Below are positions 1-64,000 of a stretch of 64,000 nucleotides of DNA, piece after piece. The DNA comes from Bacillus sp. FJAT-29790 (lineage in GTDB: Bacteria > Bacillota > Bacilli > Bacillales > Cytobacillaceae), in NCBI RefSeq assembly GCF_019039215.1, contig NZ_JAHNZZ010000002.1, forward strand, positions 282,247-346,246, in the 5' to 3' direction. Each line of letters begins with the position of its first letter. Within the stretch, counting starts at the first letter, position 1. Made by a program: the position numbers and the translations under genes. The notes beneath the pieces were generated by a model. That model worked only from the letters and a program-made list of their open reading frames with translations. It did not search any database and was not told the origin of the DNA.

Positions 1-374
1 TGCACATTAATATCTATCGACTCTAATACATTTGTTAAAAAAGAAGAATCGATTAAATCAATCGAAATGCGCTCCAACGGAACTTTTTTATGATAAAATA
101 TAGAGAGTAAAGATGTCGTGATGGTCATTTCATCTTGGACTAGGTAGAGCGTAGGAATAGGTAAAGTTTCCCGATGTTTTTTCGAAAAATAATAAGGCAA
201 AGCACCTGAAAAAAAGACAGCATCGCAAGGCTTAATATTTTTTACAAGGTTAGCTGCTCCTTGTGGTTCTTGATAAATATAGGGAATCAATTCAATATTA
301 GCAACATATGGCTCAACGGATTGGATACTTTGAAAAAAATCAGCAGAGCAAATGACAGCAATTTTCGTACTCAT
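1..374 (-). CDS. Unrecognised protein, N-terminal 124 residues (cut by window edge)
   Basis: An open frame runs leftward from an ATG at 374-372 to base 1 without a stop, so only the N-terminus (begins MSTKIAVICSADFF) is present. It alternates short beta-like stretches (KIAVIC, DAVFFSG, TLYLVQ) with helices, as in a Rossmann-like or periplasmic-binding-like sensor fold; no signal peptide or membrane segment is visible. It is divergent from the dipeptide epimerase, with 104 bp between the starts, which fits a regulator of that operon. The layout loosely recalls PrpR-type sensing domains, but I cannot assign a family. Confidence 0.6.
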   Translation of the reverse strand, partial: MSTKIAVICSADFFQSIQSVEPYVANIELIPYIYQEPQGAANLVKNIKPCDAVFFSGALPYYFSKKHRETLPIPTLYLVQDEMTITTSLLSIFYHKKVPLERISIDLIDSSFLTNVLESIDINV

Positions 375-478
375 TAATTCAACTCCAAAAAAAGGGATTT
401 ACATTTTTAAATAGCGACTATTTAACGACAACTATATCAAATCATTCATTATTTTGTAAACGAAAGGAAGTCATACTA

Positions 479-1588
479 ATGAAAATTACAGCTATTCATC
501 TTTATGCCATTCATTTACCGCTTCATAACCCATTCGTCATCAGCTATGGTTCATACGACTATATGCCATCTATCATTGTGAAGATTGAAACGGACGAAGG
601 CATTGTCGGCTACGGTGAAGGGGTGGCAGACGAACATGTGACAGGGGAATCATGGGAAGGCGTTTTTCATATATTGAAAAATACATTAGCACCTACTTTA
701 CTGGGTAAAAACCCGATGGAAATCGAGAAGATTCACGATTTCATGAATAAGGCAATTTACGGGGCGCCGACTGCCAAGGCTGCAATTGATATTGCATGTT
801 TTGATATTATGGGGAAAAAACTGGAGCAGCCAGTGTATCAGTTGATCGGCGGACGGTATCATGACGAGTTTCCAATCACCCATGTGCTAAGTATTGCTGA
901 GCCTGTAGAGATGGCAGATGAAGCTGCATCAATGGTCGAAAAGGGCTACCGATCTTTTAAAATGAAAGTAGGAACAAAGGTCAGCCAAGATGTGAAGCGA
1001 ATCCAAGCTGTTCGTGAAAGAGTTGGAGAGGATATTGCGATTCGCGTAGATGTCAATCAAGGCTGGAGGAATAGTTCAACAACACTTGTGGCTTTAAACC
1101 AATTACGCGATTGCAATTTAGATTGGGTTGAACAGCCGGTAGTTGCTGATGATATTGACGGAATGGTTGAAGTAAAATCTAAGACTACTCTTCCTTTAAT
1201 GATCGATGAAGGCTTAAAAGGTTCTCGTGAAATGCTCGAAATCATCCAAAAACGCGCATCTGATAAAGTCAATATTAAATTAATGAAGTGCGGGGGAATT
1301 TATCCTGCTGTGAAGCTTGCTCATCAAGCGGAGCTTGCAGGCATCGAATGCCAAGTTGGGTCGATGGTCGAATCTTCTGTTGGATCTGCAGCAGGATTCC
1401 ATGTCGCTTTTTCCAAAAAGGTCATTACAAGTGTCGAATTAACGGGCCCCTTGAAGTTTTCAAAGGATATTGGTAATTTACACTATGATGTCCCGTTTAT
1501 CCGGTTAACTGAAAAGCCGGGATTAGGTGTCGAGGTCGATGAAGAAATACTGAGCGAATTAACCGTATTTCAGGATATTGTCCGCTAA
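479..1588 (+). CDS. Dipeptide epimerase (enolase superfamily, L-Ala-D/L-Glu epimerase type)
   Basis: A 369-residue member of the mandelate racemase/muconate lactonizing enzyme group of the enolase superfamily. The lid domain (about 1-125) is followed by a TIM barrel. Seen motifs: the KMK pair with general-base lysine K163, metal ligands D191 (DVNQGW), E218 (VEQP) and D243 (IDEG), and the opposite-face lysine K267 in NIKLMKCGG. This is the layout of dipeptide epimerases such as B. subtilis YkfB, which interconvert L,D- and L,L-dipeptides during murein peptide recycling. Exact dipeptide specificity cannot be read from sequence; an N-succinylamino-acid racemase or o-succinylbenzoate synthase is less likely. 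The ATG follows AAAGGAAG. The GNAT gene begins 15 nt after its stop, so the two are probably cotranscribed. Confidence 0.85.
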   Translation: MKITAIHLYAIHLPLHNPFVISYGSYDYMPSIIVKIETDEGIVGYGEGVADEHVTGESWEGVFHILKNTLAPTLLGKNPMEIEKIHDFMNKAIYGAPTAKAAIDIACFDIMGKKLEQPVYQLIGGRYHDEFPITHVLSIAEPVEMADEAASMVEKGYRSFKMKVGTKVSQDVKRIQAVRERVGEDIAIRVDVNQGWRNSSTTLVALNQLRDCNLDWVEQPVVADDIDGMVEVKSKTTLPLMIDEGLKGSREMLEIIQKRASDKVNIKLMKCGGIYPAVKLAHQAELAGIECQVGSMVESSVGSAAGFHVAFSKKVITSVELTGPLKFSKDIGNLHYDVPFIRLTEKPGLGVEVDEEILSELTVFQDIVR

Positions 1589-1603
1589 AAAGGAGGGAAA
1601 TTT

Positions 1604-2311
1604 GTGAACCATATTTATGAAGGTACACTCAATAAAAACGGTCAGGAGGGGCCCCTTCCATTTAGAGTTCGCACTTTAAATAGCGATCATTTGCCTGCTA
1701 TTTTAAACGTACAAGAAGAAGTTCTTCTTCAATTACAGGGCAAAGATACGCTGCAGCCACTTACGAAAGAAGAATTTGAATTTATTTTAACAGGAAAGGG
1801 ACTAATGATAGGTGCATTTGATGAGGAGAAGCTCATTGCATTTCGAGCGTTATTAGTTCCTCCGATCGATGAAGAACACTTAGGGATAGATATCGGGCTA
1901 CCAGAGGAGGAATTATCCAGGGTAATCTACCAGGAAATTTCGAATGTCCTCCCAGCCTACCGGGGAAATCAGCTGCAAAAGATCCTTGCGACCCTTATTA
2001 TGCAGGAATTAGCTAAGAGTAATCACGGCTACCGATATGTTTGCTGTACAGTTGCACCATTTAATATGCCGAGCTTAAAAGATAAGTTTGCTCAAGGGAT
2101 GGAAATCGGTGCGTTAAAGGAGAAATATGGCGGAAGCCTGCGCTATGTTTTTATGAAGGATTTGAAAGAATCCGAGCCTCAAGAATTCGGAGAAATCACG
2201 TCTATCCTAATGAGTGACACAGCCGCCCAACAAGCCAAACTCACCGAGGGCTGGCGCGGTGTAACAATGGAAGAACGTGAAGGCACAATGTGGGTTGTAT
2301 TTGGACGGTAA
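1604..2311 (+). CDS. GNAT family N-acetyltransferase
   Basis: 235 residues with the GNAT pattern: an N-terminal substrate region, a central strand VLPAYRGNQLQKILATLIM carrying the acetyl-CoA pyrophosphate-binding R/Q-x-x-G-x type turn (YRGNQL, about residue 122), and a late strand with a conserved tyrosine region. Start is GTG at 1604 after a strong AAGGAGGG. It lies 15 nt downstream of the dipeptide epimerase and before a strong terminator, so it is the second gene of that operon. A role in acetylating a murein-derived amino acid or peptide is inference from neighbourhood only. Confidence 0.75.
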   Translation: MNHIYEGTLNKNGQEGPLPFRVRTLNSDHLPAILNVQEEVLLQLQGKDTLQPLTKEEFEFILTGKGLMIGAFDEEKLIAFRALLVPPIDEEHLGIDIGLPEEELSRVIYQEISNVLPAYRGNQLQKILATLIMQELAKSNHGYRYVCCTVAPFNMPSLKDKFAQGMEIGALKEKYGGSLRYVFMKDLKESEPQEFGEITSILMSDTAAQQAKLTEGWRGVTMEEREGTMWVVFGR

Positions 2312-2336
2312 GGGGTATTTAATCAGTTAGAACGCT

Positions 2337-2377
2337 AAAAAGCGTTATGCATTCTTCCATGCGTAACGCTTTTTTTC
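2337..2377 (+). terminator. Rho-independent terminator after epimerase/GNAT operon
   Basis: AGCGTTATGCAT at 2341-2352 pairs with ATGCGTAACGCT at 2359-2370 around a 6-nt loop, preceded by A residues and followed by seven T residues. Confidence 0.9.
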
Positions 2378-2583
2378 TTCGTTTCCGGGGTTAATTTTTC
2401 AAGATAGAATATGAAGTTTATCTATTTTTCGGTATAACGTGCGAAGACTTATGCCTAAGTCTAGCTGCCCCTTTTGTTTAGTAACTGTTATTAACTAATT
2501 ATTTGAATAATGTTTTATATCAGGAATGGAGGGTATTACATTTACTATACAAAATTAGTAATGAAGAAAAGGGGATAGGTAGA

Positions 2584-4092
2584 ATGATTATGAACGAAAT
2601 GATGACAGGATGGTACTCGTACTTTCACCAACTTCCAAGCTTTTTATTGGCACTTCTCGTATTATTGATTGGCTGGCTTATCGCTAAAAGTATCGGAAAA
2701 GGTGCAGAAGCTGCTTTAAAGAAAACTAGTTTTGATGATCAGCTGTTTTCAAACTTTGGAAAGAGAAAGTACTCATCTGAATTAATTATTGGAAAAATTG
2801 TTTACTATCTTCTGCTGGTTTTTGTGTGGATTATCTTTTTTAATATGCTGAGCTTAAGCTTTATTGCAACACCGCTCATTCAAATGTTATCCACCATCAC
2901 AGCAGCCATTCCAAACCTATTAAAAGCTGCTCTGATTTTACTGCTTGCCTGGGTGGCAGCATTTCTCCTTCGTATGCTGTTTAAAAAGGGAACAGCACTG
3001 TTCCACTTAGAACGCCGTTTAGTAAAATGGAATATCGCAAATAGTGAAGTTGACGCGATGAACAAGGTTAACAGTATTGCCAAAGCCCTCTTCTATTTTG
3101 TTCTGGTGCTATTCTTACCTGGGGTATTAGATGCATTACAAATTAAAGGGATTTCAGAACCATTCGCACAATCTCTTACAATCCTTCTAGCATTTATACC
3201 TAAGTTATTTGCTGCAGCTCTGATTGTTTTTGTCGGCTGGCTTATAGCTAAAATTGTTCGTGATATATTAACGAACTTTCTAATAAGTATTGGTACGGAA
3301 AGACTCGGTCAGCGTTTGGGATTAATAGAAAAAATAGAAGGTACAGGTCTTTCAAGTATCATTGGAAATATTGTGTTTATTTTAATCTTAATTCCTACGA
3401 TTATAACTGCCCTAGAAAAACTTGAACTAAAAGGAATTTCTGATCCAGCAATAGCAATGCTCCATGATGTGCTAGCACTCATTCCAAACATCGCTGTTGC
3501 TGTTATTCTGATCTTAGTTGGCTTAGAGCTTGGAAAATGGGTGGAGAGAATCGTCGCTCAAATGCTTGGGCGTTTAGGGTTTAACGGTATATTTCAGCAT
3601 ATGGGTATTGGCTCATTAAATCCAGAGCAATCCAAGTACACTCTTTCTCAAATTGTTGGTTTGTTTGTAAAAGTTGTTCTCGTTTTAATGTTTACAGTTG
3701 AAGCATTACAGATTGTCCAACTAGGGTTCTTAGTAACTCTCGCAACAGGTGTAATTGCTTATTTACCGATGCTGTTTGCGGCACTTGTTATTTTAGGAGT
3801 TGGATTATATTTAGGCAATTTAGTAGAACGTATTCTGCAAAATATTTTAAAGAACAGATACTCCCGTACCTTCGCATCTGTTGCAAAGTATGCAATATTA
3901 TCCATTACAGTCTTTATGGCATTAGATCAACTTGGTGTTGCGCACTCCATCGTAAATGCCGCATTTATCCTTATACTGGGAGGATTAGCGTTAGCATTTG
4001 GACTTGCATTCGGCCTGGGTGGAAAAGATTTTGCTTCAAAATATTTACGTAAACTAGATAATAAAATAGATGAAGAAAATAATAGCATATAA
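2584..4092 (+). CDS. Conserved TM-helix repeat protein (CmpX/mechanosensitive-channel-like)
   Basis: 502 residues, almost wholly hydrophobic. The same unit recurs five times: a proline-containing turn, a hydrophobic helix, then a G-x-x-L/I-x-K/R/N end (for example LLIGWLIAKSIGKGAE, FVGWLIAKIVRDIL, ILVGLELGKWVERIV, ILGVGLYLGNLVERIL). This is the conserved TM helix family (PF05552 type) found in CmpX-like proteins and related to MscS channels; a small-conductance osmotic channel is the likely role, but no classical MscS beta-domain follows. I chose ATG 2584, preceded by AAAAGGGG, over a TTG 81 nt upstream that lacks a ribosome binding site. The gene stands alone between two terminators. Confidence 0.75.
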   Translation: MIMNEMMTGWYSYFHQLPSFLLALLVLLIGWLIAKSIGKGAEAALKKTSFDDQLFSNFGKRKYSSELIIGKIVYYLLLVFVWIIFFNMLSLSFIATPLIQMLSTITAAIPNLLKAALILLLAWVAAFLLRMLFKKGTALFHLERRLVKWNIANSEVDAMNKVNSIAKALFYFVLVLFLPGVLDALQIKGISEPFAQSLTILLAFIPKLFAAALIVFVGWLIAKIVRDILTNFLISIGTERLGQRLGLIEKIEGTGLSSIIGNIVFILILIPTIITALEKLELKGISDPAIAMLHDVLALIPNIAVAVILILVGLELGKWVERIVAQMLGRLGFNGIFQHMGIGSLNPEQSKYTLSQIVGLFVKVVLVLMFTVEALQIVQLGFLVTLATGVIAYLPMLFAALVILGVGLYLGNLVERILQNILKNRYSRTFASVAKYAILSITVFMALDQLGVAHSIVNAAFILILGGLALAFGLAFGLGGKDFASKYLRKLDNKIDEENNSI

Positions 4093-4142
4093 AACCAAAA
4101 AATAGAGAAGAAGGGCAAATCTTTCCCGATCGAATGAAATTT

Positions 4143-4188
4143 AAAAATAACAATCCGAAACTTACATGATTTCGGATTGTTATTTTTG
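4143..4188. terminator. Terminator hairpin between convergent genes
   Basis: Arms AAAAATAACAATCCGAAA (4143-4160) and TTTCGGATTGTTATTTTT (4170-4187) are perfectly complementary with a 9-nt loop. A and T tracts on both sides allow use in both directions. Confidence 0.9.
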
Positions 4189-4294
4189 TAGATAGATAGG
4201 AGGTGTAGGCCTTACTTATGAAGTAAAAAGAATAAATTCATTTTTTCACCTTACAAAAAAATGGTTGGGGTAATAATCTGCCCCAACTCTTCTA

Positions 4295-4564
4295 TCACTG
4301 GATTTTCTCATTATAAAATTGCACTGAATACATAGCCCCTTCACTAACCATATTGTTATCTTCCAGATCATGCGGATGAGGATTTCCTCCCTTTTCGATC
4401 GGCAGATTTTTACTTTTATCGAAAATGGTAGGCTTAATTTTCCGTTTCCATTCTCTAAGTAAATTTTCAGCCTTTATTCTGTTCGGTTTTGAAGATAACC
4501 AAATCACGGCAGATACTCCTATTCCTGCGGCCATTATTGTTTTCATAGGGGAAATTTGTCTCAT
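4295..4564 (-). CDS. Small hypothetical protein with N-terminal membrane segment, probable SigB target
   Basis: 89 residues. Residues about 6-22 form one hydrophobic helix (TIMAAGIGVSAVIWLSS); the rest is soluble and ends in a conserved-looking tail (NMVSEGAMYSVQFYNEKIQ). I recognise no named family. Start ATG at 4564 follows AAAGGAGGT; an upstream ATG nine codons earlier has no such site. A SigB-type promoter lies 76 nt upstream (4640-4664) and the gene is close to the sigB operon, so a general-stress role is plausible but inferred. Confidence 0.65.
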   Translation of the reverse strand: MRQISPMKTIMAAGIGVSAVIWLSSKPNRIKAENLLREWKRKIKPTIFDKSKNLPIEKGGNPHPHDLEDNNMVSEGAMYSVQFYNEKIQ

Positions 4565-4639
4565 AACAGGACCTCCTTTAGATTTTAACAATCTTATAAA
4601 ATAGCAGTTATTTCGACTTAAGTTCTATTTATCTTATGA

Positions 4640-4664
4640 TTACCCGATTCGTTTCTTTTAAAAC
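4640..4664 (-). promoter_or_regulatory. Candidate SigB promoter for the 89-residue protein gene
   Basis: Read on the minus strand: GTTTTA (4664-4659), 13-nt spacer, GGGTAA (4645-4640). The SigB consensus known from B. subtilis is GTTTAA-N12-15-GGGTAT. The predicted transcript would begin about 70 nt before the start codon. Confidence 0.6.
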
Positions 4665-4722
4665 ATTTTTTTCAAAGTTTCATTTATTCAACAATCGGGG
4701 ATTTAGATAAAAGAACTTTCCA

Positions 4723-5136
4723 TTATTGAGCCGGGTCAGGAATTAGATTTTCTTCCAGCAGCTCGCTCCCAGTTTTAGCATTCTTCATTTCTTTGCCAAG
4801 CCTTTTCATTTCGTCGAAATCCTGTGCCATAGAGCTATTGTTGGATTCCTCTAATGATTGGGGTGCTGAATCAAGGAACAGCCGCTCTAACTCAATCAGC
4901 TTATCGAGGGCAGATCTGTGAACATGAAGCGGCACAGTTTCATTTTCTTTAAAGGCGGCTTCCTCGAAATGAACAACCGTATGGCCTTGTTCGTAAGCTG
5001 ACGTATTTATATACAGAGGATAAGAGGCCCCTGTCACATCACTAATGATATTCAATCGATACGTTGATTTCTCTAAAAATTCCACTCGTTCCAACCCATG
5101 ATCGGCAAAATGCTGATTTAGTGTTTCTTTATCCAT
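4723..5136 (-). CDS. Hypothetical acidic soluble protein
   Basis: 137 residues, no signal peptide or membrane segment. The N-terminal 90 residues look like a compact alpha/beta domain (HGLERVEFLEKSTYRLNII); the C-terminal third is charged and probably helical or disordered (AQDFDEMKRLGKEMKNAK). Start ATG follows TAGGAGGAGATAGTA. No family recognised. A weak SigB-like promoter lies upstream at 5173-5197, so it may belong with the neighbouring stress genes. Confidence 0.6.
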   Translation of the reverse strand: MDKETLNQHFADHGLERVEFLEKSTYRLNIISDVTGASYPLYINTSAYEQGHTVVHFEEAAFKENETVPLHVHRSALDKLIELERLFLDSAPQSLEESNNSSMAQDFDEMKRLGKEMKNAKTGSELLEENLIPDPAQ

Positions 5137-5172
5137 TACTATCTCCTCCTAAAAATGATTTCTTTTAGTATG

Positions 5173-5197
5173 TAACCCTATTTTAGGGGTTTGAAAC
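5173..5197 (-). promoter_or_regulatory. Weak SigB-like promoter for the 137-residue protein gene
   Basis: Minus strand: GTTTCA (5197-5192), 13-nt spacer, GGGTTA (5178-5173). Both boxes deviate from consensus. The AACCC/GGGTT pair also forms a small dyad, which could explain the resemblance. Confidence 0.3.
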
Positions 5198-5428
5198 AAA
5201 AGGAGATTCTTTTTTTTAGCTAGTGGAAAGTTTAACTTTTTGTGCAAGCTAAAGTAAGTTTCGACAAAATATAAAAATTCAAGTTTATTCATCGCATAAA
5301 AATAACTAAGCCATTCGCCAAAGGACTTGGGTAGTATCAAGTTTGTCCTAATATCACAAAGAAAACAGCTTATATAATTGGGTCTAAATGACTAGGTCAT
5401 CGTATTTATATGTTTAGATAGTATAAAT

Positions 5429-5437
5429 TGGTATAAT
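5429..5437 (+). promoter_or_regulatory. Extended -10 promoter before rsbRA
   Basis: TGGTATAAT, an extended -10 with perfect TATAAT (5432-5437), 52 nt before the rsbRA start. No good -35 is visible, as is common with extended -10 elements. This would be the vegetative SigA promoter that expresses the whole operon, as in B. subtilis. Confidence 0.55.
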
Positions 5438-5488
5438 ACTGGCAAGAAAATAGTCATTTGAATAAATGTTTAGGAGAGGAGAATTTAG

Positions 5489-6316
5489 ATGGATAAAACA
5501 AATTATTTTGTCGACTATATTCAAACAAACCGAGAACAGCTTTTAAATGAATGGACGGAAAAACTTATAAATATAGATGAGCAAAAAGTATCAAGTGTGC
5601 TATCAGACCAAGTCTATATTAATATTTGTAATGAATATATAAATATATTAGTTAATAATTTTATGAATCAAGATAAAAACCTTATCAGCAAGATGAGTGC
5701 TTTCTCTCAAAAAATGGTTCAATTAAGCTGGACTTTAGCTTTTATTATGGAAAGTTTAACTGAATTTGGAAAGGTTCTATTCTTTCAGATGACTAAGGAT
5801 GCTTCTGAAAAGGAAAAAATTGAATTTGTTTGGGCTTATGATAAATGGATTAGTCCTATTAATAATGAAGTGTTTAATCAGTATGCATCATCTTGGCAAA
5901 AAACAGTCTCCTTACAGAAAATTGCGCTTCAGGAGCTATCCGCACCACTTATCCCCATTTTTGATAATATTACGGTAATGCCTTTAGTTGGAACAATTGA
6001 TACAGAAAGAGCAAAATGCATTATGGAAAATTTATTACAAGGTGTTGTTAAGCATCGGGCACAGGTTGTATTAATTGATATTACAGGAGTTCCAGTGGTA
6101 GATACGATGGTGGCCCACCATATTATTCAGGCTTCTGAGGCTGTAAGGCTAGTGGGAGCAAAATGTTTGATCGTTGGGATTCGGCCGGAGATTGCACAAA
6201 CAATTGTTAATTTAGGAATAAATTTAAATCAAGTCATTACAAAAAACAGTTTGCAAAAAGGGATTGAAGCTGCCTTGGAAATGACAAATCGAAAGATCAT
6301 ATCAATGGGGGAATAA
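5489..6316 (+). CDS. rsbRA: RsbRA stressosome co-antagonist
   Basis: 275 residues: an N-terminal non-heme globin-like sensor domain (about 1-140), a linker helix (TVSLQKIALQELSAPLIP) and a C-terminal STAS domain (about 150-265). T172 in GTIDTERAK and T206 in VVDTMV align with T171 and T205 of B. subtilis RsbRA, the residues RsbT phosphorylates. RsbR and RsbS form the stressosome that holds RsbT until stress releases it to activate RsbU. Start ATG follows AGGAGAGGAG. First gene of an eight-gene operon; rsbS begins 3 nt after its stop. Confidence 0.95.
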   Translation: MDKTNYFVDYIQTNREQLLNEWTEKLINIDEQKVSSVLSDQVYINICNEYINILVNNFMNQDKNLISKMSAFSQKMVQLSWTLAFIMESLTEFGKVLFFQMTKDASEKEKIEFVWAYDKWISPINNEVFNQYASSWQKTVSLQKIALQELSAPLIPIFDNITVMPLVGTIDTERAKCIMENLLQGVVKHRAQVVLIDITGVPVVDTMVAHHIIQASEAVRLVGAKCLIVGIRPEIAQTIVNLGINLNQVITKNSLQKGIEAALEMTNRKIISMGE

Positions 6317-6319
6317 TAC

Positions 6320-6682
6320 ATGGTTGCCAGAATACCAATCCTAAAGTTATATAACTGCCTGCTTGTCTCTATTCAGTGGGAGCTTGATGATCAAACAGCA
6401 TTACAATTTCAAGAAGAACTGCTTCACAAAATTCATGAAACAGAAGCGAACGGTGTAGTGATCGATTTAACGTCTGTTGATGTCATTGATTCGTTTATTG
6501 CAAAAGTTCTTGGTGATGTCATTAGTATGTCCAAACTGATGGGGGTGAAAGTGGTTTTGACTGGTATCCAGCCAGCTGTAGCGATTACACTAGTTGAACT
6601 AGGAATTCACCTTCAAGATGTCCAAACCGCACTAGATTTAGAAAAGGGGCTGGAAAAATTACAGCGGGAGTTGGGGGAGTAA
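6320..6682 (+). CDS. rsbS: RsbS stressosome scaffold antagonist
   Basis: 120 residues, a single STAS domain. S58 in VIDSFIAK corresponds to the serine phosphorylated by RsbT (S59 in B. subtilis). RsbS forms the stressosome core with RsbR and binds RsbT; its phosphorylation frees RsbT. The start ATG lies 3 nt after rsbRA, and rsbT follows after 3 nt, so translation of the three is probably coupled to give fixed stoichiometry. Confidence 0.95.
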
Positions 6683-6685
6683 CGC

Positions 6686-7087
6686 ATGGAGAACGAATCC
6701 TATGTAAAAATTATAACAGAATGGGATATCGTTGCAGCTAGGCAACTGGGAAGAAACATCGCCAAAGAGCTTGGATTTGGTACAGTTGACCAAGCAAGAA
6801 TCACGACATCGATTTCTGAGCTTGCACGTAATATTTATTTATATGCCGGACAAGGTGAGATATGGATTGAACGCATAAATGAATTTGGTAAACGTGGTTT
6901 AATTGTTGTAGCTGTTGATAATGGACCAGGAATTCAGGATATTAGAAGAGTGATGGAGGATGGATTTTCAACATCAGGTGGTTTAGGGGCAGGATTACCA
7001 GGGGTTAAACGCTTAATGGATGAATTTGATATTACATCATCAACAGGGGAAGGTACGAATATCCAGGTAGTGAAATGGCTTCGATAG
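6686..7087 (+). CDS. rsbT: RsbT serine/threonine kinase and RsbU activator
   Basis: 133 residues, GHKL-type ATP-binding domain: N-box ELARNIYLYAGQGE (about 49-62), DNGPGI (about 78) and the glycine lid GGLGAGLPGVKRLMDEF. RsbT phosphorylates RsbS and RsbR; once released it binds the RsbU N-terminus and activates that phosphatase. Length matches B. subtilis RsbT. A distant paralogue is encoded at 48357-48779 in this window. Confidence 0.95.
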   Translation: MENESYVKIITEWDIVAARQLGRNIAKELGFGTVDQARITTSISELARNIYLYAGQGEIWIERINEFGKRGLIVVAVDNGPGIQDIRRVMEDGFSTSGGLGAGLPGVKRLMDEFDITSSTGEGTNIQVVKWLR

Positions 7088-7101
7088 GAGGATGTTAGTG
7101 C

Positions 7102-8109
7102 ATGGATTTTAAAGATGTTTTAGAAGCAAGTTACCGGGAAATACTTCGCAGCTATCTTAAAGAATCATCCGAAACAGCTTTGTACCAAGGACAAAAATTT
7201 AGCAGAAAATCAATTGAACACCAAATACCCCCAGAAGAAATCATCAGTTTACATTGTAAAGTTTTGAAAGAACTTTTTCCTGATATTCAAAAAGAGGTTT
7301 TATCTTCCTTCGACTTTCTCTTAGAGTTTATGATGGACTATGGCTTAGCCTACCAGGAACATCAAAGCTTACGAGATCAGCAGTTTGAAATGAAATCAGA
7401 AATTCAAATTGCGGCAAGCATCCAAGAAAATCTATTAGAAACCCCAATTCCTCAAATTGACGATTTAGATATTGGAGCGATAAGTGTTCCTGCAAAGCAA
7501 ATGAATGGAGATTATCACCACTTTATTCATGATGGACAAATTATTAATATAGCCATTGCAGATGTAATAGGAAAAGGAATACCTGCAGCTATTTGTATGT
7601 CAATGATAAAATATGCGATGGATAGTTTACCAGAGTCTAGGAAAAACCCTCACCATGTTTTAGAAAATTTAAATAGTGTCGTAGAAAATAATGTTGATTC
7701 AGGAATGTTTATTACCATGTTTTATGGAATGTACGATACAGTAAAACATTCATTTGCTTATGCTTCAGCAGGGCATGAGCAAGGGTTTTATTATCATTCC
7801 TTAACAAATTCCTATGAGGACCTCATTACAAAAGGTCTCGTGTTAGGTGTTGATCAAAACATAAAATATGATCAATATGAAAAACAGGTGGAACCTGGGG
7901 ATATGATTGTTTTATTATCGGACGGAGTGACTGAATCAAGGACAGATGATGGTTTTATGGAACGTTCGTTTATAACAGATTTAATCCAGAAGTATAAGCA
8001 ATTGTCCGCCCAAGAAATGGTTGAAAAAATCTATCGTGATATTGAAAAAATGCAGAATTTTGAAATGAGTGATGATTTTACACTTATTATTATAAAACGA
8101 AAGGTTTAA
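7102..8109 (+). CDS. rsbU: RsbU PP2C-type phosphatase of RsbV
   Basis: 335 residues. The N-terminal helical RsbT-binding domain (about 1-85) is followed by a PPM/SpoIIE phosphatase domain with metal-binding aspartates in IADVIGKGIPAA and LLSDGVTESRTDDGF, and a final DDFTLIIIKR motif. When bound by RsbT it dephosphorylates RsbV-P, starting SigB release. Its start is 14 nt after rsbT, preceded by AGGAGG. Its last codons and stop (GTTTAA) double as the -35 box of the internal SigB promoter. Confidence 0.95.
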   Translation: MDFKDVLEASYREILRSYLKESSETALYQGQKFSRKSIEHQIPPEEIISLHCKVLKELFPDIQKEVLSSFDFLLEFMMDYGLAYQEHQSLRDQQFEMKSEIQIAASIQENLLETPIPQIDDLDIGAISVPAKQMNGDYHHFIHDGQIINIAIADVIGKGIPAAICMSMIKYAMDSLPESRKNPHHVLENLNSVVENNVDSGMFITMFYGMYDTVKHSFAYASAGHEQGFYYHSLTNSYEDLITKGLVLGVDQNIKYDQYEKQVEPGDMIVLLSDGVTESRTDDGFMERSFITDLIQKYKQLSAQEMVEKIYRDIEKMQNFEMSDDFTLIIIKRKV

Positions 8110-8129
8110 TATTCAATTGGTGCGGGTAA
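8104..8129 (+). promoter_or_regulatory. SigB autoregulatory promoter before rsbV
   Basis: GTTTAA (8104-8109), 14-nt spacer, GGGTAA (8124-8129), 41 nt before the rsbV start. It stands at the same operon position as the SigB-dependent promoter of B. subtilis, so rsbV-rsbW-sigB-rsbX can be amplified by SigB itself. The -35 hexamer contains the rsbU stop codon. Confidence 0.9.
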
Positions 8130-8169
8130 GTATTTCAATAGATTGATATTATTTTCCTGAGGTGAATCA

Positions 8170-8514
8170 ATGAATATAAAAGTAGATAAAAATCATAATA
8201 ATGAGGAAACATTCGTTTTTGTTGCAGGGGAAATAGATGCATTTACTGCTCCGAAGCTAAGGGAGGAATTATTACCACTTGCTGAAGGGCAAAATAAATC
8301 CCTCATAGTCAGTCTAAAAGATGTGTCATATATAGATAGTACTGGTCTAGGTGTATTTATTGGTTTAATCAAATTAGTAAAGAAAAATGATGGTGAATTA
8401 AAGCTAGTTAACTTGTCGGGTCGATTAGAACGACTCTTCCAAATTACAGGTTTAAGTAACATCATTGATATTTCTTCTAACTCAGAGGTGGGGGACAATG
8501 AAACAATTGGTTGA
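8170..8514 (+). CDS. rsbV: RsbV anti-anti-sigma factor
   Basis: 114 residues, one STAS domain. S57 in YIDSTGLG is the serine phosphorylated by RsbW. Unphosphorylated RsbV binds RsbW and frees SigB; phosphorylated RsbV cannot. Start ATG follows GAGGTGAATCA. Its 3-prime end overlaps rsbW by 17 nt, implying coupled translation of the anti-sigma factor and its antagonist. Confidence 0.95.
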
Positions 8515-8980
8515 TTACATTGAAATGAAGATACCTGCTAAGCCGGAATATATTGGGGTAATCAGATTAACGCTATCAGGAATTGCCAGCAGAATGGGAT
8601 ATGCATACGATGATATTGAGGATTTGAAAATTGCTATAAGTGAAGCTTGTACGAATGCTGTTCAGCATGCTTACAAAAATGACGAAGGCGGAGAAATTAT
8701 TGTAGGATTTGGCCTTTATGAAAACAAATTAGAAATGATGATAGCTGATAGCGGAAAGAGCTTTAATTTTGAACAAACAAAGAGCGAACTAGGTCCATAC
8801 TCTGCTTCAAGTTCTATCGACCAACTTTCAGAGGGAGGGTTGGGTCTATATTTGATAGAAACGCTCATGGATGAAGTCCGTGTATTAAATAATTCCGGAG
8901 TAACGGTCTTCATGGTCAAGTATTTAAGTGGGGAGCGTGTAAATCATGACACAACCATCTCGAGTTATGAGGCGAACTAA
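8498..8980 (+). CDS. rsbW: RsbW anti-sigma-B factor and RsbV kinase
   Basis: 160 residues, the B. subtilis length, when begun at ATG 8498 (ribosome site GAGGTGGGGG); a longer frame from 8465 would lie inside rsbV and has no ribosome site. GHKL ATPase: [13 protein letters not shown] (N-box), IADSGKSF, and the lid [17 protein letters not shown]. RsbW binds SigB or phosphorylates RsbV depending on ATP level and RsbV state. It overlaps sigB by 35 nt. Confidence 0.95.
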
Positions 8981-9746
8981 GGAAGAAATTAATGCCCTTA
9001 TCTTAGACTTTCAGCGTATTGAGTGTAATTCAGCTCAAACGATATTAGTGGAAAACTACTCGGCGCTAGTTGGGAGTCTTGTTAAAAAATATTCAAGAGG
9101 AAGAAACTCCCATGAAGATTTAATGCAAGTAGGAATGATTGGGTTATTGGGTGCAATAAGAAGATATGATCCGGATGTTGGAGGGTCATTTGAATCTTTT
9201 TTAATACCTACAGTTATTGGAGAAATCAAGCGTTTCCTAAGAGATAAAACTTGGGATGTCCATGTACCTAGACGGATCAAAGAATTACTGCCGAAAATAA
9301 AGAAAGTAGTGGATGAACTGACAAATAAAAATCAAAGGTCACCGAAGATACATGAAATTGCGGAGTATTTAGACGTTTCAGAAGAAGAAGTTTTAGAAGC
9401 AATGGAAATGGGTAAAAGTTATCAAGCATTATCTGTGGATCAATCAATAGAAACGGGCTCAGATGGCAGCACGGTTACTATTCTTGACACTGTTGGCTCT
9501 CAAGAAGAGGGCTTCAAACAAGTCGATCAAAAGCTTTTGCTTCAGAGCGTACTTCATGTTTTATCTGAAAAGGAAAAAGAGATCATTCATTACACATTTA
9601 TAGAGAATAAAAGTCAAAAAGAAACAGGTGAGTTTTTGGGGATATCACAGATGCATGTATCTCGTCTTCAAAGAAGAGCTATTCAAAAATTACGAAAGGC
9701 ACTCGCTGCGGATGCCAATGCAGGATTAAACAATGCTACAACTTGA
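8946..9746 (+). CDS. sigB: RNA polymerase sigma factor SigB
   Basis: 266 residues. Region 2 includes SRGRNSHEDLMQVGMIGLLG and RFLRDKTWDVHVPRR; region 3 covers about 120-170; region 4 is a helix-turn-helix with SQKETGEFLGISQMHVSRLQ. Begins MTQPS as in B. subtilis SigB. It directs the general stress regulon. The start ATG lies inside rsbW, and the gene overlaps rsbX by 14 nt. Promoters of matching type are seen here before rsbV, the GlsB-like gene and the 89-residue protein gene. Confidence 0.97.
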   Translation: MTQPSRVMRRTKEEINALILDFQRIECNSAQTILVENYSALVGSLVKKYSRGRNSHEDLMQVGMIGLLGAIRRYDPDVGGSFESFLIPTVIGEIKRFLRDKTWDVHVPRRIKELLPKIKKVVDELTNKNQRSPKIHEIAEYLDVSEEEVLEAMEMGKSYQALSVDQSIETGSDGSTVTILDTVGSQEEGFKQVDQKLLLQSVLHVLSEKEKEIIHYTFIENKSQKETGEFLGISQMHVSRLQRRAIQKLRKALAADANAGLNNATT

Positions 9747-10332
9747 ATCTAATGGGTATATTCAGTCATTAGCCTATCAAATTCAAAAAGAAGGTAATGT
9801 ATGTAACGGAGATAGTTTTTTTATTAAGGCAACGGAAGATTACTTTATTTGTTTGGTTGCCGACGGTTTGGGAAGCGGATTGAACGCACACGCTTCGTCA
9901 AACGCTATTCGTGAAGTGGTTAAGCAATACCATCATGAAGAAGTAGAAGTATTAATAGACATTTGTAATAAAGAACTTAAGAATAAAAGAGGTGCAACAG
10001 TATCTATTTTAAAGGTCAATTTTTTACATAAGAAATTCACCTATAGCTCTGTTGGAAACATACGATTCATTCTTTATTCCCCCTCAGATCAATTCATTTA
10101 TCCACTCCCTGTCTTTGGATTTTTATCTGGAAAGCCACAAAAATATCGAATTGATACTTTTTCTTATGAAAAAGGTTCTAAATTTATTATTCATACAGAT
10201 GGGATTTACATTCCTGCAGTTAAACAATTATTAAGAAGCGTTAGAACGATCGAAGATATGTCAAATTATTTAAAAATGTATACGAAAACAAGAAATGATG
10301 ACTTAACCTATATTATCGGTCAACTATTTTAA
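9733..10332 (+). CDS. rsbX: RsbX PP2C-type phosphatase of RsbS/RsbR
   Basis: 199 residues, the B. subtilis length. A minimal PPM phosphatase: CLVADGLGSGLNAH, FIIHTDGI and a C-terminal NDDLTYIIG carry the metal-binding aspartates. RsbX removes phosphate from RsbS and RsbR and so resets the stressosome. It is SigB-induced as the last gene of the operon, giving negative feedback. Start ATG lies within the end of sigB. Confidence 0.93.
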   Translation: MLQLESNGYIQSLAYQIQKEGNVCNGDSFFIKATEDYFICLVADGLGSGLNAHASSNAIREVVKQYHHEEVEVLIDICNKELKNKRGATVSILKVNFLHKKFTYSSVGNIRFILYSPSDQFIYPLPVFGFLSGKPQKYRIDTFSYEKGSKFIIHTDGIYIPAVKQLLRSVRTIEDMSNYLKMYTKTRNDDLTYIIGQLF

Positions 10333-10396
10333 CCTAAATTATCGACACTACATTACATAGTGAGTGACTTTTTATTCTTGAACTCTATTATTTAAT

Positions 10397-10432
10397 GGCT
10401 GTTTTCGTAAACTTTGTTGATTTAATAAATTG
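10397..10432 (+). repeat. Solo left end of the MITE-like element
   Basis: GGCTGTTTTCGTAAA-CTTTGTTG and the following TTTAATAAA match the first 35 or so bases of the elements at 21576 and 54719; the rest of the element is absent. Probably a remnant of a deletion. Confidence 0.5.
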
Positions 10433-10461
10433 GACTGGGTATCTATTGCTTTATAAAAGAA

Positions 10462-10508
10462 AGGCTGACCTCAAAAAGTCATTTTTCAACGACCTTTTGA
10501 GACAGCCT
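10462..10508. terminator. Bidirectional terminator between rsbX and the GlsB-like gene
   Basis: AGGCTG(AC)CTCAAAAAGTC pairs with GACCTTTTGAGACAGCCT. It lies between two convergent genes. Flanking T-rich sequence is modest. Confidence 0.7.
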
Positions 10509-10522
10509 CTTCTTACCTAGTT

Positions 10523-10771
10523 TCATGAAGACTTCCGTCTGACACTTTTCATAATGAAGCTTATGATTAAAATAGCTCCAATTAAAGCTGGAATAAGATA
10601 AAAATCTCCAATTACAGGTCCCCAATCTCCTAATACTAAAGAACCTAGCCAAGCACCAATAAATCCAGCGATGATATTTCCAATTATGCCTCCTGGTATA
10701 TCACGTCCAAGGACTAGACCGGCTAACCAGCCAATTATTCCTCCGATAATTAAAGACCAAATAAATCCCAT
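10523..10771 (-). CDS. GlsB/YeaQ/YmgE-type stress-response membrane protein
   Basis: 82 residues with three hydrophobic helices rich in glycine (IGGIIGWLAGLVLGRDIPGG, IAGFIGAWLGSLVLGD, LIPALIGAILIISFIM), the pattern of the transglycosylase-associated GlsB family; a short KSVRRKSS tail follows. Members are small integral membrane proteins linked to envelope and general stress; biochemical role unclear. Start ATG follows a GGTGAGG site. A good SigB promoter lies 46 nt upstream, so it is very likely part of the SigB regulon and sits next to its regulator. Confidence 0.88.
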   Translation of the reverse strand: MGFIWSLIIGGIIGWLAGLVLGRDIPGGIIGNIIAGFIGAWLGSLVLGDWGPVIGDFYLIPALIGAILIISFIMKSVRRKSS

Positions 10772-10816
10772 GAAACCTCACCCTTTCAATAGTAAAAATG
10801 AACTATAGTAATATAA

Positions 10817-10841
10817 GTACCCAAAAATTCAGCTCGTAAAC
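10817..10841 (-). promoter_or_regulatory. SigB promoter for the GlsB-like gene
   Basis: Minus strand: GTTTAC (10841-10836), 13-nt spacer, GGGTAC (10822-10817), 46 nt before the start codon. Both boxes differ from the B. subtilis consensus only at the last base. Confidence 0.75.
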
Positions 10842-10998
10842 CCATTGCTAAATTCCAATAAAACATTCAACCTAATAGGTTTCGAATCTTAATCAAAGGG
10901 TTATATATCTAATAGAAAGACAAGTTGCATTTTAACTTACTTATGAAATCAATTTGAATCTGCTAGTTTTGATTCTACAATTCAAGGAGGCCGTTAAA

Positions 10999-11085
10999 AT
11001 GAAGTAGGTAAAAATGGTAGAAAATGGCGTTGGGTCAAAAAAGACAATTGAACAATTTCCTGTTGATCATATGGCTTCGAAATAA
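10999..11085 (+). other. Interrupted mini-gene: two-codon ORF then 23-codon frame
   Basis: A strong AAGGAGG (10985-10991) is followed by ATG-AAG-TAG at 10999. The same frame then reopens at ATG 11014 and runs 23 codons (MVENGVGSKKTIEQFPVDHM, then ASK and a stop). Either a small gene lost its start region through the amber codon, or the two-codon ORF is a minimal leader before the gene at 11107. Confidence 0.3.
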
Positions 11086-11106
11086 AAATATACGAGGAGA
11101 ATAGAT

Positions 11107-11289
11107 ATGAAATTTTCAAGAGTAAGCTTAAGCAATTTATTAGAAGCAGGCCCTAGAGCGAAACGTAAAAATAAAGCGGGTCGTTGTTCAGGCAATTACT
11201 TTGAAAATCCGATCATACACAGACAGATTTATGGGGATAAAATATATGTTCCATTAAATCTAGATAGGGTCTGGAATCAGATAAATTAG
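11107..11289 (+). CDS. Small basic hypothetical protein
   Basis: 60 residues, starting at ATG after ACGAGGAGAATAGAT and ending 34 nt before a clear terminator, which supports a real gene. The sequence is basic in its first half (LLEAGPRAKRKNKAGR) with no membrane segment. I recognise no family. Confidence 0.45.
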   Translation: MKFSRVSLSNLLEAGPRAKRKNKAGRCSGNYFENPIIHRQIYGDKIYVPLNLDRVWNQIN

Positions 11290-11322
11290 TATAATTACTA
11301 CCTTTATCATCGTTTTTTCTTG

Positions 11323-11347
11323 GCCCGCCAATCGGCGGGTTTTCATT
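11323..11347 (+). terminator. Terminator after the 60-residue protein gene
   Basis: CCCGCC-AATC-GGCGGG hairpin followed by TTTTCATTTT. Confidence 0.8.
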
Positions 11348-11535
11348 TTCGACTTTGAATTCACAGGTACCACCTGAATTTTGTCGAAAATAAACAGTGA
11401 TAAACCACTTGAATTTCGTTGCTAAAGTTACCTGATAAATGGAAAGTATTCCAATCCGGAAATAATTTTTAAAATCCATTTGCGAATCCATGAAATTTTC
11501 GGTAGGATGGTAACGAGACGAAAGGGGAGAACAAA

Positions 11536-11721
11536 TTGGGAAGTCCGATACAAGATAAAAACAGCCAAGTTTCTTTCTTAAAACAAAGGTTAAATATGTT
11601 TCTCGATGTACTTGAAGCCATTGAACCGGAAGATACGGATCTTGACGACATAGATCGTTTAATCGAAATGATCGATGACCTCGAATCCAAATGCCGTGAA
11701 TTTAATAATCGCGATATTTAA
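11536..11721 (+). CDS. SE1561 family small acidic protein
   Basis: 61 residues. Acidic and helical, matching the SE1561-type small conserved protein of Bacillales (LKQRLNMFLDVLEAIEPE, IDRLIEMIDDLE); function unknown. Start is TTG at 11536 after AAAGGGGAG. It ends directly on a terminator. Confidence 0.75.
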   Translation: MGSPIQDKNSQVSFLKQRLNMFLDVLEAIEPEDTDLDDIDRLIEMIDDLESKCREFNNRDI

Positions 11722-11747
11722 GAGAGCCTTTTAAAAGGGCTCTTTTC
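11721..11747 (+). terminator. Terminator after the SE1561 family gene
   Basis: AGAGCCTTTTAAAAGGGCTCT hairpin (one unpaired base) followed by TTTTCTC; it begins within the stop codon region. Confidence 0.85.
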
Positions 11748-11799
11748 TCATTTACTCGAATTTTTTATGGAAATTGGGGTAGTATCTTTATGTGAAAAG

Positions 11800-11882
11800 G
11801 TAGGGCTCAAATAATTCAAAAATGGGACCAATTAAATTAAAAATGGGCTCAATTATTCTCATAATGGGGTCAATAATGAAAA
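11800..11882. repeat. Degenerate 21-bp tandem repeat, about four copies
   Basis: Units vary around ATGGG-N-CCAATTA-N-TTAAAA with about 21-bp spacing (ATGGGACCAATTAAATTAAA, ATGGGCTCAATTATTCTCAT, ATGGGGTCAATAATGAAAA). It lies in the spacer before the fumarase gene and is not in a credible coding frame. Confidence 0.65.
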
Positions 11883-12037
11883 ATACAAATACTTTCGCAA
11901 TCTCTAGATACTGTAACCGATTCCAAGCTTGGTCTTTCAATCGAATCGCAATAGGAGTATAATCAATATCGATAATAATTATAAAATTCATAATAGATCA
12001 GTACATTAGGGGAGCAAAGGGAAAGGGGAATTCATCA

Positions 12038-13585
12038 ATGAACATCGAAAAATTCCAAGAAAGCATGTACAAGCTAATTGTTGAAACATCCACGAAATTG
12101 CCACGTGATGTTCGACGTGCGATTAAAGCTGCCAAAGAAAGAGAAAGTGCTGGCACTAGATCAGCGATGAGTCTAGCGACGATTACGAATAATATTAAAA
12201 TGGCTGATGACAATGTATCACCAATCTGTCAGGATACAGGCCTTCCAACATTCAAAATTAAAACGCCTGTCGGTGCAAATCAGTTAATTATGAAAGAAGC
12301 AATCAAAAACGCGATTGCTCTTGCGACAAAAGATGGAAAGCTTCGTCCAAATTCCGTCGATTCGCTGACAGGGGATAACAGCGGAGACAATCTTGGGGAT
12401 GGAACACCAGTAATCAAATTTGAGCAATGGGAAAAAGATTATATCGATGCCCGCCTCATTCTAAAAGGCGGCGGCTGCGAAAATAAAAACATCCAGTATA
12501 GCCTGCCAACGGAACTTGAAGGTTTAGGACGAGCAGGCCGTGATCTTGATGGAATTCGCAAATGCATCATGCATTCTGTTTATCAGGCTCAAGGACAAGG
12601 GTGTAGCGCTGGCTTTATCGGCGTTGGAATTGGAGGAGATCGTTCTTCTGGATATGACCTTGCGAAAGAGCAATTATTCCGTTCGAATGATGATGTGAAC
12701 CCAAATGAAGATTTACGTAAAGTCGAAGAATACGTCATGGAAAATGCCAATAAACTTGGAATCGGAACAATGGGTTTTGGTGGGGAAACAACCCTTTTAG
12801 GCTGTAAAATTGGCGTTATGAACCGAATCCCAGCAAGCTTCTTCGTGTCAGTTGCTTATAACTGTTGGGCTTTCCGTCGTCTAGGTGTGGCTGTTAACCC
12901 GGAAACAGGGGAAATCAATGAGTGGATGTATCAAGAGGGCGAGAACATCGATTTCGGTGCAACAGAAGCGGAAAAGCAAACAGCAGCAGCTTCTGAGCCA
13001 ACAAGTGAAGTCATTACTTTACAAGCTCCAATTACAGAAGAGCAAATCCGCAGCTTGAAGGTAGGAGATGTTGTTCAAATTAACGGCAGGATGTACACTG
13101 GACGTGATGCGATCCACCATCACTTAATGGATAATGATGCACCAGTTGATTTAAACGGCCAGGTTATCTACCATTGTGGCCCTGTGATGCTTAAGGATGC
13201 TGAAGGACAATGGCATGTAAAAGCAGCGGGCCCTACGACTAGTGCACGTGAAGAACCATATCAAGGCGACATCATGAAGAAATTCGGTATCCGCGCTGTT
13301 ATCGGAAAAGGCGGAATGGGACCGAAAACATTAGCGGCACTTAAAGAGCATGGTGGTGTTTACTTAAACGCGATCGGCGGAGCAGCACAATATTATGCGG
13401 ATTGTATTAAAGCTGTTGAGGGTGTCGATTTAATGGAATTCGGTATCCCGGAAGCAATGTGGCATCTGAAGGTTAAAGGCTTTACAGCCGTGGTCACAAT
13501 GGATTCTCACGGAAACAGCCTTCATGCGGATGTAGATAAATCATCATTAGAGAAATTAGCGCAATTTAAAGATCGGGTTTTTTAA
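12038..13585 (+). CDS. Class I fumarate hydratase, [4Fe-4S] type
   Basis: 515 residues joining the alpha (about 1-290) and beta (about 325-515) domains of class I fumarases. Candidate cluster cysteines are C64 (ICQDTG), C189 (GQGCSAGFIGVGIGG) and C276 (VAYNCWAF); their spacing fits characterised class I enzymes. The beta domain has YTGRDAIHHHLMD, GPTTSAREEPYQ, GKGGMG and MEFGIPEAMWHLKVKGF. Interconverts fumarate and L-malate in the TCA cycle. The fused single chain resembles FumA/FumB; tartrate dehydratase activity cannot be excluded. Start ATG follows AAAGGGGAATTCATCA. A monocistronic unit ending at a terminator. B. subtilis itself uses the unrelated class II CitG. Confidence 0.9.
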   Translation: MNIEKFQESMYKLIVETSTKLPRDVRRAIKAAKERESAGTRSAMSLATITNNIKMADDNVSPICQDTGLPTFKIKTPVGANQLIMKEAIKNAIALATKDGKLRPNSVDSLTGDNSGDNLGDGTPVIKFEQWEKDYIDARLILKGGGCENKNIQYSLPTELEGLGRAGRDLDGIRKCIMHSVYQAQGQGCSAGFIGVGIGGDRSSGYDLAKEQLFRSNDDVNPNEDLRKVEEYVMENANKLGIGTMGFGGETTLLGCKIGVMNRIPASFFVSVAYNCWAFRRLGVAVNPETGEINEWMYQEGENIDFGATEAEKQTAAASEPTSEVITLQAPITEEQIRSLKVGDVVQINGRMYTGRDAIHHHLMDNDAPVDLNGQVIYHCGPVMLKDAEGQWHVKAAGPTTSAREEPYQGDIMKKFGIRAVIGKGGMGPKTLAALKEHGGVYLNAIGGAAQYYADCIKAVEGVDLMEFGIPEAMWHLKVKGFTAVVTMDSHGNSLHADVDKSSLEKLAQFKDRVF

Positions 13586-13600
13586 TCGGGAAATCTTCTT

Positions 13601-13630
13601 CGCTCTAGTCAAACGGCTAGGGCGTTTTTA
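13601..13630 (+). terminator. Terminator after fumarase
   Basis: CGCTCTAG pairs with CTAGGGCG (one G-T pair) around an 8-nt loop, followed by TTTTTA. Confidence 0.75.
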
Positions 13631-13652
13631 TTGTTAAAATTTTAAAAGGGCT

Positions 13653-13913
13653 TCATTCACCGTAAAGCAAGAAAATAAGTTAACATGTTGAATGAACACC
13701 TACAGTCATTACCCGAAGAACGAAAAATTGGTTCGCGCGGTAAATGAAAGGCGGGTTCATTGCCCAATGAGCGAAAAAATCTGTACGCGTGGTAAATGAA
13801 AGAGGATTTCATTACCCAAAGAGCGAAAAAATCTGCTCACAAGGTAAATGAAAGACCAATTCATTTACCGAAATAAGAATAAATTAGTCGCACGGTAAAT
13901 GAACTCCCAATTT
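13653..13913. repeat. Five tandem copies of a 51-53 bp repeat with internal dyads
   Basis: Copies begin TCATT(A/G/C/T)CC at 13653, 13706, 13757, 13809 and 13861 and end with GGTAAATGAA or a variant, so each unit carries an inverted pair TCATTACC...GGTAAATGA around GAGCGAAAAAATCTG-like cores. The first copy is most diverged. It is an AT-rich intergenic minisatellite; no ORF spans it. Confidence 0.85.
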
Positions 13914-14036
13914 CGTTGATATAAAAAAACTTCCAATTTCGGCGAAGTTAACAAATACCCGTGGAGAATTTTGGCATCATCAGCTGCGAATGTTTTCTTC
14001 CCGTTCACAAACAATATGAAAAAAGGAGGAGCGCCA

Positions 14037-14834
14037 ATGCAACTAGTGAGATATCTTATCATTTTATGTGTAATTTTTGTCCTTTCTTCTACAAATACAT
14101 TTGCTGAATATGCTAATTCCCCGATTCACTGGGGGTTCAACAAAGGAAAGAACGAAAAGCCTGCTGAAGCTGGAAAGCCTTTGGATGAACTTTTAGCAAG
14201 ACATGATGCTTATTATAAAGGTGACACGAGTAAAAAAGAAATTTATTTAACCTTTGATAATGGATATGAAAACGGCTATACCGCAAAAATTTTAGACGTA
14301 TTAAAAAAAGAAAAAGTTCCAGCAGCGTTTTTTATAACCGGCCATTATATTAAAACAGCACCGGATCTTATTAAGCGAATGGCAGCAGAGGGCCACATCA
14401 TTGGCAACCACTCATGGCATCACCCGGATATGACCACGATAAGCAATGAAAAATTTGTAAAAGAACTAGAAATGGTCCGAGAAGGAACAGAAAAGCTAAC
14501 AGGAATCAAGAATATGATGTACTTGCGACCGCCACGTGGGATTTTCAGCGAGCGAACACTTGCCCTAGCCAAAAAAGAAGGCTATACCCATGTTTTCTGG
14601 TCATTAGCTTTTAAAGATTGGATTACGGATCAGCAAAAAGGCTGGCAATATTCATATGATAATATCATGCGCCAAATCCATCCCGGAGCCATTTTATTGC
14701 TCCATACCGTTTCGAAGGATAATGCCGATGCACTTGAAAAAGCAATTCAAGATTTAAAAAAGAAGGGATATACTTTTAAAAATCTAGATGATCTGATGAT
14801 GAGTATGGCGTTTGAAGAAAGAATGTTGTATTAA
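14037..14834 (+). CDS. pdaA: Delta-lactam-biosynthetic de-N-acetylase PdaA
   Basis: 265 residues, close to B. subtilis PdaA. A signal peptide (LIILCVIFVLSSTNTFA) precedes the SPIHWGFNKG segment typical of PdaA, then a NodB-type deacetylase domain: TFDNGYENG (catalytic-site motif with Asn as second residue), GNHSWHHPDM, RPPRG and LLLHTVS. PdaA removes acetyl groups from muramic acid in spore cortex precursor, needed to form muramic delta-lactam for germination. ATG 14037 follows AAAGGAGG; a 22-codon upstream extension is not supported. Sporulation control is expected, but I could not identify a specific promoter. Confidence 0.93.
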   Translation: MQLVRYLIILCVIFVLSSTNTFAEYANSPIHWGFNKGKNEKPAEAGKPLDELLARHDAYYKGDTSKKEIYLTFDNGYENGYTAKILDVLKKEKVPAAFFITGHYIKTAPDLIKRMAAEGHIIGNHSWHHPDMTTISNEKFVKELEMVREGTEKLTGIKNMMYLRPPRGIFSERTLALAKKEGYTHVFWSLAFKDWITDQQKGWQYSYDNIMRQIHPGAILLLHTVSKDNADALEKAIQDLKKKGYTFKNLDDLMMSMAFEERMLY

Positions 14835-14850
14835 AAGTGGGAAACAGGGA

Positions 14851-14950
14851 AACTCGCCGATATATCCGAAAAGTCGCTGATAAAGATGCAAAAGTCGCTG
14901 ATAAAATCGAAAAGTCGCTGATAAAGATCCGAAAGTCGCTGATATAATCA
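14851..14950. repeat. Tandem array of a 20-22 bp GTCGCTGATA repeat, five copies
   Basis: Five head-to-tail units built on AAAAGTCGCTGATAAAGATC, the first diverged (AACTCGCCGATATATCCG). It sits directly after pdaA and is unrelated to the arrays at 11.8 and 13.7 kb. Confidence 0.8.
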
Positions 14951-15018
14951 AATTCCCTTTGATATAATTTCAAATGCAGTCAGAAAGTTGATCAAAATAG
15001 ATTGCATATCAAAGTCTA

Positions 15019-15049
15019 ACCCGATCTTCTCAGGAATTTCGGGTCTCTT
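15019..15049 (+). terminator. Weak terminator downstream of pdaA and repeats
   Basis: ACCCGA pairs with TCGGGT around a 14-nt loop, followed by CTCTTTTTG. Confidence 0.5.
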
Positions 15050-15131
15050 TTTGTTTTACATGCTACTCATTTAGTAAAAACATCGTAAAAAATGCTATAA
15101 TACGGGAAAATGCTAAAAGGACGGATCATTT

Positions 15132-15992
15132 TTGGAAACAATACAAATAAAAGGGCCATACAATTTTGATTTAGTTCTAGACAGACTATCTCTGGACCCG
15201 CTAAATCAGGTTGATCTTGAAAATCGAACAGTAAAAGTACCGTTATATCGCGTAAATACGCCTATTGTTGCAAGGGTACAGGCAACTGGAACGACACAAG
15301 CTCCTGAATTTGTCATTGAAGTTACAGATGATGCATATACGGAGCAAGCAATTGAGAGATTAAATGAAATTTTCCAATGGAATATTTCCCTTGAAAATAT
15401 TCATTCGCATTTCCAGAAAACAGATCTTAAAAGCATATTTGCCCAGAATTATGGCACACCGCTTGTACTAGACTTTGACCCATATAACTGCCTAATGAAA
15501 TGCATCATCCACCAACAATTAAATTTAAAGTTTGCTCACACGCTAACAGAGAGATTCGTTAAAACATATGGATTTGAAAAAGACAGTGCCTGGTTCTATC
15601 CATTGCCAGAGAGGGTCGCAGCCATAAAGGTTGAAGAACTTCGGGAGCTGCAGTTTAGCGGGCGCAAGGCGGAATATATTATCGGGATTGCAAAGGCAGC
15701 GGTCGATGGCGATCTAAAGTTGGCAGAACTAAAAAGTAAATCAGATAAAGAAATAATGGAACAACTAATTAAACTGCGCGGGGTAGGTCCATGGACCGTC
15801 CAAAATTTCCTTATGTTCGGTCTAGGGAGGCCCAATTTGTTTCCCTTTGCAGATATTGGAATTCAAAATGCATTAAAAAAATTATACAATTTAGAAGCGA
15901 AACCAGCCTTAGAAGAAATGGAGCAATTCTCAAAAAGCTGGGATCCTTACTTGAGCTATGCTTCCTTATATTTATGGAGAAGCATCGAATAA
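15132..15992 (+). CDS. DNA-3-methyladenine glycosylase, AlkA/YfjP type
   Basis: 286 residues. An N-terminal AlkA-like beta domain (about 1-100) precedes a HhH-GPD domain. The helix-hairpin-helix is LRGVGPWTVQNFLMFG (about 215-230) and the catalytic aspartate is D241 in FPFADIGIQ. It excises alkylated purines such as 3-methyladenine, leaving abasic sites for base excision repair. Start is TTG at 15132 after AAAAGGA. It is followed 19 nt later by rlmCD and may be cotranscribed. Substrate range cannot be fixed; B. subtilis YfjP is the nearest match by layout. Confidence 0.85.
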   Translation: METIQIKGPYNFDLVLDRLSLDPLNQVDLENRTVKVPLYRVNTPIVARVQATGTTQAPEFVIEVTDDAYTEQAIERLNEIFQWNISLENIHSHFQKTDLKSIFAQNYGTPLVLDFDPYNCLMKCIIHQQLNLKFAHTLTERFVKTYGFEKDSAWFYPLPERVAAIKVEELRELQFSGRKAEYIIGIAKAAVDGDLKLAELKSKSDKEIMEQLIKLRGVGPWTVQNFLMFGLGRPNLFPFADIGIQNALKKLYNLEAKPALEEMEQFSKSWDPYLSYASLYLWRSIE

Positions 15993-16011
15993 TCTGGAGT
16001 GATTAAACATC

Positions 16012-17397
16012 ATGAAACAAGAGCAAACCGTGAAAATAAATCTTAACCAAACGTTTCCTCTAACAATCAAAAGACTGGGCATTAATGGAGAAGGCGTCGG
16101 TTATTTTAAAAAGCAAGTTGTCTTCGTACCGGGAGCTCTGCCTGGCGAAGAGGTAGTTGTTGAAGCAACAAAAGTACACCCGAAATTTGCAGAGGCAAAA
16201 ATTAAGAAGATCCGCAAAAAATCGGAGCACCGCGTTCAGCCACCATGTTCAATTTACGAAGAATGCGGAGGTTGCCAGCTTCAGCATCTCAGCTATAATC
16301 AGCAGCTAAAGGAAAAGCGGGATATTATTATCCAAGCCCTCGAACGCCATACAAAGCTTAAAGTAGATCAATTAAATATAAAAGAAACAATTGGTATGGA
16401 CGACCCGTGGAACTACCGCAATAAAAGCCAGTTCCAAGTCGGTCAACAAGATGGAAAAGTGCTAGCGGGATTATACGGAATGAACTCCCATCGTCTCATC
16501 AATATTGAACAATGTGCTGTCCAGCATCCGCAAACAACGAAGGCTACAGAAACGGTTAAACGCATTCTTCAAAAACTGCAAATCCCAATTTATAATGAGC
16601 GCTCCCGTAAAGGGCTAGTCCGGACAATTGTAGCAAGAGTAGGAATTCAAACAGGCGAGCTGCAAATCGTATTAATTACAGCCAAGAAAGAACTACCAAA
16701 AAAAGAGCAAATCATACAAGAAATCAAGAAAAGACTTCCAGAAGTCAAATCCATTATCCAAAACATCAACGGGCAAAAAACGTCACTTATCTTTGGAGAA
16801 GAAACAGTAAGGCTCGAAGGAAATGATTTCATTCAAGAAACGCTAGGGGACTTATCCTTTGAACTCTCTGCCCGGACATTCTTCCAGCTGAATCCAGAAC
16901 AAACAATAAAGCTATATAATGAAGTCAAACAGGCCGCCGCACTAACTGGCAAGGAAAAAGTAGTCGATGCTTATTGCGGTGTCGGAACAATCGGCCTTTG
17001 GGTTGCTGACCAAGCTGCTGAAATCCGAGGAATGGACATCATTCCAGAATCCATCGAAGACGCCAAGAAAAATGCCGCCCGTCACGGAATCAAACACGCC
17101 AAATACGTAACAGGCAAAGCCGAAGAATGTCTGCCAAGGTGGGTAAAAGAAGGCTGGAAACCAGACGTTATCATCGTCGACCCACCAAGAACCGGCCTTG
17201 ACCAGCAGCTGCTGAACACGATTTTAAAAGTAAAGCCGAAAAAGGTTGTGTATGTATCGTGCAATCCGTCAACGCTGGCGAAGGATATTAGTGTCCTTAG
17301 TTCTAAATATAATGTGAATGCAATTCAGCCTGTGGACATGTTTCCGCAGACGGCACATGTGGAGTGCTGTTCACTACTCGTAAGGAAAGAGAAATAA
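16012..17397 (+). CDS. rlmCD: 23S rRNA (uracil-C5)-methyltransferase RlmCD
   Basis: 461 residues. An N-terminal TRAM domain (about 12-70) is followed by iron-sulfur ligands C79, C85, C88 and C168 ([17 protein letters not shown]), a RumA/TrmA methyltransferase core with the SAM motif [14 protein letters not shown], the DPPRTGLD motif and the catalytic [13 protein letters not shown]. In Bacillus one enzyme (YefA/RlmCD) makes m5U747 and m5U1939 of 23S rRNA. Start ATG 19 nt after the glycosylase gene, with GGAGTG upstream. Confidence 0.9.
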
Positions 17398-17415
17398 AGA
17401 AATGTAGTAGTTGGC

Positions 17416-17449
17416 ATAAGCCTCCCCTTATCAGGGGGGCTTATTTTTT
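17416..17449 (+). terminator. Terminator after rlmCD
   Basis: ATAAGCCTCCCCT pairs with AGGGGGGCTTAT around a 4-nt loop (one bulge), followed by a T run. Confidence 0.9.
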
Positions 17450-17563
17450 ATAGTAAATTGAAGGTTATTCATCTGTTCACATCTAATATAGTCCTTTAAA
17501 AATAAAATAGTTGTTAAAAAAGTAGGCACGAATATAAACATAGAATAATATATTTTTAAGTTA

Positions 17564-17572
17564 TGCTAAAAT
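17564..17572 (+). promoter_or_regulatory. Possible extended -10 promoter for the sugar-sensing operon
   Basis: TGCTAAAAT, 26 nt before the first gene of the three-component unit; no convincing -35. Confidence 0.35.
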
Positions 17573-17597
17573 GAATATAAAGTTATAGGAGGAAAGG

Positions 17598-18584
17598 GTG
17601 GTACATCCCTTGCGTAAAGCCATCATTATTCTTAGTTTCGTTTGTGTCGTCCTTTTTTACTTTACGATCGTATCTGGAAGTAAAGTGTTTAAATCAGAAT
17701 GGGAGTTGCCTCGAGCAACAGAACAAGGGAATTCGAAGCATCGTATCGTACTAATCACACAGGAGCTAGAGACTCCTTTTTGGGACAAGGTAGCAAAAGC
17801 AGCAATGGAACAGGCAAAGAAGGAATCTGCTAGTCTTGAAGTATGGGGAAGCTATGGTAACAACAGAGAGGACTTTTTAAAGAAAATTGAAATCGCTATC
17901 TATTCGCAAGTGGATGGTATTATCGTTCAGGGGTTAGACACCGATGAGTTTAAAGCCCTTACAAAAATAAAAGCTGCTTCTTATGGAATACCCATTATTA
18001 CTGTTGCAAACGATGTTCCTATGGGGGATAGTCTTAGAAAGTCGTATGTTGGTTCAGATCAATACTTAGCTGGGAAAATGATTGGTGAACAGTTACTCGA
18101 TGATATGGGAACCGCAGGAGAAGTAGCGATCATGATTGACAAACAATATCAATATTTTCAAAAACAACGATTGGAAGGAATTAAAGATGTATTAATTGAA
18201 TATCCGAATATTAAAATCATTGATATAGAGATGAAAGATGCGAGGGAACAGGTTATGGCAACAACGAGAGACGTATTAAACCGGAATCCGAATATAGACG
18301 CTTTTATTGCCATTAATGCGGATATACTTGCTGCTATGGTACAAGAGATTGAAAGCAGATCACAAATTGAGCGTTATTATATTTATTCATGTGATGATGA
18401 TTATGAATCAATATCATTACTTAATCAGGGGAAGATTAATGGAATCATTGAGCAGTCTCCAGAAGAAATGGGAACAAAGAGTGTTGAATTGATTTTAAAA
18501 TGGCTTAATAATGAGAAAGTACCACTGGATTTAAATGGATATCGAACGGATATTCAAGTTGTAAAGGCGTCAGATGTAAGATGA
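17598..18584 (+). CDS. Membrane-anchored sugar-binding sensor protein (XylFII-like)
   Basis: 328 residues. One N-terminal membrane helix (about 6-27) with no lipobox, then a type I periplasmic-binding domain of the RbsB/XylF class (HRIVLITQELETPFWDKV, VDGIIVQG, PIITVANDVP, YVGSDQYLAGKMIGEQLL). It overlaps the histidine kinase gene by 4 nt (ATGA). In Clostridium beijerinckii XylFII works this way: it binds sugar outside the cell and controls a LytS-type kinase. The same role is inferred here; the ligand is probably a pentose or other monosaccharide. Start is GTG 17598, five bases after TAGGAGG. Confidence 0.8.
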   Translation: MVHPLRKAIIILSFVCVVLFYFTIVSGSKVFKSEWELPRATEQGNSKHRIVLITQELETPFWDKVAKAAMEQAKKESASLEVWGSYGNNREDFLKKIEIAIYSQVDGIIVQGLDTDEFKALTKIKAASYGIPIITVANDVPMGDSLRKSYVGSDQYLAGKMIGEQLLDDMGTAGEVAIMIDKQYQYFQKQRLEGIKDVLIEYPNIKIIDIEMKDAREQVMATTRDVLNRNPNIDAFIAINADILAAMVQEIESRSQIERYYIYSCDDDYESISLLNQGKINGIIEQSPEEMGTKSVELILKWLNNEKVPLDLNGYRTDIQVVKASDVR

Positions 18585-20020
18585 ACAGTATTGAGAAAAA
18601 AATATTAGTGCTCGTCATCGCTGTTCTATTTATTATGGTAGCCATTTGGATTTCACTTACCTACTATAATCAAAAAATGCAAAACCAATATAACGACATA
18701 TTAGAACGATATTTAATTATGAATGAAGTTACAAGTGAAAGCCAGCAAATTGTTGCCGCCCTTAATAACTACTTAATTGAACCATCAGAATCTAATTTAA
18801 ATGAGCTCGATCTCAATAAGAATCAGATTCAAAAAACAAAAGGGGAAGTTTCAAAATTCAGAAATACCGATAATGATTATGCGTTGACAAACTATGAAAA
18901 CTTAATCGACAGTCTTGTTGAAATAACCAATCAATCCGTTCTGGCTCGTATGGGGCAACAAACGGATGATTACTTGAGTGCCTTTTCAGAAGCGAGTCGT
19001 ATTTCGAAATATATTTCTGAAATGACGCTTACCTTAATTGACATGGAACTCAAGACGTATGATCGTTTCTATCGTAGCATCATCGACAGTTCAGGAGAGT
19101 TGAGAATGTTGGGAATCTGGCTATTGCTGTTGATTACGTTGCTGGTACTGTTATTAGCACATTGGTTTGCGAAAAGAATCACAAGTCCGGTCAATCAGCT
19201 GACGCAAGCGGCACATGAGTTATCATTGGGGCGTTTTGATTTAAAAATAGAAGTGGATTCTAATGATGAGATCTCATTTCTCGCTAAAATGTTTGATAAA
19301 ATGCGTATCAATATTAATAACTATTTATCTGAAATAAAACAGAAGGCACAACTTGAACATGAGCTTCAAGAAAGTAAGCTATTATTACAAGAAAGTCAGC
19401 TTCGTAGTCTGCAAAGTCAGATCAATCCTCATTTCCTTTATAACACACTAGACATCCTATCGAAAAAGGCATATTTAGAAGGATCAGAAGAAACAAGTGA
19501 TCTTTTAGTAAGTGTTGCGGGACTTTTGCGTTATAACCTTAAACATCTAGAAAATTCCGCTACACTATTTGAAGAAGTACAAGTTCTTAAGCAATACATT
19601 GATATTCAACATGCAAGGTTTACAGATCGGCTTCAATTTCACATGGAGGTGGAAGAATCTTGTTTGGACATCAAAATTCCGCGTTTAACATTGCAGCCTA
19701 TAGTGGAAAATGCCGTTATTTATGCAATTGAACCGGATGAGAATGGTGGAAGTATCTATTTTCGCGTTAAAAATGACGTTGACTACGTGAGAATAGAGAT
19801 AGAAGATAATGGACCAGGGATGACAGAAGAGAAAGTAAAACAAATACTCCATGTGAATACGAAAGAAGCGGGAGGTCACTTCACAGGAATTGGTATAAAT
19901 AATGTCGTGAAGCGCTTAAGTTTATTTTACAGCTGTAATGACGTATTTGATATGGAAAGCACACTTGGATTCGGCACAAAGGTTATTTTAAAAATACCAA
20001 AAACAAGGAGAGTTGAATGA
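18581..20020 (+). CDS. Sensor histidine kinase, LytS/YesM type
   Basis: 479 residues: membrane helix about 8-27, extracytoplasmic helical region about 30-175, second membrane helix about 176-195, HAMP about 196-250, coiled linker rich in L/Q/E, His_kinase domain with phospho-acceptor H284 in QINPHFLYN, and an ATPase domain with ENAVIYAI, IEDNGPGM and GIGINNVVKRL. The extracytoplasmic part has no own ligand-binding fold, fitting a partner sensor (17598-18584). It phosphorylates the adjacent YesN-type regulator. Confidence 0.88.
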   Translation: MNSIEKKILVLVIAVLFIMVAIWISLTYYNQKMQNQYNDILERYLIMNEVTSESQQIVAALNNYLIEPSESNLNELDLNKNQIQKTKGEVSKFRNTDNDYALTNYENLIDSLVEITNQSVLARMGQQTDDYLSAFSEASRISKYISEMTLTLIDMELKTYDRFYRSIIDSSGELRMLGIWLLLLITLLVLLLAHWFAKRITSPVNQLTQAAHELSLGRFDLKIEVDSNDEISFLAKMFDKMRININNYLSEIKQKAQLEHELQESKLLLQESQLRSLQSQINPHFLYNTLDILSKKAYLEGSEETSDLLVSVAGLLRYNLKHLENSATLFEEVQVLKQYIDIQHARFTDRLQFHMEVEESCLDIKIPRLTLQPIVENAVIYAIEPDENGGSIYFRVKNDVDYVRIEIEDNGPGMTEEKVKQILHVNTKEAGGHFTGIGINNVVKRLSLFYSCNDVFDMESTLGFGTKVILKIPKTRRVE

Positions 20021-20021
20021 G

Positions 20022-21563
20022 ATGAAGCGACTCCTAATCGTCGATGATGAGCAGATTGTAAGGGAAGGCTTACAAGCGATACTATTAAAGAGCTTTCCAG
20101 AAATGGAGATAGAAGAAGCGAGAAACGGAAAAATGGCAATAGAGAAGGCTGAGTCATTTATGCCTGATTTGGTATTAATGGATATAAAGATGCCGGGAAT
20201 GAATGGACTCGAAGCCGTACAGAAAATAAATGAAAAGAATCCTCATATTAAGTTTATAATGATTACTGCATATGCCGAGTTTGACTATGCCAAAGAAGCG
20301 CTAAAGCTAGGTGTGAAGGACTATCTTCTTAAACCGAGTAAAGCAAGTGAGGTTGTACAAACTGTTCGTAAAGTAATCAGTCAAATTTATGAAGAAAAAA
20401 AGTCGCAACAAGAGCGTATCCTTCAGAAAACTGTATTGCAAAAAGCCTTAACAATCGTAGAAACGGATGTGGTTACACAGTTATTATTTGATCACGTTCA
20501 CGAAGTTCATTTGGATGAGTTAGTGGGGATGTTAAATACGCCGGTGACAAGTGAAAAGTTTGTCATGAGTATTTTACTGCCACAGGATTCTGAAGGTTTG
20601 TATGCAGAAATTAAACAAAGGGTTAGAAAAATAGGAAGTGCGTGGGTGGGTACATTATATGGCCGCCAAATTTCAATTATCGTGTTTAGGCAACATAGTC
20701 AATCTTTTCGCACCCAAGCGATTACTCTTGCAAAGGATATTTTATCTGCATCTAATACGGAGGATAAGGCGGGCTGGTTCATTGGGATTGGAAACGTCTG
20801 CAATTCCTTGGACATGGTCCGACAATCATACCAGGAATCGCTGATTGCGACGAAGGATAGCTCCCTTCCTGTTAAATATCGTTTTTATTCAGATATACCA
20901 GTGGCTAACTCAAGAATAGATGGTTATCAAACAAAGAAATTAGAAAATCAATTGTTTGATCAGATTCGAAATGGACAATGGCAGGAAATCAGGAAAGGGA
21001 TATCTGAGTTAATTGAGTTTTTTGAGGAAAAGGGCGTTCATCTTATCGAAACACAGCAACGTGTCTTGGAGTTACTTTGGATTTCATCTCGGGTATTAAA
21101 TGAGATCGGAGTTGAACCAGATACGCCCCTGTATCCTTTTCAAATAAAAGATTTCAGGCAATTACGTACGGAAACCAATCATTTACTCGACCAGATGATG
21201 CAGTCTTATACCGATTATCAAAAACAGGTAGAGGATGACACGATTAAACAGATTAAGCAATACATCATTGAACACTCGCATGAAGAAATATCGTTAGATG
21301 GGATTGCGCAAAAATTTGAACTAAGTCCGATTTATATTAGTAAGCTTTTTAAAGAACAGTTGGGTGTGAATTATATCGCCTTCTTAACGAAATGCCGATT
21401 AGAAAAGGCAAAGAAATTGATGTTAAATCTTGATAAAAGCTTAAAAGAAATTACCTTTGATGTTGGATATCAAGATCCCAACTATTTCAGTAAAGTTTTC
21501 AAAAAAATGTATGGTGCGTCGCCAACAGAATATAGAAAATCATTGCTAAGAACAAAGGCATAA
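20022..21563 (+). CDS. Response regulator with AraC-type DNA-binding domain (YesN-like)
   Basis: 513 residues: receiver domain about 1-120 with acceptor D54 in LVLMDIKMPG and the conserved K of LLKPSKA, a long middle region, and two C-terminal AraC helix-turn-helices (ISLDGIAQKFELSPIYISKL and ITFDVGYQDPNYFSKVFKKM). I prefer ATG 20022, 11 nt after AAGGAG and 1 nt after the kinase stop, to the TTG at 20013, which lies only 2 nt from the ribosome site. Likely activates the downstream transporter genes in response to extracellular sugar. Confidence 0.88.
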   Translation: MKRLLIVDDEQIVREGLQAILLKSFPEMEIEEARNGKMAIEKAESFMPDLVLMDIKMPGMNGLEAVQKINEKNPHIKFIMITAYAEFDYAKEALKLGVKDYLLKPSKASEVVQTVRKVISQIYEEKKSQQERILQKTVLQKALTIVETDVVTQLLFDHVHEVHLDELVGMLNTPVTSEKFVMSILLPQDSEGLYAEIKQRVRKIGSAWVGTLYGRQISIIVFRQHSQSFRTQAITLAKDILSASNTEDKAGWFIGIGNVCNSLDMVRQSYQESLIATKDSSLPVKYRFYSDIPVANSRIDGYQTKKLENQLFDQIRNGQWQEIRKGISELIEFFEEKGVHLIETQQRVLELLWISSRVLNEIGVEPDTPLYPFQIKDFRQLRTETNHLLDQMMQSYTDYQKQVEDDTIKQIKQYIIEHSHEEISLDGIAQKFELSPIYISKLFKEQLGVNYIAFLTKCRLEKAKKLMLNLDKSLKEITFDVGYQDPNYFSKVFKKMYGASPTEYRKSLLRTKA

Positions 21564-21575
21564 CAAGATAAAAAA

Positions 21576-21801
21576 GGTGTTTTCGTAAAGTTTGTTGCTT
21601 TTATAATTTGATTTTAATTTAATAGTCTGAGTTGATTGGAGCGGAGGGCACTTGACTCCTGCGGGAAATAGAGGAAACGGGAGACCCCACAGGCGGTAAC
21701 GCCGAGGAGGCTCCCGTCCTTCCCCGCGGAAAGCAAGTGCCCGCAGCGGAAATCAACGGGCAAACTTTGAAGGCTAAAACAACAATATATGCGAAAATAG
21801 C
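21576..21801. repeat. MITE-like element, copy 1 (about 226 bp)
   Basis: Begins GGTGTTTTCGTAAAGTTTGTTG and ends CAACAATATATGCGAAAATAGC; the ends are imperfect inverted repeats. The GC-rich middle is strongly structured (GCGGGAGACCCC, GGCGGTAACGCC, GAGGAGGCTCCCG, CAGCGGAAATCAACG) and has no credible ORF. Flanks AGATAAAAAAGGTG and AGATATAAAAGGTG are similar, as a target duplication would be. It lies between the response regulator and the XylF-like gene. A close copy lies at 54719-55008. Confidence 0.75.
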
Positions 21802-21824
21802 AGATATAAAAGGTGTGAAATTGA

Positions 21825-22928
21825 ATGAAACAGACCTTTATGAAGGTGCATATCCTATTGTTTATGCTTGTTTTCATCCTTGTTGTCCCTGCCTGCCAAC
21901 AAAACAAAAGTCAATTAGATCATCAAGATATGCACGAAGATTCCTTATTAAATAAAGGAACCAGTGAGGGCGATATAGAGGCAGATGATAAAATCATTAT
22001 TGGCTTTTCCATGGATACATTAGCTGAGGAGAGATGGTTAAGGGATCGAGAGCTATTTAAAGCAGCGGTAGAAGCATTAGGTGCTGAAGTGAAAATACTC
22101 ACATCAAGGGGAGATGATGCATTACAAATCTTACATGCAGAAAATCTAATTAATGAAGGCATTGATATATTGGTCATCGTCCCACATAACGCAGAGTCAA
22201 CAGCCATGATTGTCAAAAAGGCTCACGCATCAGGGATTAAAGTACTTTCTTATGATCGCTTAGTTCGAAATTCTGAAATTGATTTGTATGTTTCTTACGA
22301 CAATGAAATGGTGGGGGAACTTCAAGCAAAGGCGATCACGAAATTAGTCCCTAAAGGAAAGTATGTGTATATCGGTGGTGCTGAAACAGATTACAATGCC
22401 CATTTACTAAAAAAAGGAGTGTTTAACATACTCCGACCGCTCATTGATAAGGGGGATATTACCATTGTCTATGACCAATGGACAAAGGAATGGAACCCTG
22501 AATATGCCTTTACGAATATGGTAGAGGCTTTAAAGGCAAACGATAATGAAGTGGATGCTGTTATTTCTGCAAATGATGCAACGGCGGGCCAAGTTATTCA
22601 AGCATTAGCTAAACAGGGGCTTGCGGGGAAAATACCTGTTGTTGGACAGGATGCTGACCTTGCTGCAGCACAGCGAATTGTTGAAGGTACGCAAACGATG
22701 ACGGTATATAAGCCATTAAAGGAATTAGCTGACCAAACGGCTGAACTTGCGGTAAAGCTTGCTAAAGGAGAAGAAATAAAGGTAGAGAGAATCATTAACA
22801 ACGGAAAATCAGAGGTGCCATCCATGCTTCTTTCTCCTATCGCTGTTGATCAAAGAAATATTGATGAAACGATCATCGCAGATGGGTTTCATTCTCGAGA
22901 AGAAGTATATAGGAAAAAAGAAAAATAA
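21825..22928 (+). CDS. XylF-like D-xylose-binding lipoprotein
   Basis: 367 residues. Lipoprotein signal with lipobox LVVPAC (C24). The mature part resembles E. coli XylF throughout: GFSMDTLAEERWLRDRELF, DILVIVPHNAESTA, VLSYDRLVRN, YVSYDNEMVGELQAKAI, ISANDATAGQVIQAL, VVGQDADLAAAQRIV, GTQTMTVYKPL. It delivers xylose or a similar sugar to an ABC importer; no dedicated ATPase or permease directly follows, so it may use the GguA/GguB pair after the ChvE-like gene. Start ATG has only a weak AAAAGGTGTG site. The MITE-like element sits immediately upstream. Confidence 0.85.
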   Translation: MKQTFMKVHILLFMLVFILVVPACQQNKSQLDHQDMHEDSLLNKGTSEGDIEADDKIIIGFSMDTLAEERWLRDRELFKAAVEALGAEVKILTSRGDDALQILHAENLINEGIDILVIVPHNAESTAMIVKKAHASGIKVLSYDRLVRNSEIDLYVSYDNEMVGELQAKAITKLVPKGKYVYIGGAETDYNAHLLKKGVFNILRPLIDKGDITIVYDQWTKEWNPEYAFTNMVEALKANDNEVDAVISANDATAGQVIQALAKQGLAGKIPVVGQDADLAAAQRIVEGTQTMTVYKPLKELADQTAELAVKLAKGEEIKVERIINNGKSEVPSMLLSPIAVDQRNIDETIIADGFHSREEVYRKKEK

Positions 22929-22991
22929 CTCTAATTATACCGCCGAGAATTGCCGGCGTACTGCAAATCTATTCATTTGCAGCATGAACAT

Positions 22992-23030
22992 AGACCCCAT
23001 ATCTGCTTTTGGATATGAGGGTCTTCTTTG
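22992..23030 (+). terminator. Terminator after the XylF-like gene
   Basis: GACCCCATATC pairs with GATATGAGGGTC (one bulge), followed by TTCTTTGTT. Confidence 0.75.
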
Positions 23031-23178
23031 TTAAAGATCATTTTGAATTTTAAACACTGTAAATTGAAGTGCAATCAATAACCTTGTTTATTAATTCACG
23101 CTGTTATTTTAAAAACTGCCATAATAGAAATCTTATGAAATATTAAAAAAAGACAGATGATACTAAAATATTACTATA

Positions 23179-23192
23179 AGAAAGCGTTCTCA
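23179..23192 (+). promoter_or_regulatory. cre-like CcpA site before the ChvE-like gene
   Basis: AGAAAGCGTTCTCA matches the cre consensus TGWAARCGYTWNCW at 12 of 14 positions, including the central CG. It lies 66 nt before the start codon, so carbon catabolite repression of the transporter is likely. Confidence 0.6.
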
Positions 23193-23257
23193 AAGCCTAG
23201 ATGCGTTGATATAGTTAAATAGAAGTAAGAAAATGCAGAAAAGAAAGGGGTTTCAAT

Positions 23258-24421
23258 ATGAAAAATATTAAAAAGATTTCTTCTGCTTTACTCGTTGCTA
23301 TGCTAATGGTATTCCTTGTAGTTGGCTGTAGTAATGGTAGTAATAACGCTTCAACAACGAATAGCGAAGAAGGAAATAACAGCGGGAAAAAAGCTAATGG
23401 CGGCAAGGTAAACGTTGGGATTGTTTTACCTACTAAAGACGAACCAAGATGGGTACAAGACGAAACACGTTTTCATGATGCGTTAAAAGATTCTGAGTAT
23501 ACGACAGAGATCTTGTTTAGCCAAGGTTCATCTGCTAAAGAAAAAGAAAATGTAGAAACACTTCTTAATAAAGGTATTGATGTATTAATTATTGCGCCTC
23601 ATGATGGGCCAGCAGCCGGTGCTGCGGTAGAAGCTGCGAAAAAAGATGGCGTAACTGTCATTGCATATGATCGTCTCATTACAGATACAAAAGGAATCGA
23701 TTATTATGTAACATTTGACAGTGTTGCTGTAGGTGAAGCACAAGGGCAATACTTAATTGATCATGCTGGTGATAAAAAAGGCATCCCATTATATCTTTAT
23801 GCTGGGGCTGCTTCTGACAATAATGCCTTCTTATTCTTTGAAGGTGCATGGAATGTATTACAACCAAAAATTGCGGATGGGACTTTTGTCATTGTAAACT
23901 CAAGTGAAGCAGTAGCTTTAAAAGATAAAGCAGAACTTTCACGTGATGAATTAGGTAAAATTCTTGGGCAAGTAACAACAAACTGGGATCCAAATGAAGC
24001 GAAAAATAAAGCTCAAACACATTTAACAGCTGCTAAGGCAGAGCTCAAAGGTGAAGTCGTCGTTCTTGCTCCAAATGATGGCACATCCCGTGCAATTGCC
24101 GATGTATTTGCTACTGACCCTGAGGTTTCAAAATATGTTATAACTGGTCAAGATGCGGAAAAAGCCTCTATTCAATACATTATTGATGGCAAACAATCTA
24201 TGACAGTATTTAAAGATGTTCGTACACTTGTTGCGGATGCAATGGGAATGGCCATTGATATACTTGATGGTAAAACACCTGAAACAACTGGTTCTTATGA
24301 TAATGGAAGTATCGATGTACCAGCAAAACAAACAGATGTTATTGTTGTTGAGCAAAAGAATGTGAAGAGTGAACTTGTTGACTCCGGCTACTATAAAGAG
24401 AGTGATTTCACTGGACTATAA
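23258..24421 (+). CDS. chvE: ChvE-like multiple-monosaccharide-binding lipoprotein
   Basis: 387 residues. Lipobox VVGC (C24), a low-complexity S/N/G linker, then a periplasmic-binding domain of the ChvE class: GIVLPTKDEPRWVQDETRF, DVLIIAPHDGPAAGAAV, VIAYDRLITDTKGIDYYVTF, YAGAASDNNAFLFFEGAWNV, APNDGTSRAI, ITGQDAEKASIQYI, QSMTVFKDVRTL. It captures several monosaccharides for the GguA/GguB transporter that follows. Start ATG follows AAAGGGG. Upstream are a terminator, a probable promoter and a cre-like site. Confidence 0.88.
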   Translation: MKNIKKISSALLVAMLMVFLVVGCSNGSNNASTTNSEEGNNSGKKANGGKVNVGIVLPTKDEPRWVQDETRFHDALKDSEYTTEILFSQGSSAKEKENVETLLNKGIDVLIIAPHDGPAAGAAVEAAKKDGVTVIAYDRLITDTKGIDYYVTFDSVAVGEAQGQYLIDHAGDKKGIPLYLYAGAASDNNAFLFFEGAWNVLQPKIADGTFVIVNSSEAVALKDKAELSRDELGKILGQVTTNWDPNEAKNKAQTHLTAAKAELKGEVVVLAPNDGTSRAIADVFATDPEVSKYVITGQDAEKASIQYIIDGKQSMTVFKDVRTLVADAMGMAIDILDGKTPETTGSYDNGSIDVPAKQTDVIVVEQKNVKSELVDSGYYKESDFTGL

Positions 24422-24447
24422 AAACGTAAACAACTAAAGCAAGGCTT

Positions 24448-24485
24448 AAGAAATAGTGGTAGACGTTCATCTATCACTATTTCTT
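24448..24485 (+). promoter_or_regulatory. Intercistronic hairpin between chvE-like and gguA-like genes
   Basis: AAGAAATAGTGGTAGA (24448-24463) pairs with TCTATCACTATTTCTT (24470-24485), 16 pairs with one G-T, 6-nt loop. The following sequence is only moderately T-rich. Such hairpins after binding-protein genes usually stabilise the upstream mRNA or terminate part of the transcripts, giving excess binding protein. Confidence 0.7.
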
Positions 24486-24519
24486 AATTGTATAGTTGTT
24501 TTTGTTGAGGAGGAAAAAC

Positions 24520-26040
24520 ATGAGCGAATATATTCTGGAAATGAAGCAGATTACGAAGGAGTTTACAGGAGTCAAAGCGCTCAGTAATGTTAATTTTAAA
24601 GTGAAAAAGGGTGAAATTCACTTCCTTGTTGGTGAAAATGGAGCTGGTAAGTCTACACTTATGAAAATACTTAGCGGTGTTTATCCTTACGGTTCGTATG
24701 AGGGAGATATCGTTTTTAATGGCAAGGTTCAACAATTCAACAAAATTAATGACAGTGTTGAAACAGGGATCGTTATTATTTATCAAGAGCTTGCCTTATT
24801 TCCTGATCTTCCCGTTTATGAAAATATATTTATCGGCAATGAAGTGAACCATGGTGGCGTACTAGACTTTAACAAAACCATTGTTGAATCTAAAAAATTG
24901 CTGAATAAGGTGAATCTGAAGGTCAATCCGGAAACGTTAATTAAAGATTTAGGAGTAGGTAAACAGCAGCTAGTTGAAATTGCGAAAGCGTTAAGTAAAG
25001 ATGTAAAATTGCTTATTTTAGACGAACCAACTGCTGCGCTTAATGAAGACGATAGTGAGAACTTGTTACAATTGTTGCGTGAATTAAAGAAACAAGGCAT
25101 CACTTGTATTATGATTTCACATAAGTTGAAAGAAGTTACTGCCATTGCCGATAAGGCAACGGTTATCCGCGATGGAGAAACGATTTGCACGTTAGACGCG
25201 TCTAAAGGTGAAATTAATGAAGCGACGATTATTAAAAATATGGTTGGTCGAGAAATTGATGATATTTACCCGAAAAGAGAGAAAAAATCATTTGGTGATA
25301 AAGTTCTCGAGTTAACTAACTGGACTGCCCTTGATCCACAATTAGGCCGCAACGTCTCTAAAAATGTTGATTTACATGTGAGAAAAGGTGAAATTGTTGG
25401 AATTGCAGGGTTGATGGGATCTGGTCGAACAGAACTTGCGCTCAGTATTTTTGGGAACTCTAAGTCGTACAAAATACAGGGGGATCTCTTCGTGGACGGA
25501 CGTCCCGTCAGCTTTAAACATACGAGTCAGGCTATTAAAGCTGGGATCGCATATGTTACGGAAGATCGTAAGGGGGACGGGTTGTTTTTATTACAGGATA
25601 TAAAGAACAATATCACCGCTTCCAACTTGATGGGAATCTCATCGAATGGCATGATTAATGAAAATGAAGAAGTCAAAGTTGCTGATCATTACAAAAATTC
25701 ATTAGGTATTAAAGCCTCGTCATTACAACAGCTCGTTGGAAAATTGAGTGGCGGCAACCAACAAAAAGTATCACTAGGTAAATGGCTATTTGTAGGTCCA
25801 AAACTACTTATTTTAGACGAACCAACGCGAGGAATCGACGTTGGTGCTAAGTTTGAAATTTATTCCGTTATGAATGAATTAATTGAACAAGGTATGAGTA
25901 TTATTATGATTTCTTCAGAACTTGGCGAGGTCCTTGGAATGAGTGACCGTATCTATGTGATGGCTGAAGGAAAAATCAAAGGCGAATTGACATCTGAAGA
26001 AGCTGATCAAGAAAAAATCATGCAGCTTGCTACGCAATAG
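24520..26040 (+). CDS. gguA: GguA-type sugar ABC transporter ATP-binding protein (two ATPase domains)
   Basis: 506 residues. Domain 1 (about 4-240): Walker A GENGAGKST, signature region LGVGKQQLVEIAKAL, Walker B LLILDEPTAAL. Domain 2 (about 258-500): degenerate Walker A GLMGSGRTE, signature LSGGNQQKVSLGKW, Walker B LLILDEPTRGID. This duplicated layout is typical of ribose/xylose/multiple-monosaccharide importers (RbsA, XylG, GguA). ATG 24520 is chosen for its GAGGAGG site; an in-frame start 24 nt earlier lacks one. Confidence 0.9.
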   Translation: MSEYILEMKQITKEFTGVKALSNVNFKVKKGEIHFLVGENGAGKSTLMKILSGVYPYGSYEGDIVFNGKVQQFNKINDSVETGIVIIYQELALFPDLPVYENIFIGNEVNHGGVLDFNKTIVESKKLLNKVNLKVNPETLIKDLGVGKQQLVEIAKALSKDVKLLILDEPTAALNEDDSENLLQLLRELKKQGITCIMISHKLKEVTAIADKATVIRDGETICTLDASKGEINEATIIKNMVGREIDDIYPKREKKSFGDKVLELTNWTALDPQLGRNVSKNVDLHVRKGEIVGIAGLMGSGRTELALSIFGNSKSYKIQGDLFVDGRPVSFKHTSQAIKAGIAYVTEDRKGDGLFLLQDIKNNITASNLMGISSNGMINENEEVKVADHYKNSLGIKASSLQQLVGKLSGGNQQKVSLGKWLFVGPKLLILDEPTRGIDVGAKFEIYSVMNELIEQGMSIIMISSELGEVLGMSDRIYVMAEGKIKGELTSEEADQEKIMQLATQ

Positions 26041-26052
26041 GAGGTTAATATT

Positions 26053-27228
26053 ATGAAACTATTGAATGAAGCGAAGCATTTAATTAAAGATAATATTCGT
26101 GATTACGGTATGTACATTGCTTTAATCGTTATTATGGTGACCTTCACCATTCTAACAGATGGTCTCTTTATGACTTCAAGAAATATAAGTAATTTACTAG
26201 ATTCTGCTGGGTATATTGCCGTTTTAGCAGTAGGTGTCATGCTCGTTATTGTCATTAGGCATATTGACTTATCTATAGGCTTCCTAGCCGGATTTCTGGG
26301 TGCGATTACAGCGATATTACTTATGCATGTAGGTTTGCCGATCTATATCGTCATCCCAATTATATTAATCCTTGGATTATTTGCTGGATCGATTACAGGT
26401 TTTCTAGTAGCCAAGATCGGAATTCCTGCTTTCGTTGCTACATTAGCTGGATGGCTGATTTATAGAGGGGCTATTCTTCTAGCAACAGAGAAGACAGGGA
26501 CGATTATCATTAATAATGATGCATTTAATGCGATAGGGAATGGATATATTCCAGCGCTCAATGTCATTAATGGTGTGCATCTATCAACATTGATCGTTGG
26601 AGCATTGGCGATTGTGTTCTACATTTACAGAACAATCTCTAACCGAAGAAATAAAGTAAAATACAATTTTGAAGTTGTATCGAAAGAAATTTTTATTATG
26701 CAGTTAATTTTTGTATCGGCTATTATTGCATATATTACATGGATTTTATCTAGTTATAACGGATTATCTTGGACAGTTATGATTATGCTTTTTGTTGTAA
26801 CAGTATACCACTTTATTACGACGAAGACAGTGGTTGGACGACATATTTATGCGGTAGGTAGTAACCCTGAGGCAGCACATCTAAGTGGGATTAATGTGAG
26901 TAAAATTACATTCCTCGTATTTGGTTCTATGGGGATGCTATCCGCGTTATCTGGTATTTTGTTTACCTCTCGATTACAATCGGCAACAACCACTGCTGGT
27001 ACTTTATTCGAACTTGATGCCATTGCAGCCGCATTCGTTGGTGGTGTATCCGCTGCAGGTGGAGTTGGTAAAGTAACGGGAGCTGTGATTGGTGCACTCG
27101 TTATGGCGACGTTAACAAATGGTATGAACTTGATGGGTGTAGGAATTGCACCTCAATATATCATCCGTGGTGGTGTTTTGGCCCTAGCGGTTATTTTTGA
27201 CGTATTCACTCGCAAACAAAGAGCGTAA
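26053..27228 (+). CDS. gguB: GguB-type sugar ABC transporter permease
   Basis: 391 residues with about ten hydrophobic segments, BPD_transp_2 (RbsC/XylH) type: NLLDSAGYIAVLAVGVMLVI, DLSIGFLAGFLGAI, GIPAFVATLAGWLIYRGAI, the loop GRHIYAVGSNPEAAHLSGIN, and the C-terminal AFVGGVSAAGGVGKVTGAVI. It starts 12 nt after the ATPase gene with AGGAGG. It forms the membrane channel of the importer served by the ChvE-like and perhaps the XylF-like lipoprotein. Confidence 0.9.
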   Translation: MKLLNEAKHLIKDNIRDYGMYIALIVIMVTFTILTDGLFMTSRNISNLLDSAGYIAVLAVGVMLVIVIRHIDLSIGFLAGFLGAITAILLMHVGLPIYIVIPIILILGLFAGSITGFLVAKIGIPAFVATLAGWLIYRGAILLATEKTGTIIINNDAFNAIGNGYIPALNVINGVHLSTLIVGALAIVFYIYRTISNRRNKVKYNFEVVSKEIFIMQLIFVSAIIAYITWILSSYNGLSWTVMIMLFVVTVYHFITTKTVVGRHIYAVGSNPEAAHLSGINVSKITFLVFGSMGMLSALSGILFTSRLQSATTTAGTLFELDAIAAAFVGGVSAAGGVGKVTGAVIGALVMATLTNGMNLMGVGIAPQYIIRGGVLALAVIFDVFTRKQRA

Positions 27229-27257
27229 AATCATGTATGAATTATGAATAATGGGAG

Positions 27258-27292
27258 AATGGCCAGCTACATTTAGTAGCTGGCCATTTATT
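27258..27292 (+). terminator. Terminator of the sugar transporter operon
   Basis: AATGGCCAGCTAC (27258-27270) pairs perfectly with GTAGCTGGCCATT (27276-27288); T-rich sequence follows. Confidence 0.85.
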
Positions 27293-27514
27293 TATAAATC
27301 AATATGTAAAGATCGAATTTTAGATAAGTTCCAACTTTGTGATTTTACCATACAGCTCGGTGATGTTAAAGGAATGCATGGATTTGACGGGATCATAGGT
27401 AGCGATTTTTTTCTAGCAAATAAATTAATTATCGACTTTGAAAATATGGAAGTACGAAATATCAAGGTTAAGGTAAACACTGCTACATCTTTGAAATCAG
27501 CCATCACCATCTAA
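27289..27514 (+). pseudogene. C-terminal remnant of a retropepsin-like aspartic protease gene
   Basis: An open frame encodes FQLCDFTIQLGDVKGMHGFD, then GIIGSDFFLANKLIIDFENM. The G-x-I/L-G-x-D-F-L...IDFEN pattern is the C-terminal half of bacterial retropepsin-like domains. The N-terminal half with the catalytic DTGA-type motif is absent; the frame extends back only into the preceding terminator. Read as a truncated relic. Confidence 0.55.
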
Positions 27515-27528
27515 GCCATGTTGCGTAT

Positions 27529-27580
27529 ATAGGCAACCCAATTAAAGGAAGTCAACTAACTCCTTGGGCCTTGCCTTTTA
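27529..27580 (+). terminator. Possible terminator after the protease remnant
   Basis: GGCAACCCAA pairs with TTGGGCCTTGCC (bulged) around a 22-nt loop, then TTTTATAT. Imperfect. Confidence 0.4.
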
Positions 27581-27700
27581 TATAAACTTAAGATGATTGA
27601 ATATTTTACCATATTCTTGTACGATAATAGAGAGGAAAATTGAAAGCGAACAAATGTGTGATATAAGAAAAAGTTTTTCATAAAAGTCAGGAGGGTAAAT

Positions 27701-28096
27701 ATGGGAAGATTAATTCATTTCGAAATTCATGTAAATGATATGGAACGGGCAAAGCAGTTTTATGGAGAGGTATTCGGATGGTCATTTCAAGATTGGAGTG
27801 ATTATGCAGGAATGCCTTACTTTGGAGCAGTGACTGGTGATGAAAAGGAACCTGGAATCAATGGTGCTTTGATGCAGCGCCAAAGTGCCCCGCCAGAAAC
27901 AAATCAAGCTTTAAATTCATTCTGCTGTACAATGGGAGTGGAAAACTACGATTTAACGGAAACTAAAATTTTGGAGAATGGCGGCAAGGTCGCATTGGCC
28001 AAACATGCCCTGCCTGGAATGGCGTGGCAAGGATACTATTTGGATACTGAAGGGAATATATTTGGAATTCATCAACCAGATTTAAATGCAAAATAG
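27701..28096 (+). CDS. VOC family (glyoxalase/bleomycin resistance-like) protein
   Basis: 131 residues, two beta-alpha-beta-beta-beta modules: HFEIHVNDMERAKQFYGEVF at the N-terminus and GYYLDTEGNIFGIHQPD at the C-terminus, the hallmark vicinal-oxygen-chelate motifs. H7 and the C-terminal acidic/His residues are candidate metal ligands. Substrate unknown. Monocistronic; ATG follows CAGGAGGG. Confidence 0.85.
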   Translation: MGRLIHFEIHVNDMERAKQFYGEVFGWSFQDWSDYAGMPYFGAVTGDEKEPGINGALMQRQSAPPETNQALNSFCCTMGVENYDLTETKILENGGKVALAKHALPGMAWQGYYLDTEGNIFGIHQPDLNAK

Positions 28097-28114
28097 AATT
28101 CAGGAGAGATGAAT

Positions 28115-28186
28115 AAAAGCATTAATTCACATGAGGCGGTGCCCGAAGCCGATGAACACATCGATGGTTTCGGGCATAATGCTTTT
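28115..28186 (+). terminator. Long terminator after the VOC gene
   Basis: Outer arms AAAAGCATTA / TAATGCTTTT and inner arms TGCCCGAA / TTCGGGCA form a two-part hairpin ending in a T-rich run. Confidence 0.75.
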
Positions 28187-28457
28187 AAAATTTAAAGGAA
28201 GAGATTGTGAATGATGATGAAAATCTATACGAAACGATTTTTGATTCACACAAAGAAGGATTAGAAATGAACTGGAGGATAATTTTCAAATGATTCATAT
28301 TCTTTTTTCTAGGACAATTAGACCAACATCTGGGTGACTCATTTTTAGATTAGCGGCTTAGAATGCTAATAGATGCGGGGATATTTGAGTCCGAAGGAAG
28401 TCTTAAGGCCATGCGATTTTATAGTGATTGAAATAATGATGCTTAGGCGGGAATATA
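28187..28457 (+). other. Spacer with a 28-codon ORF of doubtful status
   Basis: GTG at 28207 after AAAGGAAGA opens 28 codons ending 28293 (VNDDENLYETIFDSHKEGLE, then MNWRIIFK), possibly the start of a lost gene. Nothing else recognisable in this stretch. Confidence 0.3.
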
Positions 28458-28901
28458 GTGAGAACAGTAATTTTAGTTTTATCAATCTTAGGAATGACTC
28501 TTTTAACAGGTTGTCAAACACAAACAGTAGAAACGATAGAAACAATGGTTCTTTTAGATGAAAAGATTTCAGAAATGAAAATTTCAAAATCAAACGGATT
28601 TGGCGGAATGAATGAAGACATTATCCAATCCTTTACCGATGCCGAATCAATTAATACGTTTAAAAATGCGATAATAACCTCCCAAAAACAAATGGGAAAA
28701 GTCGATGTTTCTGAACCAGAATATGATGTGATGGTCAAATATACATCAGCAGATGGCCAATTACCAACACACGGAATTCATTTGTGGCTGGGAAAGGAAA
28801 ATGAAAAAAGTATGTTCATGTACATCGGGGATGATGAAGTTTATCTTACCTCGGCAATAAATACCCAGAAATTAAGAGAGTTAATACAATCTGGTAATTG
28901 A
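28458..28901 (+). CDS. Small hypothetical lipoprotein
   Basis: 147 residues. Signal peptide with lipobox LLTGC (C19), then a soluble domain (IQSFTDAESINTFKNAI; YDVMVKYTSADG; MFMYIGDDEVYLTSA) with the alternating layout of small secreted Bacillus proteins that respond to no known ligand. Start GTG 28458 after AGGCGGG. No named family. Confidence 0.65.
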   Translation: MRTVILVLSILGMTLLTGCQTQTVETIETMVLLDEKISEMKISKSNGFGGMNEDIIQSFTDAESINTFKNAIITSQKQMGKVDVSEPEYDVMVKYTSADGQLPTHGIHLWLGKENEKSMFMYIGDDEVYLTSAINTQKLRELIQSGN

Positions 28902-29660
28902 AAGCTATAATTTTTACTTGAATAACTCCCCTGGTTTTTCCAATTCCCCTTTTTTGGAGGCGTTTCTATGGATAAAAAAACAAAATTGATTGAAAATTTC
29001 GATATAAAACGTCGAGCTGGGTGCAAACACCTGCTAATATTAGAAAACTTGGCGGGGCTATCTTTTGTGATCGTCGCTATGACACTGTCTTTGTGTACCA
29101 CAATGGAGCAGAATCCTACTATGCTTCAAGGGGTTTTCGTGGCTCGCTAAGGGTCTAAATTTTGGTGTGCTAAGCGCCCGATGATGGGACTTATGTGGAA
29201 TATACCTCAAGGGGATCGATTTCACTGTAAGGTCATATGATTAATACTCCATTGTTATTTTGTATAAGTGTTATGTGATATCGCATTTAGACGCAGTCAC
29301 GAAGCTTGCGTTGTTATAGCAACGGTATGGAAGATCAATTCCTTTGTCCGTTTGTAGATACGAATACTGAAAGAGGAATTCTTGAGTTCTCTAAATCACA
29401 ATTTGCGAAGCTCCATCTGAAAAGGATGGGCTTTTTCTTTTTTGATTAGCTTGTGGAATATTTTGGTGAAACAAGAAAATCCAGGTTATGCCTGGAACCG
29501 TTGCCGATTTATGGATACATAATATATTTAATAATAAAGATAATAATCCCATAAATGAATTGGACCCAATTCTGAGATTTAAAACCCTGCAGAGCAAATG
29601 TTCTTACATTCCAATCAATCGTAAATTTGAAATTTTAATTTTAGGGGGATATACATACAT
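28902..29660 (+). other. Spacer with a weak ORF, decayed sequence and a terminator
   Basis: A 60-codon frame at 28968-29150 (starts MDKKTKLIENFDIKRRAG after GGAGG) contains one hydrophobic stretch but matches nothing I know; an overlapping frame reads longer into YHNGAESYYASRGF before a stop at about 29155, which suggests a frameshifted relic. The rest up to 29400 has short broken frames only. A terminator is at 29409-29443. From 29450 to 29660 I see nothing except the AGGGGG site of the next gene. Confidence 0.35.
29409..29443 (+). terminator. Terminator downstream of decayed region
   Basis: AGCTCCATC pairs with GATGGGCT around a short loop, followed by TTTTCTTTTTT. Confidence 0.75.
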
Positions 29661-30953
29661 ATGTCTTCAGAACAAAATGAACAAAAACTCAGTCCCTTTA
29701 GATGGGTAGTTTGGGGAACTCTCATAGCTGTTTATCTTACAGTATTCTTTCATAGGGTTTCAGTTGGGGTTATCACAGGTGATCTAGAGGAAACATTTGG
29801 AATGAGTGCCACGCAAATCGCAAATTTAGGTGCTATGTACTTTTATGCATATACTGTCATGCAAATCCCAACAGGTATTTTGGCTGATCATTTAGGTCCT
29901 AAGAAAACAGTAATAATGGGTTCCATAGTTGCAGCTATTGGTTCCATAACCTTCTCGATGGCTGGCAGTATTTCAATCGCGTATTTCGGCAGACTTCTAG
30001 TTGGTATTGGTGTATCCGTTGTATTCCTATCCGTACTAAAGATTCAGGCTAACTGGTTTCCAGCTAAGAACTTTGCTTCAATGAGTGGACTTACAAGTTT
30101 TACAGGTACGATGGGAGGTGTTTTGGCGCAGGCGCCTCTTATAGCAATGGTTGGTCTTATAGGATGGAGAGGTTCTTTTCTTGCTATAGGTATCATTACA
30201 ATTGTTTTTGCAATTCTAGTTGGGATCCTTGTTAAAAACACACCTACTGAGAAGGGATTGCCAGAGGTTAATCCCCAACAAACTCAGCCAATTGAAGAAA
30301 AAACTAGCATTATGTCCCAATTATTAGGTATTGTTAAAAATCCCAGAATTTGGTTTCCTGCCCTTGCATTTGGGGGAATAAATGGAGGTTTCATGCTCTT
30401 TGCAGGAACATTTGGGGTTTCATACATTGTGACTGTATATGGTTTAAGTAAAACCATTGCAGCCAACTATATTTCAATATTACTAATAGTTGGAGGAATT
30501 GCATGTTTGATTATTGGTAAAGTATCGGACTCCTTAAAGAGAAGAAAATTACCTATGGTAATTCTTTCAGTTCTTGCAGTTGTTGCATGGGGAATTTTAA
30601 TTTTCGCAAACCCGCCTGTATGGTTTATTCCTGTATTTGTAACATTAATAGGTGTTTCGGGATCCTTAGGAGTTGTATGTTGGTCTGTAGGTAAAGAAGT
30701 GAGTGATCCAAAGCTTGCTGGAATGTCAATGTCCATAGTAAATGTATGCGGATTCTTTTTTGCGGCACTTCTTCCAGTTATATGTGGAAAATTAATTGAT
30801 ACGAATATAGCAGCTGGACTCACTCCTGCTATGGCTTATCCAAAAGCTTTCAGTGTTCCTACAATTGCTTCCATTCTTGCCTTAGGTTTTGCACTATTTT
30901 CAACTGAAACGAAGTGTGAAAATGTTTATACAAAAAAGGATAAAAATGCTTAG
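29661..30953 (+). CDS. MFS transporter, anion:cation symporter-like
   Basis: 430 residues with twelve predicted membrane segments. The loop 2-3 motif is ADHLGPKKTVIMGS, and an N-terminal FHRVSVGV segment resembles ACS-family members (sugar acid and glycerol phosphate transporters, YybO/LgoT type). Substrate cannot be told. Start ATG follows AGGGGGATATACATAC. It stands alone, with no neighbouring catabolic gene as a clue. Confidence 0.8.
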   Translation: MSSEQNEQKLSPFRWVVWGTLIAVYLTVFFHRVSVGVITGDLEETFGMSATQIANLGAMYFYAYTVMQIPTGILADHLGPKKTVIMGSIVAAIGSITFSMAGSISIAYFGRLLVGIGVSVVFLSVLKIQANWFPAKNFASMSGLTSFTGTMGGVLAQAPLIAMVGLIGWRGSFLAIGIITIVFAILVGILVKNTPTEKGLPEVNPQQTQPIEEKTSIMSQLLGIVKNPRIWFPALAFGGINGGFMLFAGTFGVSYIVTVYGLSKTIAANYISILLIVGGIACLIIGKVSDSLKRRKLPMVILSVLAVVAWGILIFANPPVWFIPVFVTLIGVSGSLGVVCWSVGKEVSDPKLAGMSMSIVNVCGFFFAALLPVICGKLIDTNIAAGLTPAMAYPKAFSVPTIASILALGFALFSTETKCENVYTKKDKNA

Positions 30954-31078
30954 GGGTATTTTAAAGTAATCCCGATGGAAGAAAGAAAACTAAGCCAAGA
31001 AAAGATCAATAATCGGCTTAAGCAAGCAATTTGCGGTTATAATTACGCGACATTTGTATAAGAAGATATGGGGAGGAC

Positions 31079-31101
31079 GTGGGACAGGCTCCTTGTCCCA
31101 C
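31079..31101. other. Short hairpin after the MFS gene
   Basis: GTGGGACA pairs with TGTCCCAC around 7 nt; no T run, so a terminator role is doubtful. Confidence 0.4.
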
Positions 31102-31203
31102 AAACTACTCCTGATACTAGGTTAATAAAAATTTAAAAATTCACGTTATTTGAAAAACGGTAGAGACCTAGAGTAGAATAATAGGAAGGGAGAGTGATAA
31201 CAA

Positions 31204-32199
31204 ATGAAAGCACAGGTGATTAAAAGATTTGGAGATCCATCTGTTTTCGAGATTGCTGAGGTTCCTAAGCCTGAAGCAATTCCCGGGCATGTTATTATTC
31301 AAGTAAAAGCAACAAGTGTAAATCCGATTGATACAAAGATTCGTGGCGGAGTGGTGCCAGCAGTTGCACCAGAGTTTCCGGCCGTGTTACATGCCGATGT
31401 AGCAGGAGTTGTTGTGGAGGTCGGAGAAGATGTAACAGAGTTCAAGATAGGTGATGAAGTTTTTGGCTGCGCTGGTGGTGTTAAAGGAACAGGCGGTGCT
31501 CTTGCTGAATATATGCTTGCGGATGTGAAGCTTCTAGCTCCTAAGCCAAAAAATGCAACGATGGCACAAGCGGCGGCTCTTCCTCTCGTAACCATTACTG
31601 CATGGGAGTCACTTTATAACCGCGCAAATGTTCAAAAGGGACAAACAGTACTTATTCACGGTGCTACAGGCGGAGTAGGACATGTTGCTATTCAACTAGC
31701 AAAGCTAGCTGGTGCAAAAGTATTCACTACTGCTTCATCTGAGGAAAAATTACGCATTGGAAAGCATTTGGGTGCAGATGTGGCCATTAATTATCGAGAA
31801 CAGTCAGTGGAGGAGTACGTAAAGGAACATACAGATGGCGAAGGGTTTGACATTGTGTTTGATACGGTCGGTGGCGAAAACCTCGATCGATCTTTCCAAG
31901 CTGCTGCCACTTACGGAACTGTATTAGCAATCGCGACACGCTCAACGCATGATTTGTCACCTCTACATGCTAAGGCACTATCCTTACATATTACCTTCAT
32001 GATTTTAAAAATTTTGAATAAGGCAAAAAGGCAGGAATATGGGAACATATTACGAGAAGTAACGAAGCTTGTAGAGGAAGGGAAACTTCAGCCGTTAGTA
32101 GATGAAAGGGTTTTCGATTTTGATCAAATTAATGAAGCACATACTTTATTGGAATCCAATAAAGTAATTGGAAAGGTCGTATTGACAAATGAATGGTAA
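31204..32199 (+). CDS. NADP-dependent quinone oxidoreductase-like MDR protein
   Basis: 331 residues, medium-chain dehydrogenase/reductase fold. GroES-like domain about 1-125 without the zinc-ligand cysteines, then a Rossmann domain with GATGGVGHVAIQLAKLAGAK. The TSVNPIDTKIRGG segment is typical of zeta-crystallin/QOR proteins. Probably reduces quinones or enones with NADPH. ATG follows AAGGGAGAGTGATAACAA. Monocistronic, ending at a strong terminator. Confidence 0.85.
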   Translation: MKAQVIKRFGDPSVFEIAEVPKPEAIPGHVIIQVKATSVNPIDTKIRGGVVPAVAPEFPAVLHADVAGVVVEVGEDVTEFKIGDEVFGCAGGVKGTGGALAEYMLADVKLLAPKPKNATMAQAAALPLVTITAWESLYNRANVQKGQTVLIHGATGGVGHVAIQLAKLAGAKVFTTASSEEKLRIGKHLGADVAINYREQSVEEYVKEHTDGEGFDIVFDTVGGENLDRSFQAAATYGTVLAIATRSTHDLSPLHAKALSLHITFMILKILNKAKRQEYGNILREVTKLVEEGKLQPLVDERVFDFDQINEAHTLLESNKVIGKVVLTNEW

Positions 32200-32223
32200 G
32201 TAGTGGGGAACGGGCCCCTTCAT

Positions 32224-32267
32224 GAGTAGAGACGAATGTATTATTGATTCGTCTCTACTCTTTTTTT
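32224..32267 (+). terminator. Terminator after the quinone oxidoreductase gene
   Basis: GAGTAGAGACGAAT (32224-32237) pairs perfectly with ATTCGTCTCTACTC (32247-32260); seven T residues follow. Confidence 0.95.
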
Positions 32268-32530
32268 GTGGTAATACCCTAAGGTTGAATGGATCCCAAA
32301 TTATAACACCATCATTTTTCTAATGGTATTCCATATCTTGACTTATGGAAACAGGAATAGAGAAATCTGGATTTGAAAAATATTAAAAAAGTGGTATATA
32401 TATATAGAAGAAAAATGGCTTAAATTAGTTTGTAAGGAATTTCTTCGTTAAGACCTCATGGGAGTTCTTAAATAGGACAAAAGATGATAAAGCGGCTATG
32501 TAAATAGGTATGTTATAGGAGGACTTTTGA

Positions 32531-33025
32531 TTGGAAAATAATGATATATTAATTAGATTAAGATATGCTCTAGATATCAAAAATACAGATATGGTAGAGA
32601 TTTTTAAACTTGGTGGCATTGAAGTAACAAAAGCTGAAGTGCTGGAGATGCTCACAAAACAAGATGATATTAACGAAAATGAAGAGCACTTAAAATGCAA
32701 TAATATGATGTTAGAGTCATTTTTAAATGGCTTTATTATTTTTAAAAGAGGAAAACAAGATCCAAAACCAGGACAACCTAATAGCTCCGAACCGTCTTTA
32801 AAGAATACTGAAAGTGTTAATAATCTTCTACTAAAGAAATTAAAAATAGCATTAACATTAACAAGTGAAGATATGCTTGATATCTTAGAAGATGCAGGAG
32901 TTAGGATAACAAAGGGAGAATTAAGCGCTTTATTAAGAAAAAAAGGTCATAAAAATTATAAAGAATGCCTGGATAGATTCGCTAGGAATTTCTTAAAAGG
33001 ATTAGCTATAAAATATAGGGGATAA
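32531..33025 (+). CDS. DUF1456 (YehS-like) protein
   Basis: 164 residues built of two related helical repeats (ILIRLRYALDIKNTDMVEIF and LKKLKIALTLTSEDMLDIL, each followed by a K-x-E-L/V-x-x-L/M-L-x-K segment), the DUF1456 pattern of E. coli YehS. Function unknown. Start TTG 32531 after a strong ATAGGAGGA. Confidence 0.85.
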   Translation: MENNDILIRLRYALDIKNTDMVEIFKLGGIEVTKAEVLEMLTKQDDINENEEHLKCNNMMLESFLNGFIIFKRGKQDPKPGQPNSSEPSLKNTESVNNLLLKKLKIALTLTSEDMLDILEDAGVRITKGELSALLRKKGHKNYKECLDRFARNFLKGLAIKYRG

Positions 33026-33055
33026 AAATAGTAAAGGATCCCTACAGGTGATGAA

Positions 33056-33763
33056 ATGATACATACCTATTCAAGTGAGACAATACGTTTTGAGATAAAG
33101 TACAAAAAGCGAACATCCATGGGCATTTATGTAGATATCTATGGGAATGTTGAAGTCCAGGCTCCGAAAGGGACACCTGATGAAAGTGTGCTTCAATTAT
33201 TAGAGGGAAAATGGGATTGGATTCAGGAAAAATCAAAAGAAATGAAGGATAGAATGCTTGGGCCAAAGGAGAAGGTCTATGACCATGATGAGAGCTTTCT
33301 TTATTTAGGACATACCTATCCCATACAGATTTCACAAGATATAAATATCAAGCAAGACCATGTAGTGTTTGACGGAAATAAGTTATATATATATGTGAAG
33401 CAACTTGAGGATGAAAAAATTAAACAAGCTTTAAAACGGTTTTATTATCAGCAGTGTAAAAAGTTAGTTGAGAAGAGTATCCAGTCCTTTCAAAGCAATT
33501 TTAAAACAAAACCACGTTCTATTCGAATTTCTGATAGTAAAAGTACATGGGGAACCTGTGATTCAAAACTGCAGTTAACTTTTAATTGGAGGCTGTCAAT
33601 GGCACCACTTGAGGTGATTGACTATGTAGTCGTTCACGAAATGTGCCACATGGTCCATTTGAATCACGACCGATCCTTTTGGCGCCTTGTTGGAAAAATA
33701 ATACCCGATTATAAGGAACAGGAAAACTGGTTAGCATTATCCAGTTGGAAAATGACTATATAG
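33056..33763 (+). CDS. YgjP-type M48-like metallopeptidase
   Basis: 235 residues. Zinc site H194-E-M-C-H198 with a third ligand probably H204 in HLNHDRSFW. The segment STWGTCDSKLQLTFNWRL is diagnostic of the YgjP/DUF45 metal-dependent hydrolase family. No signal or membrane segment, so cytoplasmic. Physiological substrate unknown. It follows the DUF1456 gene by 30 nt in the same direction, with a weak AGGTGA site. Confidence 0.85.
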   Translation: MIHTYSSETIRFEIKYKKRTSMGIYVDIYGNVEVQAPKGTPDESVLQLLEGKWDWIQEKSKEMKDRMLGPKEKVYDHDESFLYLGHTYPIQISQDINIKQDHVVFDGNKLYIYVKQLEDEKIKQALKRFYYQQCKKLVEKSIQSFQSNFKTKPRSIRISDSKSTWGTCDSKLQLTFNWRLSMAPLEVIDYVVVHEMCHMVHLNHDRSFWRLVGKIIPDYKEQENWLALSSWKMTI

Positions 33764-33777
33764 CAGAATCATCCTAG

Positions 33778-33820
33778 AAAAGCAGTTGATATAGAAAAAA
33801 TCTATACCATCTGCTTTTTT
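33778..33820 (+). terminator. Terminator after the metallopeptidase gene
   Basis: AAAAGCAG-N-GATATAG pairs with CTATACCATCTGCTTTT with an internal loop; T run follows. Confidence 0.8.
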
Positions 33821-34013
33821 GTTTATAAAAATACCATTCTGGACCGATTTTCGATTAAAATAAACATTGCCGATTTTCACAAATTATAAATGTCCATATA
33901 CTTGTGTTTGATAATAAGTTATTAAGCATGATATAAGTGTAAAAGAAGTGGAACATTTGGCTTTATATTTTTTGACCGAGAGTTTGAAGTTGTATCCATA
34001 GTGAGAGGATTTG

Positions 34014-34985
34014 ATGTTTGAAATGATAGATAATTTTTGGCGTGATTTACCACGGCCATTTTTTGTACTTGCACCAATGGAAGATGTGACAGATGTTGTT
34101 TTTCGTCACGTAGTAAGTGAAGCCGGTCGACCGGATGTATTTTTCACAGAGTTTACAAACTCGGATAGCTATTGTCATCCAGAGGGCATGAAAAGTGTGC
34201 GTGGCCGTTTGATTTTTACAGAAGATGAACAGCCAATGGTGGCACATATTTGGGGGGATAATCCCGAATATTTCCGTCAAATGAGTATTGGCATGGCAGA
34301 GCTAGGATTTAAAGGCATCGATATTAATATGGGCTGCCCTGTACCGAATGTGGCATCGAGAGGGAAAGGTAGTGGCCTTATTCTGCGTCCAGACGTTGCG
34401 GCAGAACTTATTCAAGCAGCAAAAGCGGGTGGACTGCCTGTCAGCGTGAAAACACGACTTGGCTATAACGATGTAAATGAGTGGGAGGAGTGGCTAACGC
34501 ATATTTTAAAACAGGATATTGCGAACCTTTCTATTCATCTACGTACAAGAAAGGAAATGAGCCAAGTAGATGCGCATTGGGAGCTAATTCCGGAAATCAA
34601 AAAATTACGTGACCGTATCGCACCAAATACGCTACTAACAATCAATGGAGACATTCCTGACCGTCAAACTGGGCTGCAGCTTGCTGAACAATATGGTATT
34701 GATGGCGTTATGATCGGGCGAGGTATTTTTAAAAATCCTTTTGCTTTTGAAAAAGAGCCAAAAGAGCATAGCAGTAAAGAGTACCTTGATCTTTTAAGAC
34801 TGCAGCTTGATCTTCAAGATCAATATGCGGAAGCACTACCACGTTCAATTACAGGGCTTCATCGTTTTTTCAAAATTTATGTCAAAGGATTCCGTGGAGC
34901 TGGTGAATTAAGAAATCAATTGATGAACACGAAATCAACAGATGAAGTGCGTGCAATGCTTGATAACTTTGGAAAAGAATGTTGA
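34014..34985 (+). CDS. tRNA-dihydrouridine synthase
   Basis: 323 residues. TIM-barrel flavoenzyme with [35 protein letters not shown] (C108 in GCP), [28 protein letters not shown] and the FMN-phosphate motif [13 protein letters not shown]. Reduces specific uridines in tRNA. It is distinct in length from the longer DusB-type proteins; which tRNA position it modifies cannot be told. ATG 34014 is preferred (GAGAGGA 5 nt upstream) over a TTG 3 nt before it. Confidence 0.88.
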
Positions 34986-35229
34986 TGGGACGGAAAAGCA
35001 TGGAAAATCCCTGTCCTATCATGGGTTGGGAGAAACTATAACATTTTATCGCTGAACAAAAAGCGTAGCTCTATAAAAAACCTTTCCGAAATATAAATAT
35101 AAATATGAAAATCTAAATACTAGAAACAAAAAATACTTCAAAAGTAACTATTAAATAGTAGTCAGAATTGTTAATCTATTAATAACATCACGGGTCGGCT
35201 TCAATTTAATCCTATAGGAGGGAATAAAA

Positions 35230-36192
35230 ATGGAGCGAAAAGTAAGTTTGATTCCGTATCAAGTAATTGCACAAGTAGAAAAGGTCAATGAAGTTCCCAA
35301 TGGGGTAGAAATGATTCAGGCCCCAAGAATTTGGGAGCAAACAAAAGGAAAAGGAATAACAGTTGCCATATTGGACACTGGCTGTGATTTGACCCATCCT
35401 GACTTAAAAGAGCAAATTGTCGGCGGAAGAAATTTTACAAAGGATGATAACGGAAACCCTGATGTATACAAGGATTACAATGGCCATGGTACTCATGTTG
35501 CAGGAACGATTGCTGCAATACAAAACAATATCGGTGTTGTAGGTGTAGCCCCTGAAGCAAAACTGCTTATTATTAAGGTGCTTGGCAAAAATGGTTCTGG
35601 CCAATACGAATGGATTATTAATGGGCTTAACTATGCAATAGAACAAAAGGCTGATATTATTTCTATGTCGCTTGGCGGTCCAGTGGATGTTCCTGAACTA
35701 CATGAAGCAATTCAAAAAGCTGTTAATAACAACATTCTTGTTGTCTGTGCAGCAGGGAATGAAGGGGATGGCGATGATTCAACGGATGAATTTGCTTATC
35801 CGGGGGCATATAATGAAGTGATCGGCGTAGGCGCAATTGACTTGGAAAGAAATTCTTCAAGGTTTTCAAATTCAAATAATGAAGTAGACTTAGTGGCTCC
35901 TGGTGAGAAAATTTTATCAACCTATTTAAATGGAAAATATGCTACATTAAGTGGAACCTCAATGGCAACACCGCATGTTTCCGGAGCGATGGCTCTGATA
36001 AAAGTTCTTGCCAATTTAAGCTTTGAACGGAATCTCTCAGAGGCTGAACTTTATGCCCAATTAATAAAAAGAACAGTGCCATTAGGAAATTCTCCAAAAC
36101 TTGAAGGCAATGGATTAATTTATTTAACTGTAACGGAATTATTGTCACAGATCTTTAATGAGCAATTGATCCCTGAAAAAGTGAGGTTATGA
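35230..36192 (+). CDS. isp: Intracellular subtilisin-like serine protease
   Basis: 320 residues, no signal peptide. The short N-terminal extension has L7-I-P-Y10, the LIPY/F motif that blocks the active site in known intracellular subtilisins until cleaved. Catalytic triad D49 (ILDTGCD), H86 (NGHGTHVAGT) and S244 (SGTSMATPHVSG), oxyanion N177 (AAGNEG). These enzymes degrade cytoplasmic proteins in stationary phase and sporulation. ATG follows TAGGAGGG. Its stop overlaps the start of the endonuclease gene (ATGA), so the two are translated together. Confidence 0.93.
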   Translation: MERKVSLIPYQVIAQVEKVNEVPNGVEMIQAPRIWEQTKGKGITVAILDTGCDLTHPDLKEQIVGGRNFTKDDNGNPDVYKDYNGHGTHVAGTIAAIQNNIGVVGVAPEAKLLIIKVLGKNGSGQYEWIINGLNYAIEQKADIISMSLGGPVDVPELHEAIQKAVNNNILVVCAAGNEGDGDDSTDEFAYPGAYNEVIGVGAIDLERNSSRFSNSNNEVDLVAPGEKILSTYLNGKYATLSGTSMATPHVSGAMALIKVLANLSFERNLSEAELYAQLIKRTVPLGNSPKLEGNGLIYLTVTELLSQIFNEQLIPEKVRL

Positions 36193-36977
36193 TGAATAAT
36201 CTGGAATTGCTGACAAATGAACGGGAGAACGCAAAGGCAGCCTATTTGGAAAACAGCAATAACCGCAGCTACTATGAGGAACAAAGGGATATAGAAATCC
36301 AACAAAATTATTATAAAAATACTAAACTTGAGAGAAGTGGTATTCATTATTTATTAGAAAAAACACATATGAATAGGCTGGATTACTCTCCTCATCGTTA
36401 TGTTTACCCATGGGTTGATCTTCATGAGAATGGGAAACTGAAAAGCTTATATTCCGGGAAAGGAATGGATCCGCTTGCTGTCATTGAGGAAGATATTCGT
36501 ATTCTTGAAAACACAGTTAGTTTAACTGATGAAATTACTTTAAATTGTGAGCATGTGGTACCTCAGTCATGGTTTGATAAACAAGAGCCAATGAAGGGAG
36601 ACTTGCATCATTTATTTTCCTGTGATCCCGAATGCAACAGCAGACGCGGAAACAGGTCCTATTATGATTTTGCTGACTATGTTCCGGAGAACCTTACTTT
36701 AGGAGTTAAGGAAGGCTGCGGAAAGGCAGATAAAGGAAAGTTTGAGCCTGAATATGGAAAGGGAATTGTTGCAAGGGCCACTTTTTATTTTTTAACCCGG
36801 TACCACGGGATAGTAAATAACAATCTTGTGAACCTGCAGGTTTTACTGAAGTGGCATAAGCAATTTCCAGTGACTCTTTATGAAAAACACCGGAACTTAG
36901 CCATCTTTGAATTGCAAGGGAACCGGAATCCGTTTATTGACTTTCCGGATATGGCTGAGAAATTGATATGTGAATAA
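36189..36977 (+). CDS. Endonuclease I family nuclease without signal peptide
   Basis: 262 residues. The core has E121-H122 in NCEHVVPQSWF, then MKGDLHHLFSCDPECNSRRG and FEPEYGKGIVARATFYF, the His-Me finger layout of the endonuclease I family (EndA, Vvn, B. subtilis Bsn). Family members are usually secreted, but the N-terminus here is charged (MMNNLELLTNERENAKAAYL) with no signal peptide. Translational coupling to an intracellular protease also points to a cytoplasmic nuclease. It probably cleaves DNA and RNA non-specifically; how the cell avoids self-damage is not visible. Confidence 0.85.
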   Translation: MMNNLELLTNERENAKAAYLENSNNRSYYEEQRDIEIQQNYYKNTKLERSGIHYLLEKTHMNRLDYSPHRYVYPWVDLHENGKLKSLYSGKGMDPLAVIEEDIRILENTVSLTDEITLNCEHVVPQSWFDKQEPMKGDLHHLFSCDPECNSRRGNRSYYDFADYVPENLTLGVKEGCGKADKGKFEPEYGKGIVARATFYFLTRYHGIVNNNLVNLQVLLKWHKQFPVTLYEKHRNLAIFELQGNRNPFIDFPDMAEKLICE

Positions 36978-37036
36978 GAAGTTTTTAGTAGAAAAAAATA
37001 TTTTTTTTGTAATTTCCCATTATCTAGATTTTTCGG

Positions 37037-37094
37037 AATGGTTAAATGAAAAAACAGCACATATTTTTAAGTGCTGTTTTTTCATTTAACCATT
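37037..37094. terminator. Bidirectional terminator, perfect 24-bp stem
   Basis: Bases 37037-37060 are exactly complementary to 37071-37094 around a 10-nt loop; the stem carries a run of six A on one side and six T on the other. It separates the endonuclease gene from the convergent 51-residue peptide gene and overlaps the end of the latter. Confidence 0.9.
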
Positions 37095-37241
37095 TTGACT
37101 TTTTCTAATTGCCGATATACTCACATTACCCTTAAGATTGCTCAGAGGGGCAATCCCATTACCATTTGTCCCTTTAACAATAGCCCCGTTTCGCTTTATA
37201 GTAGAGGAACCTATGGTGTTTGATTTGACAGTTCTCGCCAT
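37086..37241 (-). CDS. 51-residue cationic peptide with no acidic residues
   Basis: Starts MARTVKSNTIGSSTIKRN and ends GNVSISAIRKSQNG; eight Lys/Arg, no Asp/Glu, rich in Gly, Ser, Asn and Ile. ATG 37241 follows TAGGAGA, and the gene begins 12 nt after the stop of the membrane-protein gene, so it is the second gene of that unit. Its stop lies inside the terminator stem. No family recognised. A bacteriocin-like, DNA-binding or spore-associated role are all open; it could also be chance, but the ribosome site and placement argue for a gene. Confidence 0.5.
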   Translation of the reverse strand: MARTVKSNTIGSSTIKRNGAIVKGTNGNGIAPLSNLKGNVSISAIRKSQNG

Positions 37242-37253
37242 AAAAGTCGTCTC

Positions 37254-38093
37254 CTAATTTCCTGCATTCTTTTTCCTTTTGAATTGTCTCAAAAATCTGT
37301 TATTCGTTCCTAATAAGATCATTTTCGATGTGTAGTAGGTAAATTCCTTCAAGTTTTCATTAGTAAATATGTTATCTTTGAGGATAAATACGGCTAGTCC
37401 TAATTTCAAATTACCATAATTTCGAACTGTAATGAACTGCTTTATTGGACTTTCTCGTAATTCCATTCTGCTGTTGACAGCAGATTCTTGTACCCGAACA
37501 TTAGGCATATCTAGTGCAGAGTTTATTAATTTAGCTGCACCTTCGATATCTGTCGGTGTTTTTAAATAAACTAATTTAATGTCGTTGTTTTTTCCTTCAA
37601 AGTACCAAACAAATTCAATTTGGCGTTCAGGAAGATCGAATATTCTTTTGATTTCTGCTTGATTACTCATCATGAATATCGTGACTTTTTCGTCAATTAC
37701 TCTAAGAGAAGATTGTTGATCAAATGCTGTTAATACATCTCCTAACTTGTCCTCAAGATCTAAGTATGAATCGTAATCATCGATCTTACGTAAAAGAAGT
37801 GCAGTAGATTTTTTCATAATTACATTTTTAACTATTAAAACAGCATTTACAAAACCCACAAGAAATAAACCGTAAATCAAAATTAAAAGTATAAATTGCA
37901 AAGCTTGTAATAATGGACTTTCATTTTCATGGTATTTTAAAAAATCAGCAGTAATAAACTTGGACATTTCTTTATGGAGATCTTTCAGTAGTTCGGTGTC
38001 ATTGGAGATTAAATAAAAGGAAAATAAAGATATAATTAGAAGCAAAATGAGACCTGGCACTCCAAATTGTTTAAATCTCTCTTTCCAAGCCAA
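37254..38093 (-). CDS. Hypothetical membrane protein, two membrane helices plus cytoplasmic domain
   Basis: 279 residues: membrane helix about 12-29, an external loop of about 35 residues, helix about 66-92, then a soluble domain (about 95-279) with mixed alpha/beta pattern (IEFVWYFEGKNNDIKLVYL). I recognise no family. Start is TTG 38093 with GGAGGG 10 nt upstream. A perfect 12-bp hairpin places the ribosome site in its loop and the TTG in its stem (38087-38120), suggesting translational control. Confidence 0.6.
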   Translation of the reverse strand: MAWKERFKQFGVPGLILLLIISLFSFYLISNDTELLKDLHKEMSKFITADFLKYHENESPLLQALQFILLILIYGLFLVGFVNAVLIVKNVIMKKSTALLLRKIDDYDSYLDLEDKLGDVLTAFDQQSSLRVIDEKVTIFMMSNQAEIKRIFDLPERQIEFVWYFEGKNNDIKLVYLKTPTDIEGAAKLINSALDMPNVRVQESAVNSRMELRESPIKQFITVRNYGNLKLGLAVFILKDNIFTNENLKEFTYYTSKMILLGTNNRFLRQFKRKKNAGN

Positions 38094-38120
38094 ATAAGCA
38101 CCGCCCTCCTTATTTGGCTT
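38087..38120 (-). promoter_or_regulatory. Hairpin over ribosome site and start codon
   Basis: AAGCCAAATAAG (38087-38098) and CTTATTTGGCTT (38109-38120) are exact complements with a 10-nt loop. On the mRNA, GAGGG of the ribosome site is in the loop and the TTG start in the stem. Confidence 0.6.
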
Positions 38121-38475
38121 AATTTTACAAAAATAATAGTCAACTTACAAGGTGTTGAAGAGTAATTGATTATTATTTACCAGGAGTAATAGGTCGAGTT
38201 CTTCTTAAAGTAGTACAGAATACCTTGGTCCCATTTTTAAGGGTTTTTTCCCTCTCGTTAGAAATTGTAACTTGTAAGTCAATTTTCAAAAGATGTTTAA
38301 TGTAGAATTGAATAATAATAACATCTCCTTCCCCTTGGCTATATTATTTATCATTTTCCCTAGATAGAACATATTATATGTAAAAGGTAAACAATGTGAT
38401 TTCAATATATCTGCGATCACTACTTAATTTTGGGGTCAGTGGAATAACATCATGGTTTTTTCCTCATCTTTATTT
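38121..38475. other. Intergenic stretch
   Basis: AT-rich spacer upstream of the membrane-protein gene. It holds similar inverted words CAACTTACAAG (about 38142) and CTTGTAAGTCAA (about 38269), and a short CCC/GGG hairpin near 38235. No ORF or firm promoter identified. Confidence 0.4.
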
Positions 38476-39675
38476 TTATTTTACGCTCTTTTCCAAAAGA
38501 TTGTTGCTATTCTTTAACTCTTTTAATTGGAAATATTTCCTTGCTCTCCATTGTAGCCATTGAATGCCTAATGCTGAGAGGAGTCCTGCAAGAGTACAAA
38601 TAATCCAATTCACGTGTGGCATATGCTCAAACATCCATCCACCAGCACCTTGACTAATGCTGCCGCCGATTGCCATTGCGAGCAGCGAAAAACCAAAATA
38701 GCTGGCAGAAAATTGTGGAGGAGCAATTTCCGAAGTATATTCGTATGAGGTTGGTTCCACTAGCATAATGCCAACAGCATATGTACAGAAACCACCCCAA
38801 AAGATTAGGAAGCTATCAGAGATACCAATTAGTAACATTCCTGTTCCCATGATAACCATCCCAACTTTAATGACCGATAACCGCGAAAACCTTTTCGTCC
38901 ATTTTTGCAAAGGATACTGGAGAAAAACGACAATTAATCCATAGACGATAAACAGGCTCGACACGAATGTTGAACTGTTAAACACCTTGGCAGCATGCAA
39001 AGGAATGGTCAAATACAATTGCATAAACATAAACCAAAATCCAATCATGCAAATCGTAAAATAGATAAAAAGCCGATCAGATTTGACCTTCTGCCAAGAG
39101 TCCTTAAAGGACTGCTTCGGTACATTTACATTTTCTTTAGGTAAAATAAAAAAGGTGATCAACCCGCTGAAAACAAAAATCCCACCGCAAACTAAGGAAG
39201 AATAGAAAAAGTCGAGCTGCAATAAAATTCCACCTAATATCCCAGCACAAATAATCCCAGAATGGCGAACAATTTTATCTAGTGCAAAAATATCACCTCG
39301 TTTAGAAGGGTGACTAAAAATGGACATAGCAGCTTTACTTGTGGGCTCAAATAAGGAACCGCCTATACCGGCAATGATAGCAGCTACAATTAATTCCTTC
39401 GAAGTTGTGCAAAATGAAAATAGCAAGAAGCCTGCTCCTCGTAAAATCATCCCTGTACTAATCAATATTCGATAATCAAACCGATCCCCGAGCATCCCTG
39501 ATAAAAATGAAGTGCCTTGCTGTGTTAACTGGCGAATCATAAGAACAACTCCAGCAATACCTGCAGAAAGTGCTAAACTTCCAGTAATATAGGAAGATAA
39601 AAACGGTATAAATGCAAAGAAGCTGACGTTCATAAGAAATGAATTTACTAATAACAATCGTATGGCCCTCATCAT
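38476..39675 (-). CDS. MFS transporter, MdtH-like drug efflux type
   Basis: 399 residues, twelve membrane segments. GVVLMIRQLTQQGTSFLSG and GDRFDYRILISTGMILRGAG match the MdtH-type layout (RQ-x-x-QQG, loop 2-3 motif, MRAAG-like segment). Start ATG 39675 follows AAAGGTGAT; a 24-codon upstream extension into the regulator side is not supported. Divergent from a LysR-type gene that probably controls it. Substrate unknown. Confidence 0.8.
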   Translation of the reverse strand: MMRAIRLLLVNSFLMNVSFFAFIPFLSSYITGSLALSAGIAGVVLMIRQLTQQGTSFLSGMLGDRFDYRILISTGMILRGAGFLLFSFCTTSKELIVAAIIAGIGGSLFEPTSKAAMSIFSHPSKRGDIFALDKIVRHSGIICAGILGGILLQLDFFYSSLVCGGIFVFSGLITFFILPKENVNVPKQSFKDSWQKVKSDRLFIYFTICMIGFWFMFMQLYLTIPLHAAKVFNSSTFVSSLFIVYGLIVVFLQYPLQKWTKRFSRLSVIKVGMVIMGTGMLLIGISDSFLIFWGGFCTYAVGIMLVEPTSYEYTSEIAPPQFSASYFGFSLLAMAIGGSISQGAGGWMFEHMPHVNWIICTLAGLLSALGIQWLQWRARKYFQLKELKNSNNLLEKSVK

Positions 39676-39794
39676 CAAGTTATCACCTTTCATCCGTAAC
39701 GAATCTATTAAAAGTGTATCAGCGCAATTGCCATTTGTATAACGCATAATTATAATTGCATTAATTAATAAAATGAATTATAAGGATGAATAAA

Positions 39795-40652
39795 GTGGAA
39801 ATTCAACAGCTACGTGCTTTCTTGTCTGTAGCTCAGACGAAAAATTTTACGAAATCTGCGGAATTAATGTTTATATCACAATCAACCGTTACCATGCGCA
39901 TCAAAGCATTAGAACAAGCGCTAGGGAAAAAAATATTTGAGCGAGATAATCGACAAGTTCTTCTTACTCCCGCAGGTAAAGAGTTGCTTGATTATGCAAA
40001 GAGAATTATTGACCTTGTTGATGAAGGGTCAAGAAAATTGAGTATGGAAGAAACCTTTGAAGACTCATTAGTCGTAGGAAGCTTGCATTCATTGTGGGAT
40101 TATCTGCTGTTTCCGATAATGACAGAGTTTCAAGCAAAGCACCCAAGAACAGCACTTCGTTTCATTACGGGACATTCATGGGATATTGTTCAGCATATTC
40201 TTGATGGGGTCATTGATTTTGGAATCGTCCTAATTCCACCTACACATTCAGAGATCGAGGTTCTTCCATTTATGACAGAAGAAATTAAACTTGTTACAAA
40301 TGTAGATACCTATTTTACAGATGAAATCGATTTAGCTAACTTAAGTAACTTACCCTATATACATATGGATTGGGGACCAATCTATAACCGCTGGTTTGAA
40401 AAGAACGTTGGAAAGCAAATACTTTCTTTAATGGTCGATCACGCTTCCCTATATGTCCAATATTTACGAAGTGGCCACTATCTGGGACTATTGCCATCTG
40501 CTATAGCGGATACTTTCATACAAAGAGGTGAGCTCGTGTCACTACCCTTTCGCTCAAAAACGAAGCCGCCAATCATTCAAAGCTATATCATTTATCCAAA
40601 ACGCAAAGTAGAATCGATTAAACGATTGCTTGAACATATGCTACAAGCCTGA
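39795..40652 (+). CDS. LysR family transcriptional regulator
   Basis: 285 residues: N-terminal winged helix-turn-helix (about 1-60; EIQQLRAFLSVAQTKNFTKS) and a LysR substrate-binding domain. GTG 39795 gives the usual LysR start (VEIQQLRAF) 8 nt after AAGGA; the ATG at 39786 overlaps that site and is less likely. Divergent from the MFS gene; the 119-bp spacer contains AT-rich dyads such as ATAATTATAATTGC suited to LysR binding. Confidence 0.85.
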   Translation: MEIQQLRAFLSVAQTKNFTKSAELMFISQSTVTMRIKALEQALGKKIFERDNRQVLLTPAGKELLDYAKRIIDLVDEGSRKLSMEETFEDSLVVGSLHSLWDYLLFPIMTEFQAKHPRTALRFITGHSWDIVQHILDGVIDFGIVLIPPTHSEIEVLPFMTEEIKLVTNVDTYFTDEIDLANLSNLPYIHMDWGPIYNRWFEKNVGKQILSLMVDHASLYVQYLRSGHYLGLLPSAIADTFIQRGELVSLPFRSKTKPPIIQSYIIYPKRKVESIKRLLEHMLQA

Positions 40653-40764
40653 TCCTAAAATTAAATAAACATGATATTAGACAACAACCAAATAGTAAGG
40701 ATTACTTATTCTAAACTAGTGGAATAATTTTTTAAAATTAAACTTTACAATTCATTTGTTCAAG

Positions 40765-40797
40765 TATAGAATTTCTATATACCTAAAAATTCTAGGT
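40765..40797 (+). promoter_or_regulatory. Tandem palindromes before padR-like gene
   Basis: TATAGAA-T-TTCTATA (40765-40779) and ACCTAAAAATTCTAGGT (40781-40797, one mismatch pair) lie side by side just before the ribosome site. The TAGAAATTCTA core recurs in the palindrome at 41788-41814, so both are likely PadR operators. Confidence 0.6.
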
Positions 40798-40807
40798 AGG
40801 TGAAATT

Positions 40808-41155
40808 ATGTTTAATCGCGAATTGGTAAAAGGAAGTACATCCCTTTTGATGCTTCAGTTGCTGGAGGAGCGGGACATGTACGGATACGAGCTTGTAAAA
40901 GAACTGGAGAAGCGCAGCGGTAATGAGTTTTCTGTAAAGGAAGGAACGCTGTATCCGGCGCTCCATAAGCTAGAAAAGCAGGAATATATTGAATGCTATT
41001 GGCAGGAACAGGAGAAGGGGCCGGCCAGGAAGTATTATCGAATGACAAAGGCCGGGAAAGAAATGCTTCTTGAAAAAACCCGTGAATGGAACGACTTTGT
41101 TTCTGTAATGAACAAGTTGATGGGGAGAAAAAAACATGGAACGGCTGAAGAATGA
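40808..41155 (+). CDS. PadR family transcriptional regulator
   Basis: 115 residues, winged helix: [20 protein letters not shown], then [20 protein letters not shown] and a C-terminal dimerisation helix. Autorepression through the adjacent palindromes is likely. It overlaps the next gene by 20 nt, forming the common PadR-HAAS pair. Confidence 0.9.
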
Positions 41156-41774
41156 GTTTTTAGCAGAACTTGCACAGGGTCTCGAAAATCATCGGGAAAA
41201 AGAATCGATACTAAGGGAATATGATGCACATCTTGATGAACTCCTTGTGGGCCTTTATAAGCTGGAGGATGAATCTGAGGTGCGGGATCAAGTCTATTCC
41301 AGGTTCGGGACACCTGAAGAGATTGCCGCAATGTGGAGGGAAGAGCTTTCCGTTACGCCCAGCAATATGAAATTGCTATTCATCGCAGTTAATATTGTTT
41401 TTTTTGCTGGGGGATCCGCTCTTACTCTTGCACATAATCTGCTTGATTGGAACTGGCTGACGATCTTATGGGTTCGGCTGACTTCCTTTCCGATATTAAT
41501 TGCATTGATTTATTTGTCTTTTTGGGCGCTGCTAGGCTATGAAATTGGCAGGGGCTTTGGACATAAAGGCAAGAAGGTGATGAAAATGACTTTCGTCTTG
41601 GCATTGATACCGAATATAATGCTAATGGTGTTAACGGTTTTCCGAATCATTCCCCGTGAATGGTTTAGCCCGTTGTTGACAGAAACCTTTATAGGAATCT
41701 GCATCCTATTCACCCTTCTTTTATACCCGGTATGCCTCATTAGCTACAGGTGGGGGAAAAAAGCTTCTGTATAA
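41136..41774 (+). CDS. HAAS domain membrane protein
   Basis: 212 residues. The N-terminal HAAS domain (about 1-75; [20 protein letters not shown]) is followed by four membrane helices. Such proteins are regularly encoded next to PadR regulators and are thought to relay membrane or envelope signals to them. Start ATG lies within the padR-like gene. Confidence 0.8.
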
Positions 41775-41787
41775 GCTTTTTTTTAAC

Positions 41788-41814
41788 CATATACATAGAA
41801 ATTCTATGTATATG
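41788..41814 (+). promoter_or_regulatory. Perfect 13-bp palindrome before the DUF4173 gene
   Basis: CATATACATAGAA - A - TTCTATGTATATG, perfectly symmetric, 27 nt before the start codon. It shares the TAGAAATTCTA core with the padR upstream palindromes. Confidence 0.65.
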
Positions 41815-41841
41815 AAAAAATATAATGTGGAGGAATTGAAG

Positions 41842-43299
41842 ATGGAATTAAAAATTGAAAAGATTGACTGGCTCTTTTTACTCTTGTGCCTTTTTGTAGG
41901 GATCATTGCAGAAGAAGCGTTCTTTCGTAATCAGATCGGCGTCTCCTATTTTGTTTTCATCGCTATATTTTATATGTTATTTTTCTGGAGGTTTCGAACC
42001 TTTTCGTTCACGCATCAGCGGCTTGGATATTTGGTATTGATTTCAATATGGCTATTGGCAGCAGGCTACTACCTATATGACACAACTCTTTTTTATACGT
42101 TGAATATCCTTGTCATTCCGGCACTTGTCATCTTCCATCTGGCATTGATTACTTCACCGAAAAAAATTGAATGGAATAATCTGTTTTTCATCGTTTATAC
42201 CATACTGCGCCTTGTTGACGGAATCCGCTATAGTGCCATTTTTACCATCCATTTTGCCAGGCTATTAAAGCGGAGCAGCAACGAAAAGCATTATAACGTT
42301 TGGAAAAAGATCTTGATTGGCATGGCTATCTCAGTGCCGTTTTTGTTTGTCGTTCTAAATCTGTTAATTTCGGCTGATACTCAATTTGAAAGGCTTTTAG
42401 GCAGTCTCCCTGAATTGTTAAGCTTTAGGGCAGATAATATCTTCCGTTTGGTCATCGTTCTTATTTACACATTCGGCTTTTTTGGTTTCATGCAGGTTCT
42501 TTTGCAAAAAAATATTCATTTCTACAAGAGGGAAGGTACCCTTAAGCCAATTGCAATGGATGGAATTATTACGTTGACTGTACTGCTGCTCCTAGATTTA
42601 GTGTATGTATTATTCGTTGCTGTCCAGTTCAGGTACTTCTTCAGCGGGACACTTGATAATGGCTTCACTTATGCGGAATATGCACGCCGCGGTTTTTTTG
42701 AATTGCTTTTTGTCAGCCTGATTAACCTGACCGTAACAACCGTGGTTATACACTTTACGAAAAGCGTTCAGGGATTTTTGCAAAAAACAATCCGCTTGGC
42801 CTTAACAGTACTTGTCTTATCGAGCGGCATCCTTCTTGTATCAGCTTTCATGCGAATGACGATGTATGAAGATGCGTATGGCTTCACTTTTACGCGGGTC
42901 CTAGTGCACTCCTTCATGATTTTCCTGATGGTCATCTTTGCATACACCCTTGTTAAAATTTGGCTTCAGAAGCTATCCTTGTTCCATTTTTATTTCATTG
43001 CTTCGCTTATTTATTATGCAGGCATCAATATCGTAAACATCGACAAGATTGTTGTTGACCAAAATATTGCTCGTTTTGAGCTGACAGGAAATATCGATAT
43101 CCACTATTTAAACCACTTATCATCAACAGGAATCCTTGGACTTATTGACCTTTATGAAAATAAGCCTGATGTTGCAGGATTGCACGAATTGCTGAAACAG
43201 CGCAAAGCGGAAAGAGAGAATCTAAAAAGCGATTCATGGCAGTCACATAATCTTGAAAGGAAAAAAGCTTATGAAAAGCTGGGGGAGTTGAATTTGTAA
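41842..43299 (+). CDS. DUF4153/DUF4173 family membrane protein
   Basis: 485 residues with about eleven membrane helices and a soluble C-terminus (LDLYENKPDV-like end, ERKKAYEKLGELNL). The layout and the NIVNIDKIVVDQNIARFELTG segment are typical of the DUF4153/DUF4173 family. Function unknown; often found with PadR/HAAS genes. ATG 41842 is chosen for its TGGAGG; an in-frame ATG at 41806 lies inside the operator. Confidence 0.75.
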   Translation: MELKIEKIDWLFLLLCLFVGIIAEEAFFRNQIGVSYFVFIAIFYMLFFWRFRTFSFTHQRLGYLVLISIWLLAAGYYLYDTTLFYTLNILVIPALVIFHLALITSPKKIEWNNLFFIVYTILRLVDGIRYSAIFTIHFARLLKRSSNEKHYNVWKKILIGMAISVPFLFVVLNLLISADTQFERLLGSLPELLSFRADNIFRLVIVLIYTFGFFGFMQVLLQKNIHFYKREGTLKPIAMDGIITLTVLLLLDLVYVLFVAVQFRYFFSGTLDNGFTYAEYARRGFFELLFVSLINLTVTTVVIHFTKSVQGFLQKTIRLALTVLVLSSGILLVSAFMRMTMYEDAYGFTFTRVLVHSFMIFLMVIFAYTLVKIWLQKLSLFHFYFIASLIYYAGINIVNIDKIVVDQNIARFELTGNIDIHYLNHLSSTGILGLIDLYENKPDVAGLHELLKQRKAERENLKSDSWQSHNLERKKAYEKLGELNL

Positions 43300-43405
43300 A
43301 AATGAAGATTGCCATAGGACTTTACTTTTGGTTATAGTTAGGTTGCCTGTCATTAACACTTTCATGCAGTGGGGGACGGGATAAATAGATGAGGTGTGAT
43401 AAAAA

Positions 43406-43876
43406 TTGGATTCAATCAGTTTTGAAGAAATAACAGAAGAAACCTTATATATAGCCCTTGAAATCATCAATTCAAATCCAGAGTACAATCAGCTAGAACA
43501 TGGGAAGGAGAGAAGAACGCTTGAAGAGGTAAAAGAAGAGTTTATAAATGATAAAACAATGAGTCAATTTATTAAACTTGATGATACATATATTGGTGTT
43601 ATGGACTATCTGCCATTGAATGAAAAAGACCAGTATCCGTGGCTGGGGTTACTAATGATCCATGCTGATTACCAAAGGTTTGGATTTGGAAAACAAGCCT
43701 ATTTCATTTTTGAAAAAGATATGGTTGAAAAAGGATTGGAAGTTATACGTATTGGTGTTCTCAAAAAGAACGATAGAGCTCAAAAATTTTGGGTATCTGT
43801 TGGTTTTGAGTACTTTAAAACAGCTATATCGAATAACTCGAATGAAGTGGACTGTTTTGAAAAAATTTTATATTAA
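43406..43876 (+). CDS. GNAT family N-acetyltransferase
   Basis: 156 residues with the GNAT core: YPWLGLLMIHADYQRFGFGK (acetyl-CoA binding Q-R-F-G-F-G-K) and the following helix, then RAQKFWVSVGFEYFK. Start TTG 43406 after GAGGTG. Substrate unknown. Confidence 0.85.
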   Translation: MDSISFEEITEETLYIALEIINSNPEYNQLEHGKERRTLEEVKEEFINDKTMSQFIKLDDTYIGVMDYLPLNEKDQYPWLGLLMIHADYQRFGFGKQAYFIFEKDMVEKGLEVIRIGVLKKNDRAQKFWVSVGFEYFKTAISNNSNEVDCFEKILY

Positions 43877-43923
43877 AAAGGCAATCTGACTTGGAGGCTA
43901 TGATATAAGGAAAAGAATGTAAT

Positions 43924-43951
43924 TAATAACAGGTGCCTGGCACTGTTATTA
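43924..43951. other. Hairpin with GGTGCCTGGCAC core
   Basis: TAATAACAGGTGCC pairs with GGCACTGTTATTA (one bulge). The GGTGCCTGGCAC word is a recurrent intergenic motif in Bacillus-group genomes in my experience. There is no T run, so the terminator role is uncertain. Confidence 0.45.
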
Positions 43952-44033
43952 GTTGTTGAAACTAAAGCGATATCCGAGTATAATGGGGTGATTCTAAGGC
44001 ACGTATATTGGGGATTATAAAGGGTGGTAGGCG

Positions 44034-44876
44034 ATGAAAAAAAGGGTAATAGATATTGTTTTTATTATAATCGGGTCTTTTTTATTTGCATTAGGGGTTA
44101 ATCTTTTTATTATTCCAAACGAGCTTGGAGAAGGTGGCGTAACAGGGATAACCATTATCGCCTATTATCTCTTTAAATGGTCTCCAGGCCTAGTAAACTT
44201 AGTTCTGAATTCGATTTTGTTGCTTGTTGGTTATAAATTTTTAAGTAAATTGACAACAGTTTACACGATTATTGCTGTTATATTTAATTCTTTGTTTTTG
44301 CATTTAACTGAAGGATGGTCGATTTCATCGAATGAAATCGTAGTTAATTCAATATTTGGCGGAGTTATTATTGGGGTAGGGATTGGATTGATTATTCGAG
44401 TAGGCGGTACATCTGCTGGTTCAGTGATCTTAGCAAAACTTACTCATAAATATCTTGGCTGGAATTTAAGCTATGGATTGTTATTTTTTGATTTAATTGT
44501 CGTGTTTTCTTCCTATTTTATTATTGGTGCCGAGAAGCTGATGCTTACGATTATGATGCTTTATATTGCGACAAAAGTTATGCAATTCATCATAGAAGGC
44601 ATAAATTCAAAAAAAGCGATTACCATTATTTCTAATGAGCCGGATAAGATCGCCCAGCAAGTGAATAATGAGATGCATCGAGGAGTGACCGTTTTTTCCG
44701 GCAGTGGCTATTATACAAAAGCTCAAAAGGACATTCTTTATATTGTCATTAGCAGCCAAGAGGTCGTAAAACTCAAGAATATTGTAAAGGAAGTCGACAA
44801 AGACGCTTTTATTGCCATTCATGATGTCCGGGATGTGTTTGGTTTAGGTTTTGGGGAAATTGTAAAAGCTGATTAA
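44034..44876 (+). CDS. YitT family membrane protein
   Basis: 280 residues: five membrane helices (VNLFIIPNELGEGGVTGITI near the start is the family signature) and a C-terminal cytoplasmic DUF2179 domain (about 205-278). Conserved in Bacilli with several paralogues; function not established. ATG after AGGGTGGTAGGCG. Ends at a strong terminator. Confidence 0.9.
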   Translation: MKKRVIDIVFIIIGSFLFALGVNLFIIPNELGEGGVTGITIIAYYLFKWSPGLVNLVLNSILLLVGYKFLSKLTTVYTIIAVIFNSLFLHLTEGWSISSNEIVVNSIFGGVIIGVGIGLIIRVGGTSAGSVILAKLTHKYLGWNLSYGLLFFDLIVVFSSYFIIGAEKLMLTIMMLYIATKVMQFIIEGINSKKAITIISNEPDKIAQQVNNEMHRGVTVFSGSGYYTKAQKDILYIVISSQEVVKLKNIVKEVDKDAFIAIHDVRDVFGLGFGEIVKAD

Positions 44877-44882
44877 TGAAAG

Positions 44883-44930
44883 AAGGATGTTTGAAATTGA
44901 GAATCTATCACAATTTCAAACATCCTTTTT
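44883..44930 (+). terminator. Terminator after the YitT family gene
   Basis: AAGGATGTTTGAAATT (44883-44898) and AATTTCAAACATCCTT (44912-44927) are perfect complements, followed by T residues. Confidence 0.92.
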
Positions 44931-45073
44931 CTGTAATTATAAAGAATTTTGGGTCAAGTCCCACTCAGCGAGAATAGATTAAGGAATGGACCTCTATTTT
45001 ATTGGTAAAATAATCCCATTTGTTTGGCAGCCTTATCGTATTAATTTTTTAAAATAATGCACATTTAACGTTG

Positions 45074-45985
45074 TCAATCTTCTAGCAACATCTCCAGAAA
45101 ATCTATAGATACATAGGTTTTCTTCTCCTTCAATTCAGGAGCTTCTTCGAAATACCTTAAACTGCGGTTGTAGCCATATTCTTTGTTTCCGCGAACCACG
45201 GTGAACGAGCGATTCTGTTTCGTAACGAGAGCGCCTGAAAGTTTTGGCTGCGACTCAACATGATATCCGAGATGTTCAGCCACTTTTCTAAGTGGAATCA
45301 TCTTTGTTCCATTTTTCATGTAATGATCATTGTCGATGATTTCTTGCAATTTTGCCATTTCTTCTGTTACATAATCCAAAGCAATGATTTTGGACGGTGT
45401 CGTTTGTGCTGGAATACTTCTTGTAGTTGTAGTGTAGAAAACGGCTAAGTCCTTACCTTGCAAATCCTTCTCTTCAATTTCTTCTCCTTGTTCATTCACA
45501 AGAATCGTATCTTCGTTAATGTTCAATTTCAATTCGTTATCGAAGCTAGTAAGCTCTTTGTTGAATTTGGAGATTTTCACCTCACCGAATAGATCGTCGT
45601 TTTTTACAATGACGATTTCAGGTGTCACCTGTGCCGGATAAATCAGGATCATCGGCTTGTTTTTATCGTAGTAAGCTGTGACGGTTTCCCCTTTTTTTAA
45701 GTCTGTTTTTTGAAGCTGTTCGGTTGATCCGCTATTAAACAAAAGGGATTCATCATTGATGCTTAAAATCATAATCATTTCATCTTGGTTTTCAACCGTT
45801 AATTTGATTGCTTTCTCGTCGTTTTCAATTTCCGTGATGACACCGGTAAAATTAATGTAATTTGTCGTGTCTTCTTCTTGGGTGCTTGAAACTTGTCCTG
45901 ATTCTTCCTGCGCAAGTGCCGGATAGCTACTAACAACACTGCCCGTTAACAATGCAGTCAATATGACTGTGCCTATCTTCTTCAT
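45074..45985 (-). CDS. Secreted stalk-domain protein (copper amine oxidase N-terminal-like)
   Basis: 303 residues. Signal peptide (MKKIGTVILTALLTGSVVSS to PALAQ), two beta-rich repeats with N-x-G/E-D-T-x-I-L/N patterns, and a C-terminal stalk domain (MIPLRKVAEHLGYHV...YVSIDFLEMLL), the PF07833 type found on Bacillus surface and secreted proteins. Role probably structural or wall-binding. ATG 45985 follows GAGGAGA; an upstream in-frame start five codons earlier lies in the ribosome site. Confidence 0.8.
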   Translation of the reverse strand: MKKIGTVILTALLTGSVVSSYPALAQEESGQVSSTQEEDTTNYINFTGVITEIENDEKAIKLTVENQDEMIMILSINDESLLFNSGSTEQLQKTDLKKGETVTAYYDKNKPMILIYPAQVTPEIVIVKNDDLFGEVKISKFNKELTSFDNELKLNINEDTILVNEQGEEIEEKDLQGKDLAVFYTTTTRSIPAQTTPSKIIALDYVTEEMAKLQEIIDNDHYMKNGTKMIPLRKVAEHLGYHVESQPKLSGALVTKQNRSFTVVRGNKEYGYNRSLRYFEEAPELKEKKTYVSIDFLEMLLED

Positions 45986-46000
45986 GTTCTCTCTCCTCAC

Positions 46001-46477
46001 TTTTGGTTACTCGATGAATTTGACGAGGATTAATGGAAAAGGTTGCACTTTTATACAATTTTTATTTTTATAATCCGAATAAGTAGTTAGGCATTCAATT
46101 ATATACAACAGATCGGTACAATTTTGCAGTTATCCGCCATAATGCGGACAAGCAGACATGGAAAATCTCTGATGAAAATTTAATGAGGTGGTGCGAAATT
46201 GTCGCAAATTCAGATCAATTCCAAACACTAGTTGATCGCCAGGAAAAATCAAATTCAATTCTGATCAATCTTACATCTACGAACTTCCTTCAAAACATGT
46301 GGATTGTATCATGAAGCTGTATAGAAATATTTTTGTAGCTAAATAAAAATGAATAAGAGAGAGTTTTAGTACACTCTCTTGTTCATTTTTTTCATCTGAT
46401 ACTTCTATTGCTGTTGCATCTACTTCTTCGTTTACTTTATCGTTTGTCACTTTCTTAAAGTCAAAAAAATGAGATCT
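46001..46477. other. Intergenic stretch with terminator
   Basis: No ORF with a ribosome site. GATCAATTCC...TTGATC words near 46220 form a loose dyad. The terminator-like hairpin is listed separately; otherwise nothing is recognised. Confidence 0.4.
46354..46380. terminator. Hairpin downstream of the kinase-RsbR gene
   Basis: AAGAGAGAG pairs with CACTCTCTT (one mismatch) around 8 nt, with T-rich sequence on both strands. Placed to end the minus-strand kinase-RsbR transcript, about 100 nt after its stop. Confidence 0.6.
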
Positions 46478-48352
46478 TTATTTCCCTATGGAAAAGAGTT
46501 GAATATCCTGCAAAGCTTGATGCAGGTCAGACCTCGTTTTTAATTCATTATCTATTTCGATACCAAGTTCAATCATAGTGTCGGCAATTTCAGGGCTGAT
46601 GCCTGTTAAGATTGTCGAACAGCCTAATAATTTTATGCCTTTTACAATTTTAAATAAATGGTTGATAACCGCTGTATCGACAAAAGGTACACCTGAAATA
46701 TCTATAATTAATTGCTGGGCTTTTAGTTCCTTTACCCGAAAGAGTGTTTTTTCGCGAATTTTTTTTGCACGATACGTATCCACATTGCCCATAACTGGAA
46801 GAATACAAACCTTATCGGCGAGAGGGATGATTGGAACGGACAATTCATCTACGGTTTCACGATGGCTTTTTAATAATTCATCTTTATAATTAACATAATA
46901 AGCTGTATAAGAATCAATATATAAATCAATAATATCGTTTACATAGCGTTCTAGTTTAAAAAAGTCCTCCATATTAAGAGCGTTACTGGATTCAAGATAA
47001 AATGCTTTTATGGCATTCCAAATGATTCCGCGGGCTGATTGGAAGTGTTCCAAGGACAAATGAATTGGAAAGTCAATTTTTGCCCCTCTTAAGCCTCTTT
47101 CTTTCGCTTGCTCCATAATTTCTTCCGTTTTTAAGTCTAGAATGCTATCAGCAACAATTTTTATTATAGGATTACCGTCTTTTTCATACTCATCTAGAAT
47201 CCCATTTTCCTTCATTAAAGTAGTAAGATAGCTTTTATTTTGATATAAATATTGAATCCATTCTTTTGTATAGAAATCTAAATTATCCCTCAAAAACTGT
47301 GATAGAGCTACTTTTGAATCAACTGTTTGTATCATGGAATGACCCCCTGTATATGAGTTGGTATGTTGGAGTGTTTTTGCGAATGAAAGAAAAAAAGTGG
47401 TCCCTTGTCCAGCCTCACTTGTGACACGTATTTTGCCATGATTATTTTGTAAAGCATTAAAAGCCTGTGCGAGGCCCATTCCTTTTCCATCCTGTTTCAA
47501 TGTGAAGAATGGAGTGCCAAGCAAACGTAACTTATCTTTGGGAATACCAATACCAGAATCAGAAATATTGAGGTGAATTTCATGAGCATTTTCATATTGT
47601 TCAATCATCAGCGTCCCATTTTCAGGCATGGCTTCGATCGCATTTTTAATTAAATTAAACAGTGCTTTTTTAATTTGATCTTTTCTGCCAACAATCATTG
47701 CATTTTCATGTTCAAACTTCTTGATTAATTCAATATGATAAAGTTGATTTTGAAATAGAAGCAAAATGGATTCGATTTCTGAGCATATACTAAATGTAGT
47801 ATATTTTTCCTGGAAAAACTCAGGTTTTGATACACTCATTAAATCATTTAATGTATGTATGGCTCTGTCTAATTCACTTTGTGCAATTTGGATATATTCT
47901 TGATTCAAATTTTGTTCCATTAATTGAAGAAATCCTTTCACGGAAGTCAGAGGATTTCGAACCTCATGTGCAATTCCGGCTGCCATTTCTCCAATGGAGG
48001 ATAATAAATGGTTATTCCAGTTGTTATGTTCATGAGAGCTTTGTATATGATTGACATTAAACATGTAGACATGAATCTTGTTTAGTCTTTGCTCTATAAA
48101 TGTTCGGTGGAATAAAAAAAAGTACGGTTGTGTATCAATGGTTACGATAAACTCACTAGATTTCCCCATGAAGCATTCGTGTAGCTTTGTCTTAATTTCG
48201 TTGTTTTTAATTCGTTGAAAAAGGTACTTACTATCACCTTCCGCCATAATTAGCAGTTTTTTTCCCTCATTGTTTATTTTTTGAATTGTTCCATCGGGAT
48301 TAAGTTCAAGCAAACCGTATGAAATTTCATCAGTGATGGGAGTTGTGAACAT
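46478..48352 (-). CDS. PAS-histidine kinase fused to RsbR-type stressosome co-antagonist
   Basis: 624 residues, no membrane segment. Residues 1-110 resemble a PAS sensor; 115-180 are a HisKA domain with acceptor H129 in AHEVRNPLTSVKGFLQLM; 190-330 are an ATPase domain (NLIKNAIEAMPENG, SDSGIGIPKD, GKGMGLAQAF). A 15-residue linker leads to a complete RsbR-like protein: helical RsbRD_N-type sensor (about 345-495) and STAS (about 500-620). T526 (GNVDTYRAK) and T560 (PFVDTAV) match T171 and T205 of RsbRA, so an RsbT-type kinase should be able to phosphorylate it. It starts 4 nt after an RsbT-like gene. An internal ATG at 47335 could also make the RsbR part alone. Confidence 0.85.
   Translation of the reverse strand: MFTTPITDEISYGLLELNPDGTIQKINNEGKKLLIMAEGDSKYLFQRIKNNEIKTKLHECFMGKSSEFIVTIDTQPYFFLFHRTFIEQRLNKIHVYMFNVNHIQSSHEHNNWNNHLLSSIGEMAAGIAHEVRNPLTSVKGFLQLMEQNLNQEYIQIAQSELDRAIHTLNDLMSVSKPEFFQEKYTTFSICSEIESILLLFQNQLYHIELIKKFEHENAMIVGRKDQIKKALFNLIKNAIEAMPENGTLMIEQYENAHEIHLNISDSGIGIPKDKLRLLGTPFFTLKQDGKGMGLAQAFNALQNNHGKIRVTSEAGQGTTFFLSFAKTLQHTNSYTGGHSMIQTVDSKVALSQFLRDNLDFYTKEWIQYLYQNKSYLTTLMKENGILDEYEKDGNPIIKIVADSILDLKTEEIMEQAKERGLRGAKIDFPIHLSLEHFQSARGIIWNAIKAFYLESSNALNMEDFFKLERYVNDIIDLYIDSYTAYYVNYKDELLKSHRETVDELSVPIIPLADKVCILPVMGNVDTYRAKKIREKTLFRVKELKAQQLIIDISGVPFVDTAVINHLFKIVKGIKLLGCSTILTGISPEIADTMIELGIEIDNELKTRSDLHQALQDIQLFSIGK
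47333..47348 (-). promoter_or_regulatory. Internal ribosome site and ATG inside the kinase-RsbR gene
   Basis: AGGGGGT (47348-47342), 6-nt spacer, ATG (47335-47333), in frame at codon 340, exactly where the RsbR homology begins. Translation from here gives 285 residues, the normal RsbR size. Confidence 0.6.
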
Positions 48353-48356
48353 CGCT

Positions 48357-48779
48357 TCAAACCTGCCTTTCGTTGAGCCACTTTACGGCTCTAACCCTTG
48401 TTCCTAGGTGAATGGTACTTGTGATTTCGAATTCGTCCATTAATCTTTGTACACCTGATAATCCCAATCCTAAACCAGTTTTCGAAGTAACTGTATTATT
48501 CAAAATTTGATCAAGATTAGGAATGCCAGGACCTTGGTCAATGGCGATTATTTCTATCACATAGGGTGGATCTGGTTTTATTAAAAGCTCACCTTTTCCA
48601 GCGTAAAAGACAATGTTACGGGTTAATTCCATTATCGATACAACTAATTTGGTTTGTTGGCTTTTATTCAAACCGCAATCTTCAGCAACTCTTTTCCCTA
48701 TCGTACTCGCCATGTATACATCATCTTCTCGTTCAATTACAATCCTGTACAAAGTTTTTCTCAAATCCTTCACAATCAT
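48357..48779 (-). CDS. RsbT-like serine/threonine kinase
   Basis: 140 residues, homologous to RsbT of the sigB operon over its whole length: N-box MELTRNIVFYAGKGE, IAIDQGPGIP and lid TGLGLGLSGVQRLMDEFEIT, ending RAVKWLN as RsbT ends VVKWL. The catalytic aspartate of DxGxG is kept; Asn after it is Gln. Likely phosphorylates the RsbR half of the following protein. The start is uncertain: the ATG at 48779 has no clear ribosome site, and GAAGGA lies just inside the frame. A perfect 17-bp inverted repeat sits 20 nt upstream. Confidence 0.85.
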   Translation of the reverse strand: MIVKDLRKTLYRIVIEREDDVYMASTIGKRVAEDCGLNKSQQTKLVVSIMELTRNIVFYAGKGELLIKPDPPYVIEIIAIDQGPGIPNLDQILNNTVTSKTGLGLGLSGVQRLMDEFEITSTIHLGTRVRAVKWLNERQV

Positions 48780-48799
48780 TAGAATATTTATATTACACT

Positions 48800-48840
48800 G
48801 AATATTTTATCATATCAATAACGGATATGATAAAATATTC
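48800..48840 (-). promoter_or_regulatory. Perfect 17-bp inverted repeat upstream of the RsbT-like gene
   Basis: GAATATTTTATCATATC (48800-48816) and GATATGATAAAATATTC (48824-48840) with a 7-nt spacer. AT-rich, no T run beyond the stem, so more like an operator or 5-prime mRNA structure than a terminator. Confidence 0.6.
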
Positions 48841-48886
48841 GAATAGTATAGAAAAAAATTTATTGTAGTATCAAAAAAGGGAGAAA

Positions 48887-48991
48887 TTGTGGGGGATAGT
48901 TGGAATAGAAGAATTACGTAGATCCATAGATAAATTATCCCGAAGTGAAGGCAAGAGCTTATTCTTTAGAGCAATCTTCCCTATTCGCTAA
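48887..48991 (+). other. 34-codon ORF with weak Spo0E-like resemblance
   Basis: TTG 48887 after AAAAAAGGGAG opens a frame containing IEELRRSIDKLSRSEGKSL, which recalls the start of Spo0E-like phosphatases (I-E-x-L-R...L...G). The S-Q-x-L-D signature is missing, so at most a remnant. Confidence 0.25.
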
Positions 48992-49074
48992 AAATTGCTT
49001 TAAAGTGATGGAATGGAAAATCCAATGATCACGAAAATTTTTAAAAAACGAAAGGGGATGATTAAATGTAACAG

Positions 49075-49252
49075 ATGAGTCGAACAAAGAAAAATATTTA
49101 CTTCAGTTGTTCTTGTATTTATTTTAATACTGATATGCCTTAGTTTCGGAAGTAAAAGGATTTATACGGAAATAGAAATTAATGCATCAGAAGCTCATGT
49201 TTGGGGTAAATTTACTGGCCCTTTACTCAAATATTTGTTTCTATCTTATTGA
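49075..49252 (+). pseudogene. Truncated, frameshifted SRPBCC-like gene remnant
   Basis: ATG 49075 (MSRTKK) follows a GGGGATG region, then a shift of frame near 49090 is needed to read a membrane helix (TSVVLVFILILICLSFGS) and IYTEIEINASEAHVWGKFT, the typical beginning of an SRPBCC/Polyketide_cyc2 domain. The frame stops at 49252 after about 20 unrelated residues. It looks decayed. Confidence 0.45.
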
Positions 49253-49290
49253 AATAGGTTTCATAAGCTAAATTAAAAAGGAGATATGAG

Positions 49291-50004
49291 ATGGAAATTT
49301 TTTCGGTTTTTAGAATGCTCCATATCATTGGAGGATTTACGGCATTATTAGTATTTTGGGTTCCAATGATCACGAAAAAGGGCGGCAAGATCCATAACTT
49401 TATTGGCTGGGTTTATGTATGGGCAATGGCAATTGTCTCCATCTCTGCTTTTTATATGGGCATTTATCGTGTGCTATTTGATGAAAATGCGAATACTGAA
49501 CGAATTTCATTTTCCTGGTTTTTAATTTTTATTGCTATTTTAAGCGGGGCATCGGCATGGTATGGAATTCGTGTTCTTTGTTTTAAAAAGAGAACGAAAG
49601 CGCATCGAAATATAATAGATATTTTTGTTAGTATCTTATTACTAACTTCAGGAATGGCCATTGGAATTTATGGCGTGATGATAAAATCACCGTTAATTAC
49701 CTATTTTCCGCTTCTCGGTCTTTTCCTTGGATCAATTCAATTAAACTACTGGCTAAGAAAACCAGTGAAAAGAATGCACTGGCTTTTCGAACATTTCGGA
49801 GGGATGATTTCCTGTTGTATTTCAACAGTTACAGCATTTGCCACTTTTGGGGCACCTAGGCTATTAAATATTCAATCTTCCAATTTGCTGCTCTGGTTAT
49901 TACCAACGTTTATTCTTGTTCCAGTGTTGATCGGGTTCAGTATGTTTTATGGAAAAAAATATTCCGGAAAAAAGCAGGCTGGAATTAGAAGCGAAAAAAT
50001 GTGA
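49291..50004 (+). CDS. DUF2306-type membrane protein
   Basis: 237 residues with seven membrane helices. It begins FRMLHIIGGFTALLVFWVPM and continues KGGKIHNFIGWVYVWAM, the DUF2306 signature (conserved His in HIIGG and KxHxxxG). LYWL-type later helix contains RMHWLFEHFGGM with further His residues, perhaps heme- or metal-binding. Function unknown. ATG follows AAAGGAGAT. Confidence 0.75.
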   Translation: MEIFSVFRMLHIIGGFTALLVFWVPMITKKGGKIHNFIGWVYVWAMAIVSISAFYMGIYRVLFDENANTERISFSWFLIFIAILSGASAWYGIRVLCFKKRTKAHRNIIDIFVSILLLTSGMAIGIYGVMIKSPLITYFPLLGLFLGSIQLNYWLRKPVKRMHWLFEHFGGMISCCISTVTAFATFGAPRLLNIQSSNLLLWLLPTFILVPVLIGFSMFYGKKYSGKKQAGIRSEKM

Positions 50005-50013
50005 AAATACAAA

Positions 50014-50078
50014 AGCCAAAAAGTGTGACATAGTGATTGGCTATATTCACGAGGTCTATTTTTTTACACTTTTTTGCA
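50014..50078 (+). terminator. Possible terminator after the DUF2306 gene
   Basis: AAAAAGTGTGACATAG and CTATTTTTTTACACTTTTTT can pair with internal loops; T run present. Imperfect. Confidence 0.45.
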
Positions 50079-50145
50079 TTTGATTTAAAAAACGAATAAG
50101 GATCCAGCCTCTGTTTATCGGATGTGTCGATTATTCGACGTTCAT

Positions 50146-50511
50146 TCATCTAGGGGATCGGGTATAAAGAATAAATAGTAATACCAACATGATAATGTCC
50201 AATCTACTAATGAAAGCAAATTGCATAAAACCTGTGTTTAAGGTTGGAATCTTTGTTAATAGAATGGCTGCAATCATGATGGCTATTAAAGGGATCGCTG
50301 CATTTTTAACACTTTTATTAACCAGTATAAAAATCCCGCAAATCATCTCAAGATAGGCGATAACATACATCGTAATATGAGGGTAAGGCAATCCTAAATT
50401 GATAAAATAATTTCCTAAATCAGTACTTATTAATTTCATGAATCCAGAAGTAATAAAAACATAGGCTACTACATATCGTATAAGGTTTATCGTTGTTTGC
50501 GGAGTATTCAT
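50146..50511 (-). CDS. DoxX-like membrane protein
   Basis: 121 residues, four membrane helices. LIRYVVAYVFITSGFMKLIS and YVIAYLEMICGIFILV match the DoxX family (conserved G-x-x-K in helix 1, E in helix 3). Role unknown, often linked to redox or thiosulfate metabolism. ATG follows AAAAGGGGGG. Confidence 0.85.
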   Translation of the reverse strand: MNTPQTTINLIRYVVAYVFITSGFMKLISTDLGNYFINLGLPYPHITMYVIAYLEMICGIFILVNKSVKNAAIPLIAIMIAAILLTKIPTLNTGFMQFAFISRLDIIMLVLLFILYTRSPR

Positions 50512-50611
50512 GTTAATTCCCCCCTTTTAATAAAACTGTATGTATAAAGGGGACAAACAAGCACAGAAAATCGAAATTAGGATGTTTTAAAGTTTTTTTG
50601 CATATACAAAG

Positions 50612-50643
50612 AATCCCCTCCTACGCAATCGTAGAAGAGGATT
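50612..50643. terminator. Hairpin at the end of the CynX-like gene
   Basis: AATCCCCTCCTACG pairs with CGTAGAAGAGGATT (two mismatches) and overlaps the last codons and stop. The long T run is on the plus strand, so termination of the minus-strand gene by it is uncertain. Confidence 0.4.
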
Positions 50644-51868
50644 TTTTTATGCCTTGCCGATTTTTTTGCAATACGTACTGATTACGACCTGCCCCAACAC
50701 CTGCTATTGTAAATAAAACCGAAACGATAACAAGCATGATTAACGGGATTGTCCAAGACTGAAACAGATCAAATAGAAATCCGATGACAAAGGGGCCAAG
50801 AGCAGCCAATAAGTAACCAACTGATTGCGCCATCCCTGAAAGGTCAGATGCTTGCTTGGCGTTTTCAGCTCGCAATCCGATGAGAGTCAGGGAATGACTG
50901 ATGGCGGCCCCGAGTGCAATGCCAATTAATATGATACTGACCGTCAATACTAGTGTGTTTCCGCCTGAGAGAATTCCAGCTAAACCTGTTAATATGAAAG
51001 CACCGATACCAATGGCAATTCCTTTTTGATTAGGAAGCCGATCAGCTAGAATAGGGATGATAAAATTTGCAGGGAGGCCTGAGAACTGCAGGAGAGTGAC
51101 CATCCAGCCTGCTGCTCCGATATTCATTCCATGGCTATGAAGGATTTCAGGGAGCCAGGTAGTAAAGCTGAAATAAACCATTGATTGTAAGCCCATGAAA
51201 AGCGTGACTTGCCAGGCGATTGTTGAATTCCAAAGAGATGCTCTCGTCGCGTTTAAATTAGGCCCACTCCCTGATGGTCTTTTTCCTTTTAGTTGTGGAA
51301 CCCAAAAAGCGATCGCTACGATTATGAGAATCGTCCATATGCCAAGTGACATTCTCCAGCCTAAATGTAAATTTTCGGCAAGCGGAATACTAAGTCCTGG
51401 TGCCATCCCCGCCCATACTCCCATTGAAAAAGTGTAAATCCCCGTTAGGAAACCTACTTTTTTAGGAAACTTCTCCTTGACAATACCAGGAAGAAGGACA
51501 TTGCAAATGGCAATCCCTAAGCCAATTAATGCGGTTCCAGTATATAAGGGGAAAAGCATCCCAATGGAGCGAATGACAATCCCAGACCCTAAAATGCTTA
51601 ATCCGATTAACACGCTTAATTCATTCCCGAACCTTCGAGCGATTTTGGGCACAAATGGCGAAATAAGTGCAAAAGTAACGAGCGGGAGAGTTGTTAGTAA
51701 TCCCGCTACCCCATTCGATATCCCGATGTCAGCGCGAATCGAGCTTATTAAGGGTCCTACAGAAGTGATTGCGGGTCTTAAAGTGAATGCGACAAAGATT
51801 ATCCCTATCATTAAAAGTGTATTCCCCGAATACGTCCCATTTGTTTTTATTGCTGTATTGCTTTTCAT
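50621..51868 (-). CDS. MFS transporter, CynX/NimT (YycB-like) family
   Basis: 415 residues, twelve membrane segments. FTLRPAITSVGPLISSIRAD and LPLVTFALISPFVPKIARRF match the CynX/NimT group, with further family-like segments WMVTLLQFSGLPANFIIPIL and GIALGAAISHSLTLIGLRA. Family members carry cyanate, 2-nitroimidazole or related small molecules; substrate here unknown. The start has only a weak GGGGGAATT site upstream. Confidence 0.85.
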   Translation of the reverse strand: MKSNTAIKTNGTYSGNTLLMIGIIFVAFTLRPAITSVGPLISSIRADIGISNGVAGLLTTLPLVTFALISPFVPKIARRFGNELSVLIGLSILGSGIVIRSIGMLFPLYTGTALIGLGIAICNVLLPGIVKEKFPKKVGFLTGIYTFSMGVWAGMAPGLSIPLAENLHLGWRMSLGIWTILIIVAIAFWVPQLKGKRPSGSGPNLNATRASLWNSTIAWQVTLFMGLQSMVYFSFTTWLPEILHSHGMNIGAAGWMVTLLQFSGLPANFIIPILADRLPNQKGIAIGIGAFILTGLAGILSGGNTLVLTVSIILIGIALGAAISHSLTLIGLRAENAKQASDLSGMAQSVGYLLAALGPFVIGFLFDLFQSWTIPLIMLVIVSVLFTIAGVGAGRNQYVLQKNRQGIKKSSSTIA

Positions 51869-52240
51869 TTATAAATTCCCCCAGCTCCGTGTATTGCGCG
51901 AAATTTGAAAGTTAAGCCTTCAGTGTATATATATTTGTTGACGCTGAGTTAAAGTAGGATATTTTTGGTAATTAACTCTATTTTTAAAATATTCGATATT
52001 CGGATAATTATAAGGGAATTTCACTATATTGTACATAGCAAAAGGGCTTTATTTCGCCCCGCTAGTTTACATATATCAACATTAATCACTAATAAAGCCT
52101 TCCAAAAAATATTAGTTTAAAAATAAAAGAGTACATGATGGATAACCTATAATTTTGTGAAAAATGGGTATATATGCTCCAATTTGAAAGGCATAGGCGA
52201 TCAAGTTCTAATTGCTATTAAGTGTGGCCAAGTGTCACGG
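51869..52240. other. Intergenic stretch
   Basis: AT-rich. GGCTTTATT (about 52046) and AATAAAGCC (about 52092) form an inverted pair with a long spacer, which could end the LysR transcript on the minus strand. TTGACGCTGAG near 51938 could be a promoter element. No ORF. Confidence 0.4.
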
Positions 52241-53125
52241 CTAGTCAATTGTCGCAAAATACTCGATCACAAACGCTTTAAATCTTTTCGCTATTGGAGA
52301 TAAGAATTCATCAGATAAAGTGGATAGGGCCATTGTTCGTTTGCAAGGGTAGTCCGAAATTTCTAAAAAACGAAGCGAATCATGCTTAATTTCACTGATT
52401 TTCGGTAACACGGCAATTCCAAGCCCTTTGTCAACAAATCCCGCAACTGTTGTAGTCTCTTCGCCTTCAAATGTAATTTTTGGTTTCACATTCAACTGAA
52501 AGCACATTTCATCGAAAATATAACGAAGCCCGTATCCCTTTTTAAAACAGATAAACTCTTCATCTTTCAAACTTTGAAATGAAACAGTAGAGAGGTTCGC
52601 AAGTCGATGATTAATTGGGACAACTAAATAAAGTGATTCCGTTTTTAATGTCGTCCATTCGAGCCGTCCTTTTCGAACGAGTGGGGAAGATAGGCATAAA
52701 TCAGCAAGCCCTTGTTCCACTTGATTAATGACATAATCATTCGCACCTTGATAAAGCTGGAAAGTGACATTTGGATACAGCTTGCGGTAATTAGCAATTA
52801 AATGAGGAATTAGATTTGGACCAAGCGTATGTAGAAATGCAACTGTTATTTCCCCGGTATCTGCTGAGGTTTTTTCTTGGATCTCCGCAATTCCATCCTG
52901 TATGGCTGATTGAGCTTGTTTCGCTTTTTTTAGAAAAAGTTCTCCATATTTCGTCAGCTGAACAGTCCTTCCCTCACGAAAAAATAATTGAACACCTAAT
53001 TCTTGCTCTAGTTTCATGATAGAACGGCTTAAGGCCGGCTGTGAAATCGATTGTTGCTGTGCTGCTTTTGTAAAATGCTTATGTTTTGCTACGGCAATAA
53101 AATTTTCCAGTTGGTGCCATTCCAT
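52241..53125 (-). CDS. LysR family transcriptional regulator
   Basis: 294 residues. Winged helix-turn-helix MEWHQLENFIAVAKHKHFTK (about 1-60) and a substrate-binding domain (ITVAFLHTLGPNLIPHLIAN). Divergent from an MFS gene 319 bp away; the pairing and order recall B. subtilis yybE-yybF. Probably controls that transporter. ATG follows AAAGGAGGAG. Confidence 0.85.
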   Translation of the reverse strand: MEWHQLENFIAVAKHKHFTKAAQQQSISQPALSRSIMKLEQELGVQLFFREGRTVQLTKYGELFLKKAKQAQSAIQDGIAEIQEKTSADTGEITVAFLHTLGPNLIPHLIANYRKLYPNVTFQLYQGANDYVINQVEQGLADLCLSSPLVRKGRLEWTTLKTESLYLVVPINHRLANLSTVSFQSLKDEEFICFKKGYGLRYIFDEMCFQLNVKPKITFEGEETTTVAGFVDKGLGIAVLPKISEIKHDSLRFLEISDYPCKRTMALSTLSDEFLSPIAKRFKAFVIEYFATID

Positions 53126-53444
53126 TCAAACTCCTCCTTTCATTCTGGGCGCTGTTAAAAAATATTATTGGTCTAGTCGCGGGTTCGATTTACCTTCCGA
53201 AAGGCGGGTTTTGCATTCGCAAAAAAGGCTCTCTACGACGCACAGGACGTGCTAGTGTCGACAATGCCACAGGACAAGGAAAGCTTCGGCAGCATTAACA
53301 TCGCTAATATCTATTAATCTGCATTGTCCATTGTAAAGTTCAATTATAACAAAAAGGTATCATACTCATAATTATTATAAATTAGACGCATTTATAGGTA
53401 CAGAGTATAGTAGAAAACAAAGGAAAAAGGAAATGAGGAGTTAG
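53126..53444. other. Divergent spacer with a GC-rich repeat-like insert
   Basis: From about 53170 to 53310 base composition rises (CTCGCAAAAAAGGC, CTACGACGCACAGGACGTGC, CAGGACAAGGAAAGCTTCGG), unlike the AT-rich flanks, and the words ACGCACAGGACGTGC resemble dispersed intergenic repeats of Bacillus genomes. No ORF. The remainder (53340-53440) is AT-rich promoter-like sequence with the ribosome site GAGGAG. Confidence 0.4.
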
Positions 53445-54650
53445 ATGACTACTATTCAATCAGGGACAAAGGAATATAAGCGGGCAAAGCTCGCATTATT
53501 TATCGGGGGCTTCGTCACGTTTGCCACGGTTTACACCACCCAGCCGTTAATGCCAGTCTTTGCTGAAGAGTTTAATGTTTCGGCTCCGGCTGCTAGCTTA
53601 ACTTTATCTTTAACAACTGGTTTCCTCGCGATTATTATGCTCGGCTCAGCCTCACTATCCGAACGTATCGGGATGAAAAACATAATGGTTTTTTCGATGA
53701 TCATTACTTCTTGTCTGGGGCTGTTATCATCATTTAGCCCCAATTTTATTTCACTGTTAATTTTCCGGGCGTTAATCGGAATATTTGTTGCGGGCGTGCC
53801 TTCGATTGCTATGGCTTTTATCGGAGAAGAATTTCATTTAAAGGCTCGTGCGATCATTATGGGATTTTATATCTCGGGCTCAAGTATTGGCGGGATGACT
53901 GGAAGGATATTAACCGGTTTATTAACCGATTTATTCACATGGCGAACCGCTTTCATCATCATTGGCGTGGGTGCATTAATACTAAGTTTTTCCTTTTGGT
54001 ATTTGCTACCTAAGCCGCAGCCCCAATTAAAGAAAAAAGAATGGGCTACGGGGTGGCGATCTTATAAGCTACATCTAACGAATAAACAATTACTTTTCCT
54101 TTTTATCCTTAGTTTCTTACTGATGGGTAGTTTCGCAACAATGTATAATTATATCGGCTTTTTACTGACAGAGCCTCCTTATAAGCTTAGCCAAACGGTG
54201 ATCGGATTTATTTTTATCGTTTATTTATTTGGTTCATTTAGTTCAATCTATATGGGAGCGAAGGCTGCACAATATGGGAAATCGTTTATTTTGAAATTAT
54301 CAATCATCCTTACGATCTGCGGTGCAGCCTTAACTCTTCTTCCAACTTTGATTTTCAAAATTATCGGAATTTCCCTTTTTACATTTGGCTTTTTCGGAAG
54401 CCACTCAATTGCAAGTACCCTTGTTGCAGAGCGAGCCAAAGTGAATAAAACGCAAGCTTCGTCACTTTATTTACTTTGTTATTATTTAGGATCATCTTTT
54501 GTCGGGTCATTTAGCGGCTATTTTTGGGAGCACTTTCATTGGATCGGGGTAATTGCTTTTATATGCAGCTTATTGGCCATAGGATTTGTACTTGTTTTAG
54601 TATTTGGGTCTGCTAAATTCCATCAAATTCAACGGAGACAAAGTATGTAA
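53445..54650 (+). CDS. MFS transporter (YybF-like)
   Basis: 401 residues, twelve membrane segments. TQPLMPVFAEEFNVSAPAAS near the N-terminus, loop 2-3 ASLSERIGMKNIMVF, and GSSIGGMTGRILTGLLTDLF are typical of drug-efflux-like DHA1 transporters. Divergent LysR neighbour suggests substrate-induced expression. ATG follows AATGAGGAGTTAG. Confidence 0.82.
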   Translation: MTTIQSGTKEYKRAKLALFIGGFVTFATVYTTQPLMPVFAEEFNVSAPAASLTLSLTTGFLAIIMLGSASLSERIGMKNIMVFSMIITSCLGLLSSFSPNFISLLIFRALIGIFVAGVPSIAMAFIGEEFHLKARAIIMGFYISGSSIGGMTGRILTGLLTDLFTWRTAFIIIGVGALILSFSFWYLLPKPQPQLKKKEWATGWRSYKLHLTNKQLLFLFILSFLLMGSFATMYNYIGFLLTEPPYKLSQTVIGFIFIVYLFGSFSSIYMGAKAAQYGKSFILKLSIILTICGAALTLLPTLIFKIIGISLFTFGFFGSHSIASTLVAERAKVNKTQASSLYLLCYYLGSSFVGSFSGYFWEHFHWIGVIAFICSLLAIGFVLVLVFGSAKFHQIQRRQSM

Positions 54651-54677
54651 ATCAGGTGAAGTAATACCCAGAAAAGA

Positions 54678-54716
54678 TAACAGGACTCAAGATTACGTTT
54701 GAATCCTGTTTTTTTA
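54678..54716 (+). terminator. Terminator after the YybF-like gene
   Basis: AACAGGACTCAA pairs with TTGAATCCTGTT (one mismatch), followed by seven T residues. Confidence 0.85.
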
Positions 54717-54718
54717 AA

Positions 54719-55008
54719 GGCTGTTTTCGTAAAGTTTGTTGCTTTAATAATGTGATTTTTATTTAATAATCTGAGTTGATTGGAGCGGAGGACACTTGAC
54801 TCCTCGAAAATGCTATCGCATTTCCTTCGTGCGCGGGCAGATTCAAGGATGTAAATACAGTATCCTGCGGGAATAGAGGGAAGCGGGAGACCCCGTTGGC
54901 GGTAACGCCGAGGAGGCTCCCGTCCCTCCCTGCGGAAAGCAAGTGTCCGCAGCGGAAATCAACGGGCAAACTTTATAGGCAATAACAACAATATATGCGA
55001 AAACAGCC
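54719..55008. repeat. MITE-like element, copy 2 (290 bp, with 62-nt insertion)
   Basis: Same element as 21576-21801: starts GGCTGTTTTCGTAAAGTTTG, ends ATATGCGAAAACAGCC, ends imperfectly inverted. Bases 54805-54866 are an extra 62 nt absent from copy 1. TTTTTTAAA occurs directly on both sides, a possible 9-bp target duplication. No coding potential. Confidence 0.8.
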
Positions 55009-55038
55009 TTTTTTAAAAAGCAATAAGCATAAGCATAA

Positions 55039-57153
55039 TCATTTTTCTCGATGCGGAAAACTTTCATGTAAATGACATGCTAATAAAATTTGCAAAAAAT
55101 CATCGGGATTATGGAATTCAAGCTGCAGCAGTTCTTCAATCTTTTTAATTCGATGGTACAGCGTGTTTTTATGAATATGAAGCTTTTCCGCAGTTTCGAC
55201 GATGGACTTATTCAATTTAACATACGTAAATAGTGTCTTCTCTAAATCATTATTTTGAGCCTTTTCTGAACGCAATGGCGATAAAATGTCATCTGCGAAA
55301 CCCTCAATTTCAGGAGAGGGCTGTGACAAAAATAAACGGTTAATCCCAATTTTTTTATAATTCATGATGCCTGTCTTTTGGCGGCTGATAAGATAAGAAA
55401 GAGATTTATTTGCTTCATCATAGCATTTAGAAATCGACTGGATTCCTTGATAGGGAGTACTTAGGCCAGCATGAAGCGGCAGCTCTTCTTGATTTCCCCA
55501 CTTCAATAAAAGTGAATGAAGCCCCAATATTACTTCATCGATTTCATTCGGATTATTTGTTGAGAAAAGGATGGTCACTTTATTATGAAATCCGAAAATA
55601 AGTGTTCCCTTTTCAGGAATGCGCCGTTTAATTCTTGAGATTAATCGGTGAATAATAGCTTCTAAAGTTTGCAATTCTGTATAAGAAACGACTTCCAGTA
55701 ATAAAACAGAGAAAAATGAATTTGAACTAAGTCCTAAAGATTCTCCAATTTCCTCTAATAAACGAGGATCTTTATATTGCAGTAAATCATTAAATAGCTC
55801 CTGTGTTTTTTTATAATAAACTTCTGCTTGGGTTTTACGCTTTGTCATCTCCAGAGCCAGGACGGAACTGGCTTGTTCAATTGTCATTTTATCCTGCGAT
55901 GAAATTGGCTTGTTAAGTGGAAGAATAAAACATCCAAGAGAGACACGGTCCGATAGGATTGGGTAAACATAATAGTGCATTTGGTTTTGATCAATGATAT
56001 CAATGTAAAAGGGCATTTTCTTTGTTGAGAGAATTCTGGAATACTCATCATTGCTTAAGTATGGATAGCTAACTGCCTTTCTCGGAAAAAGCCATGTATC
56101 AAGATTATCATAGAAGTAAATATCCCTGTTCATCATGTGATTTACTTCCCGGATAATGAACTCAACACTTTTATTTTGTAATGAGAGACGAGTAAGTGTT
56201 TCGTGTATTTCTGCTCTTCTCGAAAGAAGTTTATTTTTTTCTCTTAACTGCTTTGTTAATTCAGTGATCTCCTCTAACCGCTCATTCGCTTTTTTATAAA
56301 GCTTAGCGTTGTGGATCGTAATAGCTGCCTGTGCCGCAAAGCCCTCTAATAAACGCAAATCATCTATACTTAATTTGCCTGCCGCATCATATTGATGAAC
56401 GGTCATTACCCCAATTGTATTGTTTTCCATTAGAAGAGGCACAGAAATCAGTGATTTTAATCGAGTATTATCAAATGAACCTTGAATTTTCTCGAAATTT
56501 TCCTCTGAAATATCTCCCATACCTTCATAGATTTCTGCCCTTGAATAATAGATGACCGGTTTGCCATCTCTAAACACTTTTCCAGTAATGGATTCGCCGC
56601 TTTTTATTTTAATAGCTTGAAGTTTTTCATTAAAACCAACAGCTGCCCTTGAAGTTAACTCTTTTGTTTTTTCATCATAAAGCTGTAAGAATCCGACATC
56701 GGCCGCCGGAATGACGCTAAGCGCCTGGGTAATGATTTTATTCAATACGTCATCTAGTTCAAGGGAAGAAGTGATTGAGCGAATACTCTCGATCATACTG
56801 GAGAGCTCAGCCTCTTTTGCTTTCATTTTGTTTTCCATGCCAATAAAAGAAAAAATGACATACATAGACTCTAGCTCATCTTCGGATAGAGCTATGTTTG
56901 GATTGGAAAGATAGAGAAGAACTTGATTATTCTCTGAATAAAAAAAGGTAATAAGCATTTTTTCTTCATCCGATTGAATGGTGAATTTTTCACCGTTTGG
57001 AGCAAGGTTGATCGGGAAATCATCTATCTCCATTTCTCTATGCGAATAAATTAAATAGGATTGCAGATTTATGTTTTGAGAATAGTAAATTCGAAAAGGA
57101 TTATGATCAAATTTATTGCACAGAAATGAGTAAAGTTGTTGGTTGTTTATCAA
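55039..57153 (-). CDS. GAF and PucR-type transcriptional regulator
   Basis: 704 residues: N-terminal region about 1-110, GAF domain about 115-290 (LDDVLNKIITQALSVIPAAD; ISVPLLMENNTIGVMTVHQY), a helical coiled segment, a middle region, and a C-terminal PucR helix-turn-helix (SIVETAEKLHIHKNTLYHRI). PucR/CdaR-type regulators respond to metabolites and control purine, allantoin or diacid catabolism. Start TTG 57153, six bases after GGAGGT; an 18-codon extension is unlikely. Divergent from an amidohydrolase gene, which it probably regulates. Confidence 0.85.
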   Translation of the reverse strand: MINNQQLYSFLCNKFDHNPFRIYYSQNINLQSYLIYSHREMEIDDFPINLAPNGEKFTIQSDEEKMLITFFYSENNQVLLYLSNPNIALSEDELESMYVIFSFIGMENKMKAKEAELSSMIESIRSITSSLELDDVLNKIITQALSVIPAADVGFLQLYDEKTKELTSRAAVGFNEKLQAIKIKSGESITGKVFRDGKPVIYYSRAEIYEGMGDISEENFEKIQGSFDNTRLKSLISVPLLMENNTIGVMTVHQYDAAGKLSIDDLRLLEGFAAQAAITIHNAKLYKKANERLEEITELTKQLREKNKLLSRRAEIHETLTRLSLQNKSVEFIIREVNHMMNRDIYFYDNLDTWLFPRKAVSYPYLSNDEYSRILSTKKMPFYIDIIDQNQMHYYVYPILSDRVSLGCFILPLNKPISSQDKMTIEQASSVLALEMTKRKTQAEVYYKKTQELFNDLLQYKDPRLLEEIGESLGLSSNSFFSVLLLEVVSYTELQTLEAIIHRLISRIKRRIPEKGTLIFGFHNKVTILFSTNNPNEIDEVILGLHSLLLKWGNQEELPLHAGLSTPYQGIQSISKCYDEANKSLSYLISRQKTGIMNYKKIGINRLFLSQPSPEIEGFADDILSPLRSEKAQNNDLEKTLFTYVKLNKSIVETAEKLHIHKNTLYHRIKKIEELLQLEFHNPDDFLQILLACHLHESFPHREK

Positions 57154-57318
57154 GGAAACACCTCCATATAGACTATTATACAACAAGAAAGAGTTTTTAT
57201 TGTGCATGTGTACATTGATTTAGTGTTTTCAGATATTTTATTATATTCCGTATAGAGAAAACTTTATTGAATAGACAGAATGTTAATATAATTAAATTTC
57301 CAAAGGGAGACGATTGTA

Positions 57319-58497
57319 ATGGAAAAGCTATATGAATTATTAGATCAAGCTTACGATGAAATGGTTGAAGTTCGCCGTTATTTGCATCAGCACCCTGAAC
57401 TATCATTTCAAGAGGTGGAAACACCCAAATATATTGCCGAATATCACGAGAAATTAGGCCATGAGGTTCGAACTGGTGTAGGCGGACGTGGAGTTGTAGC
57501 TACTTTACGAGGCGGGAAACCCGGGAAGACCGTTGCATTACGAGCGGATTTTGATGCCCTGCCAATTCAAGAAGAGACAGACATGCCGTATAAGTCAAAA
57601 GTGGACGGCGTCATGCATGCCTGTGGACATGATAGTCATACCGCAACACTTCTAGTACTTGCAAAAGTGTTAAACAATATGAGGGATGAAATGGAAGGAA
57701 ATGTTGTATTCATTCATCAGCACGCTGAAGAAGTGCTGCCGGGTGGAGCAATTGCCATGATTGAGGACGGCTGTTTAGAAGGAGTAGATGTCATCTTCGG
57801 CCAGCATATTTGGTCCACTGCTTCTGTAGGAACAATTGAGTACTGTCCAGGTCCAATAATGGCAGCCGCTGACTTTTTTAATGTGAAAATTCATGGCCGT
57901 GGCGGACATGGCGCACAGCCGCACCGAACAAAAGACAGTGTTGTTATAGGAGCTCAGCTTATTGGGTATCTTCAGCAAATTGTTTCGCGCAGGGTCGATC
58001 CGCTTGATTCAGCTGTACTCTCTATAGGTTCATTCGAAGCGAAAAATGCACCGAACGTCATTGCTGACACAGCCTCACTCGCGGGTACTGTGAGAACGTT
58101 CAAAGAAAGTACCCGTGAATATGTAGAAAAAGAAATTGAACGCGTTATTAAAGGCACATGTCTTGCTGGTGATGTCGAGTATACCTATTCATATCAGAAG
58201 GGATACCCTGCCACTACCAATCCGAAAGAAGAAATTGAATTTGTTATGGAACTGGCGAAATCCGTACCTGGGGTAACAGCGGTCAATGAATGTGAACCAC
58301 AAATGGGCGGAGAAGATTTTGCATACTATCTGCAGCATGTCAAAGGTGCATTTTTCTTTACTGGCGCACAAAATCCTGAATGGGATACTACTTATCCTCA
58401 TCATCACCCGAAATTTAATATTGATGAAAAAGGGATGTTGATTGCGGCAAAGACACTAGGAGTGGCTACATTAACTTTTCTGGAGCAAAACAAATGA
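57319..58497 (+). CDS. M20 family amidohydrolase (aminoacylase type)
   Basis: 392 residues, M20D metallopeptidase. Metal ligands C102 and H104 (HACGHDSH), E137/E138 (HQHAEE), H163 (GQHIW) and a late His in YPHHHPKFN; dimerisation domain about 180-290 (GRGGHGAQPHRTKDSV). Removes N-acyl groups from amino acids or similar substrates; exact substrate unknown. ATG follows AAAGGGAGACGATTGTA. First gene of a cluster with a transporter and a second amidohydrolase. Confidence 0.88.
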   Translation: MEKLYELLDQAYDEMVEVRRYLHQHPELSFQEVETPKYIAEYHEKLGHEVRTGVGGRGVVATLRGGKPGKTVALRADFDALPIQEETDMPYKSKVDGVMHACGHDSHTATLLVLAKVLNNMRDEMEGNVVFIHQHAEEVLPGGAIAMIEDGCLEGVDVIFGQHIWSTASVGTIEYCPGPIMAAADFFNVKIHGRGGHGAQPHRTKDSVVIGAQLIGYLQQIVSRRVDPLDSAVLSIGSFEAKNAPNVIADTASLAGTVRTFKESTREYVEKEIERVIKGTCLAGDVEYTYSYQKGYPATTNPKEEIEFVMELAKSVPGVTAVNECEPQMGGEDFAYYLQHVKGAFFFTGAQNPEWDTTYPHHHPKFNIDEKGMLIAAKTLGVATLTFLEQNK

Positions 58498-58810
58498 TAA
58501 GGAATAGGTAATGCTATTTAAATAGATAAAAAGAGAATCTAATCTTTTTAATGTATTACTATTAAACATTCCCCGTGTAACGAAGTGCCTAATCGCGTGT
58601 AGGGAAAGACTTTTTAAATTTATAAATATTTTTTTAAAAATAGTAATTTTATTACTATAGTTAAGAGATTTAGAGAAAATCTATTTAGTAAGTAACTTAC
58701 AATTATTGTTACATTCGAAAATAGTCTAATTAAACAAAATTATCTTTATATTTATTTAATTCCATGTTATTATATCGAAATAATAAAAAGAAAGAAAGGA
58801 AGGGATTCTC
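58498..58810 (+). other. AT-rich spacer between amidohydrolase and transporter genes
   Basis: 313 bp, very AT-rich, no ORF. Weak promoter-like TTGTTACATTCG and ribosome site AAAGGAAGGG at its right end. No terminator found, so read-through is possible. Confidence 0.4.
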
Positions 58811-59998
58811 ATGTCTCAAATGCTAGCTCTAGTTATTCTTTTACTTATCTTATTTATTGGAGACTTCGTGGCTGTTCGAACAAAAGCCTGGGTACCTTCC
58901 GTTTTCGTCTGTGCAGTACTATTTCTCCTAGGATATTGGACATTCTTCCCGCAGGACATCGTAGCGGTTGCAGGAGTACCGCCGGTTGTTGCGGTTATGA
59001 TGATCTACTTATTAATTACAAATATGGGTACTTTGCTGTCAGTTAAAGAATTGATAAATCAATGGAAGACCATTTTAATTGCTTTATCAGGAATTTTGGG
59101 GATTATTGTTTTACTATTTGGAATCGGAACGTTTATTTTCGGCTTTGAAACAATCGTTGTTGCTATTCCGCCATTAGTAGGTGGGTTAGTTTCTGCATTA
59201 ATCATGTCAGAAGGAGCAAAAGAAGCGGGTTTCTTATCTTTATCTGTGTTTGCAATCGTCATCTACGTTGTGCAAGGATTTGCAGGCTATCCATTAACAT
59301 CAATCGTTTTGAAAAAAGAAGGGAAAAGACTTCTTAAGAAATACCGAAATGGAGAGCTGTCATTAAAAGAATCGGATAATTCAATAGAAGGAAAAGATCA
59401 AACTGAACTTAAACTATTCAAAAAAATGCCTGAGAAATATAATACAGAATATTTTAAATTTTTTAGACTTGCATTTGTTGGCTTTCTTGCCTATCTGGTG
59501 TCCACTGTATTGGCACCAATCGTGGAGATCAGTCCGTTTGTCCTATGTTTATTGTTCGGGGTCATCGCAAGAAGTGTCGGTTTCCTAGAAAAGCATCCTT
59601 TACAAAGAGCGAATGGTTTTGGAATGGCCATCATGGCTCTCATGCTCTATATTTTTGATGGATTAAAACATGCGACTCCAAGCATGATGCTTGAGATCCT
59701 CTACCCGCTTATTGGCTGTATTGTTTTAGGAGTTATCGGCATGTACCTATTCTCCTTCTTCATGGGTAAAGTTTTGAAAGTTAGCAAAGAAATGGCATTC
59801 GCCGTATCGTTGACAGCTTTATATGGATTTCCCGCTGATTACATCATCACAGTTGAAGTCATCAAGTCTTTAACAAATGATGAAAAAGAACAGGAAGTAT
59901 TGACGAGCCACATGCTTCCGCCAATGCTTGTCGGCGGTTTTATAACCGTAACAATCGTATCGGTCATTTTAGCAGGAATATTCGTAGGATTTTTGTAA
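58811..59998 (+). CDS. Putative membrane transporter, about eleven helices
   Basis: 395 residues, strongly hydrophobic; a charged cytoplasmic loop at about 175-215 divides it into two halves. It resembles sodium-coupled carboxylate or amino-acid symporters in layout (GVPPVVAVMMIYLLITNMGT; PPLVGGLVSALIMSEGAKEAG), but I cannot name the family. Between two M20 hydrolases and next to a PucR regulator, it probably imports or exports their substrate or product. ATG follows AAAGGAAGGG. Confidence 0.65.
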   Translation: MSQMLALVILLLILFIGDFVAVRTKAWVPSVFVCAVLFLLGYWTFFPQDIVAVAGVPPVVAVMMIYLLITNMGTLLSVKELINQWKTILIALSGILGIIVLLFGIGTFIFGFETIVVAIPPLVGGLVSALIMSEGAKEAGFLSLSVFAIVIYVVQGFAGYPLTSIVLKKEGKRLLKKYRNGELSLKESDNSIEGKDQTELKLFKKMPEKYNTEYFKFFRLAFVGFLAYLVSTVLAPIVEISPFVLCLLFGVIARSVGFLEKHPLQRANGFGMAIMALMLYIFDGLKHATPSMMLEILYPLIGCIVLGVIGMYLFSFFMGKVLKVSKEMAFAVSLTALYGFPADYIITVEVIKSLTNDEKEQEVLTSHMLPPMLVGGFITVTIVSVILAGIFVGFL

Positions 59999-60021
59999 AA
60001 TAATACTGTGCAATTTGGAAC

Positions 60022-60098
60022 TCTTGTGTGATGGACCTTCAGCTAATTCGTGTCAAGCTGCTGGATGCTCATCACACAGGATTTTTTTACAATCGGCT
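60022..60098 (+). terminator. Terminator after the transporter gene
   Basis: TCTTGTGTGATG pairs with CATCACACAGGA; an inner AGCTGCTGGA-type stem makes a branched hairpin. T run TTTTTTT follows. Confidence 0.8.
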
Positions 60099-60217
60099 GT
60101 TTTCACATAATTCTACTTATCCACGAGAAATAGGCATTAAAGTTGAAGAAATCAACAAATCTTTAGAAAAGAGCCTAACAATAAAATGCAAAGCATTGTA
60201 AAAAACGGAGGGATTCT

Positions 60218-61450
60218 ATGAAAAAGTCTCAGCAACGAATAGAAAGCCATATAAGCGCCTTGAGTAAATTTACATCAACACCAGATAAAGGAGTTACCCG
60301 GTTAACTTATAGCCAAGAAGATTTACACGCGCGTAATTATTTAAAAGAAAAAATGATGGAATACGGTCTAAACGTCCAGGAAGATGGATTTGGTAATATC
60401 TACGGCAAGCTTGAAGGCACTTTGAAAGATGTGCCAAGTGTTCTGATTGGTTCTCATTTTGATTCCGTTCCTAACGGGGGAGCTTATGATGGCACGGCTG
60501 GAGTCGTTGCAGCTCTAGAAGTGGCCGCTCTATTCTCAGAAAATAAATTAACCCCGAAGTACCCTCTTGAAATCATTGCAATGATCGAAGAAGAAGGTTC
60601 GAGATTTAGCGGCGGACTAATGGGGTCAAGAGGAATTGTCGGATCACTTACTGAGGAAGATTTTAAAAATCTAAAAGATAAAGACGGCATCTCTACAGTA
60701 GAAGCGATGTCAAGGATTGGACTAGACCCTTCACTAGTTAAGCAGAGAGATCAAAAGACAATGAAGGCATTTTTGGAATTGCATATTGAGCAAGGACCGA
60801 TCCTTGAAGAAAAAAACATCCCGATTGGTGTTGTCGAAGCCATCGTTGGTTTGGCGCAATTGGAAATAACAGTGGAAGGTCAAGCTGGACATGCAGGCAC
60901 AACCCCGATGGATCGCCGAGCGGACGCCTTAGTTACCGCTGCAAAAATCATTGCTCAATTGCCGGACTTAGCAATAGACGATGGCGAGGGATCAGTGATT
61001 ACCACCGGACGTCTCAATGTATTTCCAAATGGAGCAAATGTTATCCCGGAAAAAACCGTATTTACCGTGGACATCAGATCCGGAAATGAAGAAAATGTTT
61101 GTAACATAATTCGGAAAACGAAGGAATTGATTCAATCTCATAGCAGCAACAGAATTCATATATCAATTGAACAGCTTTTGTATATTCAGCCAAAAGCATT
61201 AAATGAAGACATTCGTTCTCTATTGAAGGAAAAAAGCAGTGCATTGGATATCCGCTACTGTTCCATCAATAGTGGTGCAGGTCACGATGCCATGGTTTTT
61301 TCCGATTTTACAGATGTAGGCATGATTTTCGTTCCAAGTAAAGGTGGACTTAGCCACTGCCAGGAAGAATGGTCGGATTCACATCATTTAGCGCAGGGTG
61401 TGCAAATACTTTACGAAGCAGCCAAGAGCTTAACACAGGTAGAATCGTAG
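60218..61450 (+). CDS. M20 Zn-dependent hydrolase, allantoate amidohydrolase/N-carbamoyl amino acid hydrolase type
   Basis: 410 residues. GSHFDSVPNGGAYDG, EEEGSRFSGGLMGSRG, ELHIEQGPILE, GHAGTTPMDRRADAL and SGAGHDAMVF are the signature segments of the AllC/AmaB/HyuC group. Hydrolyses ureido or carbamoyl compounds to release ammonia; choice between allantoate, N-carbamoyl-L-amino acids and ureidopropionate cannot be made. ATG follows CGGAGGG. Preceded by a terminator, so it may have its own promoter. Confidence 0.85.
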   Translation: MKKSQQRIESHISALSKFTSTPDKGVTRLTYSQEDLHARNYLKEKMMEYGLNVQEDGFGNIYGKLEGTLKDVPSVLIGSHFDSVPNGGAYDGTAGVVAALEVAALFSENKLTPKYPLEIIAMIEEEGSRFSGGLMGSRGIVGSLTEEDFKNLKDKDGISTVEAMSRIGLDPSLVKQRDQKTMKAFLELHIEQGPILEEKNIPIGVVEAIVGLAQLEITVEGQAGHAGTTPMDRRADALVTAAKIIAQLPDLAIDDGEGSVITTGRLNVFPNGANVIPEKTVFTVDIRSGNEENVCNIIRKTKELIQSHSSNRIHISIEQLLYIQPKALNEDIRSLLKEKSSALDIRYCSINSGAGHDAMVFSDFTDVGMIFVPSKGGLSHCQEEWSDSHHLAQGVQILYEAAKSLTQVES

Positions 61451-61457
61451 AAAATTT

Positions 61458-61497
61458 GGTGCCAGTTCTCAAGAGATTACGGATAGAGGGACTGGCA
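61458..61497. terminator. Weak hairpin between convergent genes
   Basis: TGCCAGT pairs with ACTGGCA with a long loop; flanking T content is modest. Confidence 0.4.
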
Positions 61498-61524
61498 TAT
61501 TTAATTTAGTATGATTAGTAATGC

Positions 61525-61893
61525 TTATTCCTTGTTATGTTTTATTTGTTCATTATACAATTCTGTTCTTTTAATATTTACCCCAACAAACGTTTCCAAT
61601 ATGGCTTGTCCACCAGCAATAGCAAGAATAAAAATGATATATTTAGTAATAAAGGGAAGAAATATGTACATCGTACCGAGAATGATAGCGGACCAAATTC
61701 CCGTGCACCAGTAGCAAGTTAACAGGTAACCAAACATTGACTTAGGCACTTTTTTGATTTCATGATCCTTGGTTTCCTTTTTCTTCAAAAAATGATTCCT
61801 CAAAGGCTCAGCTATTTTATCAAAAACAATTAGATGTGTTAACCGATAACTTGCTAATATAATCATAATAAATGCCATCCACGATAAATCCAC
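61525..61893 (-). CDS. DUF1360 membrane protein (YjcA-like)
   Basis: 122 residues: N-terminal helix (WMAFIMIILASYRLTHLIVF), a basic linker, the LLTCYWCTGIW motif with a CxxC-like pair (C76, C79 region), and two further helices. This is the DUF1360 layout of the sporulation-linked B. subtilis YjcA. Start GTG 61893 after AAGGAGGA. Confidence 0.8.
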   Translation of the reverse strand: MDLSWMAFIMIILASYRLTHLIVFDKIAEPLRNHFLKKKETKDHEIKKVPKSMFGYLLTCYWCTGIWSAIILGTMYIFLPFITKYIIFILAIAGGQAILETFVGVNIKRTELYNEQIKHNKE

Positions 61894-62510
61894 AAGGATA
61901 ATCCTCCTTATTACTTTTTTTCATTATCACCGGAAAGCAATTATATTATGTTCGGATTAGAAATCTTCACAAATTTTTATTCTAAGGAAAAATGGGTCTT
62001 ACATCTTTGTTTAAAGTTGATGCTGTTTATTGGTGTTTTATGTATCGTAATCTTTTTAGTCTATTGACTGCATTTTTTTATTTAGAGGACCTAAATACTT
62101 TTTTACAAAAAACTAGGAAAGTCTACAATTCTAATACCCTTTTTCCTATAAGAATAAGGGGTTTTGTCAATAAATGTAGATTTATGTGGGGAGGTCATCA
62201 GAAACAGGGGATATCTACCTGAAATGAAATCTGCTAAAAATGCATTTTGTCCTATGAAATTTTGAATTCAATTTAAATCCTGGTGAAAAATAGCTATACT
62301 TGCATTTCTCTCCCAATTTTTCAACAAATTTATTCGACAATAAGTTATCGATTCAAAGTTTTATCCCCATTTTACGGCACTATATTTGTAGAAATAACCC
62401 GAACGATAGTTTAAGGCTCGTCTAAAATATTACAAAAAATGCACATTTCCCTTTCTATAATGAGTTTGTTCAACAATTTATGTTGGATAAAATTAGTGGG
62501 GGTGCATTAA
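61894..62510. other. Intergenic stretch
   Basis: 617 bp, AT-rich. ACCCTTTTTCC...AATAAGGGGT near 62137-62163 can form a weak hairpin. No supported ORF; the 62500 end carries the GGGGGTG ribosome site of the carboxypeptidase gene. Confidence 0.4.
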
Positions 62511-64000
62511 TTGGAAATGCGAAGAAAAAGGAAATGGACAAGACATGTACTCGTTTTGTCGACTGTAGCCGGATTAGGTTTTTCAATCTTATATTCAGGA
62601 TTGAACTCACCAACATTTGCTTCACCACAGGATGACCTTCCAATCCCGAAGGAAGAATCAGTATCAGTTGTTCAATTGAAAGTACCCAATCAAGCGGCAA
62701 TGAAGTGGCTTGAGGAGCTTGACATTGATCTAGCACATCGAATTCATGAACATGATGGAGAGCTCGAGGTTGATGCAGTTGTTACCCCGTCTGAAATGGC
62801 AGCTCTAAAACAACATGGGATTACAGTAAAGGATACATTAATTACGGAAAAGCAATGGAATGCAAGGGTAGCTGAAAGACAAGCTGCTGTTCAACAAGAA
62901 GCAAGCTTAACTGCGGCCGAGGACACGATTCAGGTCCTAAGAGCAGATCATTTTACAAATCAATCGGATACTTTCCTTTATGTTGAGGCTAAATCGAGTG
63001 CTGGTACTGTTGCTTCAACTGCCTTAACAGCAAGTTGGAATGAAGGGGGAGTAGAAAAATCAGCTTCATTAAGCCGAAAGGTTGATTATGGGGAATACCT
63101 TTATCACTATCTTCTATTGCCTGTAAGCTCTATCCCTTCAACTGTGAATATTAAAAGTAATGTAGGTGGAGCCACATCTGTAGCCGTATCCGAGTGGCTA
63201 GGTGCTAATCCAGACAAGTCGAAGAAACATTATGTCACAGATTTTGTTGACCATTATATGGATCCAACTGAAGTAACTGAAAGAATTGAGAAGCTGGTTG
63301 CTGAATTCCCTGACCTTGCAGAAATTGTTGAACTCCCTAACCAAACAAATGGCTACCGCCGCCACGCACAGGCAACAATCGGCGCTACTACAAACACATC
63401 TGTGGTTGTTACTTCAAATGCATGGGGTCATGAAGGCGGAAATGACATTGAGGTAATGCTAATTAATCCCGGAACTGATAGTGCCCCCCTTTCCATAACA
63501 ACTGAAGGAAATAAAATTTCTGTTCAACTAGCAACAAATGAGTCTGGAAATATTGTTAGTACAGCAAAGCAAGTTGTAGATGCATTAAATACTGAAGCAA
63601 GAGATCTTGTATCCGCGACTACATACCGTGGTAACGGAGGGGCAGGAACAGTATCCGCAGCATCAGCAAAGTTAGCTGATAACCTAAATGCTCCTGATAG
63701 CATATCTCGCGATCCTTGGACAGTAAAAGCGATCCGGATTGGGAAACAACGTGACGGCTCTAAACCGGGTGTTCTCGGATATTCTCAAGAACATGCTCGT
63801 GAATGGGTGACACCACTCGTTGCCGTGGAAGCAGCAGAACGACTTCTTAGAAACTATGCCCATGACGCTGAAACGAAAAAACTAGTTAATAACCTTGATA
63901 TTTTCCTTGTTCCGTCTGTTAATCCAGATGGCGGGCATTACAGTTTTTACGATTATAATATGCAAAGGAAAAGCATGACAAATCATTGTGGTCCAACTTC
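62511..64000 (+). CDS. Secreted M14 zinc carboxypeptidase, N-terminal part (cut by window edge)
   Basis: 496 residues visible, open to the end. Signal peptide (VLVLSTVAGLGFSILYSG to TFASP), a propeptide-like region, then the M14 catalytic domain: the zinc-binding H-x-x-E of SQEHAREWVTPLV (about 427-432), and IFLVPSVNPDGGHYSFYDYN. Between about residues 305 and 395 a beta-type domain is inserted (IEVMLINPGTDSAPLSITTE; NIVSTAKQVVDALNTEARDL). Start TTG 62511, 7 nt after GGGGGTG; an ATG two codons later is also possible. Confidence 0.85.
   Translation, partial: MEMRRKRKWTRHVLVLSTVAGLGFSILYSGLNSPTFASPQDDLPIPKEESVSVVQLKVPNQAAMKWLEELDIDLAHRIHEHDGELEVDAVVTPSEMAALKQHGITVKDTLITEKQWNARVAERQAAVQQEASLTAAEDTIQVLRADHFTNQSDTFLYVEAKSSAGTVASTALTASWNEGGVEKSASLSRKVDYGEYLYHYLLLPVSSIPSTVNIKSNVGGATSVAVSEWLGANPDKSKKHYVTDFVDHYMDPTEVTERIEKLVAEFPDLAEIVELPNQTNGYRRHAQATIGATTNTSVVVTSNAWGHEGGNDIEVMLINPGTDSAPLSITTEGNKISVQLATNESGNIVSTAKQVVDALNTEARDLVSATTYRGNGGAGTVSAASAKLADNLNAPDSISRDPWTVKAIRIGKQRDGSKPGVLGYSQEHAREWVTPLVAVEAAERLLRNYAHDAETKKLVNNLDIFLVPSVNPDGGHYSFYDYNMQRKSMTNHCGPT

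Follow-up and report, generated by a model that had tools for sequence, protein, structure and literature searches.

The window analysed here is a 64,000-nt stretch of the genome of Bacillus sp. FJAT-29790 (GCF_019039215.1, contig NZ_JAHNZZ010000002.1, positions 282,247-346,246). Its minus strand carries rsbT2 (48357..48779), which encodes a 140-residue RsbT-like GHKL serine/threonine kinase, and, downstream of it after a gap of 4 nt, an intact open reading frame (46478..48352) for a 624-residue histidine kinase fused to RsbR. A first-pass annotation had described these two open reading frames in this arrangement, reading the long product as a PAS-HisKA-ATPase protein joined to a complete RsbR that is paired with its own RsbT and has no RsbS or response regulator beside it. 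Both frames are present as described. There is no rsbS at the locus, which is therefore not an RsbRST module of rsbR, rsbS and rsbT together, and a distance of about 26 kb separates it from the nearest receiver gene of the contig. A sigB operon with the order rsbR-S-T-U-V-W-sigB-X, recognized by gene order and domains, lies on the plus strand at 5489..10332 and is weighed below as a rival output. Scans of the rsbT2-fusion unit gave 11 promoter-like sites versus 12.1 in shuffled sequences and 2 terminator-like sites versus 1.4, and such signals were dropped because the counts were near those of the shuffles. A perfect 17-bp inverted repeat with a 7-nt spacer occurs just upstream of rsbT2 (48800-48840, minus strand). 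It was rejected as an operator since no other locus has it where the upstream sequence can be read (this consists of N in L019 and is missing in L017).

The fusion begins with a PAS-like domain (residues about 9-105; 48038..48328), followed by a HisKA domain with the phosphoacceptor His129 (residues 121-178; 47819..47992; Pfam E 2.5e-14) and a HATPase_c domain with conserved catalytic residues (residues 224-324; 47381..47683; E 5.9e-19). The PAS assignment has no Pfam match and is backed by an alignment with the PAS-kinase 3a0r that starts at residue 9 and by the strands of the predicted model. The second half has the architecture of an RsbR co-antagonist, with a globin-like helical N-domain and long helix (residues 346-503; 46844..47317), placed by AlphaFold models and structural match, and a STAS domain (residues 512-613; 46514..46819; E 7.7e-17). 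No RsbR N-domain model of Pfam matches residues 345-500, and PF14361 (RsbRD_N), which the annotation had proposed to search for together with the HisKA, HATPase_c and STAS domains that were found, has no match across the source genome at E<=0.001. The completeness of the RsbR is borne out in another way, by a profile of this half that matches the full-length solved RsbR 7b0u/9o4r over N-domain and STAS (E 1e-36 to 4e-36) and by a predicted fold (AlphaFold model, structure search) that matches RsbR 7b0u as well as 3pmd/3pmc. The full-length fusion model (pTM 0.33) was used for domain limits only, and most of the proteins that a structure search matched to it were histidine kinases, in an uninformative order.

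The two threonines noted at first pass, T526 (46775-46777, minus strand) and T560 (46673-46675, minus strand), lie inside the STAS domain, are spaced by 34 residues and have DT motifs opposite them in the aligned sigB-operon RsbR. Both are Thr in all PAS-bearing relatives that reach that far, L012 being frameshifted before T560. We take them to be the counterparts of T171 and T205 of RsbRA, and T171 of RsbR is also given in PMC7522486. The product of rsbT2 matches HATPase_c_2 (Pfam, E 1.1e-7), is 38-40% identical to the sigB-operon RsbT of the source genome and has ELxRN, DxGPGI and GLGxG residues that are invariant across 18 aligned sequences. RsbT2 is thus a GHKL kinase close to RsbT with its ATP-site motifs intact.

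The survey of genomes for the same fusion that the annotation had called for was carried out in two scans. A GTDB contig scan gave 21 loci, and in 19 of them both the kinase and the RsbR half show the relationship; 18 of these match over at least 531 residues and L017 is cut by the contig end. Within the GTDB family of the source genome, 23 of 193 genomes carry the fusion at E<=1e-150, including two with damaged copies (G065 and G015, the latter decayed at the N-terminus). The scans together provide a comparison set of 28 distinct loci, the window's included, with 55-83% identity to the window; three are imperfect, L012 being frameshifted near residue 535, L042 having a decayed N-terminus and L017 being contig-cut. 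The annotation had raised, as a refutation, a sequencing error that hides a stop near codon 339; this is ruled out, as none of the 28 loci has a stop between the kinase and RsbR halves, and the in-match TAA codons of G029 and G030 at residue 619 are the natural end. Because 28 loci were compared, the kinase-RsbR fusion is, by its sequences, a family and not a sequencing artefact. The pairing with a dedicated RsbT also holds, as rsbT2 precedes the fusion at 26 of the 28 loci; the exceptions are L006, a second copy beside the complete unit L002, and L017, which starts at the contig end. No other operon partner recurs in more than 7 of the 28 loci, the next most frequent neighbour being found in 7. 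Three loci have stand-alone tandem RsbR copies after the fusion (L007:10022-10870, L010:4601-5443 and downstream in L036); these are 56-68% identical to the RsbR half, and the two that were included in the tree group with it.

Three points are added to the first-pass annotation: an internal start, Spo0F-type residues in the kinase, and PAS-less relatives with and without RsbT. The internal start is an in-frame ATG (Met340) where the RsbR half begins, and in the alignment the N-terminus of RsbR follows about six residues later. A free RsbR of 285 residues is predicted from this ATG (46478..47335, minus strand). It is present in 28 of 28 loci, and AGGAGG or a similar sequence always stands seven bases ahead of it (AGGGGG in the window; 47343..47348, minus strand), and the surrounding linker varies. 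For computed anti-Shine-Dalgarno pairing to the 3' end of the 16S rRNA, the mean is −10.85 kcal/mol at Met340 (range −12.3 to −9.3) versus −1.84 kcal/mol at 354 other in-frame ATGs of the same genes, none of which reaches −9.3, and Met340 has the strongest pairing among the in-frame ATGs tested in every one of the 28 loci. By counts uncorrected for relatedness, the first Gly codon at the internal Shine-Dalgarno site is GGA or GGG in 27 of 27 cases versus 442 of 866 Gly codons elsewhere, and the Ile codon before it, where present, is ATA in 9 of 9 cases versus 276 of 1733. One lineage, consisting of the tree sisters L015 and L157, encodes Arg-Arg instead of Gly-Gly and keeps AGGAGG. The Gly and Ile codon bias and the retention of AGGAGG in this lineage indicate that selection at the junction acts on nucleotides. 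A GG-x-x-M protein hinge was ruled out, since L015 and L157 encode RR and the wobble bases are constrained. A free RsbR is very probably made as a second product of the fusion gene.

PMC6136694 states that every verified sporulation kinase is an orphan and gives six HisKA residues for the Spo0F kinases, namely TAGFQL in KinA and KinE, TVGFQL in KinB, TSGFQI in KinC and TGGFQL in KinD. With these positions read as H+7, +8, +11, +12, +14 and +15, a mapping made in the present analysis, the window kinase has TSGFQL (T136, S137, G140, F141, Q143 and L144). T[AST]GFQL is found in 61 of 63 aligned fusion rows, a set that includes two probable duplicates (L156 with L015 and L158 with L013); the other two rows are without that stretch, and the relatives mostly have TAGFQL. 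In the source genome, 20 kinases were found at E<=1e-10 with the fusion kinase domain as query and 18 of their H-boxes were readable. TxGFQ[LMI] occurs in seven of the nine readable kinases without a receiver gene within 6 kb, the two orphans without it being L095 and L101, and in none of the nine with one. The fusion is itself an orphan, and a Spo0F gene is present in the source genome. The best solved sequence match of the fusion kinase is the sporulation kinase KinB (3d36); in the structure search WalK and ThkA rank above KinB. NCBIfam names for the fusion were set aside because their scores are below the cut-offs. For the kinase part AtoS is best and ZraS next, both before KinD and all far below cut-off, and the matches shown for the scanned kinases and RsbRs are likewise below, the nearest being the genome's own KinD-like protein (524/775 bits), apart from a NifL-model match (207/242 bits). 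In a kinase tree with many long branches, the place of the fusion among the source genome's own kinases is not settled. With its orphan gene and HisKA specificity residues as in KinA-E, the fusion kinase fits the Spo0F sporulation kinases, and phosphotransfer to Spo0F is predicted.

A PAS-less query matched 151 of 397 genomes of the order at E<=1e-60. Full-length kinase-RsbR matches are present in 33 of the 151, as 27 PAS-less frames (519-549 codons) and six frames of 616-639; the remaining matches listed cover just one of the two parts, RsbR or kinase, a single broken gene being the exception. At L165:1876-3484 (G363) a PAS-less kinase-RsbR gene is split into two overlapping frames. The 27 loci (L129-L155) and five others (L124-L127 and L012) gave 32 PAS-less loci for analysis. 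An upstream rsbT is found in 14 of them, and all 14 have Ser/Thr at both the T526 and T560 sites (L127 is decayed). The other 18 have no rsbT within 1.5 kb upstream, the interval from which absence was scored; both sites are Ser/Thr in one of these (L146), and one site is kept in L139 and L145. When the RsbT-less and RsbT-bearing groups are compared over 508 columns, the gain in entropy is largest at T526 and fifth largest at T560, D525, R528, D551 and G554 are unchanged, and no row that covers the histidine, N-box and G-box residues has lost them. RsbT was apparently lost once among the PAS-less relatives, because the RsbT-less rows form one clade in the tree, and the evidence from these sequences is one of drift at the T526 and T560 sites after that loss, not of repeated loss. 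Coupling of RsbT to the two threonines of the fused RsbR is supported by this comparison. Since the kinase stays intact in relatives without RsbT, the alignments also argue that the kinase would be the output and RsbT a modulator. Two stand-alone RsbRs without the phosphothreonines (L166:2120-2953 and L167:2112-2936) join the RsbT-less clade and are possibly products of gene fission. At L012 the frameshifted PAS-bearing fusion faces an RsbT-less PAS-less fusion on the opposite strand (9940-11523, minus, and 8001-9862).

We propose that the fusion is probably an orphan and apparently soluble sporulation-type kinase directed to Spo0F and governed by its fused RsbR sensor and a dedicated RsbT. 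The likelier direction of action runs from RsbR and RsbT to the histidine kinase, whose output would be the Spo0 phosphorelay. One mRNA would give both the 624-residue kinase-RsbR protein and the free 285-residue RsbR, and the two would co-assemble through their RsbR/STAS parts into an oligomer in which the free form dilutes the bulky kinase. On stress, RsbT2 would bind the STAS face and phosphorylate T526 and T560; the histidine kinase would then change its balance between kinase and phosphatase activity and, with it, the flow of phosphate into Spo0F and Spo0A. Only tentatively, as a reading with rather less than an even chance, do we put forward a stressosome-like RsbR particle that has no RsbS and in which some subunits bear sporulation kinases, their share being set by the internal start, such that stress sensing by partner-switching proteins would feed straight into the Spo0 phosphorelay and not into SigB.

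The first-pass annotation had looked to partner switching, with the sigB operon as a possible output. The fusion would then be an extra RsbR-type input to a SigB stressosome, its kinase part would only sense, and RsbT2 or RsbT would be released to RsbU. The source genome suits such a scheme, as it is among the minority of carriers with a full sigB operon (one rsbR-S-T-U-V-W-sigB-X) and among those with RsbU_N, the RsbU domain targeted by RsbT; RsbT2 is moreover an RsbT homologue and the RsbR half resembles stressosome RsbRs. However, RsbS was found in only 4 of the 23 carriers (E<=1e-20), RsbU_N in 5 (E<=0.001) and SigB in 11 (E<=1e-60), so that 19, 18 and 12 carriers, respectively, have no match at these thresholds, and the kinase motif residues are kept in all rows covering them. 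The STAS proteins of six carriers, listed below, likewise speak for a function apart from sigma-B. Because most carriers are without matches to RsbS, RsbU_N and SigB, these searches do not support a sigB output as the general function of the fusion, and we regard this scheme as unlikely; a sigB link or cross-talk is possible in the source genome itself, because the full operon is there.

A similarly low probability attaches to a kinase part that serves as sensor input combined with an RsbT2 whose partner is neither RsbU nor the fusion but, for instance, SpoIIAA or a different regulator. For Vibrio-type loci, according to PMC9237108, it has been proposed that a sensor kinase is phosphorylated in an RsbT-dependent manner, and SpoIIAA is the sole other soluble STAS protein in six carriers (G029, G030 and G012-G015). 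Besides the fusion, each of the six has a single SpoIIAA among its STAS matches at E<=0.001, with a score above the NCBIfam TIGR02886 cut-off; the only further match is a sulfate permease, present in five of them and split over two frames in G015. Such a partner accords poorly with the phosphosites of the fused RsbR, which track the presence of RsbT in the PAS-less relatives, and with a locus at which no third gene is conserved. It is also very improbable that the internal ATG and Shine-Dalgarno site are left over as a relic from two separate genes, or make translation pause between the domains, and that no free RsbR arises. The site does lie exactly at the boundary of the halves, and the PAS-less relatives do without an internal start (their junctions have no conserved Shine-Dalgarno-plus-ATG, with a weaker AGGAGTG before ATG in L131 and L132). 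Yet it is kept in all 28 loci despite their divergence from the window, the ATA bias and the AGGAGG of the RR lineage speak against a relic, and a pause needs no constant ATG at ideal spacing.

To our knowledge, RsbK of B. cereus has no RsbR or RsbT part, and BA2291-type kinases have no STAS domain and no RsbT partner. The fusion resembles KinA-KinE of B. subtilis in being an orphan with Spo0F-type specificity residues and a PAS-like N-domain, and differs from them in its C-terminal RsbR, dedicated RsbT and internal start. With the RsbR-RsbS-RsbT stressosome it has in common an RsbT homologue and an RsbR half in which the globin-like N-domain, the STAS domain and the two threonines are all present, but here RsbR carries a histidine kinase and no RsbS is found at the locus. 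RsbK, as presented in PMC7522486, is a membrane-bound hybrid kinase that acts on RsbY on a route to SigB, and the likeness lies in a histidine kinase within a stress-response circuit. BA2291 is described in PMC5862856 as a Spo0F-acting kinase with a pXO1-118/pXO2-61-type sensor domain, and thus also places a globin-like (non-heme globin) sensor on such a kinase, in line with the fold match to 3pmd. Vibrio and alphaproteobacterial stressosome loci, for which an action of RsbT on a sensor kinase has been proposed, likewise tie stressosome proteins to two-component output, but through separate downstream HisKA/REC genes (PMC9237108), with RsbS present and a globin-coupled RsbR. No report of a histidine kinase-RsbR fusion or of a Spo0F-linked RsbR was found in searches of the open-licence PMC library.

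If true, the proposed control of a Spo0F kinase would be a direct molecular link from general-stress sensing proteins to the sporulation decision, in a natural system where neither RsbS, RsbU nor SigB seems to be needed for RsbR and RsbT to work. The relatives with and without RsbT form a natural experiment on which STAS residues depend on RsbT, and an in-frame second start for a free sensor would be a simple way for a bacterium to set the subunit stoichiometry of a complex. The kinase-RsbR fusion with its own RsbT occurs in many soil bacilli. Stand-alone kinases of about 345-395 residues (L159 and L161-L164) share 47-52% identity with the PAS-less fusion in its kinase part and may be donors or descendants of that part.
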